Source of the DNA: Ignavibacteriota bacterium
GTDB lineage: Bacteria > Bacteroidota > Ignavibacteria > Tepidaquicellales > Tepidaquicellaceae
Assembly (NCBI GenBank): GCA_026390735.1
Contig: JAPLFJ010000027.1
Location: 1-46,906 of the forward strand
Reading direction: 5' to 3'
Length of the DNA: 46,906 nucleotides
Below, piece by piece: positions 1 to 46,906 of the stretch. The notes beneath the pieces were generated by a model. That model was not told the origin of the DNA, searched no databases, and was given only the letters and a program-made list of their open reading frames with translations. The stretch's first letter is position 1; each line of letters starts with the position of its first letter. Both the position numbers and the translations under genes were made by a program.

Positions 1-135
1 CGTTACGGCTTACTTACTGTTTCAAAGAGCTTCAACATGTTCATCGCTAAACATGTTGTCTTTGTCACTTATAACTGAACGACAAATTAGTTATGTCAGA
101 CTTTCACTGACTTGCACTTCAACGCTTCGTGACGC
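1..135. other. Structured non-coding stretch with clustered inverted repeats
   Basis: No open frame of any length is visible. Three short inverted repeats lie side by side: 33-41 with 50-58 (9-bp arms, 8-base loop), 71-76 with 89-94, and 95-99 with 107-111. The block could be a folded RNA, a decayed repeat, or the end of something cut by the window edge. I cannot assign it to a known family. Confidence 0.35.
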
Positions 136-146
136 ACCTAATTACA

Positions 147-475
147 CGAATTATACTAATTAAACGAATTAGAGAAAGAAGAAGAATTTTTTTAGGGTTA
201 AAGAAAAGATTTGAGAAAGAGGGTTTCCACGATTCCTTTTAAGAGCATAAAGGAATGACAACGAATGAATAAGAGAATTAATCTATGCGAATTATACTAA
301 TTAAACGAATTAGAGAAAGAAGAAGAATTTTTTTAGGGTTAAAGAAAAGATTTGAGAAAGAGGGTTTCCACGATTCCTTTTAAGAGCATAAAGGAATGAC
401 AACGAATGAATAGAAGAATTAATCTATGCGAATTATACTAATTATACGAATTAGAGATAGAGTTTTTAGGGTTAG
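147..475. repeat. 141-bp direct tandem repeat, two full copies plus a partial third
   Basis: Copies begin at 147, 288 and 429, so the period is exactly 141 bases. Copies 1 and 2 are almost identical, differing by a couple of bases near their 3' ends. The third diverges after about 30 bases. The unit opens with a module of the type ACGAATTATACTAATTAAAC, and a related module recurs at about 3194-3233, suggesting a dispersed intergenic family. No protein-coding capacity is seen. Confidence 0.9.
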
Positions 476-728
476 AGATAAGCAAGAATACCGTGAATCG
501 AAATTAAGGAAGATAGAAATTTAAAATAACAATATTCAGAAAAAATTGAACGCTGATAAAAGACGATTAGAGCTGATTCACGCAGATTAAGATATTTTTA
601 GGGTTAGAGATAAGATTAGAGAAAGTGATTATTGGGTTAAATATATTATAATTCAAGTTTACCAGTATATGTATAAACAAACATTTAAACAAATGTATTA
701 TATTTTAGAGTTTAAATAATATCAATAA
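476..728. other. Non-coding, AT-rich, degenerate repeat remnants
   Basis: This stretch continues the repeat block with decayed pieces, for example the 'tttttagggttagagataag' type module near 464-483 and again near 594-613. It is downstream of the minus-strand SLC13 gene. No gene, RNA or clear intrinsic terminator was seen. Confidence 0.5.
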
Positions 729-2279
729 TTATCCTAAGTGCAATAATGGCAGAATAAGTCTTAGCATAGCCCATATTAATACTCCGCCGAGAATATCAAA
801 TACTATTCCTGACCTTATCATTTTAGTGATTGGAACAAGACCTGAGCCGTAAACGATTGCATTTGGCGGTGTAGATACAGGAAGCATAAATCCCCAGCTT
901 GCACCAAGCGTTGCTCCGATAGCAGGCGGGATGGGGTTCAGATTTCCTGCGATGCATATTGATATTACGACAGGAACAATCATATTTGCAGAAGCAGTGT
1001 TTGATGTTGCTTCGCTGACAATAATGGCAATATATATTGAGACAAAAGTTATGCCCCATACAGTATCGAGTCCGCTGAAACCAATAAACGAATTACCAAG
1101 ATAATCAGCGAGTCTGGTTTCGAACATAAGATTACCGAGCGAGAGACCACCTCCGAATAATATCAATGTTCCCCAGTCAATATTTGCAGCATCCTTCCAG
1201 TTAACAGTGAATTCAAGTTTCTTTCTGTTTACAGGAAGAATAAATAATAATGAAGCGCCAATTAAAGCCGCAATTGCTTCAGGGAAATGATTATTAAATG
1301 TTTTGAAGAAAGGAGATTCTGTTCCGTAGATTACTGCAATAAAACCCGGGATAACCCAGAGAATAACTGTTACAAGAAATGCTATGATAGAATTTATTTC
1401 ACCAGCCTTAAACTTTCCAAGTTTATCTCTGGCAGTCTGAATAACAGAGGAAGAAGTATTAATTTTAGATATTTCAGGTTTATTCAGATAATATATTATT
1501 ATGAAAAGGAATACATACATAACGAGTAACATTGGAAGTGCAAACATCATCCATTCGAAGAATGATATTCTGAAATGTGCAAACTTCTCAATCATTGCGA
1601 TACCGATTAGGTTAGGCGGAGTTCCGACAGGAGTACCAATACCGCCGATGGACGCAGAATATGCTGTCATAAGCATCATTGCAGTACCGAACTTAAGTTT
1701 CTTAGAATCTATTTCGATTCCCTTTTCTTCCTGAATGATTTTATGTATGGAGGCTACGATTCCGATTGCTATAGGAAGCATCATAGCAGTTGCTGCGGTA
1801 TTACTAATCCACATTGAAATAAATGCTGTTATAGCGCCAAAGGTGAATATAATGCGGCCTGTACTTTTACCGACATACTTCATCGTTAATATTTTATACG
1901 CAAACCTTTTATCGATACCGTGTTTAGCCATAGCCTCTGCGAGGATAAAACTGCCCAGGAAAAGGAATACTATCGGGTCTGCAAACGGGATAAAAATCTT
2001 TTTAACGTCTGCCACATTAAAGACGACACATAATACAGCACCTAATAAAGCGGTAATGGGCAAAGGTACAGGTTCTGTTATCCACCATACTATTACCCAA
2101 AGCAGTATTGCCGATAAAGTATGAGCCTGATACGAGACTGATGAATACGGCAAAAAATAGAATATAAGGAACACAATCGGACCGAGGTACAATCCTATTT
2201 TATTTCTCCAGCTTTCAAACTTTTCTTCTTCGGGAGATATTACTTCATTTGGCTGAAACGCATCATTATTTGATTCCAT
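729..2279 (-). CDS. SLC13/DASS-family sodium-coupled dicarboxylate or anion transporter
   Basis: Predicted inner-membrane carrier that would import C4-dicarboxylates (or sulfate/phosphate-like anions) with sodium. At 516 aa it has the usual family length, many hydrophobic segments and a charged cytoplasmic N-terminus. Both Ser-Asn-Thr signatures of the VcINDY fold are present, at residues 159-161 (WISNTAATAMM) and 426-428 (EATSNTASANM). They are followed by the paired GTPPN (219-223) and STPPN (469-473) loops that form the two halves of the Na+ and substrate site. It is divergent from the ATPase gene at 2380. The substrate cannot be decided from sequence, but succinate/fumarate/malate is most likely from family membership. 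Confidence 0.9.
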   Translation of the reverse strand: MESNNDAFQPNEVISPEEEKFESWRNKIGLYLGPIVFLIFYFLPYSSVSYQAHTLSAILLWVIVWWITEPVPLPITALLGAVLCVVFNVADVKKIFIPFADPIVFLFLGSFILAEAMAKHGIDKRFAYKILTMKYVGKSTGRIIFTFGAITAFISMWISNTAATAMMLPIAIGIVASIHKIIQEEKGIEIDSKKLKFGTAMMLMTAYSASIGGIGTPVGTPPNLIGIAMIEKFAHFRISFFEWMMFALPMLLVMYVFLFIIIYYLNKPEISKINTSSSVIQTARDKLGKFKAGEINSIIAFLVTVILWVIPGFIAVIYGTESPFFKTFNNHFPEAIAALIGASLLFILPVNRKKLEFTVNWKDAANIDWGTLILFGGGLSLGNLMFETRLADYLGNSFIGFSGLDTVWGITFVSIYIAIIVSEATSNTASANMIVPVVISICIAGNLNPIPPAIGATLGASWGFMLPVSTPPNAIVYGSGLVPITKMIRSGIVFDILGGVLIWAMLRLILPLLHLG

Positions 2280-2379
2280 CCTAAAAGATTAATTTTATAG
2301 AATTTAGTTGATGCAATATTATTAATAAAGGATAATGATTTTATATATTTTTTAAATCGGGAATATCTTAAATTGTAAT

Positions 2380-3123
2380 ATGATTAACATAAAGAACCTC
2401 AAGAAAAGTTTCGGTACAAAGCAAGTTTTGAACGGCGTTAACCTTGATATAATTAAAGGTGAAACGCTCGTAATAATCGGTAAGAGCGGATGCGGAAAAT
2501 CAGTATTGCTGAAGCATATACTGGGTTTAATGACTCCCGATGAGGGCGAAGTTATAATCGAAGGACAGAATCTGAGAGGTATGAAAAGAAAGGATTTATA
2601 CGCGATAAGGAAAAAATTCGGATTCCTGTTTCAGGGGGCGGCATTGTTTGATTCTATGAATGTTGAAGAAAATGTAGGGCTGGGACTTAGAGAGAACAAA
2701 AGATATAATGATAAAAGAATATCAGAAATAGTTGCCGAGAAACTTGAACTAGTAGGACTTCCGGGTATACAGAAGCAAAGTCCATCTGACCTTTCCGGTG
2801 GTATGAAGAAACGTGTTTCTCTTGCCAGAGCTATTGCCGATGACCCTGAATATATATTATACGATGAACCTACTACAGGTCTTGACCCTGTGATGAGTGA
2901 CAACATTGATGAATTGATAGTGGACCTTGCGAATAAATTAAAGGTAACTTCAATTGTTGTAACTCACGATATTTTCAGTGTTATTGAAATTGCCGAAAGA
3001 GTTGTAATGATGGATGGCGGCGTAGTTTATTTTTCGGGCACTCCAAAAGAGTTATTTGCATCAGATGATATTATAATAAAAGAGTTTCTGCGCAGGACTA
3101 CAAAAGAGCCTAAACATCTTTAA
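2380..3123 (+). CDS. ABC transporter ATPase, MlaF-like (lipid/MCE transport type)
   Basis: Complete 247-aa nucleotide-binding subunit. Walker A GKSGCGKS is at 34-41, the Q-loop Gln at 85, the signature LSGGMKKR at 138-145, Walker B ILYDE at 159-163 and the switch His at 196. The FLFQGAALFDSMNVEENV region and the MKKRVSLARA tail of the signature are typical of MlaF/Ttg2A, which drives phospholipid traffic between the membranes together with an MlaE permease and an MlaD MCE protein. No such partner lies beside it: the upstream gene is divergent and the downstream gene convergent. It must therefore work with subunits encoded elsewhere, or have another role. Confidence 0.87.
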   Translation: MINIKNLKKSFGTKQVLNGVNLDIIKGETLVIIGKSGCGKSVLLKHILGLMTPDEGEVIIEGQNLRGMKRKDLYAIRKKFGFLFQGAALFDSMNVEENVGLGLRENKRYNDKRISEIVAEKLELVGLPGIQKQSPSDLSGGMKKRVSLARAIADDPEYILYDEPTTGLDPVMSDNIDELIVDLANKLKVTSIVVTHDIFSVIEIAERVVMMDGGVVYFSGTPKELFASDDIIIKEFLRRTTKEPKHL

Positions 3124-3259
3124 GAGCAGTGATGAAGTGATGGAGTAACAAAGTGATGGGGTGATGATAAAAGTTAGTACTTCAAGATAAAAACATCCAC
3201 GAATTTCACTAATTAAACAAATTACACTAATTAGAGATTCTTTAGAGTCTAAGTAAATC
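3124..3259. repeat. Intergenic short GTGATG-type repeats and dispersed-repeat module
   Basis: Between two convergent genes, 3128-3165 contains several imperfect direct copies of an AGTGATGGAG-like word. About 3194-3233 carries a relative of the module that makes up the 147-475 tandem repeat (CACGAATT-CACTAATTAAAC type). It is non-coding. Function, if any, is unknown. Confidence 0.55.
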
Positions 3260-4354
3260 CTAGTTTAATATATCTCTGATTATACCGCCACCGATTACAT
3301 CATCACCTTCATAGAACACGGCAGACTGGCCGGGGGTTATAGATTTTTTTGGTACGTCAAATATTACTTCAATAGTACCATTATCGAGTTGCTTCAATGT
3401 TGCTAAAGAACCAATGTCTTTATACCTGACCTTTACATTTGCTTTCATTGGCTCCTTTAAAGAATCATATTTCATAAAGTTGATTTCTCTGGCAATAAAA
3501 CCCTTCTTATAAAGTCCTGTTTCATCATCAACAAACACCTGATTATTTTCAGCATCGATTTTTGAAACATAGATTGGCTTACCGAGAGATAAGTTTAGCC
3601 CTCGTCTTTGTCCGATAGTATAATATGGAAATCCTTTATGTTCACCGATTTTTTTATCCTTATAAATGATATCTCCTTTATCGAGCCTCTTCTTTAAATC
3701 AGGGACTCTAACTTCAAGTAACTCCCTGTAATCATTATTCGGTACGAAGCATATTTCCTGTGAATCAGGTTCGTTTGCAGTCTTTAGTCCCATAGATTCA
3801 GCCATTTTCCTGATATCAGGTTTGGTATAATCACCAAGCGGGAATAAAGTTCTGCTGAGTGCATCCTGCGATACCTGCCATAAAGCATATGTCTGGTCTT
3901 TCTTAACGTCGCATGAATTTGAGACGTAATACCTTCCAGCATTATTATTAACTCTGGCATAATGTCCTGTGGAAATGAAATCGGCACCGAGTTCTTTTGC
4001 ACGGTCCAGCAATACTCCCCACTTAATTGTTTTATTGCATAAGACACAAGGGTTTGGAGTCTGACCGTTCATATACTCTTCAATAAAATTCTCGATTACT
4101 GTTTCGTTAAATTTCTCCGTAAAATCGAAAGTATAATGAGGGATACCTAAATTATTTGCTACATTTCTTGCGTTATAAATTGCTTCAAGGGAACAGCATC
4201 CTGAATCTTTAGCGGGAAAATCATCAAATCCCCAGGTCTTCATAGTAATACCTATTAAATTATACCCCTGCTCTTTTAACAATGCAGCAGCAACAGAGGA
4301 ATCTACTCCACCGCTCATTGCTACTACAACTGTCTTCTTATTGTTATCCGTCAT
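3260..4354 (-). CDS. mnmA: tRNA-specific 2-thiouridylase MnmA
   Basis: Cytoplasmic enzyme that adenylates and thiolates U34 of the Lys, Glu and Gln tRNAs. The protein is 364 aa, normal for the family. The N-terminal PP-loop SGGVDSS is at 14-20. The catalytic cysteine pair is seen as C103 in the NPCVLCN motif and C202 in QEICFVP, matching the conserved positions in characterised MnmA. The GHYAR motif at 130-134 and the GQRRGL region are also present. It stands alone and ends next to the repeat-bearing gap at 3124-3259. The start is ATG at 4352-4354. Confidence 0.97.
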   Translation of the reverse strand: MTDNNKKTVVVAMSGGVDSSVAAALLKEQGYNLIGITMKTWGFDDFPAKDSGCCSLEAIYNARNVANNLGIPHYTFDFTEKFNETVIENFIEEYMNGQTPNPCVLCNKTIKWGVLLDRAKELGADFISTGHYARVNNNAGRYYVSNSCDVKKDQTYALWQVSQDALSRTLFPLGDYTKPDIRKMAESMGLKTANEPDSQEICFVPNNDYRELLEVRVPDLKKRLDKGDIIYKDKKIGEHKGFPYYTIGQRRGLNLSLGKPIYVSKIDAENNQVFVDDETGLYKKGFIAREINFMKYDSLKEPMKANVKVRYKDIGSLATLKQLDNGTIEVIFDVPKKSITPGQSAVFYEGDDVIGGGIIRDILN

Positions 4355-4535
4355 GTTATATCAAACCGTTTCGATATGAAAAAAGTTAACTTATTTAATA
4401 CTGTAAATGTTTATATTTAAAGATTGAAATAATAAAGCATAATTAAAATGAAAAAGAGAATATCAGCATATTCAGTTAAAATATGCATCTTTTCTTGAGT
4501 TAATTCGTATTTTAATAAACTTTAATAAAATTACA

Positions 4536-5084
4536 ATGAGTATTTTTTTCAAAGCAAGAGGTTCTTCTTCGTTTGGGTTATTAGTCATCAGGCTTATAAT
4601 CGGTTCTACATTTTTACTGGCAGGTGCCCATAAGGTTATGGATATCGAGGCTTTCATAAATCATGTAAAATCCTTCGGGATATTTTCCCCGAATGCTTCT
4701 TTTATTCTGGGATTCATTTTACCGTTTATTGAAATCATTTTCGGTGCCTTTTACATTATAGGGATTTTCACACCACTAACAAGTCTGGCACTTTCAGTAA
4801 TGACGATTAGTTTTATGGTTGTCAGCAAGAACATTGCAACTCCAGCAGAGCAATTTGTTCTGCCTCAGATAGTTTTCTATCTGATAATGTTATCAGCGAC
4901 ATTAATGACACTCTTCAGCGGAGCAGGAGTTATGTCATTCGATGCATTATTTGATAAAAAGAAGAAAACAGAGACACAGAATGTATCGTCGCCTGTACCC
5001 GAGACTGTTAAACCACCTGAAGCAATAAAGGATGCTACTTTTTCTGAAATAGTTGAAGAAAAGAAAGAAGAACAAAATAGTTGA
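4536..5084 (+). CDS. DoxX-family membrane protein
   Basis: 182-aa integral membrane protein with about four hydrophobic segments between residues 12 and 132. It has the family's early R-x-x-x-G-x-x-F-x-x-x-G-x-x-K pattern (RLIIGSTFLLAGAHK) followed by a cytoplasmic tail rich in Glu, Lys and Pro. DoxX/MauE-type proteins are linked to thiol or quinone redox chemistry at the membrane, but the function here is unproven. The stop codon TGA overlaps the TTG that would start the truncated epimerase reading frame at 5081, implying the two were once translationally coupled. Confidence 0.85.
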   Translation: MSIFFKARGSSSFGLLVIRLIIGSTFLLAGAHKVMDIEAFINHVKSFGIFSPNASFILGFILPFIEIIFGAFYIIGIFTPLTSLALSVMTISFMVVSKNIATPAEQFVLPQIVFYLIMLSATLMTLFSGAGVMSFDALFDKKKKTETQNVSSPVPETVKPPEAIKDATFSEIVEEKKEEQNS

Positions 5085-5167
5085 GAGTTAAAGTAATCAT
5101 TACAGGTGCGACAGGTATGGTTGGTGAGGGAGTTCTTCACGAATGCCTGTTCGATACAAATAAATAA
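5081..5167 (+). pseudogene. Truncated N-terminus of an NAD(P)-dependent epimerase/dehydratase
   Basis: A 28-codon frame starts at TTG 5081, overlapping the DoxX stop, and ends at TAA 5165-5167. It encodes VKVIITGATGMVGEGVLHEC followed by a few residues. This is a first beta strand plus the glycine-rich GATGMVGEG loop of the extended SDR/NmrA-like epimerase family, where full proteins run to about 220 or more residues. Nothing further of the Rossmann fold follows: a terminator hairpin begins two bases after the stop. It is best read as a gene remnant left by a deletion. Confidence 0.75.
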
Positions 5168-5168
5168 T

Positions 5169-5200
5169 ATCCTGCCCTTAAAGAATCATAAGGGCAGGAT
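5169..5200. terminator. Bidirectional intrinsic terminator
   Basis: A 12-bp perfect stem (5169-5180 with 5189-5200) closes an 8-base loop. T-rich sequence follows on the plus strand (TTAATTTTTAATTATTTTTT) and A/T-rich sequence on the other side. It separates the plus-strand DoxX unit from the convergent cytochrome gene ending at 5211. Confidence 0.88.
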
Positions 5201-5210
5201 TAATTTTTAA

Positions 5211-6413
5211 TTATTTTTTACCTCTTGTTCCCGGTAACTGTGCAGGGTATGATTTGTCATCGTGACAGGATTTACAATTAGGCGCTTTCGAGAAATCCCC
5301 GTTAGTATGACAATCCTTGCATTCAAGTTCCATATGAACTTCAGAAAGGTATATGCCGGTAACTTTATGATCAAACTTACCCTTAGTGAAATTCTTATGG
5401 CATGAATTACAATTCCTATCAAGTTTTTTAATCGGTACGCTGTTCCCATGACATTTTGAACATTCAAGTTTATTATGATATGAATTCAACGTCCAGCCAG
5501 TTGACTTTCCATGGTTGAACGGAGACAATTCCTGTCCACTGTGACATTTGGTACATGAATTTCCGGAATGACAATTATTACACCTCGAATGGTGTTCTTC
5601 AAGTGATTTCTGGATTTTCACAGGTTTGCTATAATCTTCACGCGGTTTTTTCTCATGACATTTAATACAATTCTCCTGATTATGACAGGTATTACAACTT
5701 ATCCTGAATAATTTATTATGTTCATCGTGAAAAAATGTAACCATTTTGCCTTTATCAGAATTAGTTTCCCAGAGCATTTTTTCCGGGGAATTAACTTTTG
5801 GATGTTCTTTACCTTTATAAGACTCAAGAACCTGCTCAATATTAGTTCCTTTTTGCAAATGACATTGCGTATTGCATCCGTTCTCAAGAGTCCATTGCTT
5901 GTGGCATGTCATACACTGGCGGTGATATGCAGCTTTAAGGTCAGGCACCGTAATATCTTCTCTGGAACGGTTTTTATCATGGCAATTGCGGCAATTCAAA
6001 ACAGGCCCTGTGGTGTTATAATGATGGCATCCAGTACAGCCACCGGACATTTCAGACATCTGCGAATGCAACTTATGTGAGAATACCACACCCGAATAAT
6101 TATCACTCATATCATTGATAACCACTACATCCGGGCCTTCTTTTGGAGAACGATATTCAGAAACCATGTATTCGCGAGGACAGTCTGAGAGTCCCGGATC
6201 ATTTTTAGTAGGATACTCATTCACATGACATGATTTGCACGTAAAGCCTTTTACATCATAGGCTGTCAATTTATCAGATATTTTGCTATTCTGATTTTTA
6301 CTGACAGTTACTTTATTTTCCTGCTTATGCAGTTGGGTCTGAGAAGATGATACAGTAATAACAAGAAAACAAATTATAATTACGGGTATCAGTATATAAA
6401 GTATTTTTTTCAT
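5211..6413 (-). CDS. Periplasmic multiheme cytochrome c with 13 heme motifs
   Basis: 400 aa with an N-terminal hydrophobic signal or anchor (residues 4-21), so it acts in the periplasm, possibly tethered to the inner membrane. Twelve CXXCH motifs start at residues 59, 126, 141, 167, 240, 249, 278, 287, 318, 335, 365 and 380. A thirteenth is the unusual CX3CH (CNTQCH, 180-185). Abundant extra histidines could supply distal ligands. It closes the run of genes with the HybA-like and NrfD-like proteins and probably takes electrons from that membrane pair. I do not recognise a named orthologue. It is a large HmcA/Cbc-style electron carrier by composition and context only. Confidence 0.88.
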   Translation of the reverse strand: MKKILYILIPVIIICFLVITVSSSQTQLHKQENKVTVSKNQNSKISDKLTAYDVKGFTCKSCHVNEYPTKNDPGLSDCPREYMVSEYRSPKEGPDVVVINDMSDNYSGVVFSHKLHSQMSEMSGGCTGCHHYNTTGPVLNCRNCHDKNRSREDITVPDLKAAYHRQCMTCHKQWTLENGCNTQCHLQKGTNIEQVLESYKGKEHPKVNSPEKMLWETNSDKGKMVTFFHDEHNKLFRISCNTCHNQENCIKCHEKKPREDYSKPVKIQKSLEEHHSRCNNCHSGNSCTKCHSGQELSPFNHGKSTGWTLNSYHNKLECSKCHGNSVPIKKLDRNCNSCHKNFTKGKFDHKVTGIYLSEVHMELECKDCHTNGDFSKAPNCKSCHDDKSYPAQLPGTRGKK

Positions 6414-6467
6414 TTTTTAATTCCTATTTAAGCATTTAAATTCTATTAATTAATTAATTTAAATCTT

Positions 6468-7664
6468 TTAATTTCTTGCCTTAACATTTTCCTGACTAAT
6501 AACAGGAAATATTATGACGACTGCTCTATAAATAAGTACAAGTAATGCTATACATCCGATTGTAACCGATATTTCTCCGAACGATGGGATATACATTTTT
6601 GGGTTATAAAATGGGTTATATGCTATTATAAAATTATTGATACGGTTAAGCAATACTCCTGCTATTACAAGTGTCGAAGCAACAAACAGCCTTAACGGAG
6701 AATCAACTGTCTTTTTTGAAAGGAAAAGCAAAAATGCAATAATTATCAGTGCCAGTTCAGCAATAAACATCCAGGCGGCAGTATCAAAAACTAATACATA
6801 CTGAAAGGCATTACGAATAAACAAGTCACCAACTTTGAAAGCAAGATAAATTGCTAGTATTGGAGCTACCATACTTCCAAGACTCGATAGTATCTTCATT
6901 TCAGGTTTCATTTTGAAACTTCTTGAAGCTATCAGAGATTCAAATATTATCATAGGGAATCCCACAGCAATGGCAGAAAGAAGGAATAGCAATGGCAGTA
7001 TAGGTGTCTGCCATAAAGGATGCATTTTCTGGCCTGCAATAACCATAAGAGTACCTAACGAAGATTGGTGTAGAGTTGAAAGTACAACTCCGAAAATTAT
7101 GAATACAAACATAGTTTTTGGGAGTCCCCTGTTAAGTATTCTGAGAATTCCGTCCAACGGTTTATTAAGGATTTTTAATAAGCCTGGAAGGTTTACTCTG
7201 AACATAAACCGTTCTATAACAACCGGTAAGAATTCAATATACAGTACAGTCAGATATATCATAACACAGATACCAACTTCAAAAAGAGCAGAATTTCCAT
7301 TCCACATTATCAATGGATGCCAGATAAAGTAGAAACGGCCGATATCAACACAAACAGCAAATGCTACAAATGTATAGCCAAGCATAGCAGTAAGTAATGC
7401 AGGACGGACAATAGCATGATAATGTTCACGCTGCATAACATGAACAAGAGCTGCAGAAGTGAATCCGCCAGCTGCTAAAGCAACACCGGCAGCAACGTCA
7501 ACGCCAATCCATAAACCCCATGGTGTAGTATTATCAAGGTTTGTAACAGCTCCAAGACCACTTATAAATCTAACTGCTAAAAAAGCTAATCCATTTAATG
7601 CCAATATTATAAGTATCATGACACCCGGAGTAATATACTTCTGTTTAACTGGTGAAGCTATCAT
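6468..7664 (-). CDS. NrfD/HybB-type membrane quinone-interacting subunit
   Basis: 398-aa polytopic protein with about ten hydrophobic segments. It resembles the HybB/NrfD/PsrC family, which anchors iron-sulfur electron carriers and exchanges electrons with menaquinol. The pattern NGLAFLAVRFISGLGAVTNL near the start, followed by TPWGLWIGVDVAAGVALAAGG, is the classic HybB-like opening. Its ATG overlaps the stop of the HybA-like gene by four bases (ATGA, 7661-7664), so the two are translationally coupled and are likely partners. The cytochrome gene follows after 54 bases. Confidence 0.92.
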   Translation of the reverse strand: MIASPVKQKYITPGVMILIILALNGLAFLAVRFISGLGAVTNLDNTTPWGLWIGVDVAAGVALAAGGFTSAALVHVMQREHYHAIVRPALLTAMLGYTFVAFAVCVDIGRFYFIWHPLIMWNGNSALFEVGICVMIYLTVLYIEFLPVVIERFMFRVNLPGLLKILNKPLDGILRILNRGLPKTMFVFIIFGVVLSTLHQSSLGTLMVIAGQKMHPLWQTPILPLLFLLSAIAVGFPMIIFESLIASRSFKMKPEMKILSSLGSMVAPILAIYLAFKVGDLFIRNAFQYVLVFDTAAWMFIAELALIIIAFLLFLSKKTVDSPLRLFVASTLVIAGVLLNRINNFIIAYNPFYNPKMYIPSFGEISVTIGCIALLVLIYRAVVIIFPVISQENVKARN

Positions 7665-8596
7665 GATTCTTCTCCTTTCTCATCTTTATGAATATCAGAC
7701 AAATTTTCAGAGTTTTTATCTTTATGTCTTGTTGAGACCCACATTATTGTTCTGAGTAATGCATACAATGTAACGGGAGGAATAAAATAAGCAAAAATTC
7801 CATGTTGTATGGATTCAGATATACCCGGTGCAGGATTTTTGACAAGAGTCGGCATTTTAAGTTTATCAAAGTTCTTACTTGCAATATAAATCCAGGAAGT
7901 CCCTCCTACCTCCTGTTCACCGTATATATGGTTTACGTAAACATCCGACTTTCTCTTAATTCTGTTCTTCGCAACTCTCAATACTTCACTGCGTTTACCG
8001 AACAAAAGAGCTTCATTCGGACAAATGTTTACACATGCAGGTAACTGACCTTCTTTTCGCCTGTCATGGCAGAAGTCACACTTTCTGATATGCGGATCAA
8101 TAGACCTGTCATAATCATAAGTAGGAATCTGGAACTGACATGCAACCATACAATACCTGCAACCGATGCATTTATCGTCGTTCCAGATTATAGAACCATC
8201 TTCCTCTTTAGTTAATGCGCCAACTATACAGGCAGAAACACAGGCAGGACGCTCACAATGCATACACTGGGTTTTAACTTGAATAGGCAAAAGAGAATTC
8301 TTTTCATTCTCAAATTCATTAACTACCGTTAAGGCAGTTTGTTCCGGACGCCTGTATTCCTTGAAAACTGTATTATCGGAATAGGTATCCAGATCTGTGG
8401 TGGGAATGTTATGAGCCACTTTACAAGCCCATTCGCAATGTCTGCATCCCACACAAACAGCAGTATCAACGAGAACACCAATCCTATCCTCCGAAAGCAT
8501 TTTATCTGATGCTTTGGCAGATTTAGCACCGAGAGTTGCGAGTGCAACTCCAAATGCCGTTGTCTTAAAAAAATCACGTCTGTTCAGATTTTTCAT
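7661..8596 (-). CDS. HybA-like 4x[4Fe-4S] ferredoxin subunit with Tat signal and C-terminal anchor
   Basis: 311 aa. A twin-arginine leader (NRRDFFK, residues 5-11) precedes a hydrophobic stretch, so the folded cofactor-loaded protein is exported. Four cysteine groups follow: C48/51/54/58, the CMHCERPACVSAC group, the CIGCRYCMVAC group and the CDFCHDRR..CVNICP group. Together they fit four cubane clusters as in HybA, HmcB or DsrO. A hydrophobic segment near residues 268-290 is a C-terminal membrane anchor. With the overlapping NrfD-like gene it would carry electrons between the quinone pool and periplasmic heme proteins. No catalytic hydrogenase or reductase subunit lies beside it. Confidence 0.93.
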   Translation of the reverse strand: MKNLNRRDFFKTTAFGVALATLGAKSAKASDKMLSEDRIGVLVDTAVCVGCRHCEWACKVAHNIPTTDLDTYSDNTVFKEYRRPEQTALTVVNEFENEKNSLLPIQVKTQCMHCERPACVSACIVGALTKEEDGSIIWNDDKCIGCRYCMVACQFQIPTYDYDRSIDPHIRKCDFCHDRRKEGQLPACVNICPNEALLFGKRSEVLRVAKNRIKRKSDVYVNHIYGEQEVGGTSWIYIASKNFDKLKMPTLVKNPAPGISESIQHGIFAYFIPPVTLYALLRTIMWVSTRHKDKNSENLSDIHKDEKGEES

Positions 8597-8650
8597 AAGC
8601 CTATCATTTTACTTAATAATAATTAATAATTATTTTCTCTTTTACAAATT

Positions 8651-9184
8651 TCAGATTACAAACCCTTTATCCTTTGCCAGAGTGTGGCAATCCACACAAA
8701 ACAGATTACCTTTAATATCAACTTCTTCTATTCCGCTTGATGAATGCATTACACATTTCCAGTCTTTACAGTGTTTCAATCCGACATTATGCCCTAATTC
8801 ATGAATTATTTCTTTATAAGACCTTTCGAGTAATAAAGCAGGATTGGTTTCAGAAGTATAAAATTCTTCATGAAGTCTGCAGAGACTCACAATGGAATAT
8901 CTTCCGTTTAATTCTGCTTCTCCGTAAATATGAGTTAATACCGGTACGAATAGATCCATTTCTGTCAGGATTAATACAAATCCCTCCTGGACGGGATTTG
9001 CGGTTTTTACTGTTTCAATTATTTTAGTTGAATAATACTGCCTTCTCTGAGCACTGTATGTATGGTCTATATCGATTAAAGTATTCAATAAATCCACCTT
9101 TTCAAAAACAAACCTTAATCTGAAAAGTAAATCATTTAATAAATGCTCATTTGTAAATTTTAATGGCAGAATTGTTAATTCCAT
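8651..9184 (-). CDS. amzA: Archaemetzincin-like zinc metalloprotease
   Basis: 177 aa, a usual length for bacterial and archaeal archaemetzincins. The zinc-binding metzincin motif HELGHNVGLKH is intact. It is followed by the family-specific cysteines of a second zinc site: a Cys directly after the third His, C-x4-C, then VM (the Met-turn), and after 16 residues CVDC. No signal peptide is seen, so it is probably cytoplasmic. Its ATG lies two bases after the response-regulator stop, so it belongs to that operon. HybA follows 54 bases on. Substrates of bacterial archaemetzincins are not known to me. A role in maturation or turnover of the redox complex is only a guess. Confidence 0.93.
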   Translation of the reverse strand: MELTILPLKFTNEHLLNDLLFRLRFVFEKVDLLNTLIDIDHTYSAQRRQYYSTKIIETVKTANPVQEGFVLILTEMDLFVPVLTHIYGEAELNGRYSIVSLCRLHEEFYTSETNPALLLERSYKEIIHELGHNVGLKHCKDWKCVMHSSSGIEEVDIKGNLFCVDCHTLAKDKGFVI

Positions 9185-9186
9185 TA

Positions 9187-10533
9187 CTAGATCTTTTTTA
9201 AGCCATATTTACTTATCTTATTGTACAGCGTAACTCTTTCCACGCCTAATATTTCAGCACTCTTGGAAATGTTCCATTTATTCTCACCAAGTACTTTAAT
9301 GATGTATTTCTTTTCCACATCTTCAAGACTGCCTGCCGCATCGTCTGCAAAAGCATAATTGTCATTCGCTGCTTCAAGGCTTAAGTCATCAAGAGCAATC
9401 TCATTACCCTTGCCGATAACAATTGCACGTTCAACAGTATTTTCAAGTTCTCTTACGTTACCGGGGAAATCGTAACCAAGCAGAAAATCCATTGCGTTAC
9501 CTGATATTCCAACCAGGTCCTTATTCATTAATTCTGAATACTTCTTCAGGAAAAAGTTTGCAAGAATAGGAATATCCTGTTTTCTTTCACGTAAAGGAGG
9601 TAATGTTATTGTGATAACATTCAGCCTGTAATATAAATCTTTGCGGAATTTATTCTCTTCAATTAGTTTTTCAAGCGGTTCATTAGTTGCAGTGATTAAC
9701 CTGAAATCACTTTCAACCAGTTCGTTACCACCAACTCTGTTAAACTTCTTAGTCTCAATAATTCTTAATAAATCCACCTGTGTTTTCTGTGAGATACTTC
9801 CAATTTCATCGAGGAAGATAGTCCCGCCGTTTGCAATCTCAAACTTACCTTTTCTTTTAAAATGAGCTCCCGTGAAAGCACCTTTTTCATGACCGAATAA
9901 TTCACTTTCGAGCAATGATTCGGAAAGAGCACCGCAATTTACAGTAATTATCGGGAAGTACTTTCTTTTACTGTTCTGATGAATGGCTTTAGCAACAAGT
10001 TCTTTACCTGTTCCGCTTTCGCCTCTTATCATGACAGTAGAATCCGAATCAGCAACTGTCTTTATTAATTCAATAATTTTCTTCATCTGAGGACTTTCAC
10101 CAACCAGATTCTCAGGAATTGTAAGGCTTTCAAGATGGACCTTAAGTACTTTATTTTCCTTCTTGAGCTTAACACTTTCCAGTGCATTGCTGACAATGTT
10201 GTTCAATTCGTCCGGGTCTACCGGCTTTGTAACATAATCGTATGCACCGTCTTTCAATGCCTGAATTGCAGTAGGAACAGAGGCAAATGCTGTAATCAGT
10301 ATAACGATACAGTCTTCATCAATCTGTTTAATCTTTTTCAGCAGTTCAAGACCTGTCATACCGGGCATTTTCATATCGAGTAATGCCAGGTCATAAGTAT
10401 CTTTAGAGAATTTCTCTAAAGCTTTCATTCCATTTTCGGCTGTTTCAATTATATAGCCCTCTTCTTCGAACCAATGTTGTAATGATTCCCTTACTATTCG
10501 TTCATCATCAACAATTAATATTCTACTTTCCAT
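9187..10533 (-). CDS. Sigma-54-dependent response regulator, NtrC family
   Basis: 448 aa in three domains. The receiver (1-120) has phospho-acceptor Asp53 in LALLDMKMPG and Lys103. The AAA+ sigma-54 activation domain (about 144-380) has Walker A GESGTGKE at 171-178, the GAFTGA loop at 218-223 that contacts sigma-54, and Walker B FLDEIG at 240-245. A Fis-type helix-turn-helix follows at about 405-448. Its start lies inside the end of the kinase gene (11-base overlap), showing a dedicated pair. It presumably activates -24/-12 promoters. Candidate targets in the window are the promoter at 12972-12987 and the two cargo promoters at 25356 and 29875. Confidence 0.96.
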   Translation of the reverse strand: MESRILIVDDERIVRESLQHWFEEEGYIIETAENGMKALEKFSKDTYDLALLDMKMPGMTGLELLKKIKQIDEDCIVILITAFASVPTAIQALKDGAYDYVTKPVDPDELNNIVSNALESVKLKKENKVLKVHLESLTIPENLVGESPQMKKIIELIKTVADSDSTVMIRGESGTGKELVAKAIHQNSKRKYFPIITVNCGALSESLLESELFGHEKGAFTGAHFKRKGKFEIANGGTIFLDEIGSISQKTQVDLLRIIETKKFNRVGGNELVESDFRLITATNEPLEKLIEENKFRKDLYYRLNVITITLPPLRERKQDIPILANFFLKKYSELMNKDLVGISGNAMDFLLGYDFPGNVRELENTVERAIVIGKGNEIALDDLSLEAANDNYAFADDAAGSLEDVEKKYIIKVLGENKWNISKSAEILGVERVTLYNKISKYGLKKI

Positions 10534-12136
10534 CTTCTTTGTTGTTTAAATTCATGTTTAACGGTAATTTTATTTTAAATGTCGTTCCCATTTCTGATGT
10601 TTTTTCTACTTCTATATCGCCGTTGTGAGAGCTTATTATTCCATACACAACTGAAAGGCCCAGTCCTGTTCCGCTCATAGCGTCTTTAGTAGTAAAGAAC
10701 GGTTCGAAGATAAATGGTATATCCCGTTCAGCAATACCTGAACCTTCATCCGAGAATCTGATGATGGCATTTTCTCCGTCGTGCGAAAGGTTTACCTTAA
10801 GAGTACCACCTTTACCCGACATAGATTCAATAGAATTGATAAGCAAAGATAAAAAGGCCTGTTGCAATTTCTGCGGGCTGCAAGTAATGACTAATGAGTT
10901 TAAATCAAATATTTTTGTCAGTTTAATTCCGTTCATATCGAGATGGTGCTCAACCAGAACCAGACTTCTTTCAATGATTTCAACTAAATCAGCCTTAACA
11001 AATTCATTTACGTTTCTATGTGAAAATAAGAGCAGATCTTTAACAATGTTACCACATCTTGCGGTTTCTTCAATTATTAATCTGAGGTATTTATCCATCT
11101 TCTCGATACTACCTGCTTTTTCTATGCTGCCTAACTTTTTAAGTATTAACTTGCTGTACGTCAGTATCCCTTCCAGTGGATTGTTTAATTCATGTGCTAC
11201 AGTTGCGGATAGTTTACCCAAAGAAGCCATTTTTTCCATCTGAACAACCTGCTCATAGATTATTTTGAGTTCCTTGGATTTATCTTCAACTTTAAGATTA
11301 AGGTTCTCAGACCAGTCTTTTATTTCATTATAAGCCTGTGATAACTGGCGGGACATAGTGTTAAATTCATGTGCAATGTCACCCAGTTCACTTTTAGTTC
11401 TCATCAATATTCTAAAATCAAAATTCCCCTTTCCTAATTCATTGATACCTTCCTGAAGTTTTTTCAAAGGTCTGTTTACAAGGAACAGAATAAATATTCC
11501 GACAAATCCTGAAATGATTAATGTTATGAATACTGAAGAGTATATAGTATTAGCCTGATTTTCCTGAACCGTTGCGTCAGCGTCCTTCATAGTCATCATA
11601 ACATCCAGAACACCAAGTAGTTTACTGTTCGAAGAATGAGCATGACAATCTGATGTATAACAATCTTTATCGTTTTTAATAGGATTTATGAGTCCAAGAA
11701 TTCTGCCTTCCGTAGAAGATTCAAAGATTCGGATACTGTCTCTAGGGGACGAAACGTACTTTTTGGAAGACTTATCATGACAGACCACACAAGCCTCTGC
11801 ATCCATATCAACAGTGCGGAGCAGTTCCGTTGAATCGGTTGAGAATGTAATCACTCCTAATTTATTGTAAATCCTGATTCTTTTGACCCCTTTTTCATTA
11901 CCCACTGCTTTGATTATCTGGTATATATCTTCCCGCTTATTGTGAAGCATGCTATAACGTGTAGAGTTCTTTATCAGGTCACTGATGTTATAAGCTGTTT
12001 GAAGGTATAATTGTGTAACATCTTTTTTAAGTTTATAAACTGTGAAATAAGTATGAAATGAAAGGAAAGCTACAAGCAGTAAGAATGTGGATAGAAACAG
12101 TTTAAAACTGAGTTTATTAAATATGCGGGGTTTCAT
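10523..12136 (-). CDS. Sensor histidine kinase with heme c-like motifs in the periplasmic domain
   Basis: Membrane kinase of about 537 aa. I place the start at ATG 12134-12136; an upstream TTG (12154) would add six residues. Numbering here is from the ATG. TM1 is about 13-33. The extracytoplasmic sensor domain of roughly 160 residues holds CVVCH (116-120) and CYTSDCH (159-165). TM2 is about 198-220, then HAMP, a coiled coil, the H-box ATVAHELNNP with His315, and a HATPase domain with DEGSGI and GTGLGLS motifs. CXXCH in a periplasmic sensor domain suggests a covalently bound heme that senses redox state or gas. The second motif has four spacer residues, which is atypical. The partner is the overlapping response regulator. 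Confidence 0.92.
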   Translation of the reverse strand: MKPRIFNKLSFKLFLSTFLLLVAFLSFHTYFTVYKLKKDVTQLYLQTAYNISDLIKNSTRYSMLHNKREDIYQIIKAVGNEKGVKRIRIYNKLGVITFSTDSTELLRTVDMDAEACVVCHDKSSKKYVSSPRDSIRIFESSTEGRILGLINPIKNDKDCYTSDCHAHSSNSKLLGVLDVMMTMKDADATVQENQANTIYSSVFITLIISGFVGIFILFLVNRPLKKLQEGINELGKGNFDFRILMRTKSELGDIAHEFNTMSRQLSQAYNEIKDWSENLNLKVEDKSKELKIIYEQVVQMEKMASLGKLSATVAHELNNPLEGILTYSKLILKKLGSIEKAGSIEKMDKYLRLIIEETARCGNIVKDLLLFSHRNVNEFVKADLVEIIERSLVLVEHHLDMNGIKLTKIFDLNSLVITCSPQKLQQAFLSLLINSIESMSGKGGTLKVNLSHDGENAIIRFSDEGSGIAERDIPFIFEPFFTTKDAMSGTGLGLSVVYGIISSHNGDIEVEKTSEMGTTFKIKLPLNMNLNNKEDGK

Positions 12137-12211
12137 ATTGTTTAATTTATACAAAAATACTCAAGATATTAGTTTAATTCAATTTACAAATAAATCCTAC
12201 ACAAAAAATAA

Positions 12212-12237
12212 AAGGTATCCTGATGACAGGATACCTT
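12212..12237 (-). terminator. Intrinsic terminator after the GcvH-like gene
   Basis: A perfect 11-bp stem (12212-12222 with 12227-12237) has a four-base loop and a T-rich run on the minus strand (TTTTATTTTTTG). It lies between the GcvH-like gene and the histidine kinase, so most transcripts from the sigma-54 promoter at 12972-12987 should stop here, and the kinase operon needs its own promoter or read-through. Confidence 0.85.
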
Positions 12238-12265
12238 CTTTAAAATGGGAAACAAACATTTAGAA

Positions 12266-12913
12266 TTAAACTTTAAGGAATAATTCTTCGAAATCTTTAA
12301 TGATCGGTTCTTCAAAGTATGCAATTGCACCTTCTGCTATATTACCACCATCATACATTGTCGCACCGGCTAAACCTGCAGGTTCCATAGAAAATATTAA
12401 TAAATCTTTTAATCTTCTGAATTCGCTCTTAATCCATTTTGAAGCAGTATTAGAGGAAATTAAAGTACTAAGATCTTCATTTATACTTAAAGGCTTTACA
12501 CTCATGCACCAGCTTTCAGGATTCTTAATGCTTCCTTTTAGTTCTGTGTTTAATCCTGTTACAATACCTTTTATTGGTGAACGGAATTTTACATTTACAT
12601 TATTAACAGAACTTTCAAACAATACATCACCTTTATTAACGGTTCTGCCTAATGATGCGAAATTTGTTAATTCTACATTTCCTAAAGCATTTAATATAAA
12701 CCCATCGAGACCGATGTTAACTTTATCAGGATTTTCTATATGAGCCCATGTGTGACCCTTAGAGTAATAATATTCTTTTGGTAATAATGCATCCTTAGAA
12801 CTAAACACCTGCATTGTACCCAGATTGTTTACTTTTTTAGGAGTCCTGTTTAAAATTAATACATCTACTAATATAAGAATCCCAAAAGTAACTAAAACTA
12901 ATGTTGCAACCAT
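12266..12913 (-). CDS. Membrane-anchored GcvH-like (biotinyl/lipoyl-fold) protein lacking the lipoyl lysine
   Basis: 215 aa. Residues 2-20 form a hydrophobic N-terminal anchor. Residues 46-143 resemble glycine cleavage H protein: YYSKGHTWAHIE, then VNIGLDGFILNALGNV, then the FRSPIKGIV hairpin and the NPESWCMSVKP end. In true H protein the lipoylated lysine sits eight residues before the conserved Pro. Here that place is Asn105 and the nearest lysine is K109, so normal lipoylation looks impossible. The C-terminal 65 residues match nothing I know. It has its own sigma-54 promoter and terminator and precedes a redox operon, so it is not part of a glycine cleavage system. Role unknown. Confidence 0.8.
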   Translation of the reverse strand: MVATLVLVTFGILILVDVLILNRTPKKVNNLGTMQVFSSKDALLPKEYYYSKGHTWAHIENPDKVNIGLDGFILNALGNVELTNFASLGRTVNKGDVLFESSVNNVNVKFRSPIKGIVTGLNTELKGSIKNPESWCMSVKPLSINEDLSTLISSNTASKWIKSEFRRLKDLLIFSMEPAGLAGATMYDGGNIAEGAIAYFEEPIIKDFEELFLKV

Positions 12914-12971
12914 GATAATCTCCTTTTATTTAATATTATTAATTAATGTTTTGTTTTATACCATATAACAA

Positions 12972-12987
12972 GCAATTTACGTGCCAA
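12972..12987 (-). promoter_or_regulatory. Sigma-54 (-24/-12) promoter
   Basis: On the minus strand the sequence reads TTGGCACGTAAATTGC, matching the TGGCACG-N4-TTGC consensus with correct spacing between the GG and GC dinucleotides. It points at the GcvH-like gene. The predicted start of transcription is near 12960, giving a leader of about 47 bases. A sigma-54 activator is encoded about 2.4 kb downstream. Confidence 0.88.
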
Positions 12988-13054
12988 ATAATAATGACCG
13001 AAAACGTTGATTTTGAGCTTTAAACTGAATGTGCTTATGTAAGAAATATGAACA

Positions 13055-13088
13055 ACTGTTTAAATAATATACATATTATTTAAACAGT
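13055..13088. promoter_or_regulatory. 34-bp palindrome, candidate enhancer (UAS) of the sigma-54 promoter
   Basis: Perfect 16-bp arms (ACTGTTTAAATAATAT and its complement) flank a 2-base centre at 13071-13072. The centre is about 111 bp upstream of the predicted transcription start, in the usual range for NtrC-type enhancer sites. It lacks the GC content and T-run of a terminator, though a terminator for the gene ending at 13278 cannot be excluded. Confidence 0.6.
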
Positions 13089-13277
13089 CTTTAACTTACT
13101 GATAATATTAATAGTTATATTGTATAATAATAATACAGTTGATTGGTTAATAATTATACAATTTGACTAATAACTATACAGGATTAAAAAGAGTAAATAA
13201 ATATTAACGATTTTTGCATAAATTATATACATTAATATATAATGGAGATGAACTGATTTTGAATAATAGAAAATATA

Positions 13278-14297
13278 CTAACTTTCTACTTCATTAATAC
13301 CGGTACTGAACTTATAGTTTTCCTTTATAGAATAGTAAAATCCTGAAGCCATAATTCCCAGAAATCCTAATAGATGGCTAACAATTGCATAACCGATAGC
13401 AGTTTCAGGATTGATACCATAAATACTAACTAAGGCGGTTTTGACGAAAAGATAATACGAACCTGCACTATTACCAGGAAGGGGAAGCGTCATCGCAAAA
13501 GACATTAGCACAAGTATGAGATTAGCATCAAGAAAGCTAAGTTTAATATCAAAAGCAAAGAATGCAAGATATGTAGATACTGCATAGCAAATCCATATTA
13601 ATGCTGTTGTAATAAATATTTTAAAATAGTATTTAGGATATTTTATAAACAAAAAACCGCTTATAAGTGATATAAAAATCTTATGTATCTTTGACTGATA
13701 CTTCTCAGGAAGAAATTTACGTGTTAAACGTTCAACTATCTGTTCGGTCTTTTCAAGCTTAATAAGCATTAATACTACCGTAAGCACAAACGCAAGAATA
13801 ATCAAAGATGACCACAAAGATATCATTTCTATATTGTACGGCTTAAATGCATCGGATATTTTTTCCCTGAAGAAGAACAGACAGAAGCCAAAAACAATGA
13901 ACATTGAAAGCATATCAAATATTCTTTCAACTACGATTGTGCCAAATGCCGCTGCCCTGGATATATTTTCCTTTTGAGCAGTAAGAACAGGCCTTGCTAC
14001 TTCCCCGCCCCGCGGAATTAATGCATTCATCATATAACCAATCATAACGAAAGGAAACAGACTCGACATTTTGATATTCGCTTTAAGCGGGTTTAAAAGA
14101 TAACGCCACCTGAGTGCCCGGAAGTAACTGCCTAAAAAAGTACCTATGATAGTACCGGCAATGGCATAAAAATAGTTGGTTTTCTTAAGTTCTGCAATTA
14201 ATAACCCGAAATCAATATCCTTGAACGCCAGATACATAAAGAACAGCAGTATTGCTGTCAGTATCGTAAACTTTAATATCTTTTTAAGATTTTTCAA
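13278..14297 (-). CDS. Flippase-like integral membrane protein (LPG synthase TM region / UPF0104 family)
   Basis: 339 aa with about eight hydrophobic segments. The SYFRALRWRYLLNP region and the later FAMTLPLPGNSAGSYYLF stretch are typical of the family containing the membrane half of MprF and archaeal AglD. No lysyl-transferase domain is attached. Members are thought to move lipids or lipid-linked sugars across the membrane. It is the last gene of a minus-strand run with the LolA-like, DUF3108 and CtpA genes, so an envelope role is likely. The substrate is unknown. Confidence 0.85.
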   Translation of the reverse strand: MKNLKKILKFTILTAILLFFMYLAFKDIDFGLLIAELKKTNYFYAIAGTIIGTFLGSYFRALRWRYLLNPLKANIKMSSLFPFVMIGYMMNALIPRGGEVARPVLTAQKENISRAAAFGTIVVERIFDMLSMFIVFGFCLFFFREKISDAFKPYNIEMISLWSSLIILAFVLTVVLMLIKLEKTEQIVERLTRKFLPEKYQSKIHKIFISLISGFLFIKYPKYYFKIFITTALIWICYAVSTYLAFFAFDIKLSFLDANLILVLMSFAMTLPLPGNSAGSYYLFVKTALVSIYGINPETAIGYAIVSHLLGFLGIMASGFYYSIKENYKFSTGINEVES

Positions 14298-14318
14298 ATA
14301 TTCTCTTCGTCAGGATAA

Positions 14319-14930
14319 TTACCTTAAGTCAATTACTTCAACATCAGACGGAGGTGTAAAAGAAAACTTAGATGAACTTACACCACTGTCCAAAGAAATC
14401 TTCTTTAAGAGATATGTATCGGTTCCTTCTTTTGATGATATTGTTATTTTTCTGATAAGGTTCTCTTCCTTATCAACCCAGATTTTAGCAGACTTGACAT
14501 TACCTTTGGATCTTGGTGTTAATTTCAGGAGATAACAATCCATCCCCGATATTGTTTCAGAACCGTCGAGGTCGGAATAGAAATTTTCAGGATAGTTAAA
14601 TAAAAACTTATTCGGCGAGAAAGTATTGCCGTCATCTTTATAATTATCAACAACAACCTGTTTCTTTTTAATTGAGTAAGACCAGGATGTGACACCATCT
14701 GTAACCAGCACCTGTCCTTTTGTTTCTATCCTGTACTTGTTTTCCTTTTGAATGTAAATTGTTCCTGATTCAGAATTTTTTTTCCCGCTGTGGGAGAAGC
14801 TCGCTTTTGCGTCTTTTATAACTTTATAATTACTTTGAACTTTCTTTATTATTTCCTGTGCATCCTGTGAATACACAAGATTTGCCACAGAAATAAATAT
14901 CACTATCAGTATTGCCGATACTAATCTCAT
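14319..14930 (-). CDS. LolA-like outer-membrane lipoprotein carrier protein
   Basis: 203 aa with a cleavable N-terminal signal (about 1-21, ending near VYSQ). The fold pattern is that of LolA: VQSNYKVIKDAKASFSH, then GTIYIQKENKYRIE, then VTDGVTSWSYSIKKKQVVV, then a hydrophobic-alternating half-barrel. LolA shuttles lipoproteins through the periplasm to the outer membrane. It follows the DUF3108 gene by 31 bases and precedes the flippase-like gene by 21. Homology is recognised by pattern, so a LolA relative with a different lipid cargo is possible. Confidence 0.85.
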   Translation of the reverse strand: MRLVSAILIVIFISVANLVYSQDAQEIIKKVQSNYKVIKDAKASFSHSGKKNSESGTIYIQKENKYRIETKGQVLVTDGVTSWSYSIKKKQVVVDNYKDDGNTFSPNKFLFNYPENFYSDLDGSETISGMDCYLLKLTPRSKGNVKSAKIWVDKEENLIRKITISSKEGTDTYLLKKISLDSGVSSSKFSFTPPSDVEVIDLR

Positions 14931-14961
14931 CTGTTTATGTTATTATTTAAAGTTTATGCTC

Positions 14962-15774
14962 CTATTTTATAAACGGTGGAGCAGTCCAGTTTCTTTTCTT
15001 AAAGCTTGTTAGTTCCAATGTTATACTGCCAATAGTAACGTTAAATTTGGCTTTTATAGGTACTCGTGAATCATCATCCGAAAACCATCCTGCAAATTCG
15101 CCTGTTAGCCCGAATACACCTACAAAGTCCGCTACGCCCGCAACTCTTATACAACGAACATCATAATCAACCATATCTATATCAACGTTCTCAGGTTTTG
15201 TGTTAAAAGAATAACGTACGGATGATTCCTTTTCGTTAATATAAACAGGAACATTAAACCTTCCGCCGGTCTCCTTAATTTTATCACTCAACGACTGCAA
15301 ACGCGCATTGTAGAATAATGATAATCCATCCTGAAATCTCTTTTCCTTATCCAGCGGGAAATCATTTCTTGCCTCTTCCTTGCCATCTACTTCTTTTAAT
15401 GTCTTAATAAGTTTATTATCGTAGTCAAAAGTGTAGTAAATATTCGTTATTGATTTCTCTTTGAATTCAGTTGCTGTAAACTTTGTTGCATGCACTTCCG
15501 ATTTATCATACATCATTATCGACTCAAAAATGTAATTAATATTTACAAGAGGAATAGACTCAAAACTTTTAATAGAAGCTGTCGACGTGAACATTTCTTT
15601 TTTCCCGTCTTTGCCTTTACCCGTAATTTTAAACTTAACCTCGCCGAGTTTTATAAAGCCATAATAAACAGAGTAATTCAACTCCTCCCCTATTTCAAGG
15701 ATTTTATCCTGCTGGGGATATAAATGACTTACAAAACTAAAACTTAATAATATTAATACTATTTTTAAATTCAA
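14962..15774 (-). CDS. Secreted DUF3108-domain protein
   Basis: 270 aa. Signal peptide about 1-20. The mature part begins GEELNYSVYYGFIKLGEVKF, the characteristic opening of DUF3108, and carries the further family pattern of short beta strands with a YTFDYD-like centre and a DDDSRVPIKAKF motif near the C-terminus. Function is unknown. The family is periplasmic and often beside envelope genes, as here (LolA-like gene downstream, CtpA upstream). Confidence 0.85.
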   Translation of the reverse strand: MNLKIVLILLSFSFVSHLYPQQDKILEIGEELNYSVYYGFIKLGEVKFKITGKGKDGKKEMFTSTASIKSFESIPLVNINYIFESIMMYDKSEVHATKFTATEFKEKSITNIYYTFDYDNKLIKTLKEVDGKEEARNDFPLDKEKRFQDGLSLFYNARLQSLSDKIKETGGRFNVPVYINEKESSVRYSFNTKPENVDIDMVDYDVRCIRVAGVADFVGVFGLTGEFAGWFSDDDSRVPIKAKFNVTIGSITLELTSFKKRNWTAPPFIK

Positions 15775-15807
15775 TTTTATATAATTACTATTCTGTTTAT
15801 AATTTTA

Positions 15808-17397
15808 TTACCTCAATAACTTTGCAGCTTCGTCGATTAAACTTAATCCTCTCAGTACCTGTTCGTCAGACATCATGAATACCGCATAAAACCCTTCATT
15901 CCCCCAGATATCTCTCGCAATCTGAGCTCTGATTGAGGTTTCAATAAATTTTTTATCTATATCGTATCCGCTCTGATCAAACGCAACACTCCTGGATTTT
16001 CCCAATTCTATTAAATCTCTTAACATATCATCCGTAACTTTAAACCCTGAACCAAATTCTTTGTATGATTTATATTTTCCTTCAATACTCTTTCTGTTTG
16101 CAACCATATACTTTTCAGCATATTCATATATCAGATTCAAACGACGAAGCTGTACAGAATATTTAGTCAAAGTATCAAGCCTTACGAAAAAATCAGGGGA
16201 TATACCACCGCCGCCAAATACGTTTCTGCCGCCAAAGGTTTTGAACACAGGCCGTGAAGTGTCTTTAGTGTCTTTTACGTGAGAGAAATTATCTCCTTCA
16301 AGTGTATCAAGCCTCATTGCCTCTTTATACTTACCGCCCTCGTATGGTTTCTGAATAGTTCTTCCCGATGGAGTGTAATATCTCGCAGTTGTAACTCTTA
16401 ATGCGGAACCGTCAGATAAATCAAATTGCCTCTGTACAAGTCCTTTACCAAATGAAGTTTCACCGACTATTAATCCTCTGTCCCAGTCCTGTATTGCACC
16501 GGAAACGATTTCACTCGCAGATGCCGAACCTTCATTTATAAGTACTACTAATGGTATATTCGTAAACTTACCGCCATTTGAATTATAATTCTCTTCAAAT
16601 TCTTTAATTCTGCTTTTAGTAAATACAATCTTTTTTCCTGTAGGTAAAAATTCACTCGCCATCTTAAATGCCTGGTCCAGATAACCGCCCGGATTACTTC
16701 TTAAGTCCAGTATAACTTCTTTCATTCCTTCACCTTTTAGCTTATTCATCGCTGTCATAAATTCATCATACGTTGTAGCAGCAAACCTTGAAACTTTTAC
16801 GTAACCAACTTCTTTATTCATCATGAATGAAGCATCAACACTGTATAAAGGAATCTTATCTCTTGTAACTGTAAATTCAAGCATTTCTTTAATTCCAATC
16901 CTTACTATACTCAATTTAACTTTCGTTCCCTTTTGACCTCTGAGTTTTTTCGGAACATCTTCTCTTGTAATTTTTATTGCTGATATATCATCAATCTTTA
17001 CAATCTTGTCACCTGCAAGTATTCCCAGTTTTTCTGAAGGACCACCGCTGATTGGTGAAACCACTGTCAGCGTATCATTCAGGACATCAAATTCAACTCC
17101 AATACCTTCAAAACTGCCCTGAAATTCTTCATTCACACGTTTCAACTGATCTGAACTTATATAAATTGAGTGAGGGTCCAGTTCTTCCAGCATTCCCTTT
17201 ATTGCACTCTCGGTAAGTTTCTGAGTATCTACATTATCAACATAATACCTTGAAGTCAGATTCAGTACCTCACTGAATTTTCTAACCTGGTCTGATACTT
17301 TATCATCTGACATCGCTGTTTGCAGTCTCATTCCTACAAACACACCTAATACAGTTAAAATAACTATAAGAGGAATTGCTATTTTCTTATTGAACAT
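15808..17397 (-). CDS. S41-family carboxy-terminal processing protease (CtpA/Prc type)
   Basis: 529 aa. N-terminal signal or anchor (5-24) places it in the periplasm. A PDZ domain lies at about 92-180, and the S41 protease core follows. The serine nucleophile box EGSASASE is at 289-296 and the general-base lysine is K318 in SFGKGLVQ. The LRSNPGGYLDQA substrate-groove motif is at 232-243. Such proteases degrade or trim periplasmic proteins from the C-terminus. The tail of about 150 residues beyond the core is longer than the minimal enzyme, as is common in Bacteroidota relatives. It is the first gene of the envelope run. Confidence 0.94.
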   Translation of the reverse strand: MFNKKIAIPLIVILTVLGVFVGMRLQTAMSDDKVSDQVRKFSEVLNLTSRYYVDNVDTQKLTESAIKGMLEELDPHSIYISSDQLKRVNEEFQGSFEGIGVEFDVLNDTLTVVSPISGGPSEKLGILAGDKIVKIDDISAIKITREDVPKKLRGQKGTKVKLSIVRIGIKEMLEFTVTRDKIPLYSVDASFMMNKEVGYVKVSRFAATTYDEFMTAMNKLKGEGMKEVILDLRSNPGGYLDQAFKMASEFLPTGKKIVFTKSRIKEFEENYNSNGGKFTNIPLVVLINEGSASASEIVSGAIQDWDRGLIVGETSFGKGLVQRQFDLSDGSALRVTTARYYTPSGRTIQKPYEGGKYKEAMRLDTLEGDNFSHVKDTKDTSRPVFKTFGGRNVFGGGGISPDFFVRLDTLTKYSVQLRRLNLIYEYAEKYMVANRKSIEGKYKSYKEFGSGFKVTDDMLRDLIELGKSRSVAFDQSGYDIDKKFIETSIRAQIARDIWGNEGFYAVFMMSDEQVLRGLSLIDEAAKLLR

Positions 17398-17479
17398 TTT
17401 CTTTTAATTTTCTTTTAATTGTCTATAATTAATATACATAATAAACGGTAATAAGTTCCTAATTTATAAAATATTTATA

Positions 17480-18739
17480 CTAAAAAAATATATACCATAT
17501 TAATATGAATACAGGTAACAATATAACTAATGAATACTTATACATATACTCAAAAAAACCTGACATTTTTAAGCCCTTCTGTTCTGCAATCGACTTAATC
17601 ATAAAATTCGGTGCATTGCCTATGTATGTCATTGCACCAAAGAAAACTGAAGCCACAGATATTGCTTTTAAAAATAAAGTGTAATTATTCGCAAAATCCA
17701 GCACATTATTTTTTAAATCTACTGATAAACTATACGAACTCATCGATCCGGTCAGAAAATTCAGGAATGTTGGAGCATTATCAAGAAAACTGGTCAAAGT
17801 TCCCGCAAACCAATATACATTTCCCAGTTTATCCAGACCGAATATTTTCGAATTATCTGAAACAAACGACAGAGCAGGAATCATAGTAATAAATATTCCA
17901 AGAAACAGAATTGAAACCTCTTTAATTGGTTCAAAAGAGAAATGGTTCTTCTCATGTAAAACTTTAGGGGTTAACCTGTATGATATCACAGCCGACAAAA
18001 GCATAATTATTTCCCTTAAATATTTTGGCTCCTGAATCAGGACAGATGCTACAATAATTACAAGAGGTAACATATTCCAGATTCCCTCAACTTTTATTTT
18101 CTCTCCTTCTTCCTTTACGTTTACTTTTTCAACTTGTTCTACTTTTCCGTAATAATATCTGTCAATCAGAAAAAATATTGTCAGTAGCAGCCCGACTGTG
18201 AACAGCCATATATAAACCAGATTACTGAAATACCAAAAAAATGGGACACCCTTTATAAATCCTATTAACAATGGGGGGTCGCCTACAGGAGATAAAGAAC
18301 CCCCAATATTTCCTATAATGAAGATAAAGAATATTATCTGATAGTTTTGCAATCTATATTTATTTGAATCGAGATAAGGTCTGATAAGCAGCATGGATGA
18401 ACCGGTTGTACCGAAAATATTCGCAAGTGCTCCTCCAATAAAAAGAAGTATAACATTTTTAAGCGGAGTGGATTTACCTTTGATCTTTATGAAGATACCT
18501 CCGGATACTAAATAAAGACTGAATAATAGTGTTATGAAACTGAAATATTCATCTAAGGTATGAAGTACTTTATAACCTCTTCCATCAACCATTAAATAAT
18601 ATACTATGACAATGGATGAAAGTGATACAGATATTCTGGAATAGTTCTTACTCCAGAATTCAGGAAATGTCACAGGTAATACAGCAATGGATAATAATAA
18701 AAATAAAAACGGAAAAATTATTAATAATTCCTGTGTCAA
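17480..18739 (-). CDS. NhaD/ArsB-like sodium:proton antiporter
   Basis: 419 aa with about eleven to twelve hydrophobic segments. Two ion-transporter signatures are visible: GGSLSPVGDPPLLIG in the first half and FLDNAPTFLNFL in the second. Both are typical of NhaD-type Na+/H+ antiporters of the ion-transporter superfamily. The ATG overlaps the NuoM stop by four bases (18736-18739), so its synthesis is coupled to NuoM. This suggests that proton or sodium circuits of the respiratory chain and the antiporter are made together. Confidence 0.82.
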   Translation of the reverse strand: MTQELLIIFPFLFLLLSIAVLPVTFPEFWSKNYSRISVSLSSIVIVYYLMVDGRGYKVLHTLDEYFSFITLLFSLYLVSGGIFIKIKGKSTPLKNVILLFIGGALANIFGTTGSSMLLIRPYLDSNKYRLQNYQIIFFIFIIGNIGGSLSPVGDPPLLIGFIKGVPFFWYFSNLVYIWLFTVGLLLTIFFLIDRYYYGKVEQVEKVNVKEEGEKIKVEGIWNMLPLVIIVASVLIQEPKYLREIIMLLSAVISYRLTPKVLHEKNHFSFEPIKEVSILFLGIFITMIPALSFVSDNSKIFGLDKLGNVYWFAGTLTSFLDNAPTFLNFLTGSMSSYSLSVDLKNNVLDFANNYTLFLKAISVASVFFGAMTYIGNAPNFMIKSIAEQKGLKMSGFFEYMYKYSLVILLPVFILIWYIFF

Positions 18740-20289
18740 TTTTTTTCCGGTTCTTTCGGTTTGGTTTCAATACTCTTCATCATTTGGATTTTTGTATTAT
18801 CAAGATTTAAAAGAACCTTTTTTACGCTCATTTCAGAAACCCGTAAAAATGTATTCGGGTATACGCCAATCCAGACGATAAAAATAAGTAATGGAATGAT
18901 TGTAGCCAGCTCTGCCTTTGTGATATCCTTCAGAACTTTATTTTCCTCTTTCTCAATTGGCCCTAACATAACTCTCTGGTACAGCCATAACAAATAAACC
19001 GCCGAGAATATTACTGCAGTTGCAGAAACTATAGTATACCAGCCTGTCCCGAGATTAACAGAATTAAATGCTCCTAACAATATAAGAAATTCACCTATAA
19101 ACCCGTTAAGTCCGGGTAGTCCGATTGACGACAAACTTACTACTAAAAACAATGCCGCAAACACAGGCATAACTTTCCTTAGTCCACCGAACTCTGCTAT
19201 CAGTTTAGTATGCCTTCTTTCATAAATCATCCCGACAAAAAGGAATAATGCACCTGTTGATAATCCATGATTAATCATCTGGATTACACTGCCCTGCATT
19301 GATTCATTCGTTAACGCAAAAATACCAATCACTATAAATCCCATGTGGCTGACAGAAGAATAAGCCACAAGTTTTTTCATATCTTTCTGAACGATTGAAA
19401 GTAATGCTCCGTATATGATTCCTATAACTGCAAGTACTGCAATAACAGGAGTGAGTTTTATGAATGCCACAGGAAAAAGACCTAATGAAAACCTTATAAG
19501 ACCATACGTTCCCATCTTAAGTAATAAAGCAGCAAGTATTACACTGCCTGCAGTTGGTGCCTGCACGTGTGCATCGGGTAACCAGGTATGAAACGGAAAT
19601 AATGGTACTTTAATTAAAAAGCCAAGTGTAAACAGGCAGAAGAGGATTATTTGCTTATCTAAAGGTATATAAGTAGTAAAAGTTGCAATTTGCACTATAT
19701 CAAGAGTGAAAACTCCAGCAAAAGGCTGTACTAACAAACCGGTCCATATGATTCCGATCAATAGTAATACGCTTCCGAACATTGTGTACAGGAAAAACTT
19801 AACCGTTGCATAAATTCTCTCTTCTCCACCCCAGATACCTATTAAGAAATACATCGGGATTAGTATAAACTCCCAGAAAACATAGAACAACACAAGGTCA
19901 AGAGAAGTAAATACTCCAATCAAAGCCCCTTCCAGCAGTAAAAGCAGGAAGTAATATTCTTTAATCCTGATTTTTATCGGATTGAAAGAAGCTATTATCG
20001 AAATCGGAAAGATTAAAGTAGTCAGCAATATTAAAAGTAACGATATACCGTCGACACCGAGATAGTAATAAGAATTAATTATTTTAACCCATGGCATCTT
20101 CTGCACAAATTGATATTCCCCGCTCCCTGCATTAAATGAGAAATATAATGCTACCGACAATACAAACGTTATAAGCGATATGCCAAGTGCATATCCTTTA
20201 ATCAGTTTTACATTATCCTTTTTAAAGAATAATATTGGTATAGAAAACAATATCGGTAAAAAAATCAGTATGCTTAAAATGTTTGCCAA
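18736..20289 (-). CDS. nuoM: NADH-quinone oxidoreductase subunit M (NuoM-like)
   Basis: 517-aa proton-pumping membrane subunit of complex I, with about fourteen hydrophobic segments. The conserved glutamate occurs in VLFYVFWEFILIPMYFLIG, and the half-channel region FLIKVPLFPFHTWLPDAHVQAP with the lysine-bearing LLLKMGTYG segment follows. Normally nuoM sits between nuoL and nuoN. Here it is alone, with an unrelated Rossmann gene upstream and an antiporter downstream. It may supplement a complex I encoded elsewhere or form a separate antiporter-type module. Confidence 0.9.
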   Translation of the reverse strand: MANILSILIFLPILFSIPILFFKKDNVKLIKGYALGISLITFVLSVALYFSFNAGSGEYQFVQKMPWVKIINSYYYLGVDGISLLLILLTTLIFPISIIASFNPIKIRIKEYYFLLLLLEGALIGVFTSLDLVLFYVFWEFILIPMYFLIGIWGGEERIYATVKFFLYTMFGSVLLLIGIIWTGLLVQPFAGVFTLDIVQIATFTTYIPLDKQIILFCLFTLGFLIKVPLFPFHTWLPDAHVQAPTAGSVILAALLLKMGTYGLIRFSLGLFPVAFIKLTPVIAVLAVIGIIYGALLSIVQKDMKKLVAYSSVSHMGFIVIGIFALTNESMQGSVIQMINHGLSTGALFLFVGMIYERRHTKLIAEFGGLRKVMPVFAALFLVVSLSSIGLPGLNGFIGEFLILLGAFNSVNLGTGWYTIVSATAVIFSAVYLLWLYQRVMLGPIEKEENKVLKDITKAELATIIPLLIFIVWIGVYPNTFLRVSEMSVKKVLLNLDNTKIQMMKSIETKPKEPEKN

Positions 20290-20327
20290 TTACTTTTAAT
20301 AATTAATTTATAAAATATGTTATAAAT

Positions 20328-20353
20328 GAGGGGTACGGTATCCCGCACCCCTC
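20328..20353 (-). terminator. Hairpin after the Rossmann gene (possible weak terminator)
   Basis: A 7-bp GC-rich stem (20328-20334 with 20347-20353) follows the stop of the gene ending at 20361. Sequence beyond it on the minus strand is AU-rich but lacks a clean T-run, so termination may be partial, with read-through to nuoM. Confidence 0.5.
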
Positions 20354-20360
20354 CGTACAT

Positions 20361-22055
20361 CTACCCTTTCATTCTTAAACCTTTTTCCTCATTGATGAAA
20401 ATCCATCCTACAATTTTGCCGATGTTTATATCATTGAAGTTATGCCAGTAATTATGATGGAACGTAACTCTTGAACTGAACGAACTGTCATAATTATTAT
20501 CAGTATCTTTCATTATAGTTACAAACCTTTTCTTCCATTCTTTCCAGTTTGCTTCTCTTAAATCGAGCCAGCAATCGTGTGTCCATTTCTCTACATTATG
20601 TTTTGTAAGTTTCAATACCTCACCTTTAGCCATTGCTGGAATCTTAACATCTGGTCCTCTGAATATTTTTTTGCCGTCGGGTAATAATATAGGAACACCT
20701 ATCGAAACTATCTCATTCCTTAAAGCAGAATTATTCTTAATTAAATCGAATATTCTCTTTGTGCTCTTTCCTGCAGGTTCTTTTATAAATTTCTCAAAGT
20801 TTCCGTAAACAAGTTTTATCAAATGTGCTTCATAAAGCAGCTTCGACAGTCTTGGAGGTCCCAGCATTTCAAATGCAACCGAATGTGTATTATGTTTTTT
20901 CTCAAGTTGTTTAATCTTCTCTACTGCACTGTGCTGTAAGAATCCTGCCCTGTACGAAGGCTCCATAGCAGAGGAATCAAGCGCACTTATAACATCGTTA
21001 CCTGTGTTACCGCCAATTAATTCACGGTAAATATTTTCGGCAATTTCTTCAGGGGTCACAAATTCCATCTGACCGTTGGTTGTAATTGCTTCAAATTCAC
21101 CCCTTGAGAATATTCCGTTCTCACCTGTGTCAATGTACACAGTCTTCATTGTGCCTTTTTTCTTAAATTCTTTCTCCTCTTTAGAGGCAAAAGTATCTTT
21201 TAATACTTCTGGTTTATTGAAGTCAACATCAAACAAAGTAATCGGTCTTCCCTTTTTTCTTATTTCACCATAAGTAATCTTTTTCCAGGCTATTGATGCA
21301 GTTGGTTTGATTTCTTTAATCATAGGACCTTTTGGAGTTCGTGCCATAAGGAACAGAAGCAGTGTCTGGGCACCTGCGACAGAAGTTTTGCTTAGTAACA
21401 CCCTTGATGGTTTCTCTTCACTGTGTGTGAAAGGAATATTCAAACCCATTCCGCCGGTTCCGCTTGTTCCTACCTTGAAATAATACTTAGTGTTAAACTT
21501 CATCATTGAATTGTATAAAACCTGTACGTGACGGATTAACTGCGGTACGTATGACGTACAAATCATCATTTCAGAAGCAACTCTTAATTTATCAAAATCT
21601 TTTTCCTTACCATGTGCAACCTTCATAACATCATAGTAAGACTTATAAATATTCTGATATGCTATTGCAGTAGCAGTGTTAATACAATCTATTATTATAT
21701 CGGGTATAAATTTATCAAGCAGTTTATAAAGACTTGAAGATTTCAGTATCTTTTCGTCAAGTTCGTTTACTATATCATTTATAAGTTCTCCGCGCTTCTT
21801 ATCGTCATTAAGATAAATCCCTCTGTCCAGATCTTTAAACTCTTCACGGACAAATACATTTCCCCATGCAGGGACGAATAAACTTTTCTTTTTAAATTCC
21901 TTATTAAGCTCTTTACATACATCTTCGGCTTCTCTCCTCAAAAGCGAAGTCAGGATAACCTGTTTAGGTTTTCCTACCATAATCCTTCGCGCTATAGCAG
22001 AGCCAACAAGGCCCCAGCCGCCAAGAATCAGTACTTTCTTATTTTGTATATCCAT
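20361..22055 (-). CDS. NAD(P)-binding Rossmann-fold protein of unknown function
   Basis: 564 aa. The N-terminus KKVLILGGWGLVGSAIARRI (6-25) is a strand-loop-helix dinucleotide-binding motif of the extended SDR type. A second conserved-looking stretch follows (FKVGTSGTGGMGLNIPFTHS, around 195-215), and TSVAGAQTLLLFLMARTPKGP could close the fold. The C-terminal half (about 330-564) is not familiar. No signal peptide or membrane segment is seen, so it is cytoplasmic. It lies 43 bases after the HNH gene. I know the fold but not the reaction. Confidence 0.7.
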   Translation of the reverse strand: MDIQNKKVLILGGWGLVGSAIARRIMVGKPKQVILTSLLRREAEDVCKELNKEFKKKSLFVPAWGNVFVREEFKDLDRGIYLNDDKKRGELINDIVNELDEKILKSSSLYKLLDKFIPDIIIDCINTATAIAYQNIYKSYYDVMKVAHGKEKDFDKLRVASEMMICTSYVPQLIRHVQVLYNSMMKFNTKYYFKVGTSGTGGMGLNIPFTHSEEKPSRVLLSKTSVAGAQTLLLFLMARTPKGPMIKEIKPTASIAWKKITYGEIRKKGRPITLFDVDFNKPEVLKDTFASKEEKEFKKKGTMKTVYIDTGENGIFSRGEFEAITTNGQMEFVTPEEIAENIYRELIGGNTGNDVISALDSSAMEPSYRAGFLQHSAVEKIKQLEKKHNTHSVAFEMLGPPRLSKLLYEAHLIKLVYGNFEKFIKEPAGKSTKRIFDLIKNNSALRNEIVSIGVPILLPDGKKIFRGPDVKIPAMAKGEVLKLTKHNVEKWTHDCWLDLREANWKEWKKRFVTIMKDTDNNYDSSFSSRVTFHHNYWHNFNDINIGKIVGWIFINEEKGLRMKG

Positions 22056-22098
22056 AAAAATTGTTTAATTGATATTTATAAATGGGAAATCTATTTTC

Positions 22099-22596
22099 TT
22101 ACATATAAAGGTACGGCTTCCAGCCATCATCAATGCTTCCTAAAAAATTCTTTATAAACGTTATGTGTGAAGGTTTTTTGGGTGTTACTTTTAATACCAT
22201 CTTCGCTTCTTCCGGTGTTCTGCTTCCCTTTTTATTGTTACACTTTATGCATGCTGTAACTAAATTCTCCCAGCTGTCCTCACCGCCTCTTGATTTTGGT
22301 ATCACGTGATCAACGGTCAGGTTTACTGTGGAACCGCAATACAAACACTTATGATTATCCCTTCGTAAAATATTCTTTCTTGATAAAATTATTTTCTTGT
22401 AAGGAACACGAACAAACAATGAAAGCCTGACTATGCTTGGGCAGTCAAAACTTTTGTAAACAGACTGTACTCTCTTACCAACCTGCGTATAAATAATCTC
22501 TGCTTTACCTAGAAACGTTAATACGATAGCGCGTTTCACATTGCATATAGTAATAGGCTCATAGTTTTGATTCAAAACCAGAACTTTACCATTCAG
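22099..22596 (-). CDS. HNH endonuclease-family protein, probably with a non-ATG start
   Basis: The HNH/zinc core reads [19 protein letters not shown], then [21 protein letters not shown]: two CXXC pairs, the DH of the catalytic motif and the late Asn/His-like positions. This widespread small family usually begins [12 protein letters not shown]. The first conventional start, TTG at 22573-22575, would cut that conserved opening. The frame runs upstream through NGKVLVL to a CTG at 22594-22596, with a GGAGG ribosome-binding site at 22610-22614 about 13 bases before it (10 before an ATA). No ATG exists in the frame. I therefore extend to 22596, with the exact codon uncertain. Biological role unknown. 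Confidence 0.82.
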
Positions 22597-22803
22597 TATA
22601 TTACCGTTACCTCCGTAGCGTGCATTTTCATTACTGTGGAAGATAAGCCCCTTTCATATTTATTTATTTTTAAATAAATCCCTTAAAATTAAACATATTG
22701 CACAGAATAATCAATTTAAAAGAAAATACGGATACATATTGCTGATTTCGAATATGCTTTGTTATAAGAGGGTTACTGCAGTATTATTCCAGTTTTATGA
22801 CTT

Positions 22804-22890
22804 CTGTATAATTTTGTTTGGTTCCTGTACAAACTGGTTATAGTTTCTGTATAAATCGGTTATGAATTCCGTGTAAACTGGTTATAAAAT
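22804..22890. repeat. Degenerate 22-bp direct repeats, four units
   Basis: Units of the type CTGTATAAATCGGTTAT begin at 22804, 22825, 22847 and 22869. Spacing is 21, 22 and 22 bases, about two helical turns. The last three share a [C][T/C]GT-NNAA-[A/T]C[T/G]GGTTAT-like core and the first is more decayed. Regular spacing on one face of the helix would suit a repressor or activator array, but no target is evident. Confidence 0.75.
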
Positions 22891-22902
22891 GATATTAAAT
22901 AA

Positions 22903-22928
22903 AAGCCCCAAAGTTAACTTTGGGGCTT
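22903..22928 (-). terminator. Perfect 26-bp palindromic terminator
   Basis: Arms of 13 bases (AAGCCCCAAAGTT and its complement) meet with no spacer; in RNA the central bases form the loop. The minus strand continues TTTTATTTAAT. It terminates the T9SS cargo gene that ends at 22973. A second small hairpin (22934-22940 with 22949-22955) sits between the gene and it. Confidence 0.88.
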
Positions 22929-22972
22929 CGTTTTTCCTTTAACTTAACAAAGGAAACGGATGAAATAATGAA

Positions 22973-24499
22973 TTACTTTATAAGCATCATTTTCATAATC
23001 TTTGAGTAAGTACCCGCTTCAAGTCTGTAAAAATACATTCCGCTCGAAATTCCGCCATTGCTTGCATTATTAAATGAGAAACTTTTTTCATAATATCCTG
23101 CTTTTTGGAATTCATTTACTATCGTCGCAACTTCCTTTCCAAGAATATCATAAACTTTAATCTTTATAAATCCGTTGTCTGCTAAAACATATTTGATTGT
23201 TGTACTTGGATTAAATGGGTTTGGATAATTCTGCTCCAGTGAATAACTGCGCGGTTTTGCAATCTCTACATCACCTGTAAGTTCATAAAACTCAAAATTA
23301 CCGTTGTAATCAATCTGCTTTAGTCTGTATTTATATTTTCCTACGTTTAACTTACTGTCTGTAAATGCATATTCTGATGCTGTATTTCCATTACCTTTTA
23401 CAAAATCAATTTGCTTCCACCCTGTACTTTCTAAATCGACTGACTTTCTTTCTACATCGAATCCCGCATTATTGTTTTCAGCAGATGTCTTCCATTTAAG
23501 GTTCACATTCCTGTTGCTTACTGTGGAACTGAATGATTGTAATACTATCGGAAGAATACCGTCAAGTATGTTATCAGCTGAATTACTTGCAATACCGAAT
23601 AAACTGAAAGAAGTAAGTCCCGTTCTGTATGCAATCGGATCGCCTGTTGTACCTGTGCCGTTTGAGTGTGTTCCTTCGACTACCCAATTACTGCTAAGAG
23701 TTGGTTTTTTAAATATATGCAGACTGGCAACACTGCTGACTCCTACTATACCTTTTGGTTCAAGTGAAATGTTATACGTACCGGTCATAGTTGAACTGAC
23801 TTCCCAGTAAACATACCTCGAATAAGCGTTAATTGAATATCCGCCGTCTGTTATACTTCCTGAATTGTGATTCTCAGGGTCAGTGCCATTGTGTTTGACA
23901 GTTATGGTACCTCCCGATGGTCCCGCCGGATAACTTATTGTTACCGGACGGTAATTTGTGACATCTCCAACAGGGAATATAACATTGCTTACGATAGTTG
24001 AGGTCTTAAAGTATCTCTGAAATGAGCCGATTATTGTTCCTGATGTATGTGCCAGACTTCCTTGCTGATTGTCACCAGTTCCAAAACCGAGTGTCAGAAC
24101 ATTTGCACCTGTTGTAATATTACCGTTTGTAAGAGTAAGTGTGCCGTTAACGCTTGTATTATTGCTAAGTGTAACCCCTGTTGATGAATTGCCCATAGTT
24201 AAATTATAAAACGCTAATCCGCCCGTTCCTGCTATTGTTTGCCCCGACGTACCATTAAATGCAACTGTACCCGTGCCCGAAGTGAATGTTCCGTTATTAG
24301 TGAAGTTACCTTTTAACGATATAAATCCATTCGAATTATCCAAAGTGCCCCCGCTGTTTACTGTTAAATCTACGTTGCTGTATACATATGCACCGGATTT
24401 GTTGTATAGCGTAGCACCCGAGGTAACATAGACTTGTGCTTCTGCCATCGTGAACAGCATCAGTGTTAAAATTATTAGTATTGTTATTTTCTTGTTCAT
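22973..24499 (-). CDS. T9SS type A sorting domain-containing secreted protein
   Basis: 508 aa. Sec signal at 1-21 (ending AEAQ). Residues 30-150 are Gly/Thr/Asn-rich with repeating 'GTLTLTNGNITTG' strands, as in surface beta-solenoid proteins. A middle domain follows, then an Fn3-like segment containing NNAGFDVERKS. The C-terminal 85 residues are a type A sorting domain: LEQNYPNPFNPSTTIKYVL, then KVYDILGKEVATIV, then GMYFYRLEAGTYSKIMKMML. It should cross the outer membrane through T9SS and be released or surface-anchored. It follows the 25318 gene by 54 bases, so it probably shares its promoter. Specific function unknown. Confidence 0.93.
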   Translation of the reverse strand: MNKKITILIILTLMLFTMAEAQVYVTSGATLYNKSGAYVYSNVDLTVNSGGTLDNSNGFISLKGNFTNNGTFTSGTGTVAFNGTSGQTIAGTGGLAFYNLTMGNSSTGVTLSNNTSVNGTLTLTNGNITTGANVLTLGFGTGDNQQGSLAHTSGTIIGSFQRYFKTSTIVSNVIFPVGDVTNYRPVTISYPAGPSGGTITVKHNGTDPENHNSGSITDGGYSINAYSRYVYWEVSSTMTGTYNISLEPKGIVGVSSVASLHIFKKPTLSSNWVVEGTHSNGTGTTGDPIAYRTGLTSFSLFGIASNSADNILDGILPIVLQSFSSTVSNRNVNLKWKTSAENNNAGFDVERKSVDLESTGWKQIDFVKGNGNTASEYAFTDSKLNVGKYKYRLKQIDYNGNFEFYELTGDVEIAKPRSYSLEQNYPNPFNPSTTIKYVLADNGFIKIKVYDILGKEVATIVNEFQKAGYYEKSFSFNNASNGGISSGMYFYRLEAGTYSKIMKMMLIK

Positions 24500-24553
24500 A
24501 TTATTTGTTGTTAACCTTCCATTTTAAGAAAATTATTCTTTTGTTTATTGCTG

Positions 24554-25318
24554 TTAATTGTTAGAATCAACACATTCCGTGTATCCCTGTTCAATCGTTA
24601 ATGAATTACTTGCCGAAGCTTCAGTCCATTGAACTGAAATTGTCATAGTATTTGAACCAGTTGTATTAATACTTGCAGTTCCTATACCTGAATTTGGTGC
24701 TACATTATCCTGTGTAACTTTTCCGAATGTTACAATCGTACCGCTTGATCCGATTGATCTTACTGTTGAAGTCAGATCTATTTCAAATGCTCTGGGGGTA
24801 AGTCCAGTTGATTGTCCTGTAGATGTGACGGTACAAACTAAGGTGCCTGCAACTCTTAGCCTCACAGTAAAAATTTGGCCGTTGCCACTTGTTAAAAAGC
24901 TTCCATTAAGCCTGGCAATTATCACTTTACCAGCAGTCAGATAATTTGCCATCATTTCTTCTGTGTGAACAACAGTTTCAGCAGTTGTATTTGCTACTGT
25001 TACGGGTGCCAAATCAACATCCTGAGCGAGAACAATTGACCTTCTCACTAAATAAGAAGTTGCATAAAACGTATGCCCCTTGTATTCAATAGCACCAGGT
25101 TCTGGTGTAGTAAGTAATGGGCCCGCTGTGAATTTCAAAGGTGCGGTATTTGCTGTGGCTGTTCCTGCCTGAAGGTGTAAGATTGCTGTCGGTGTATCAA
25201 CACCAATTCCTACCTGTGCATAAGAATTAGTAAATGCAAAAATACTTATCACTATTAAACAAAAAGTGATAGTTATTGCTGTGTTAAAATGTTTTGTTTG
25301 TTTGTTCGTTGTTTTCAT
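24554..25318 (-). CDS. Secreted beta-rich protein of unknown function, tail-fibre-like opening
   Basis: 254 aa with a signal peptide (hydrophobic about 13-34, cut near SYAQ). The mature start QVGIGVDTPTAILHLQAGTA, followed by LLTTPEPGAIEYKGHTFYAT, closely resembles the linker of Bacteroidota surface and phage tail-fibre-like proteins. The usual S74 autoprotease domain is absent here. The rest is Thr/Ser/Val-rich with a terminal jelly-roll-like pattern, and there is no T9SS domain. It is the first gene after a sigma-54-like promoter, with a T9SS cargo gene 54 bases downstream. The protein is likely exported; its function is unknown. Confidence 0.7.
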   Translation of the reverse strand: MKTTNKQTKHFNTAITITFCLIVISIFAFTNSYAQVGIGVDTPTAILHLQAGTATANTAPLKFTAGPLLTTPEPGAIEYKGHTFYATSYLVRRSIVLAQDVDLAPVTVANTTAETVVHTEEMMANYLTAGKVIIARLNGSFLTSGNGQIFTVRLRVAGTLVCTVTSTGQSTGLTPRAFEIDLTSTVRSIGSSGTIVTFGKVTQDNVAPNSGIGTASINTTGSNTMTISVQWTEASASNSLTIEQGYTECVDSNN

Positions 25319-25355
25319 TTTTTTAATATTTTAATTGATAATTACTAATTTATAT

Positions 25356-25371
25356 ATCAAATGTCGTGCCA
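25356..25371 (-). promoter_or_regulatory. Sigma-54-like -24/-12 element
   Basis: On the minus strand it reads TGGCACGACATTTGAT. The -24 half is perfect and the spacing correct, but the -12 half is TTGA rather than TTGC. It points at the gene starting at 25318, with a predicted leader of about 28 bases. The same TTGA variant occurs at the matching place upstream of the 29825 gene. Confidence 0.6.
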
Positions 25372-25442
25372 AACAATAAACCGACATTTTAGTCTGAAAT
25401 AGCCATATATCGTTTATCGTTTATCTGAATATATGAATATTC

Positions 25443-25477
25443 GTCTCATTATGAGACCGTTTGTCTCATTATGAGAC
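25443..25477. promoter_or_regulatory. Pair of 15-bp palindromes, candidate activator-binding sites
   Basis: Two identical copies of GTCTCATTATGAGAC lie at 25443-25457 and 25463-25477, centres exactly 20 bp apart. They are about 104 and 124 bp upstream of the predicted start from the -24/-12 element, the normal place for sigma-54 enhancer sites. A near-copy pair with the same spacing precedes the giant cargo gene. Confidence 0.75.
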
Positions 25478-25583
25478 TGATATTGGCTACTATATGCTTA
25501 ATCATTTAAGCTCAATTCCCCGCTTCTTGCAGCAAAATTTTGTAGCATTATACATTACTAAGTCTCTTATTGTGTTAACTCTC

Positions 25584-25656
25584 AAAGTCCTGGAGGAAAG
25601 AAATATCAATAGCATAATTGTGTAAACTCTCAAAGTCCCGGAGGAAAGAAATATTT
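25584..25656. repeat. Decayed REP-element pair (same family as the RAYT-flanking array)
   Basis: Two units of AAAGTCC(C/T)GGAGGAAAGAAATAT are 48 bases apart. They match the AAGTCCCGGAGGGACGACATAT units at 44267-45129 in order, spacing and following CAATAGC word. The second half of the palindrome has decayed from GGGAC to GGAAA. Confidence 0.75.
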
Positions 25657-25722
25657 GTATATAAGTTACCCGTTGCTTGCAGCGTGCAGGTTAATTAATT
25701 TCATCGTTTATATATATTAAAA

Positions 25723-25748
25723 AAGCCCTTAAGTTACCTTAAGGGCTT
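25723..25748 (-). terminator. Intrinsic terminator of the giant T9SS cargo gene
   Basis: An 11-bp stem (25723-25733 with 25738-25748) with a TTAC loop is followed on the minus strand by TTTTTTAAT. Between it and the stop codon lies the block shared with the 22973 gene. Confidence 0.88.
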
Positions 25749-25751
25749 CTT

Positions 25752-25797
25752 TTCCTTTAACTTAACAAAGGAAACGGATGAAATAATAAATTACTTA
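25752..25797 (-). repeat. Conserved 3'-flanking block, copy 2 (copy 1 at 22934-22979)
   Basis: The two blocks run in step for 46 positions, differing only about the last codons and one base in the GAAATAAT[G/A]AATTACTT tract. Each contains a 7-bp hairpin (TTCCTTT, loop AACTTAAC, AAAGGAA) directly after the stop codon of a T9SS gene. Confidence 0.85.
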
Positions 25798-28700
25798 ATT
25801 ATTGCCATCTTTTTAGTGCTTATATAATCTTTGCCGTTAGCATTTGCTATGATTCTGTAGAAGTATATTCCGCTCGATATATCAGAACCATCATAAACTA
25901 TTGTGTAGTATCCCGCAGTTCTTACTTCATTAACCATGGTCTTTATTTCTCTTCCTGTTACATCATATATAATCATCTTAACTTTACTATCGAAAGGCAG
26001 TTCAAAATTAATCTTAGTCACAGGATTAAACGGGTTCGGATAGTTCTGACTTAAATCATATTTCCCCGGTACTCCAACTTCTACTTCTCCGTTCAGATTA
26101 AAATATGTAAAGTTACCGTTATGGTCAATCTGCTTTAAACGATACTGATATTTCCCTGTTTGCAGATTCCTGTCCTCAAAAGAATAATTTGTTGTTGTGT
26201 TTGTTGTCCCTTTTCCTGATACAAAACCAGTCTTTGTGAATACAGGAGTTTCCTTTGTAACTATTGCTCTTTCTACTTCAAACCCTGTATTGTTTTTCTC
26301 AGAAGAGGTAATCCAGTTTAACTTAATGTTTCTGCCGATTACTGAAGAACTCAATGAAGACAATGATACAGGAAGGACTCCCTGTTCACCGCCAGTAAAG
26401 GTGCTAAAACCTGTTACAGTTCCGGATAACTGATTCGCATCCAGATTAGCTACATTAAATAATGTCCAGGCTCCACTGCTGTATTTTCCGCACCATATAT
26501 CAAATTCATTACCGACAACATCACCTGCAAGATATTGCAAAGTAACACCGCAGGAAAATCCTGTAATACCGATTTGCGAGATTGTCCAGTAGCGGTTTAA
26601 ATAACTCGTAGTGCTTGAATTATAATCATACTTTCCCTGTGAAAGTTTCACGCCTGCATAAGCCGATGAAAATGATCCAGACGTAAAATTCAGCGTTACA
26701 GGTGAATAATCCAGACTAGTACCTAAGCTGCCTACCGGAAATTCAAAAGTACCTGTCCCGGTAAATACTTTCCTTAATTCACCACTTCCTGTTGCTACAA
26801 CCATATTTGTTCCTGATGGACTGCCTGTTACAGTTGCAGAAGCTCCAAGTATTAAATTCTTATCTCCAAGTGTTAAAAGTCCATTGTTTAAATTTAGTAT
26901 ACCGTTCACTGTCAAATTTCCGGTAAGAGTTACTCCCGAAGCATTGTTCAATTCAAAATCATTTAAAGTGATATCACCAGACGGCATCGTCACTGCGTCA
27001 CTTCCGCTTATAATAATATTATTATTCGCAGCACCTGTATAAACTGTTTGTGAGCTTCCGTAATATTCAACTGTTCCTCCAGTTAATGTAATTGTATTAT
27101 AATCTTTAGGAAAATTACTTCTGGTCTGGCCACCGGAACCACCGCCCAATCTTAATTTTCCGGCATTTGTAAACGTTCCTCCACCTGTAGTACTTCTATT
27201 GCAGGTATATGTACTTAAATCAAATGTTCTGCCTGAATTGATTGTTAAATCTCCTGCAACAGTTGTATTACCCGCAAGTACTGTCTTATTATAACTGCTG
27301 ATAATAAGATTATCAAATGCTGGACTTCCAGTGATTGTTTGTACAGTAAATCCATCCATCGTAATCGTACTACCGGTTGAGGTGAAGGTACCGCTGCTTG
27401 TAAAATTACCGCCGATTGTATGATTAAATGAGCCGGCTGTATAAATAGTACCTGAGCCAATTCCAAAGTTACCTTCTGTAGTTACGTTGTTTGATGCTGT
27501 TACATCAACTGTTCCTGTCATACTAAAATCGCCATGCAATTCCAGTAAACTCACGGGCATTGTTTTTGTCCCGCTGCCGCTTAAAATTAAGTTATGATAA
27601 CCTGAATGAAGACCATTTGGATTAATGACTGTTTGTGATGCACCATTGTACTCAATAGTATTGTGATTTGTTGCAGCGTCTAAAATGCCTGTTGATGAAA
27701 GTGAAAGTATACCTGCAATTCTCATTACATTATCAGTACCTAAGGTTAATTTTGCACCATCAGCAACTGTAACATTGTAGAAATTTGTCGGGTCAGACAT
27801 TGTTGCTCCCGCATTAGTAAAAATCACAGTACTTGTTCCTGCATTAAAAGTCCCCATATTATCCCAGGCACCTGCTCCGCCGCTTATTGTTAAAGTTGGA
27901 CTTCCTGTTGTAGCATTTAATACACCACCTGTCTGTATTGTGATTGCTCCTATTGTAGTGCTTGAAGGTAAAGTAGGGTAATAAGTTAAACCACCTGGAA
28001 TATTTACTCGGTCGGAAGAGCCCGGTACAATACCTCCCGTCCAATTGGCAGTATTAGTCCAAACGTTATCAACTCCGAGCCACGTAAATGTAGGGACCTC
28101 CGCTGTATCAAGAGTCCAATATTTTATATCTGGACTGCTGCTTGGTGCAATATAAGTTAATGATAAGTTGGCTAATCCAACCCATTTATCTGTAATATTA
28201 TTATTGGAACGACCGTGGTCATGCACCTTAACACCAACGTGATAATCGAATAAATCCAAATTGTTTTCATTCAAACCGTGAAGTTCGCCATCTAAATAAT
28301 GAAGGTTTAAAGTTACTATAGTACCTGAGGTTCCTCCGTATTGTGTTATATCGTAATATCGGTTTACTGCATCTGCTTCCCAGGAATGTGAAGAAGTTAA
28401 ATGAATTTTTACATTTAACCATGTAGGCAATGTTCCGCCTGATGAAAGACTCATTGTTGTAAACTGATTTCCGAATGAATAAGAAGTATTTGCTAATAAT
28501 GTTGTACGTTTCACTATCCCTGTTACATCACCGGTTCCTGTTGTAGTTGCAGAACCACCCATCGTCAAAGTAAAAGTACTCATTTCAAGACTTCCTTGTG
28601 TTGCAGAAGCATTAGCACTTTGCAGATTAAGTATTCCATTAACTGCCAAATCACCGCTTGTAGTTACACCCGCAGTATTATTAATTGTTAAATTAGCTGT

Positions 28701-29825
28701 TGTTGTTAAGCCATTTCCTGTGAACTGTGCAGAAGTACCGTTGTATATATAGTGTGCAGTTGCTGTATAAGTACGCGTTGTTGTTTGAATATTTCCTGTT
28801 CCACCACTTGTTGTTATACCATCATTTGATTTAATTCCTAATGTTGAACCAAGGTTTAAAGTAAAAGCATTTCCCAAAACCGCAGTTGTTTCATCCGCCA
28901 TTTGCAAAATTGCAAGATTATTTACAGTGTAATTTATTGCGCCTGTGACAGTTCCACCTGAAGTAAAAGTTTGAGATGTTGTTCCGTTGAGAACAATTGA
29001 GCCACTTGTCAATGTAGATTTTATTGTTCCTCCTGTAAAAGAGAAATCACGCTTAACATTCAATGTACCAACTTTTGTACTTGTTGCCATATCTATCGTC
29101 CCATTGGTCATCGAAAAATTTCCATTAACTGTTAATGTCCTTTGCGTTGAATTTGATATTTGTAAATTTGCACTTCCTGATAGATTTAAATTCCCACCAA
29201 TAGTAAAAGAAGCAGTATTGATTCTTAAGTATTTATCAGTACCACCACCTGCCGTTATATTGAAGTCACCATTTATGGCTGTTGGTGAAATTGATATAGC
29301 CGAGGTATTTGTTGAACTCCAGGTAAAATTCTTGAAACTCTGGTTTAAACCTGAAGGCACTGAACTTGTAGTTCCGGATACATTACAGGTAGAACCTGCA
29401 ATCCAGGTTGCTGTTTTTATCGTACCGCCATTTATAGCGTGCTGATAAGTACCGCCATTTCCGACTGTCATCGTACCGGTAATTGTTCCCGTACTTCCGT
29501 TTAAATATAATCCTTTGACAGTTATTGTTGTTGCAGATACTGTAAATCCGACTGTAGCAGTTAATGTGCTTAATGAATCTATAGTTAAAGAAGTCAGAGA
29601 TGCAGTATTTGCATTTACTGTTACATTAAAACTTCCTTCAATAATAACTACGTCACCAGTTACAGGTACAGCTGCTCCTGAAGAACCGCCTGATGTCAAC
29701 GACCACGTAGCAGTTGAATTCCAGTTACCTGTCGCAACTGAATATTTATCTACTGCATTCCCATTCTGCAGAAACATTCCTGTCAAAAAGACCAGTGTCA
29801 AAATAATCTTTAAATTTGTGCTCAT
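25791..29825 (-). CDS. Giant T9SS type A sorting domain-containing surface protein
   Basis: 1344 aa. Signal peptide 1-24. Most of the chain (about 30-1150) is a low-complexity, Gly/Thr/Ser/Asn-rich beta-solenoid of repeated 'GTLTVNGNFSMTNG'-like strands, the pattern of long filamentous or adhesin-like surface proteins. It is interrupted near 555-590 by TFTWLGVDNVWTNTANWTGG, a motif frequent in such proteins. An Fn3-like segment (NNTGFEVERAIV) and a C-terminal sorting domain (LSQNYPNPFNPVTKINFEL, then SGIYFYRII) end it. It is likely exported across the outer membrane. It has its own sigma-54-like promoter and paired upstream palindromes. Its ligand or role is unknown. Confidence 0.92.
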   Translation of the reverse strand: MSTNLKIILTLVFLTGMFLQNGNAVDKYSVATGNWNSTATWSLTSGGSSGAAVPVTGDVVIIEGSFNVTVNANTASLTSLTIDSLSTLTATVGFTVSATTITVKGLYLNGSTGTITGTMTVGNGGTYQHAINGGTIKTATWIAGSTCNVSGTTSSVPSGLNQSFKNFTWSSTNTSAISISPTAINGDFNITAGGGTDKYLRINTASFTIGGNLNLSGSANLQISNSTQRTLTVNGNFSMTNGTIDMATSTKVGTLNVKRDFSFTGGTIKSTLTSGSIVLNGTTSQTFTSGGTVTGAINYTVNNLAILQMADETTAVLGNAFTLNLGSTLGIKSNDGITTSGGTGNIQTTTRTYTATAHYIYNGTSAQFTGNGLTTTANLTINNTAGVTTSGDLAVNGILNLQSANASATQGSLEMSTFTLTMGGSATTTGTGDVTGIVKRTTLLANTSYSFGNQFTTMSLSSGGTLPTWLNVKIHLTSSHSWEADAVNRYYDITQYGGTSGTIVTLNLHYLDGELHGLNENNLDLFDYHVGVKVHDHGRSNNNITDKWVGLANLSLTYIAPSSSPDIKYWTLDTAEVPTFTWLGVDNVWTNTANWTGGIVPGSSDRVNIPGGLTYYPTLPSSTTIGAITIQTGGVLNATTGSPTLTISGGAGAWDNMGTFNAGTSTVIFTNAGATMSDPTNFYNVTVADGAKLTLGTDNVMRIAGILSLSSTGILDAATNHNTIEYNGASQTVINPNGLHSGYHNLILSGSGTKTMPVSLLELHGDFSMTGTVDVTASNNVTTEGNFGIGSGTIYTAGSFNHTIGGNFTSSGTFTSTGSTITMDGFTVQTITGSPAFDNLIISSYNKTVLAGNTTVAGDLTINSGRTFDLSTYTCNRSTTGGGTFTNAGKLRLGGGSGGQTRSNFPKDYNTITLTGGTVEYYGSSQTVYTGAANNNIIISGSDAVTMPSGDITLNDFELNNASGVTLTGNLTVNGILNLNNGLLTLGDKNLILGASATVTGSPSGTNMVVATGSGELRKVFTGTGTFEFPVGSLGTSLDYSPVTLNFTSGSFSSAYAGVKLSQGKYDYNSSTTSYLNRYWTISQIGITGFSCGVTLQYLAGDVVGNEFDIWCGKYSSGAWTLFNVANLDANQLSGTVTGFSTFTGGEQGVLPVSLSSLSSSVIGRNIKLNWITSSEKNNTGFEVERAIVTKETPVFTKTGFVSGKGTTNTTTNYSFEDRNLQTGKYQYRLKQIDHNGNFTYFNLNGEVEVGVPGKYDLSQNYPNPFNPVTKINFELPFDSKVKMIIYDVTGREIKTMVNEVRTAGYYTIVYDGSDISSGIYFYRIIANANGKDYISTKKMAIIK

Positions 29826-29874
29826 AATGATTTTGTATAAAATTGTTTTAATTCAATTAATTACTTTAAAGTAA

Positions 29875-29890
29875 TTCAATTAGTGTGCCA
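29875..29890 (-). promoter_or_regulatory. Sigma-54-like -24/-12 element
   Basis: Reads TGGCACACTAATTGAA on the minus strand: a perfect TGGCAC with the same spacing and the same TTGA variant at -12 as the 25356 element. The leader to the ATG at 29825 would be about 39 bases. Confidence 0.55.
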
Positions 29891-29939
29891 CATATATTAT
29901 GCGATATTCGACTATATTCGAGGGTAAGCGATTATATTT

Positions 29940-29974
29940 TTCTCATTTTGAGACAAAAAGTCTCATTTTGAGAC
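29940..29974. promoter_or_regulatory. Pair of 15-bp palindrome-like sites, candidate activator-binding sites
   Basis: TTCTCATTTTGAGAC (29940-29954) and GTCTCATTTTGAGAC (29960-29974) have centres 20 bp apart, about 83 and 103 bp upstream of the predicted start. They differ from the 25443-25477 pair by one or two bases each. Confidence 0.72.
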
Positions 29975-30057
29975 TTGGTTTGAGGAAGCAAATACTAGGA
30001 ATTGGACAGGATTTCTTATGTTTTTTCTGTTATTTATGGCAATTTGATTTCATAAAA

Positions 30058-30089
30058 AATCCCGCAACACTTTTCAGTATTGCGGGATT
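30058..30089 (-). terminator. Intrinsic terminator of the 30127 cargo gene
   Basis: A 10-bp stem (30058-30067 with 30080-30089) is followed by TTTTTTATG on the minus strand. The loop contains CTGAAAAG, as in the 32144 terminator, so the two arose by duplication. Confidence 0.9.
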
Positions 30090-30126
30090 ATTAAAAGACC
30101 TTTATGTTACTAAAGCAATCCGATAT

Positions 30127-31983
30127 TTACTTGATTAACATCATTTTCTTGATATCACTGAATCCGTTTGTTTCAAGTTTATAGAAATAAACTCCACTCG
30201 TAAAGTTAGATGGACTGAAATCTACAGAATAACTTCCGGCATTTTTCATTTCATTTACAAGAGTTGCGACTTCTTTACCAAGAATATCATATACCCTTAA
30301 AGTAACTAATCCTGATTTTGGTAATGCATACGCAATCTTAGTTACAGGATTGAACGGGTTTGGATAGTTCTGAGATAAACTGAATGATACAGGTGTTTCT
30401 GTGTTGCCAACGCTTGTAACAGTTCCAGTACATCCTGAAGCCGCCCACATATTAACAGGACCGGTTGCTGAATATAATGCAAAACAACTATCATTTGCGG
30501 CAAATCTCATACCAACTGCTGGACCATAGAAGCCTGTTGTAAAACCGTTACCGCCGTTCATTTTTGTTGAAGTTGAATTAAATGCACCACTTGAGTTGAC
30601 AGAGACATACTGTAATGAATCCCAATCACCATAGAAGAAGAATCCGAACCTGTGAGTATTAGCATTTCTTACTCCCATTATATCTGGTCTTGAAACTCCA
30701 CCTGTAGCTGTCCAGATTACACTTTGTCCAGCAATTGTGCTAAAATCACCAAAGTTCGTTGTTCTGAAATACTTCACACCGGTGGTAGTTCCTGACTGAT
30801 TAAATATACAAAATACACTTCCACTATTATTACCGTTTGATGATAATCTGGCTCCATATTTGTAATTATTAGGTTCACTTCCACCGATGAATCCTGCATA
30901 CTGCCCTGCTACTGTCGGAGAAACTCCTCCAATTCCCATTTTAGAGAAAAAGATTTTAGTACTGTCAGGTACTCCGCTAAATGAAACTATTATCGAATCA
31001 CTACCATTACTGAAAAATGCAATATCAGTGAATAAAGTTCTTGTTATAGTGGAACCACTTTGGTTCCAGAAAATTCTGTCTGCTTTGTATGTCCATGTTG
31101 GAGTTGTATTGTATGGTGAAGTACATCTTACAAGTTTTTGTGTATTAACTCCACCTGAGTCAAATGAGATAGCAACATATATCCAGGCACCCGCTGGCCA
31201 TACTGAGTTATCTGATGTTATTCTTGGGCCGTAGTATCTGCTTGTAGCCGCATCACCGGGCCATGCAAATGCATAAAGTGTTCCTGCAAATGTTGTGATA
31301 TTTAATGTCATACCACCTGTAAAATATTTTCCTGTACCACCTGTTTGTCTTAATCCATAAACTACATAAAGAAACTTATCACCAGTTACATTTTCAATAA
31401 TTTCACAGTCGATTTCACCTACATTGATTTTATCTGTACCGCCTAATGATGCAAGTGCATAAAGTACCCAGGTAGCACCCCCGTTTACTGAATAAAATAC
31501 TCTTAAAGAATCAGGATTTGCAGAAGTTCCTGCTCCCTGAAAACCACCTACTGCCCAGATTTTACCGGCTGTTGTTCCGCGCATTTCTGTTGCCGTTGCA
31601 ATGCCCTTCATACCTGATTTTGTTAATACTGCTGTATTGCCGATAGCATCAAATTCCTCAAAATTAGTTGCCTGAATTAAAGTGCCGTTGTATTGTTTGC
31701 CTTTTTCTGTGACACTTTGTTTTGATTCGGCATCCATTTGTTTCTGAAGTTCAATGAATTTGCTTCCATCTGAATTACCTGATTGTTTTAAAGCCTTCAT
31801 TTGGGCTTCGAGTTGATAGTATCTTTCTGACAATACTGGTGCAGGAATATCATTAACCCTTACACCTTCTGTGTTTGAAGACCCTGTGTTAGGTCCAACA
31901 TAATTAATAGCATTTGGTACTTCCTGTGCAAATGCAAAGTATGGCATAAATGCCATAATAAATAGAATAGCTAGTTTCTTCAT
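30127..31983 (-). CDS. T9SS type A sorting domain-containing secreted protein (paralogue A)
   Basis: 618 aa from the ATG at 31981-31983, chosen because AGGAG lies at 31990-31994 and the next residues form a signal peptide (MKKLAILFIMAFMPYFAFAQ). The longer frame to 32079 would bury that signal. Residues 20-110 hold Gln/Lys-rich helical sequence (YQLEAQMKALKQSG). The middle has WYSVNGGATWV-like and SGNS strands of a sialidase or BNR-like propeller type: VFYSVNGGATWVLY. The C-terminal domain is FSLSQNYPNPFNPVTKIAYAL, then SGVYFYKLETNGFSDIKKMM. It is the neighbour and paralogue of the 32199 gene. Confidence 0.9.
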   Translation of the reverse strand: MKKLAILFIMAFMPYFAFAQEVPNAINYVGPNTGSSNTEGVRVNDIPAPVLSERYYQLEAQMKALKQSGNSDGSKFIELQKQMDAESKQSVTEKGKQYNGTLIQATNFEEFDAIGNTAVLTKSGMKGIATATEMRGTTAGKIWAVGGFQGAGTSANPDSLRVFYSVNGGATWVLYALASLGGTDKINVGEIDCEIIENVTGDKFLYVVYGLRQTGGTGKYFTGGMTLNITTFAGTLYAFAWPGDAATSRYYGPRITSDNSVWPAGAWIYVAISFDSGGVNTQKLVRCTSPYNTTPTWTYKADRIFWNQSGSTITRTLFTDIAFFSNGSDSIIVSFSGVPDSTKIFFSKMGIGGVSPTVAGQYAGFIGGSEPNNYKYGARLSSNGNNSGSVFCIFNQSGTTTGVKYFRTTNFGDFSTIAGQSVIWTATGGVSRPDIMGVRNANTHRFGFFFYGDWDSLQYVSVNSSGAFNSTSTKMNGGNGFTTGFYGPAVGMRFAANDSCFALYSATGPVNMWAASGCTGTVTSVGNTETPVSFSLSQNYPNPFNPVTKIAYALPKSGLVTLRVYDILGKEVATLVNEMKNAGSYSVDFSPSNFTSGVYFYKLETNGFSDIKKMMLIK

Positions 31984-32143
31984 TTGTTTCTCCTTTTTTA
32001 TATTTTTTAAGAACAAAAATCTGCCTCCTACAGCGAAATCATTCTCTTTTTGTACATAAACTATATATTTTATATACAAACTAATATATATATGATTTTA
32101 TAACTAATAATTATTTAAAAAGTTCCAAAAAATGTCTAATAAA

Positions 32144-32177
32144 AAATCCTGCATCGCTTTTCAGCAATGCAGGATTT
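32144..32177 (-). terminator. Intrinsic terminator of the 32199 cargo gene
   Basis: An 11-bp stem (32144-32154 with 32167-32177) is followed by TTTATTAG on the minus strand, with the CTGAAAAG loop shared with the 30058 terminator. Confidence 0.9.
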
Positions 32178-32198
32178 TATATTTTAAAAAACTTCTTT

Positions 32199-34052
32199 CT
32201 ATTTAATCAGCATCATTTTCTTGATGTCGCTGAATCCGTTTGTTTCAATCTTGTAGAAATAAACTCCACTTGTGAAGTTTGATGCATTGAAATCTACTGA
32301 ATAGCTTCCTGCACTCTTTACTTCATTAACAAGCGTTGCTACTTCTTTACCAAGAATGTCGTACACCCTTAACGTTACTAATCCTGATTTCGGTAAAGCA
32401 TATGAAATTTTTGTAACAGGGTTAAATGGGTTTGGATAGTTCTGCTCTAATTTAAATGACAAAGGTGTTTCATTATTCCCAAAACCAGTTAATGTTCCTG
32501 AACAACCAGAATAAGCATACAATCCGCCGCCGCCGATTCCTTCAACAACATTAAAACAGCTGTCAGTAGCCGTATACCTGTATCCGGCACGGGTAGGTGT
32601 GTAAGTACCGGAAACCGGGGATGGATTCAACTGAAACCTTGCAAACAAAACACCATTATTATAAGAACGGGTATAAACATTGCCATTTGTACCTGTTCTG
32701 ACTCCATATGCAATTCTGAATGTGTTTGGAACACGAGGTATCGCAATTATATCAGAATAGAATGTTGTATCCGATGTTGCATCAACATAACCAGAATTCC
32801 AAACAGACCCGTTATTAGAAGTTCTTTGATAATATGGGTCCCAGTCTGTTGCACTGAACTGTCTTGTATAGGTTAACATTATAAACTGCTGTAATGATAC
32901 ATCATCAAAACCTGTTGATGCAAGCCTAGGTTTATAATTGACATTAGTTTCTACAATTTGCGGGAACCATGTTGGTGTTGTTGCACCGTAATCTTTTGTA
33001 TAAGCAAGATAAACATTATTTATACCTGCTTTGTAAAAATTTGATGCTGTCATAATTATATCATATGTTGCTGAATCCGAAAATACTATATCATTATACA
33101 GCTTTGTAGTATCCTGTGCAGTAGGCAAATGCCACCAGAATGAACCTGACGGTGCTGAAAAGTTACGGAATGTTATCAAAGGTGTGGCATCAAAAGGAGA
33201 CGTCAGCAGACCATACTTTGTTTTCAAATCGTGTGTTCCCGCAGTCAATGAATCCTGAGTAATCATAAAATATACAAAAGAACCGGAAATATATTTGGAA
33301 TTATCGCTGGTTATCCTTGGATAATTATGCTTAATTTGTGCAGATGAATTTAATAAATAAGAAAAGAACGCCTCTCCCCCTGTATTATTGGTTCTAAATA
33401 TTAAACTGTAATCGGTCGCTCCATAATTTAATCCAGCAACAGTAAAGGAGTATGAAGTTGTTCCGTTGTTTACTGCCTCTAAATCAACTTCATCTGAATT
33501 GAAATGAACCCCGTTTACGGCAAAACTAAGTCTGTATACTAAAATCCAGGATATTCCATTATTCACCGATGTAAAAACTTTTAAGGTGTCTGAACCGGCA
33601 GAGTTATTCTGTAATCCAGCAACCCAGATTCTTCCTGTTATTCTGTCTGTTGAAGTGGCAGTTGCCCAAAAACCCTGATCGGATATTAATGTTGAATTAT
33701 AATCCAGATTACCCCCTACTGGTAAATTCACTACCTCACCAATTATCTGAGGGCCATTGAAGTTTGGTCCTGCTTTCATTGAGACATTGCCTGTTACAGA
33801 TTCAAGTTCCTGATTTAAATTTGAAATCCTCTGAATGTCACCGTTTTTCTTAGCATCTCTTAATTGAGATGATATTTGCTCGACCTTAGATCTGTCAACC
33901 TTTGAATTAATATCTCCAGTTTGTGGACCGACTTTTTGTATTTCATACGAAAGCGGGGTTTGTGTTTCTCTGGAATCTTTTTGAGCATTAACTGTTAACG
34001 GTGCCAATAGCAAAAAAACTAATAGTGCTTTAGTAAGTTGTGCAAATTTCAT
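32199..34052 (-). CDS. T9SS type A sorting domain-containing secreted protein (paralogue B)
   Basis: 617 aa. I start at ATG 34050-34052, six bases after AGGAG (34059-34063). The ATG two codons upstream (34056-34058) abuts that site and is a poorer choice. Signal peptide MKFAQLTKALLVFLLLAPLTVNAQ. The layout matches paralogue A: a GPQTG motif, then a charged coiled-coil-like stretch (QISSQLRDAKKNGD, NLNQELE), then a BNR-like middle (VFTSVNNGISWILVYR), then a nearly identical C-terminal sorting domain (LEQNYPNPFNPVTKISYAL ... SGVYFYKIETNGFSDIKKMM). Likely secreted by T9SS. Ligand unknown. Confidence 0.9.
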   Translation of the reverse strand: MKFAQLTKALLVFLLLAPLTVNAQKDSRETQTPLSYEIQKVGPQTGDINSKVDRSKVEQISSQLRDAKKNGDIQRISNLNQELESVTGNVSMKAGPNFNGPQIIGEVVNLPVGGNLDYNSTLISDQGFWATATSTDRITGRIWVAGLQNNSAGSDTLKVFTSVNNGISWILVYRLSFAVNGVHFNSDEVDLEAVNNGTTSYSFTVAGLNYGATDYSLIFRTNNTGGEAFFSYLLNSSAQIKHNYPRITSDNSKYISGSFVYFMITQDSLTAGTHDLKTKYGLLTSPFDATPLITFRNFSAPSGSFWWHLPTAQDTTKLYNDIVFSDSATYDIIMTASNFYKAGINNVYLAYTKDYGATTPTWFPQIVETNVNYKPRLASTGFDDVSLQQFIMLTYTRQFSATDWDPYYQRTSNNGSVWNSGYVDATSDTTFYSDIIAIPRVPNTFRIAYGVRTGTNGNVYTRSYNNGVLFARFQLNPSPVSGTYTPTRAGYRYTATDSCFNVVEGIGGGGLYAYSGCSGTLTGFGNNETPLSFKLEQNYPNPFNPVTKISYALPKSGLVTLRVYDILGKEVATLVNEVKSAGSYSVDFNASNFTSGVYFYKIETNGFSDIKKMMLIK

Positions 34053-34074
34053 ATGCATCTCCTTTAAATTTAAA

Positions 34075-34147
34075 GTTTATAAAATAACATACCCATTATC
34101 TTACAAACATGGTTTATAAAATAACATACCCATTATCTTACAAACAT
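34075..34147. repeat. 36-bp direct tandem duplication upstream of paralogue B
   Basis: Identical copies at 34075-34110 and 34112-34147 are separated by one G. They lie in the promoter and leader zone of the 34052 gene, between it and coaE. The identity points to a recent slip or duplication that could duplicate a promoter. Confidence 0.9.
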
Positions 34148-34176
34148 AAAGACCCGGTTTTAAAAACTTATAAATA

Positions 34177-34785
34177 TTACAGTAACTTTAGAATTTTACT
34201 TAAGAATTCTATATCCTTTTCTAAATCCTCAATAGGTTTATTATTGACTACAACAAAATCTGAACGTTCTATCTTCTCTTTTTCATCAAGCTGAAAACTC
34301 ATTATCTTCTCAATTTCTTTCTTCTTTGCTCCGTCACGTATCATTATTCTCTGTAATCTGTTCTTCTTGTTCGAATAAACCATTATAACATAATCAAGAT
34401 ATTTGTAAAAATCTGTGTCAAAAACAAGTGCGGATTCAATGATAACTATTTTTTGCTTTGCACCCTTAATTATATTCATCAGGTACTTTATAACTGTAGG
34501 ATGGACGATATTGTTTATCTTCCTGAAATTCGTTTTACTGGAAAAGACTTTCTCCCTTAATTTTGCAAGGCTTATTACACCTTTATAATTTAGAATATCT
34601 TTCCCAAAAGCAGTTACAACCTTCTTCGCAAGAGTCTTATCTTTCTTATAAAGTTCTTTCGCAATCAGGTCAGCAAATATCACCTTATATCCGCGCTTAT
34701 GTAAAAGACGGCATACTTCCGACTTACCGGACCCTATCCCACCTGTTATACCTATTAATATTTTATCTTTAAATTTGTTTCCCAT
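34177..34785 (-). CDS. coaE: Dephospho-CoA kinase
   Basis: 202 aa, the usual size. It catalyses the last step of coenzyme A synthesis, phosphorylating the 3'-OH of dephospho-CoA. The P-loop GITGGIGSGKSEVC (residues 12-25), the VIFADLIAKELY substrate segment and the IESALVFDTDFYKYLDYVIMV segment with the later RIMIRDG region are typical. It lies 54 bases after rny. Confidence 0.95.
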   Translation of the reverse strand: MGNKFKDKILIGITGGIGSGKSEVCRLLHKRGYKVIFADLIAKELYKKDKTLAKKVVTAFGKDILNYKGVISLAKLREKVFSSKTNFRKINNIVHPTVIKYLMNIIKGAKQKIVIIESALVFDTDFYKYLDYVIMVYSNKKNRLQRIMIRDGAKKKEIEKIMSFQLDEKEKIERSDFVVVNNKPIEDLEKDIEFLSKILKLL

Positions 34786-34839
34786 AATAATTATATATTC
34801 ATTTACTGTATATTATTCATTTACTGTATATTAATTAAT

Positions 34840-36498
34840 TTATTTCGCATATGCAATACTTCTTCTTTCCCTGATTACATTTATTTTAATCTGTCCCGGG
34901 TACTCCATTTCTTCCTGTATCTTCAAAGCTATATCTTCAGCAAGCTGATCCTGAAGTATATCGCTGATTTTTTCCTGCTCAACTATTACCCTTACTTCTC
35001 TGCCTGCCTGTATCGCATATGTCTTTGTTACGCCTTCAAAAGATGTGGCAATTGCTTCAAGTTTTTCAAGTCGTTTGGAATATGCTTCAACTGATTCTCT
35101 TCTTGCACCTGGCCTTGCACCGCTGATTGCATCAGCAGCCTGAACCAGAACGGAAATAGGATGTTCCATAGGTATTTCATCGTGATGTGAACCTATGGCA
35201 TTGCAAACTATCGGATGTTCCTTGCAGCGCTTTGCTATTTCATAACCCAGTATTGAGTGTGGTCCTTCAATACTCCTGTCAATCGTTTTACCTATGTCGT
35301 GTAATAATCCCGCACGCCTTGCCATTTGTGCATCAAGACCAAGCTCTGCTGCCATAATGCCGGCTATATGGGCAACTTCAATAGAATGATTTAATACGTT
35401 CTGTCCGTAACTCGAACGATATTTCATCCTTCCGATTAAAGTTATAATATCCCTGTTTACTCCCTGAATTCCGATATCAAGAATAGTCTGCTCACCAACC
35501 CTCATTATTTCTTCATTTAATTCCTTTTCAACCTTATTCACAACTTCTTCGATTCTTGCAGGGTGAATTCTCCCGTCTGCAATCAGTCTTTCCATCGCAA
35601 TCCTGGCAATCTCTCTTCTGAACGGATCAAACCCTGAAATAATAATTGCTTCAGGCGTATCGTCAACTATGATGTCAACCCCCGTTGCAGCTTCAAAGGC
35701 TCTGATATTTCTTCCTTCTTTACCTATGATTCTTCCCTTTAATTCGTCAGACTGAATCTGCAGAACACTTACAGTCGTTTCTACAGAGTGGTCAACTGCT
35801 GACCTTTGAATTGCCTGAATAACAATATTCTTAGATATTTTATTTGCCTCAATCTTTGTCTGCTCTCTCACTTCCTGTAATTTCTGAGCTGACTCAAGTT
35901 TTACCTTATTGAGTAAACTTTCAAAAAGTAAATTCTTTGCTTCTTCCTCACTCAGACCCGATATCCTCTGCAGTTTCTCTTTCTGGTCTTTTATAAGGTT
36001 GTTTACTTCCTGCTCTAAATTGTCTACCTGTTCTTTCTTTTCGGTAAACTCTTTTAGTTTCGCTGTATATTCATTGTGAACCTGTTGTGCATTCTTATCT
36101 TTTGTTACGAGATCACTCTTTATCTTCTCAACTGCTTCTTTCTCATTCCTTGTTCTCTTTTCTATCTCTCCGATTTCCTTCTCGCGTGCTCTTACTTCTT
36201 CGTCATATTTCTGTTTACGCTTGTAGAATTCGTCCTTAACTTCTAATAGTTTTTCCTTCTTTAAATTTTGTGCTGATTTTTCAGCTTCTATCTTAAAGTT
36301 TCTTGCTCTTTTTTCTGCTTCTGTAGTTGTCTCTGTTGCTTTGGTCTCGGCATCTTTAACGATTTTTTTGGCAACGTTTTCAGCACCATCAACCTTGCTC
36401 CTGTTTATCTTCACCTGTATGTACCATCCCAGGAAAAATGTTATAAGACACAAGACAACAAGAACTGGAAGCAATATGTATAATTCCATTTCCGGCAT
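34840..36498 (-). CDS. rny: Ribonuclease Y
   Basis: 552 aa from ATG 36496-36498 (MPEMELYILLPVLVVL). An upstream TTG at 36549 would add 17 residues, but it falls in the 3' helix of the structured RNA and I reject it. It is a membrane-anchored endoribonuclease that starts mRNA decay. Order: one N-terminal transmembrane helix (about 5-25), a long coiled coil (about 35-200), a KH domain (GRIIGKEGRNIRAFEAATG) and an HD phosphohydrolase domain (VAHIAGIMAAELG ... LLHDIGK). The C-terminal extension ends GQIKINVIRERRS. All catalytic motifs are present. Confidence 0.96.
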   Translation of the reverse strand: MPEMELYILLPVLVVLCLITFFLGWYIQVKINRSKVDGAENVAKKIVKDAETKATETTTEAEKRARNFKIEAEKSAQNLKKEKLLEVKDEFYKRKQKYDEEVRAREKEIGEIEKRTRNEKEAVEKIKSDLVTKDKNAQQVHNEYTAKLKEFTEKKEQVDNLEQEVNNLIKDQKEKLQRISGLSEEEAKNLLFESLLNKVKLESAQKLQEVREQTKIEANKISKNIVIQAIQRSAVDHSVETTVSVLQIQSDELKGRIIGKEGRNIRAFEAATGVDIIVDDTPEAIIISGFDPFRREIARIAMERLIADGRIHPARIEEVVNKVEKELNEEIMRVGEQTILDIGIQGVNRDIITLIGRMKYRSSYGQNVLNHSIEVAHIAGIMAAELGLDAQMARRAGLLHDIGKTIDRSIEGPHSILGYEIAKRCKEHPIVCNAIGSHHDEIPMEHPISVLVQAADAISGARPGARRESVEAYSKRLEKLEAIATSFEGVTKTYAIQAGREVRVIVEQEKISDILQDQLAEDIALKIQEEMEYPGQIKINVIRERRSIAYAK

Positions 36499-36541
36499 AT
36501 TATATAGTATAGTTTTACAAATTATGTTAATTAAAATAAAA

Positions 36542-36761
36542 AACCGCAAGTCATCCTCAAAGGTTATATAGAAACCTTACTAGCAAACAGTGGGGGGCGC
36601 CAAAGCGTCGCGGTCTTCCAGTGATGTCCTTTATCCGCCCTCAAGCAGAGAACATATCCCGAAGGATTGAGGCCTGACCTAGCACTTGTGAGAGCTTACC
36701 TCCCAGCTTTTATAAATTTGATGGTTCTATATAATGTTTGATTTTTATGGCTGGCTTGCGG
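36542..36761 (-). ncRNA. ssrS: 6S-like regulatory RNA (candidate ssrS)
   Basis: About 220 nt between zapA and rny, with no open frame. The ends pair in two concentric helices: 36754-36761 with 36542-36549 (8 bp, followed by a TTTTTT tract on the minus strand), and 36722-36732 with 36564-36575 (11 bp with one bulge). Inside, a UGGGAGG strand faces CCCCCCA, and a long apical hairpin is closed by CCUCAA/UUGAGG with an AUCC-UUCG-GGAU tip. A long, interrupted rod with an open middle and a position next to zapA are the usual hallmarks of 6S RNA, which mimics an open promoter and sequesters sigma-70 polymerase. No covariance model was run. Confidence 0.68.
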
Positions 36762-36795
36762 TAAAATCAATATTATGTATTATTTAAAAGAACTA

Positions 36796-37095
36796 TTATA
36801 GATTGTTATCTATGTATTTTGATATTTCGTCTATCTTATTCAGATTCGCTTTCAGTGTATCTGAATACGATTTCTCAAGGTCCACCCTCTGGTCCTTTTC
36901 ACGAAAGTATGACTCAGAAACATTCAGAGCTGTTACTACCGCAACAGATTCAACAGATGTATTAGGCGACTGAAAATTAATCCTCTGCATTATCTGGTCT
37001 ACGTACTTCGCATACCGTTCTACTTCCTGAGGATTCTCGCCCAATAAGTTATAATCACTATTAAATATTTTAACCTTGATACCTGAAGTTTTCAT
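36796..37095 (-). CDS. zapA: Cell division protein ZapA
   Basis: 99 aa. The pattern IKVKIFNSDYNLLGENPQEVERYAKYVDQIMQRI, followed by an ALNVSESYFREKD helix and a C-terminal coiled coil, is that of ZapA, which bundles FtsZ filaments at the division site. It lies between a coiled-coil gene and the 6S-like RNA, the common bacterial zapA-6S arrangement. Confidence 0.93.
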   Translation of the reverse strand: MKTSGIKVKIFNSDYNLLGENPQEVERYAKYVDQIMQRINFQSPNTSVESVAVVTALNVSESYFREKDQRVDLEKSYSDTLKANLNKIDEISKYIDNNL

Positions 37096-37130
37096 TTTGA
37101 AATTTTAAATTTTTTACCAGCCATTTTAAT

Positions 37131-37523
37131 TCAATCTTCAAAATCCTGAGACTGATCTTCATATGTTTCCAGATGAACATCAATCCGTGAGATTAATTCT
37201 TTTAATCTCGATTTTACAAAATCTTTATCTCTTACATTTGTATTTTCATTCTCAGAGCTTAACAACAAAGTTTTCAGTTCGGAAATTTCCCTGTCTTTCA
37301 GCAGAGTATCCGAATTCAACTTATTTAACTGTAACTTTAAATCTGTAACTTTATTATTAATCTCTTTTATATTTTCTTTTAATTGGTGATTTTCTTCGTT
37401 TGCGTTCCTGTATTTATCGACCAGCCCCTTTATCCTGCCCGATAAACTTTCATAGGAAACCGCTAACAGCCCTTCCAGTTTTATTATTTCTTCCCTGATA
37501 TTTGTTTCGGATTTATTATCCAT
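37131..37523 (-). CDS. Short coiled-coil protein of unknown function
   Basis: 130 aa, almost wholly heptad-like: IKLEGLLAVSYESLSGRIKG, then NHQLKENIKEINNKVTDLKLQLNKLNS and more. There is no signal or membrane segment. It sits 8 bases after pheT and 35 before zapA, where Bacteroidota and relatives often carry a small ZapB-like or cell-division-associated coiled-coil protein, so a division role is plausible. Low complexity makes homology claims unsafe. Confidence 0.75.
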   Translation of the reverse strand: MDNKSETNIREEIIKLEGLLAVSYESLSGRIKGLVDKYRNANEENHQLKENIKEINNKVTDLKLQLNKLNSDTLLKDREISELKTLLLSSENENTNVRDKDFVKSRLKELISRIDVHLETYEDQSQDFED

Positions 37524-37531
37524 TTTGTAAT

Positions 37532-39934
37532 TTAATTTGCCCTTAAAGAAACTCCGAGTTTGTTTTCTAAATTTTTGATTATTTTATCAATAACTTTATT
37601 AACTTCTTCGTCGGTCATGGTCTTGTCATCTGCACTCATCTCAAGCGAAAATGTCATACTCCTGTTATCTTCTCCAAGTTTTTTATCGTTAAATACGTCA
37701 AATAAGTCTATCTTCTTCAATCCTGAGCCACCGGACTCTTTTATTACTTTTTCAACATCACTGTATTTTATACCGCTTTTCACGAGTAAAGCTATGTCCC
37801 TTTTCGCAGACGGATACCTGGATATTTCCTTATACTTCCTGCCCGCTTTTATATTTTTAAACAATTTGTACGTGTCAAGTTCGGCTACAAATACATCATT
37901 CTCTGTTTCAAGGTCAGGATTATCCTTCTTATTCAGTATAAATAATTTTCCTGCACTGGAATTTTTTATCATTATTTCAAAATAATCCCGGCCGCCCTCT
38001 TCATTATAGTAAATTAATTCGTGATTTTCAATATTCAATTTTGACAGAAATATTTCCAGCTCACCTTTGATATCATACACATCGTAACTCTTTTCCTTCA
38101 AATCGTATGACTTTTTATCGTCAAGTCCGCTTAAAGCAAAGCATACATGGTGTTCTTCTGTAAACTTTTGCTCTGTATCGCTGAAGGTTTTGCCAAGTTC
38201 AAACAGCCTCAGCGAAACATCTTTACCGAGTGCATTCACGTTATTAACCATCGTCGTAAGCATTCCATACAATAAGTTCACCCTCATCGAATTCATCAGA
38301 ACAGAATTCGGGTTCTCTATTATTACAGGGTCTGTGCCAAATCCACTTATCTTTTTATCGTCCTGCTGTGTGTAAGAAATTATCTCATTAAAACCCCTGC
38401 CTATAAAATATTCTCTTATGCTAATTAAAAACTTCTGGTATTTATCCTCATAGTCTATATGAGATGAAACATCCAGGTTGAAATTAAAGTCACTCTTTAT
38501 GTTGGAATACCCGTAAAGCCTCGCCGTCTCTTCTATCAAATCTATTTCCCTCTGTAAATCTTCTCTTCTGAATTCAGGTATACTGAAATATAATCTGTCT
38601 TCTTCTTTCTTCACAAACTTTATCTCTATTCCTTCAAGCATTCTTTTAATCTCATCTTCAGATATTCTCACACCTAAAATCTTATCAACCCTGCTTTCCC
38701 TTACAGGAACTTCAAGAGGTACAAACTTCTCTGGATATACATCAGCAATCCCCTTCAATACTTCACCACTGGCAATTGCCTGCATCAGCGAAGCCGCCCT
38801 GTCAGAGACGTAAGGAAGATTATCTATATCCACACCACGCTCAAACCTTTGTGAAGCATCCGTTTGCAGTCCTAATTTCTTTGAATTCTTTCTTATCGCA
38901 ACAGGGTCAAAATACGCTACTTCTATAAGTACATTTTTTGTATCAGTTGATATTTCGGAGAACTCCCCGCCCATTATACCCGCAATTGCAGAGGGTTTTT
39001 CCCCGTCACATACCATTAACGACTTATCATTTAAAACTCTTTCTTTGGAATCAAGAGTAACAAACTTATCACCTTCTTTTGCAGTCCTTATTATTATTTT
39101 CTTTCCTGATATCTTATCGTAATCGAATGCGTGCAATGGCTGACCTGTTTCCATCATCACAAAATTTGTAATGTCAACTATGTTGTTTATCGGTCTTAAT
39201 CCCACTGCCTTCAAAGCCTTTTGGAGCCATTCGGGAGATTCTTTTACCGTTACATTCTTTACTACTCTTCCTGTAAATCGTTTGCAGTACTCCTTGCTTT
39301 CTATCTCTATCTTAATAAAGTCCTTGGATTGGTCATCAGATTCTTTTATTGGTGCCGCTGGAAGCACGGCTTTCAGAGAATAAGCTCCTGCTATTTCTCT
39401 TGCCATTCCGATTTGTGAGAATAAGTCTCCCCTGTTAGGAGTTACACCAATTTCAACGAAGTAATCATTCGCTCCTGTGTAGTCGGCAAATTCCATTCCG
39501 GGTACTGCGTCTGCGTTAAGGACCATTATACCTGAATGATTATCAGAAAGCCCTAATTCATCCTCAGCACATATCATTCCCTCAGAAAGTTCACCGCGTA
39601 TCTTACTTTTCTTTATTTCAAAACCACCGTTTGGTATTAATGCTCCAATCCTTGCAACACATACTTTCTGCCCTGCTTCAACATTCGGAGCTCCGCAAAC
39701 TATACTTAATACAGAACCGCCGACGTTTACTTTACATAAAGTCAGTTTATCTGCATTTGGATGTTTCTGGGTTTCCAGAACTTCACCAACGACTATTTTA
39801 TTATATTTTTCCTTTTCGCTTTCAATTGACTCAATATCAAGACCAATGTCAACCATTCTCTTAAAAAGATCATCATAAGACTCAATTTCCAGTCCGGGTA
39901 TCAGCGATTTTATCCAGTTAGTACTAATTCTCAT
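37532..39934 (-). CDS. pheT: Phenylalanine--tRNA ligase beta subunit
   Basis: 800 aa from ATG 39932-39934 (MRISTNWIKSLIPGLEIE). The frame begins nine codons earlier at 39961 but that leader is not family-like. Domains in order: tRNA-binding OB fold (about 41-145: VVGEVLETQKHPNADKLTLCKVNVG), B3/B4 editing domain (about 210-385), B5 (about 395-465), the central synthetase-like core, and the FDX-ACB anticodon-binding domain at the end (SRYPSAKRDIALLVKSG ... LFDVFNDKKLGEDNRSMTFSLE). It charges tRNA-Phe with PheS, which is not in the window. Confidence 0.96.
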   Translation of the reverse strand: MRISTNWIKSLIPGLEIESYDDLFKRMVDIGLDIESIESEKEKYNKIVVGEVLETQKHPNADKLTLCKVNVGGSVLSIVCGAPNVEAGQKVCVARIGALIPNGGFEIKKSKIRGELSEGMICAEDELGLSDNHSGIMVLNADAVPGMEFADYTGANDYFVEIGVTPNRGDLFSQIGMAREIAGAYSLKAVLPAAPIKESDDQSKDFIKIEIESKEYCKRFTGRVVKNVTVKESPEWLQKALKAVGLRPINNIVDITNFVMMETGQPLHAFDYDKISGKKIIIRTAKEGDKFVTLDSKERVLNDKSLMVCDGEKPSAIAGIMGGEFSEISTDTKNVLIEVAYFDPVAIRKNSKKLGLQTDASQRFERGVDIDNLPYVSDRAASLMQAIASGEVLKGIADVYPEKFVPLEVPVRESRVDKILGVRISEDEIKRMLEGIEIKFVKKEEDRLYFSIPEFRREDLQREIDLIEETARLYGYSNIKSDFNFNLDVSSHIDYEDKYQKFLISIREYFIGRGFNEIISYTQQDDKKISGFGTDPVIIENPNSVLMNSMRVNLLYGMLTTMVNNVNALGKDVSLRLFELGKTFSDTEQKFTEEHHVCFALSGLDDKKSYDLKEKSYDVYDIKGELEIFLSKLNIENHELIYYNEEGGRDYFEIMIKNSSAGKLFILNKKDNPDLETENDVFVAELDTYKLFKNIKAGRKYKEISRYPSAKRDIALLVKSGIKYSDVEKVIKESGGSGLKKIDLFDVFNDKKLGEDNRSMTFSLEMSADDKTMTDEEVNKVIDKIIKNLENKLGVSLRAN

Positions 39935-40025
39935 ATAAACATAAAAGATGAATATAAACAATTAAAAAATTACATTAAACAGACAAAGTTATCTTCATAA
40001 TAAACTGACCTGAATGAATAAACAA

Positions 40026-40050
40026 AAAAGCCCGTCATAAACGGGCTTTT
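40026..40050 (-). terminator. Intrinsic terminator after the lysine-rich gene
   Basis: A 10-bp stem (40026-40035 with 40041-40050) with five-base loop is followed by TTGTTT on the minus strand. It lies in the gap between the Lys-rich gene and pheT and insulates pheT. Confidence 0.9.
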
Positions 40051-40072
40051 CTTCTTAATTCAATCTAAGATT

Positions 40073-40636
40073 TTAATTTTGCTTTGTTTCTTCCTTCTTA
40101 GGCTCCTTCTTTACCGGAGATTCAGTCGTCTTCTCTTCACGGTTGTACTCTCTGCCTTTTTTCTCCGGTTCTTTCTTTTCCGGATCGTATTTTTTTGGCG
40201 GAGTGTATGTATTGTTGCCGTCATTTGTCTTCGGCGGTGTGTATGTCCTTGGTGTATTATTCACCTTTGTTCTTGTCCTTGTTCTTCTGTTCTTTCCTTT
40301 TTTCCTGGAATTCTTCTTTCCCTTGGAATTCTTCTTTCCTTTGGAATTCTTCTTTCCTTTGGTCTTACTGTTTTTCTTGCCGGTCTTCTTGTTAGACTTT
40401 TTACTGTTCTTTTTGCTTGTCTTTTTACCGGTTTTCTTCTTGTTTGAAGTTTTCTTCTTGCCCGAAGATTTCTTCTTCTTTTTGGTACTCTTTTTCTTGC
40501 TTGTTTTCTTCTTCTGTTGGTTAGAAGTCTGTTCAGTCGTTGTATTCGAATTTTCATTCGTATAAGATGTACCAAACACACCACTAAAAGTAAAAGATAA
40601 CATAACGGCAATTACCATTAAACGTAATTTTGTCAA
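40073..40636 (-). CDS. Secreted lysine-rich low-complexity protein
   Basis: 187 aa from TTG 40634-40636, chosen because AAGGAG (40642-40647) lies five bases before it. A frame start at 40663 has no such site. Signal peptide TKLRLMVIAVMLSFTFSGVFG. The mature part is about one half Lys, with Ser, Thr, Asn and Gly: KKKKKSSGKKKT, then three tandem KGKKNS units, RRTRTRT, then a Pro/Thr/Tyr-rich tail with two TYTPPK motifs and an acidic-basic end. It resembles histone-H1-like or cell-wall-binding polycations by composition only. The DNA repeat at about 40312-40367 reflects the KGKKNS units. Function unknown; perhaps an envelope or DNA/polyanion-binding protein. Confidence 0.7.
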   Translation of the reverse strand: MTKLRLMVIAVMLSFTFSGVFGTSYTNENSNTTTEQTSNQQKKKTSKKKSTKKKKKSSGKKKTSNKKKTGKKTSKKNSKKSNKKTGKKNSKTKGKKNSKGKKNSKGKKNSRKKGKNRRTRTRTKVNNTPRTYTPPKTNDGNNTYTPPKKYDPEKKEPEKKGREYNREEKTTESPVKKEPKKEETKQN

Positions 40637-41027
40637 TTTGACTCCTTTTTTAAATTCATACAAAATTATTCTTTAAGATTTAAACTTTCAATTCAAATCC
40701 TAAATTATTTTATTAAATATCTCAATTTATATACCATTTCCAGGCTGTTTTTGTTCCCGTCCTGATTTTTTTATATTGGCATCTCCTTGGTCTGTAATTA
40801 GTCTCTGATTAGTCTCTGATTTACCACCTCAAGGAACCGCATTATATAATACAATAACCCTGTTCTTTCATTAAAATTCATTATTTCTGTTCCTCTTTTG
40901 TTCTGCCGCTGTGAATACCGCCTTTTCTTTTATCCTTCCCCTTGCTTTATTTCCTTGAACTCAATCTTTAATTTACCGATTTTTGTATATAATTACTTTG
41001 AAACAATACCTCATATTAAATTAATAA
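40637..41027. other. Divergent intergenic region
   Basis: 391 bases between divergent genes. The ribosome-binding site of the Lys-rich gene is at 40642-40647. A tandem 11-bp repeat ATTAGTCTCTG occupies 40798-40819. No riboswitch, RNA or clear sigma-54 element was found. Confidence 0.55.
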
Positions 41028-43106
41028 ATGGATAGAATTGCTCGGCATCCTGTCTTGAATACCAATCAGGAAAGAAAATCAGTTAACTTTTATTTCAACG
41101 GAGAATCAGTTCAGGGCTTCGAGAACGAACCGGTTTCATCTGCTCTTATCGCAAACGGTGTAAAAGAATTTTCAATTCACCATATCGGAGATGCACCTCA
41201 GGGTATTTTCTGCGCAAACGGACAATGCTCACACTGTACTCTCGTGATTAACGGAAAACCCCTTAAATCCTGTATCACCACGCTTAAGGAAGGTATGGAG
41301 GTCAGAACACTCGTTCACCTTCCCGAACTTCCCGAAGATGACCGAAACGTAGAACACTTCGAGGTTAAAAACCTGAAATGTGATGTACTCGTTATCGGTG
41401 CAGGCCCTTCAGGACTGACAGCGGCTATCGAACTCGCTAAACTTAATTTCGATATTATTCTTATAGACGATAAAGATAAACTCGGCGGTAAACTTCTGCT
41501 CCAGACTCATAAGTTCTTCGGCTCTATCGAAGATTGCTATGCAGGTAAAAGAGGTATCGAAATTGCCGATCTTCTTGAAAAGGAAATCAGAAGCTACAAA
41601 AACGTAAAGATTTATACTAACACTTCAGTAGTGGCATTATACAAGGATAAGAAAGCAGGTCTTTTCATTGACTATAAAAACTATGCTCTTGTCGGTTTCG
41701 ACGGTCTTGTTATTTCTTCTGGTGCCCGCGAAAAGAATCTCGTCTTCCCCGGTAATGACATTCCGGGAGTCTATGGCGCAGGAGCTTTTCAGACACTCGT
41801 TAATCGTGATCTGGTAAAATCTTCTAACCGTATTTTTATCATAGGAAGCGGAAACGTAGGACTCATAGCGGCTTACCACGCATTACAGGCAGGTATCACA
41901 GTCGTCGGTATTGCTGATATTCTTGATAACGTATCGGGCTATAAAGTCCACTCCGATAAAATCAAAAGAATGGGTGTACCTGTATATTTAAAACATACTG
42001 TTCTTACTGCCGAAGGAAACGGACAGGTGGAAAGAATTACTATCGCTGAAGTTGATGAAAAATTCAATCCTCTTCTCGAAAAAGCTAAAACCTTCGAAGT
42101 AGATACTTTGCTCATAGCAGTTGGCTTAAGTTCTATAGATGAATTTTATAACACTGCTCTCAAGTTCGGATACAAAGCAGTAAAGTCAGGCGATGCCGAT
42201 GAAATCGCAGAAGCGTCATCAGCAATGTTCGGAGGCAGAATCTCAGGTCTTCAACTCGCAAAAATGCTTGGCAAAGATGTAGCAGTTGATGAAAGCTGGT
42301 TTAAAAAAGCAGAGGTCTTAAAATCACGTCCGGGTAAAACTCATTCAGAACCTGTTACCGAACTGAATGAAAACTATACTCCGATTATGCACTGCTATCA
42401 GGAAATCCCCTGTAACCCCTGCATTTCAGTGTGCCCGTCAGGTGCAATTAAATTAAACGATGCTCTCGGCAGCATAATGGATTTACCTCTCTACACAGGT
42501 GAAGACTGTACCCGCTGCGGTCAGTGTATTGCAGTATGCCCGGGGCTTGCTATCTCAGTTGCAAAGAAACTCTACGGCGAATGGGCTGAAGTTGTTCTTC
42601 CTCACGAATTCATACCAGCATTCCACGAAAATGAATTTGTATCGCTGACCGATACCGATGGTAACTACCTTGAAAAAGGTGAAGTAATGAAAATTCAGTT
42701 TAATAAAAAGTATAAAACTCATTTAATAACTTTCAAAGTTTCTCTCGGGAATGCTATTAAGATTGCAGGTATAAGAGTTCAGGATGAAGATAAAATCAAG
42801 CCTTTACCGAAACCTGTCTTTAATTATATTCCGGACAACGCAGTTCTATGCAGATGTGAAAGAGTATCCGTCGGGGAAATCATAAAATTTATAAAAGATA
42901 ATGATATTAAAGATGCCAATCAGTTAAAGCAGATTCGTGTCGGTATGGGAGCATGCGGCTCACGTACCTGCTCTATTCTCTTACCAGGAATTTTCTCGGC
43001 TGCCGGTGTTAACTGGTTCGAAGTTGCAGAAAATACCAAGCGTCCGCTTAGTGTCGAAATTCCGATGGGTGCAATCATTAATGAAGATAGTGAGGAGTCA
43101 GTATGA
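41028..43106 (+). CDS. Multidomain FAD/iron-sulfur amino-acid dehydrogenase alpha subunit (HcnA-HcnB/OoxA-like fusion)
   Basis: 692 aa. Residues 1-110: a [2Fe-2S] domain with C62, C67, C70 and C82 (FCANGQCSHC). Residues 118-420: a two-dinucleotide-binding flavoprotein domain, GAGPSG at 124-129 and GSGNVG at 273-278. Residues 456-510: an 8-Cys ferredoxin-type insert (CNPCISVCP, CTRCGQCIAVCP). Residues 605-655: a BFD-like [2Fe-2S] domain with C608, C610, C643 and C648. This is the layout of dye-linked proline, hydroxyproline, sarcosine, opine or glycine dehydrogenase alpha subunits, fused with ferredoxin domains. The stop overlaps the beta-subunit start. Substrate uncertain. Confidence 0.88.
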   Translation: MDRIARHPVLNTNQERKSVNFYFNGESVQGFENEPVSSALIANGVKEFSIHHIGDAPQGIFCANGQCSHCTLVINGKPLKSCITTLKEGMEVRTLVHLPELPEDDRNVEHFEVKNLKCDVLVIGAGPSGLTAAIELAKLNFDIILIDDKDKLGGKLLLQTHKFFGSIEDCYAGKRGIEIADLLEKEIRSYKNVKIYTNTSVVALYKDKKAGLFIDYKNYALVGFDGLVISSGAREKNLVFPGNDIPGVYGAGAFQTLVNRDLVKSSNRIFIIGSGNVGLIAAYHALQAGITVVGIADILDNVSGYKVHSDKIKRMGVPVYLKHTVLTAEGNGQVERITIAEVDEKFNPLLEKAKTFEVDTLLIAVGLSSIDEFYNTALKFGYKAVKSGDADEIAEASSAMFGGRISGLQLAKMLGKDVAVDESWFKKAEVLKSRPGKTHSEPVTELNENYTPIMHCYQEIPCNPCISVCPSGAIKLNDALGSIMDLPLYTGEDCTRCGQCIAVCPGLAISVAKKLYGEWAEVVLPHEFIPAFHENEFVSLTDTDGNYLEKGEVMKIQFNKKYKTHLITFKVSLGNAIKIAGIRVQDEDKIKPLPKPVFNYIPDNAVLCRCERVSVGEIIKFIKDNDIKDANQLKQIRVGMGACGSRTCSILLPGIFSAAGVNWFEVAENTKRPLSVEIPMGAIINEDSEESV

Positions 43107-44251
43107 GAAAGTTTGATGTATTAATTATCGGTGCAGGAAGCATTGGTGTTCCGGCTGCATACTATCTTGCTAAAAAAGGTTTAAGTGTCGGCGTCATAGA
43201 GAAACTTCCTTCAGAAGGAAGAGGTCAAAACCGCGCTGCCATTGGCGGAATCAGGGCTACACACTCCGACCCTGCAAAGATTAAAATCTGCCAGCTTACT
43301 ATCGGATTGATGAACAGTTTTGAGAAAGAACATGACATAGATATCGACTGGATTTCAGGCGGTTACCTTTTTCCTGTTTATGATGAAGTTCTCGAAAACA
43401 AACTTAAAAAGTTACTCGTTACACAAAAGAAGTTTAACCTTAACATAGACTGGATTGATGCCGGTAAAGTAAAAGAACTCGTTCCGGGAATTAATCCTGA
43501 GAACTTAAGAGGCGGCACATTTTCTCCCGAAGACGGGTCTGCTTCTCCGCTTAAAATGACTGGTGCATATTTAAAACTCGCTAAAGAACAAAAAGCAGAG
43601 TTCTTCTTCAACGAAGAAGTTAAAGGTTTTAGAATTGAAAACAATAAAATCATAGAAGTAGAAACAAACAAAGACAAATACTCTGCCGATATAATTATAA
43701 ATGCAGCAGGCGGCGACGCAAAAGAAATCGGCTTGCTTTCCAACCTTGATATTCCTGTTAATCCCGACTGCCACGAAGCAGGTATTACCGAACCCGTAAA
43801 ACCTTTCTTCAAACCTATGGTTGTTGATATACGTTCGGATGAAAACTCTGCCAATTATTATTTCTACCAGAACAAGGAAGGACAGGTTGTATTCTGCATT
43901 ACTCCTAAACCCTCTATACTTGGAAAAGATACTGACAACACATCAGTATTCCTGCCGCTTGTAGTTAAAAGAATACTGAATCTGTATCCACGTTTACGGA
44001 ACCTCCGTATTCGCAGGACCTGGCGCGGCTTATACCCAATGACTCCAGACGGTTTCCCAATCGTTGGATGGACTAAAGAAGTGTCAAATATGTTCCTCGC
44101 AGTCGGTATGTGCGGACAGGGATTTATGCTCGGCCCAGGTCTCGGACAAATCATCTCCGAAATCATAGTTGACAAATCCGACAAATATAATTTCATTCTC
44201 GATCAGTTAACTCTATACCGTGAGTTCGCAGGAATCGAGTTATTGAAGTAA
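43103..44251 (+). CDS. FAD-dependent amino-acid oxidoreductase (DAO family) beta subunit
   Basis: 382 aa. The N-terminus DVLIIGAGSIGVPAAYYLAKKG is the FAD-binding loop, the GGIRATHSDPAKI motif follows, and the C-terminal GLYPMTPDGFPIVGW and GMCGQGFMLGPGLGQI motifs complete the D-amino-acid-oxidase/sarcosine-oxidase-beta fold. Its ATG overlaps the alpha-subunit stop by four bases. Such pairs oxidise the C-N bond of an imino- or amino acid and pass electrons through the alpha subunit's FAD and iron-sulfur clusters. Proline, D-hydroxyproline, sarcosine or glycine are the likely substrates. Confidence 0.9.
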   Translation: MRKFDVLIIGAGSIGVPAAYYLAKKGLSVGVIEKLPSEGRGQNRAAIGGIRATHSDPAKIKICQLTIGLMNSFEKEHDIDIDWISGGYLFPVYDEVLENKLKKLLVTQKKFNLNIDWIDAGKVKELVPGINPENLRGGTFSPEDGSASPLKMTGAYLKLAKEQKAEFFFNEEVKGFRIENNKIIEVETNKDKYSADIIINAAGGDAKEIGLLSNLDIPVNPDCHEAGITEPVKPFFKPMVVDIRSDENSANYYFYQNKEGQVVFCITPKPSILGKDTDNTSVFLPLVVKRILNLYPRLRNLRIRRTWRGLYPMTPDGFPIVGWTKEVSNMFLAVGMCGQGFMLGPGLGQIISEIIVDKSDKYNFILDQLTLYREFAGIELLK

Positions 44252-44266
44252 AAGAAAAGTTTGAAA

Positions 44267-44377
44267 GTCCCTGAGGGACGACATCTCAATAGCTAATAAT
44301 ACTAAATATTGCAAAGTCCCGGAGGGACGACATATAAATAGCAAATATTATCTACAACAATCAAGTCCCGTAGGGAC
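44267..44377. repeat. REP-element array, left side of the RAYT gene (three units)
   Basis: Palindromes GTCCC-NNN-GGGAC at 44267-44279, 44316-44328 and 44365-44377 occur with an exact 49-base period. Each is followed by ACGACA-TCAATA-like sequence. They are on the opposite orientation to the right-hand array. Together with the RAYT gene they form a typical REP/BIME locus. Confidence 0.88.
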
Positions 44378-44417
44378 GACAAATCAATATCTTGATATAA
44401 TTATTAATAGCAAAAGA

Positions 44418-44879
44418 TTACACAGGCTCCTTAAATATATACGCTTCTTTGTAATCTATTTCATATAGCTTAAGAAACTTCCTATATTCATCTAGAAACG
44501 ATGTTTTCTTGTGATGCTCCTTTTGGTTCTCAATATATTTCACTACAGCTGGTATTTGTGATTTCGAATATGTAAAACCCCCAAATCCTTCCTGCCATTC
44601 AAACCTACCCAACGTAAATTTACTTTCATTAATCCATTTTGACGTATTACTTTTAATAATTTGCATTAATTCACTTAAAGATTGGTTTGGAGTCATACTA
44701 ATTAAAGAATGTAAGTGATCATTCGTACCATTTATTGCAAACAATCTATGCCCGTTCTTTTTAACTATACCGGTTATGTATTTATATAATTCGATTTCCC
44801 AATCCATACCAATTAATGAATGCTTTCGCTTTGGCGCAAAAACTGCTTGTACATATAACTGGGTATATGTGTTGGCCAT
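44418..44879 (-). CDS. REP-associated tyrosine transposase (IS200-type Y1 HUH, RAYT)
   Basis: 153 aa. The HUH histidine motif is HLH at 55-57 (TNDHLHSLIS), and the single catalytic tyrosine candidate is Y115 with Q119 (VVKYIENQ), the Y1 layout of the TnpA/RAYT superfamily. There is no accessory TnpB. It is flanked by inverted-orientation REP arrays instead of IS200 ends, the arrangement of RAYTs thought to spread or maintain REP elements. It appears intact. Confidence 0.92.
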   Translation of the reverse strand: MANTYTQLYVQAVFAPKRKHSLIGMDWEIELYKYITGIVKKNGHRLFAINGTNDHLHSLISMTPNQSLSELMQIIKSNTSKWINESKFTLGRFEWQEGFGGFTYSKSQIPAVVKYIENQKEHHKKTSFLDEYRKFLKLYEIDYKEAYIFKEPV

Positions 44880-44923
44880 AATATTTTAATAATTTTTATG
44901 TTAATAAATATTATTAATATGTC

Positions 44924-45129
44924 GTCCCTACGGGACTAAGAAAAATATCATTCCTTCGCTATTGATATACCATCCCTACGGGACTTAGAGAAATATCATT
45001 CCCTCGCTATTGATATGCCGTCCCTACGGGACTTAGAGAAATATCATTACCTCGCTATTGATATACCGTCCCTACGGGACTTAAAGAAACTGCTTTCCTA
45101 TTGCAATTGTTACGTTGTCCCTACGGGAC
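44924..45129. repeat. REP-element array, right side of the RAYT gene (five units)
   Basis: Palindromes at 44924-44936, 44972-44984 (first base changed), 45020-45032, 45068-45080 and 45117-45129 have a period of 48 to 49 bases. The intervening segments are related to each other (TTAGAGAAATATCATT-CTCGCTATTGATAT), so this is not a CRISPR. Units are inverted relative to those on the left. Confidence 0.92.
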
Positions 45130-45156
45130 TTACCAATAATTATCTCTCTATCCCCT

Positions 45157-46323
45157 TCACCCGTTTATCAACTCTATCGCCTTCTCCATCACATCCGTCT
45201 CCGTCAGCAGACTTATCACTGCAAACCCCTCTGTAAAGAAATCATAATAATAACCGGGATGTATAAGCACATTTTTCTTATCAAGAAGCTTCAGCACAAA
45301 TTCATCCTCAGGAACGAGTAAATTTTCAAAATTCAATATTGCATTCCAGCCGCCTTCACAGTTCAACACCTTAATATCAGGGTTCAGAAGAAATTCCTTC
45401 TTCAGCAGATTGTAATTTTTATTTATCCTTCCTGATATTTCTTCCTGTATTTTTTCACGCGTCTCAAACAATCTTTTCACTGCAAACTGTACAGGTGTGG
45501 CCACTGATAAATACGTATCGGCAATGACTTCAAGCCTTTGTACAGCTTCATCTTTTAATTTTTTCCCGCCCTGAATCAATATCCAGCCAAACTTCATCTG
45601 CGGCAATGCAAGCATCTTCGAAAAACCATTCAGCACAAACGTCAGATTGCTGTTAAATCCCGCGACTGTCTTCAATGCCTTATCTCCTGCTTCTATTTCA
45701 TAATCAGAAAACACTTCATCAACAATCAGCGCTAAATTATATTTCTCCGATAAATTGTTGAAAGCCTCATAATCACTTTCCCTGATGTATGAACCTGTGG
45801 GGTTATTCGGATTGATTATCACTATAGCTTTTGTCTTCGGACTTATCTTCTTCTCGAGCAGTGCAAAGTCAGGTACCCATCCGTCCCTGTAATCATAAAC
45901 CAGCGGATAGTAAACTACATTACCCAGGTCGAGTCTTGTAAGATACTCGAAAAGCGGATAACTCGGCTGCGGCATTAACACTTCATCCTCTGCGTCGAGC
46001 AGTAACTTGAATAAATATGAATATGCTTCACTCGTACTCGGTACAAGGAATAAATCGTCAGCGGATACTGTTTTACCAACCCCTGAATAGTACTTAGCAA
46101 CTTCTTCCCTTGCAGATATCATTCCCTTCGGGTCGGGCTCGTACACCAGCGACCTGTCATCTATAAAATGCTTTAGAATATGTTTCGCATCATACTTGAA
46201 ATTCAACTTCGTCGGATTCGATGATGTTAAATCCAGTATCCTTTCTCCGTGCTTCGTCTTTAAATTGTACAGCAAAGAAAGTTCATTTGCCTCATACTCA
46301 ATATTTAGTCTCTTTGAGAACAT
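45157..46323 (-). CDS. Class I/II PLP-dependent aminotransferase
   Basis: 388 aa, family length. Cytoplasmic. SSNPTKLNF and the PQPSYPLFEYL segment open the fold. NPNNPTGSY at 171-179 and DEVFSDYE at 202-209 hold the PLP-phosphate and pyridine contacts, and the Schiff-base lysine is K236 in NGFSKMLALPQMKFGW. The specific substrate is not evident; aspartate/tyrosine/aromatic-type transfer is possible. Its 3' end is only 28 bases from the REP array. Confidence 0.93.
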   Translation of the reverse strand: MFSKRLNIEYEANELSLLYNLKTKHGERILDLTSSNPTKLNFKYDAKHILKHFIDDRSLVYEPDPKGMISAREEVAKYYSGVGKTVSADDLFLVPSTSEAYSYLFKLLLDAEDEVLMPQPSYPLFEYLTRLDLGNVVYYPLVYDYRDGWVPDFALLEKKISPKTKAIVIINPNNPTGSYIRESDYEAFNNLSEKYNLALIVDEVFSDYEIEAGDKALKTVAGFNSNLTFVLNGFSKMLALPQMKFGWILIQGGKKLKDEAVQRLEVIADTYLSVATPVQFAVKRLFETREKIQEEISGRINKNYNLLKKEFLLNPDIKVLNCEGGWNAILNFENLLVPEDEFVLKLLDKKNVLIHPGYYYDFFTEGFAVISLLTETDVMEKAIELING

Positions 46324-46692
46324 ATGTATAATGTAAACAATATTTTGTAATAAGAAAATTGAAATTATTACCTACAATGCTTTTGAATGAAAATATAACA
46401 GACGGCAAATGAACCTATCTTGATCGCAAGGTTGACCATATTATGACGGAAAACATACGGGAAGCATACGAGAAGATGCCTGAAAGCGTTCTGTTTTCAG
46501 GTATCAAAGGCCGAAATGAACGAGGGAATAAATAGTAATATTTGTGATTTAGCCGTCATTTTGCCCCAACACATAAACCATTTCGCATTTTAGTTTATAT
46601 TCATTACTAAACAAAAGAGGTGCAGTAAATTAATACTGCACCTCTTACTTAATCTCTTTTTTGCCTACCAACTTACAACGAACAACGCTCAA
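46324..46692. other. Intergenic region with a 30-codon open frame and a terminator
   Basis: 369 bases. A small plus-strand frame 46443-46535 (MTENIREAYEKMPESVLFSG...) has no clear ribosome-binding site and no recognised homology. A terminator for the 46693 gene lies at 46616-46645. The rest shows nothing recognisable. Confidence 0.5.
46616..46645 (-). terminator. Intrinsic terminator of the right-edge cargo gene
   Basis: A 12-bp perfect stem (46616-46627 with 46634-46645) with six-base loop is followed by TTTTGTTTAG on the minus strand. Confidence 0.9.
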
Positions 46693-46906
46693 CTATTTCA
46701 GCATCACCATCTTAATAATATGCTTGTAACTTCCTGCTTCTATCTTCGCGAAGTACATTCCACTGGCATAATTTGCTCCGTTGAAAGTTGCTTCGTACCT
46801 GCCTGCCTGCATATTATCGTTCACTAAGGTTTCCACTTCTTTTCCAGTTACATCATAAACTGTGAGTTTTACGAATGAGTTATTCGCAATGTCATACTTT
46901 ATAGAT
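46693..46906 (-). CDS. T9SS type A sorting domain protein, C-terminal part (cut by window edge)
   Basis: The last 70 codons of a larger gene. Translated, it reads IKYDIANNSFVKLTVYDVTG, then KEVETLVND, then AGRYEATFNGANYASGMYFA, ending KMVMLK, with TAG at 46693-46695. This is the second half of a type A sorting domain, homologous to the C-termini of the four cargo genes between 22973 and 34052, so the unseen part is probably a secreted protein. The start lies beyond the window. Confidence 0.9.
   Translation of the reverse strand, partial: SIKYDIANNSFVKLTVYDVTGKEVETLVNDNMQAGRYEATFNGANYASGMYFAKIEAGSYKHIIKMVMLK

Follow-up and report, generated by a model that had tools for sequence, protein, structure and literature searches.

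The window, as we call the whole stretch of 46,906 nucleotides analysed here, contains a gene for a transposase of the TnpA-Y1 (HUH) type. The gene is bracketed by two arrays of short hairpins and lies between two convergent genes, neither of which is tnpB (Table 1). The initial annotation had read this locus as a RAYT gene between REP arrays of even period, with three units on the left and five on the right. Number and spacing stand: the units follow one another at 49 and 49 bp on the left and at 48, 48, 48 and 49 bp on the right, and the two arrays are indeed mutually inverted, both facing away from the gene. The statement that all hairpins read GTCCC-NNN-GGGAC needs one correction, as seven of the eight match GTCCCNNNGGGAC exactly and the one at 44972 is ATCCCTACGGGAC. 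The described similarity of the linkers applies to the right-array units, the left-array linkers being less alike. Each array begins with a unit that lacks the CTA[CT] box and continues with boxed units, except for the last unit on the right. At the end of the window lies an open-ended ORF (46693-46905), which presumably resembles a type IX secretion C-terminal sorting domain.

Table 1. Positions of the transposase gene, its flanking hairpins and the neighbouring genes in the window.
Feature	Positions	Strand	Remarks
TnpA-Y1 (HUH) gene	44418..44879	-	153 aa
Left array, gene-proximal hairpin	44365..44377	-	CTA[CT] box absent ahead of hairpin (GATATTGATTTGTC)
Left array, hairpin 2	44316..44328	-	GCTATTT ahead of hairpin
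Left array, hairpin 3	44267..44279	-	GCTATTG ahead of hairpin
Right array, gene-proximal hairpin	44924..44936	+	CTA[CT] box absent (ATTATTAATATGTC)
Right array, hairpin 2	44972..44984	+	ATCCC...GGGAC, outer pair broken; GCTATTG box from 44958
Right array, hairpin 3	45020..45032	+	GCTATTG box from 45006
Right array, hairpin 4	45068..45080	+	GCTATTG box from 45054
Right array, last hairpin	45117..45129	+	box degenerate: GCAATTG
Intergenic interval containing the entire locus	44252..45156	.	neighbours convergent
Oxidoreductase gene (neighbour)	43103-44251	+	
Aminotransferase gene (neighbour)	45157-46323	-	

The transposase gene is intact, as had been proposed: its ORF has no internal stop, and the protein matches Pfam PF01797 (Y1_Tnp) at 1.4e-25. 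The histidines of the HUH motif are H55 and H57 (codons 44715-44717 and 44709-44711), the catalytic tyrosine is Y115 (codon 44535-44537), and Q119 and H122/H123 are further motif residues. H55, H57, W95, Q96, Y115, Q119 and H123 are invariant across 67 aligned sequences. The signature YxxxQxxHH reads YIENQKEHH in the window protein and is present in its strict form in 77 of 80 relatives, and members of this branch are annotated as IS200/IS605 transposases wherever annotation was seen. The protein passes the NCBIfam model transpos_IS200 (62.5 bits, cut-off 55). Its AlphaFold2 model (pLDDT 94.4) most closely resembles IS608 TnpA (Z 12.8 over 107 residues), with ISDra2 at 12.5; 15 IS200-type transposase entries span Z 12.8-12.1, RAYT 4er8 follows at 10.4, and no further chain exceeds 7.5. 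In Table 1 of Quentin et al. (2018, PMC6006769), TnpA-Y1 subclass 1.2 is listed with YxxxQxxHH, WQ and DH[IV]H, and with 'no' in the REP column. Judged by its motifs, the window protein would fit this subclass, its HuH motif reading DHLH against the DH[IV]H listed there and WQ being invariant in the 67 sequences.

The hairpins are not confined to the locus. In the 4.02-Mb genome GTCCCNNNGGGAC has 20 matches, compared to 2 for the reversed pattern, and 7 of the 20 lie inside the 863-bp locus. A covariance model built from 23 units recovered 37 (E <= 0.1), 14 of them newly found, with 8 at the locus and 29 at 16 other sites. The genome-wide search that the initial annotation had proposed as a check thus finds the repeats elsewhere as well. 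Same-strand neighbours lie 48-50 nt apart at 10 of the 16 dispersed sites, 12 of the 16 lie clear of any stop-free frame of 100 codons, and some dispersed units have other stems (GTTCC, GCTCC, GCACC). Five dispersed pairs have a core of ~85 nt in common, and longer flanks are shared by three of the 16 sites (L011, L013, L014); a larger repeat sought round the dispersed pairs in this genome was found at one site only. TGTC or TRCC precedes the stem in most units, and a GT[AG]G tag is present in 0 of 23. With 37 units, the repeats are dispersed, but far fewer than the hundreds that the available text of PMC8266576 reports for REPs. Other matches to tnpA in the same genome are 56-64% identical and contain stops, and there is no near-identical second copy. 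Decayed transposase relatives, with stops or frame breaks, lie at C50:142940-143398, C28:83127-83578 and C55:4016-4249 (L019-L021).

In genomes of the same family the insert is absent. The oxidoreductase and aminotransferase genes are adjacent in G003, G004 and G009, with neither tnpA nor such hairpins between them, and partial matches indicate the same for G002. In G008 the two genes are >1 kb apart and tnpA is absent, and no oxidoreductase was seen in the stretch from G007. The vacant site in G003, G004 and G009 implies that the locus was gained in the present lineage or lost in those; the exact ends of the insert are unreadable because the spacers have diverged.

To follow the association across relatives, we scanned genome contigs, which yielded 483 relatives, and kept the best 80; nearly all are from Bacteroidota or Ignavibacteria, the exceptions including a Chlorobium MAG and an Opitutales MAG. 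Among these best 80 of 483, TCCC-N3/4-GGGA hairpins number 161 in 89 kb of flanks (<=600 nt) and 7 in 264 kb lying >1 kb away, with 4 near and 3 far for the reversed pattern. A stem-blind scan for what we term type-I hairpins (5-bp perfect stem, CC adjoining the loop, loop of 3-4, >=3 G or C) gave 379 in the 89 kb near the genes (<=600 nt) and 24 in the 264 kb farther away, against 4.4 in shuffles. At least one type-I hairpin lies within 600 nt in 77 of the 80 relatives, at least two in 71, and hairpins on both sides in 43; in each of the three relatives with none (L052, L073, L120) the gene is near a stretch end. As a control, 30 class-2 RAYT loci from the phylum contain 14 type-I hairpins in 101.8 kb (whole loci) and 5 in 36 kb (<=600 nt), and 3 of the 30 have one near the gene.

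The stems vary (GTCCC, GTTCC, ATCCC, GCTCC, GCCCC and others) while pairing is kept. Covariation within the stem is uninformative, since the scan itself demands pairing, but the next pair outward (-1/+1), which the scan does not demand, covaries with a z of 9.7. Covariation between the hairpin foot and the CTA[CT] box, sought as a possible guide/cleavage pair, gave no signal. Within the phylum, the family profile A1 has matches in 106 of 198 sampled genomes (E <= 0.001), the weakest of which are possibly other Y1s, and plasmids yielded three records.

The 377 oriented units (two at stretch ends were dropped) have the consensus T[T/G]CTACC[A/G]ATATTTN-[NNNCC-TAC-GGNNN]-A, and their arrangement is regular. 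Where the nearest hairpin lies <=60 nt from the ORF, it faces outward in 68 of 72 cases, 60 of those 68 without the CTA[CT] box. Same-strand chains with members 42-60 nt apart are exact pairs in 105 of 117 cases, and 115 further units are solitary. The box is absent from the first chain member in 106 of the 117 and present in 98 of 145 later members. Neighbouring units are direct in 150 cases, converging in 20 and diverging in 12, and the stems of the two pair members differ in 63 of the 105 pairs. The usual module of the family is an outward-facing same-strand pair, with a box-free hairpin A by the gene and a CTA[CT]-preceded hairpin B ~50 nt farther away; the window arrays of three and five look like lengthened pairs.

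Changes in the number of units are seen in Flavobacterium, where several species share the gene neighbours and differ in their units. The start-proximal unit of ~47 nt is absent from L106 and L090, which would fit unit excision. A ~145-bp repeat, comprising a pair with its spacer plus the upstream gene's final part, is present in L088, L115 and L100 and absent from L086 and L103; it fits ordinary recombination, as the upstream-gene end is included.

One alternative is that the locus is an ordinary IS200/IS605 insertion sequence with multiplied end hairpins. In IS608 the gene lies between two end hairpins on one strand, and the A-B pairs described above resemble such a left-end and right-end hairpin. 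The transpos_IS200 score, IS608 as the nearest fold and the vacant site in G003, G004 and G009 point the same way. However, the hairpins on the two sides of the window gene are on opposite strands, so that the gene does not lie between a same-strand pair, the genome lacks a near-identical second gene copy, and the neighbours are common to several Flavobacterium species, all of which makes this explanation an unlikely one.

The hairpins could instead be RNA or transcription elements, such as terminators or controls of tnpA expression, and not a substrate of the enzyme. Their proximity to the ORF (<=60 nt on 72 sides) and the T runs that follow the B units of Flavobacterium would be in line with such a role. 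Against it, a terminator scan gave one hit in the region compared to 0.6 in shuffles, no clear excess, the stems are 5-6 bp, the hairpins form same-strand pairs and have a conserved box ahead of them, and copies are dispersed without the gene; we regard a role as RNA or transcription elements as quite improbable. An Rfam search returned only sub-threshold matches to Acido-Lenti-1 and one miR-430 match. The former (L220:110-578; window 44316-44337 and 45005-45081) reach at most 24.9 bits, the gathering threshold being 37. In the Acido-Lenti-1 consensus, CTA comes after a CC...GG hairpin, and what is listed as an 'sRNA' family may in its turn be a DNA hairpin linked to a transposase.

When one stem pattern is counted, most genomes have few copies. 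Such a genome-by-genome count is uninformative, because stems vary from one genome to the next and those counted in G102 travel on a different element. G102 has 29 GTCCC copies, seemingly a case of strong dispersal, but all 17 copies retrieved sit in copies of one element, that at L294 being divergent. This element (L332-L339; also L292-L306, L310 and L311) carries up to four hairpins and occupies at least 17 places. Among eight copies with longer flanks, seven have CTGTCCAAAATAATTTT inverted at both ends (six of ~300 bp and one of 390 bp), and most show, by eye, direct repeats of ~6 bp just outside, in the manner of DDE transposases. When compared with the loci of G102 itself (L189/L307, L308, L309, L223), the element has a notable stretch in common only with the broken L309 (27 nt, 93%, round one hairpin). 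Its appearance is that of a hairpin locus without the gene, taken up by another transposon. In G124, which is outside the 106 genomes matched by profile A1, GTCCCNNNGGGAC has 20 matches with varied loops (control 1).

As the G102 hairpins ride a ~300-bp element with inverted ends, such repeats can be spread by something else. They might then be passengers of other mobile elements throughout, with the link to tnpA reflecting shared insertion sites, and the longer flanks shared by L011, L013 and L014 would agree with this. Yet 77 of 80 diverse relatives have the hairpins, in a fixed orientation to the ORF, which is hard to obtain by random insertion, and we consider a general passenger origin very improbable.

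In a larger set of 176 loci (after removal of three duplicate genes), the presence of a type-I hairpin within 300 nt follows the profile score: 103 of 104 loci at >=190 bits, 14 of 19 at 150-190, 6 of 13 at 140-150 and 2 of 38 at 110-140. Longer hairpins (type II), many with tips reading TTTA, TTCA or similar, occur in 29 of these 38 lowest-scoring loci, at 4.36 per kb compared to 0.26 in shuffles. A hairpin of either type is present at 166 of the 176 loci and in 76 of 393 distant 600-nt blocks, and the broad scan finds none at the other 10 loci. Type II is, however, unspecific, being present at 24 of 30 class-2 RAYT loci. We had considered a 'hairpin-free clade' among relatives of 27-38% identity, and this idea was dropped when the broader scan found longer hairpins there. 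Three intermediate relatives (L209, L210, L217) have 5-bp GG-tipped hairpins mixed with longer ones, possibly a transition in hairpin type. In a tree with 149 rows from the family and 4 RAYTs (rows with a flank <900 nt, <125 aa or stops were dropped; of eight class-2 rows four were kept, the others having been read on the wrong strand), the type-I label needs 9 changes, compared to 26 in shuffles. The four class-2 rows are separate from the 149 others, in a tree whose bootstrap is not settled.

According to the available text of PMC6006769, class-2 TnpA-REP proteins have a YxxxNP motif, and their repeats carry a GT[AG]G tag at the hairpin foot. That the window locus is such a canonical RAYT with its REPs is scarcely credible: a Y1 gene is flanked by inverted palindromic arrays with copies elsewhere and the predicted fold matches RAYT 4er8 (Z 10.4), but the protein fails the NCBIfam model REP_Tyr_transpos (NF047646; 25.4 bits, cut-off 80), it reads YIENQ in place of YxxxNP, the tree separates the class-2 rows from the family, and the hairpins have 5-bp stems in same-strand pairs without a GTAG/GTGG tag. 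By sequence criteria, the window protein is not a class-2 RAYT. The term 'RAYT' in the initial annotation is accordingly apt for a Y1 gene bracketed by palindromic repeats, though not for the protein; the repeats are palindromic and dispersed as REPs are, but untagged, short-stemmed, few and paired on one strand.

We propose a REPtron-like unit whose HUH enzyme belongs to the IS200 branch, by its motifs TnpA-Y1 subclass 1.2, and we hold this to be probable, if well short of assured. It accounts for the family-wide association, the kept pairing, the pair geometry, the catalytic residues, the predicted IS608-like fold, the dispersed copies and the absence of the insert in same-family genomes. 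The folding of the units as DNA is unexceptional (z -1.1 to -2.1), which we counted against this REPtron-like reading. On the same side we placed the G102 element with its inverted ends, the longer flanks shared by three dispersed sites, the low copy number for the one stem pattern, the missing covariation between hairpin foot and CTA[CT] box, the ~145-bp repeat, the 10 of 176 loci with no hairpin and the unspecific nature of type II. By analogy with IS200/IS605 and, from the available text of PMC8266576, TnpA-REP, a dimer of the window enzyme would most likely bind and hold two hairpins exposed on single-stranded DNA. It would cut near the hairpins, using the HUH metal site together with Tyr115, and rejoin the ends. 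Through such excision and insertion the arrays would gain or lose units of ~49 nt, and copies of hairpin pairs would reach other sites, with the gene for the most part keeping its place. The conservation of the CTA[CT] box makes it a candidate cut site, as a guess.

More tentatively, and with somewhat more doubt than confidence, we suggest that the whole YxxxQxxHH branch is a separate REPtron-like lineage, whose substrate would be an asymmetric same-strand hairpin pair, like IS200 ends shrunk to ~80 nt, and in which hairpin type would track the enzyme clade. If true, this would link IS200 elements with REP systems. A common orphan branch of single-strand DNA transposases would gain a candidate substrate of defined geometry that can be tested in vitro. 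An IS200-branch enzyme with REP-like habits and IS-like hairpin pairs would also bear on the origin of REP systems from IS200-like elements.

Compared to known systems, the window locus is closest in protein to subclass 1.2 of PMC6006769, with which it shares YxxxQxxHH, WQ, a length of ~150 aa, low copy number and an occurrence in Bacteroidota. In the available text of that source, subclass 1.2 is reported without REP and generally without end structures, whereas nearly all relatives examined here are flanked by hairpins. This suggests that hairpin partners do exist for a branch of IS200 transposases described as having none. The automatic search described in that text looked for fully paired stems of 7 to 20 with GTAG/GTGG no more than 2 nt away, so that untagged 5-bp stems escaped it. 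Our literature search, mostly of titles and abstracts and with few subscription journals, found no description of these repeats or of hairpins in subclass 1.2; four papers with an 11-base sequence match seem, by their titles, to be unrelated. CGTC-tagged REPs (Di Nocera et al. 2013, PMC3733652) are reported without a transposase; their stems measure 8-9 bp, most have CCA tails, and they occur mainly as head-head dimers. TGTC stands directly ahead of the stem in many window units, but with stems of 5 bp here the link is a lead only. With IS608 and ISDra2 (IS200/IS605) the window protein shares the fold and the YxxxQ motif, and the locus differs from these elements in that no same-strand hairpins enclose the gene, a near-identical second copy is missing and the neighbours are not tnpB. 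From the REPtron, with its class-2 RAYT and GTAG REPs, it differs in the protein branch, the absent GTAG tag, the 5-bp stems, the same-strand pairs and a copy number in the tens, while both have an HUH-Y1 gene bracketed by palindromic repeats, with dispersed copies.
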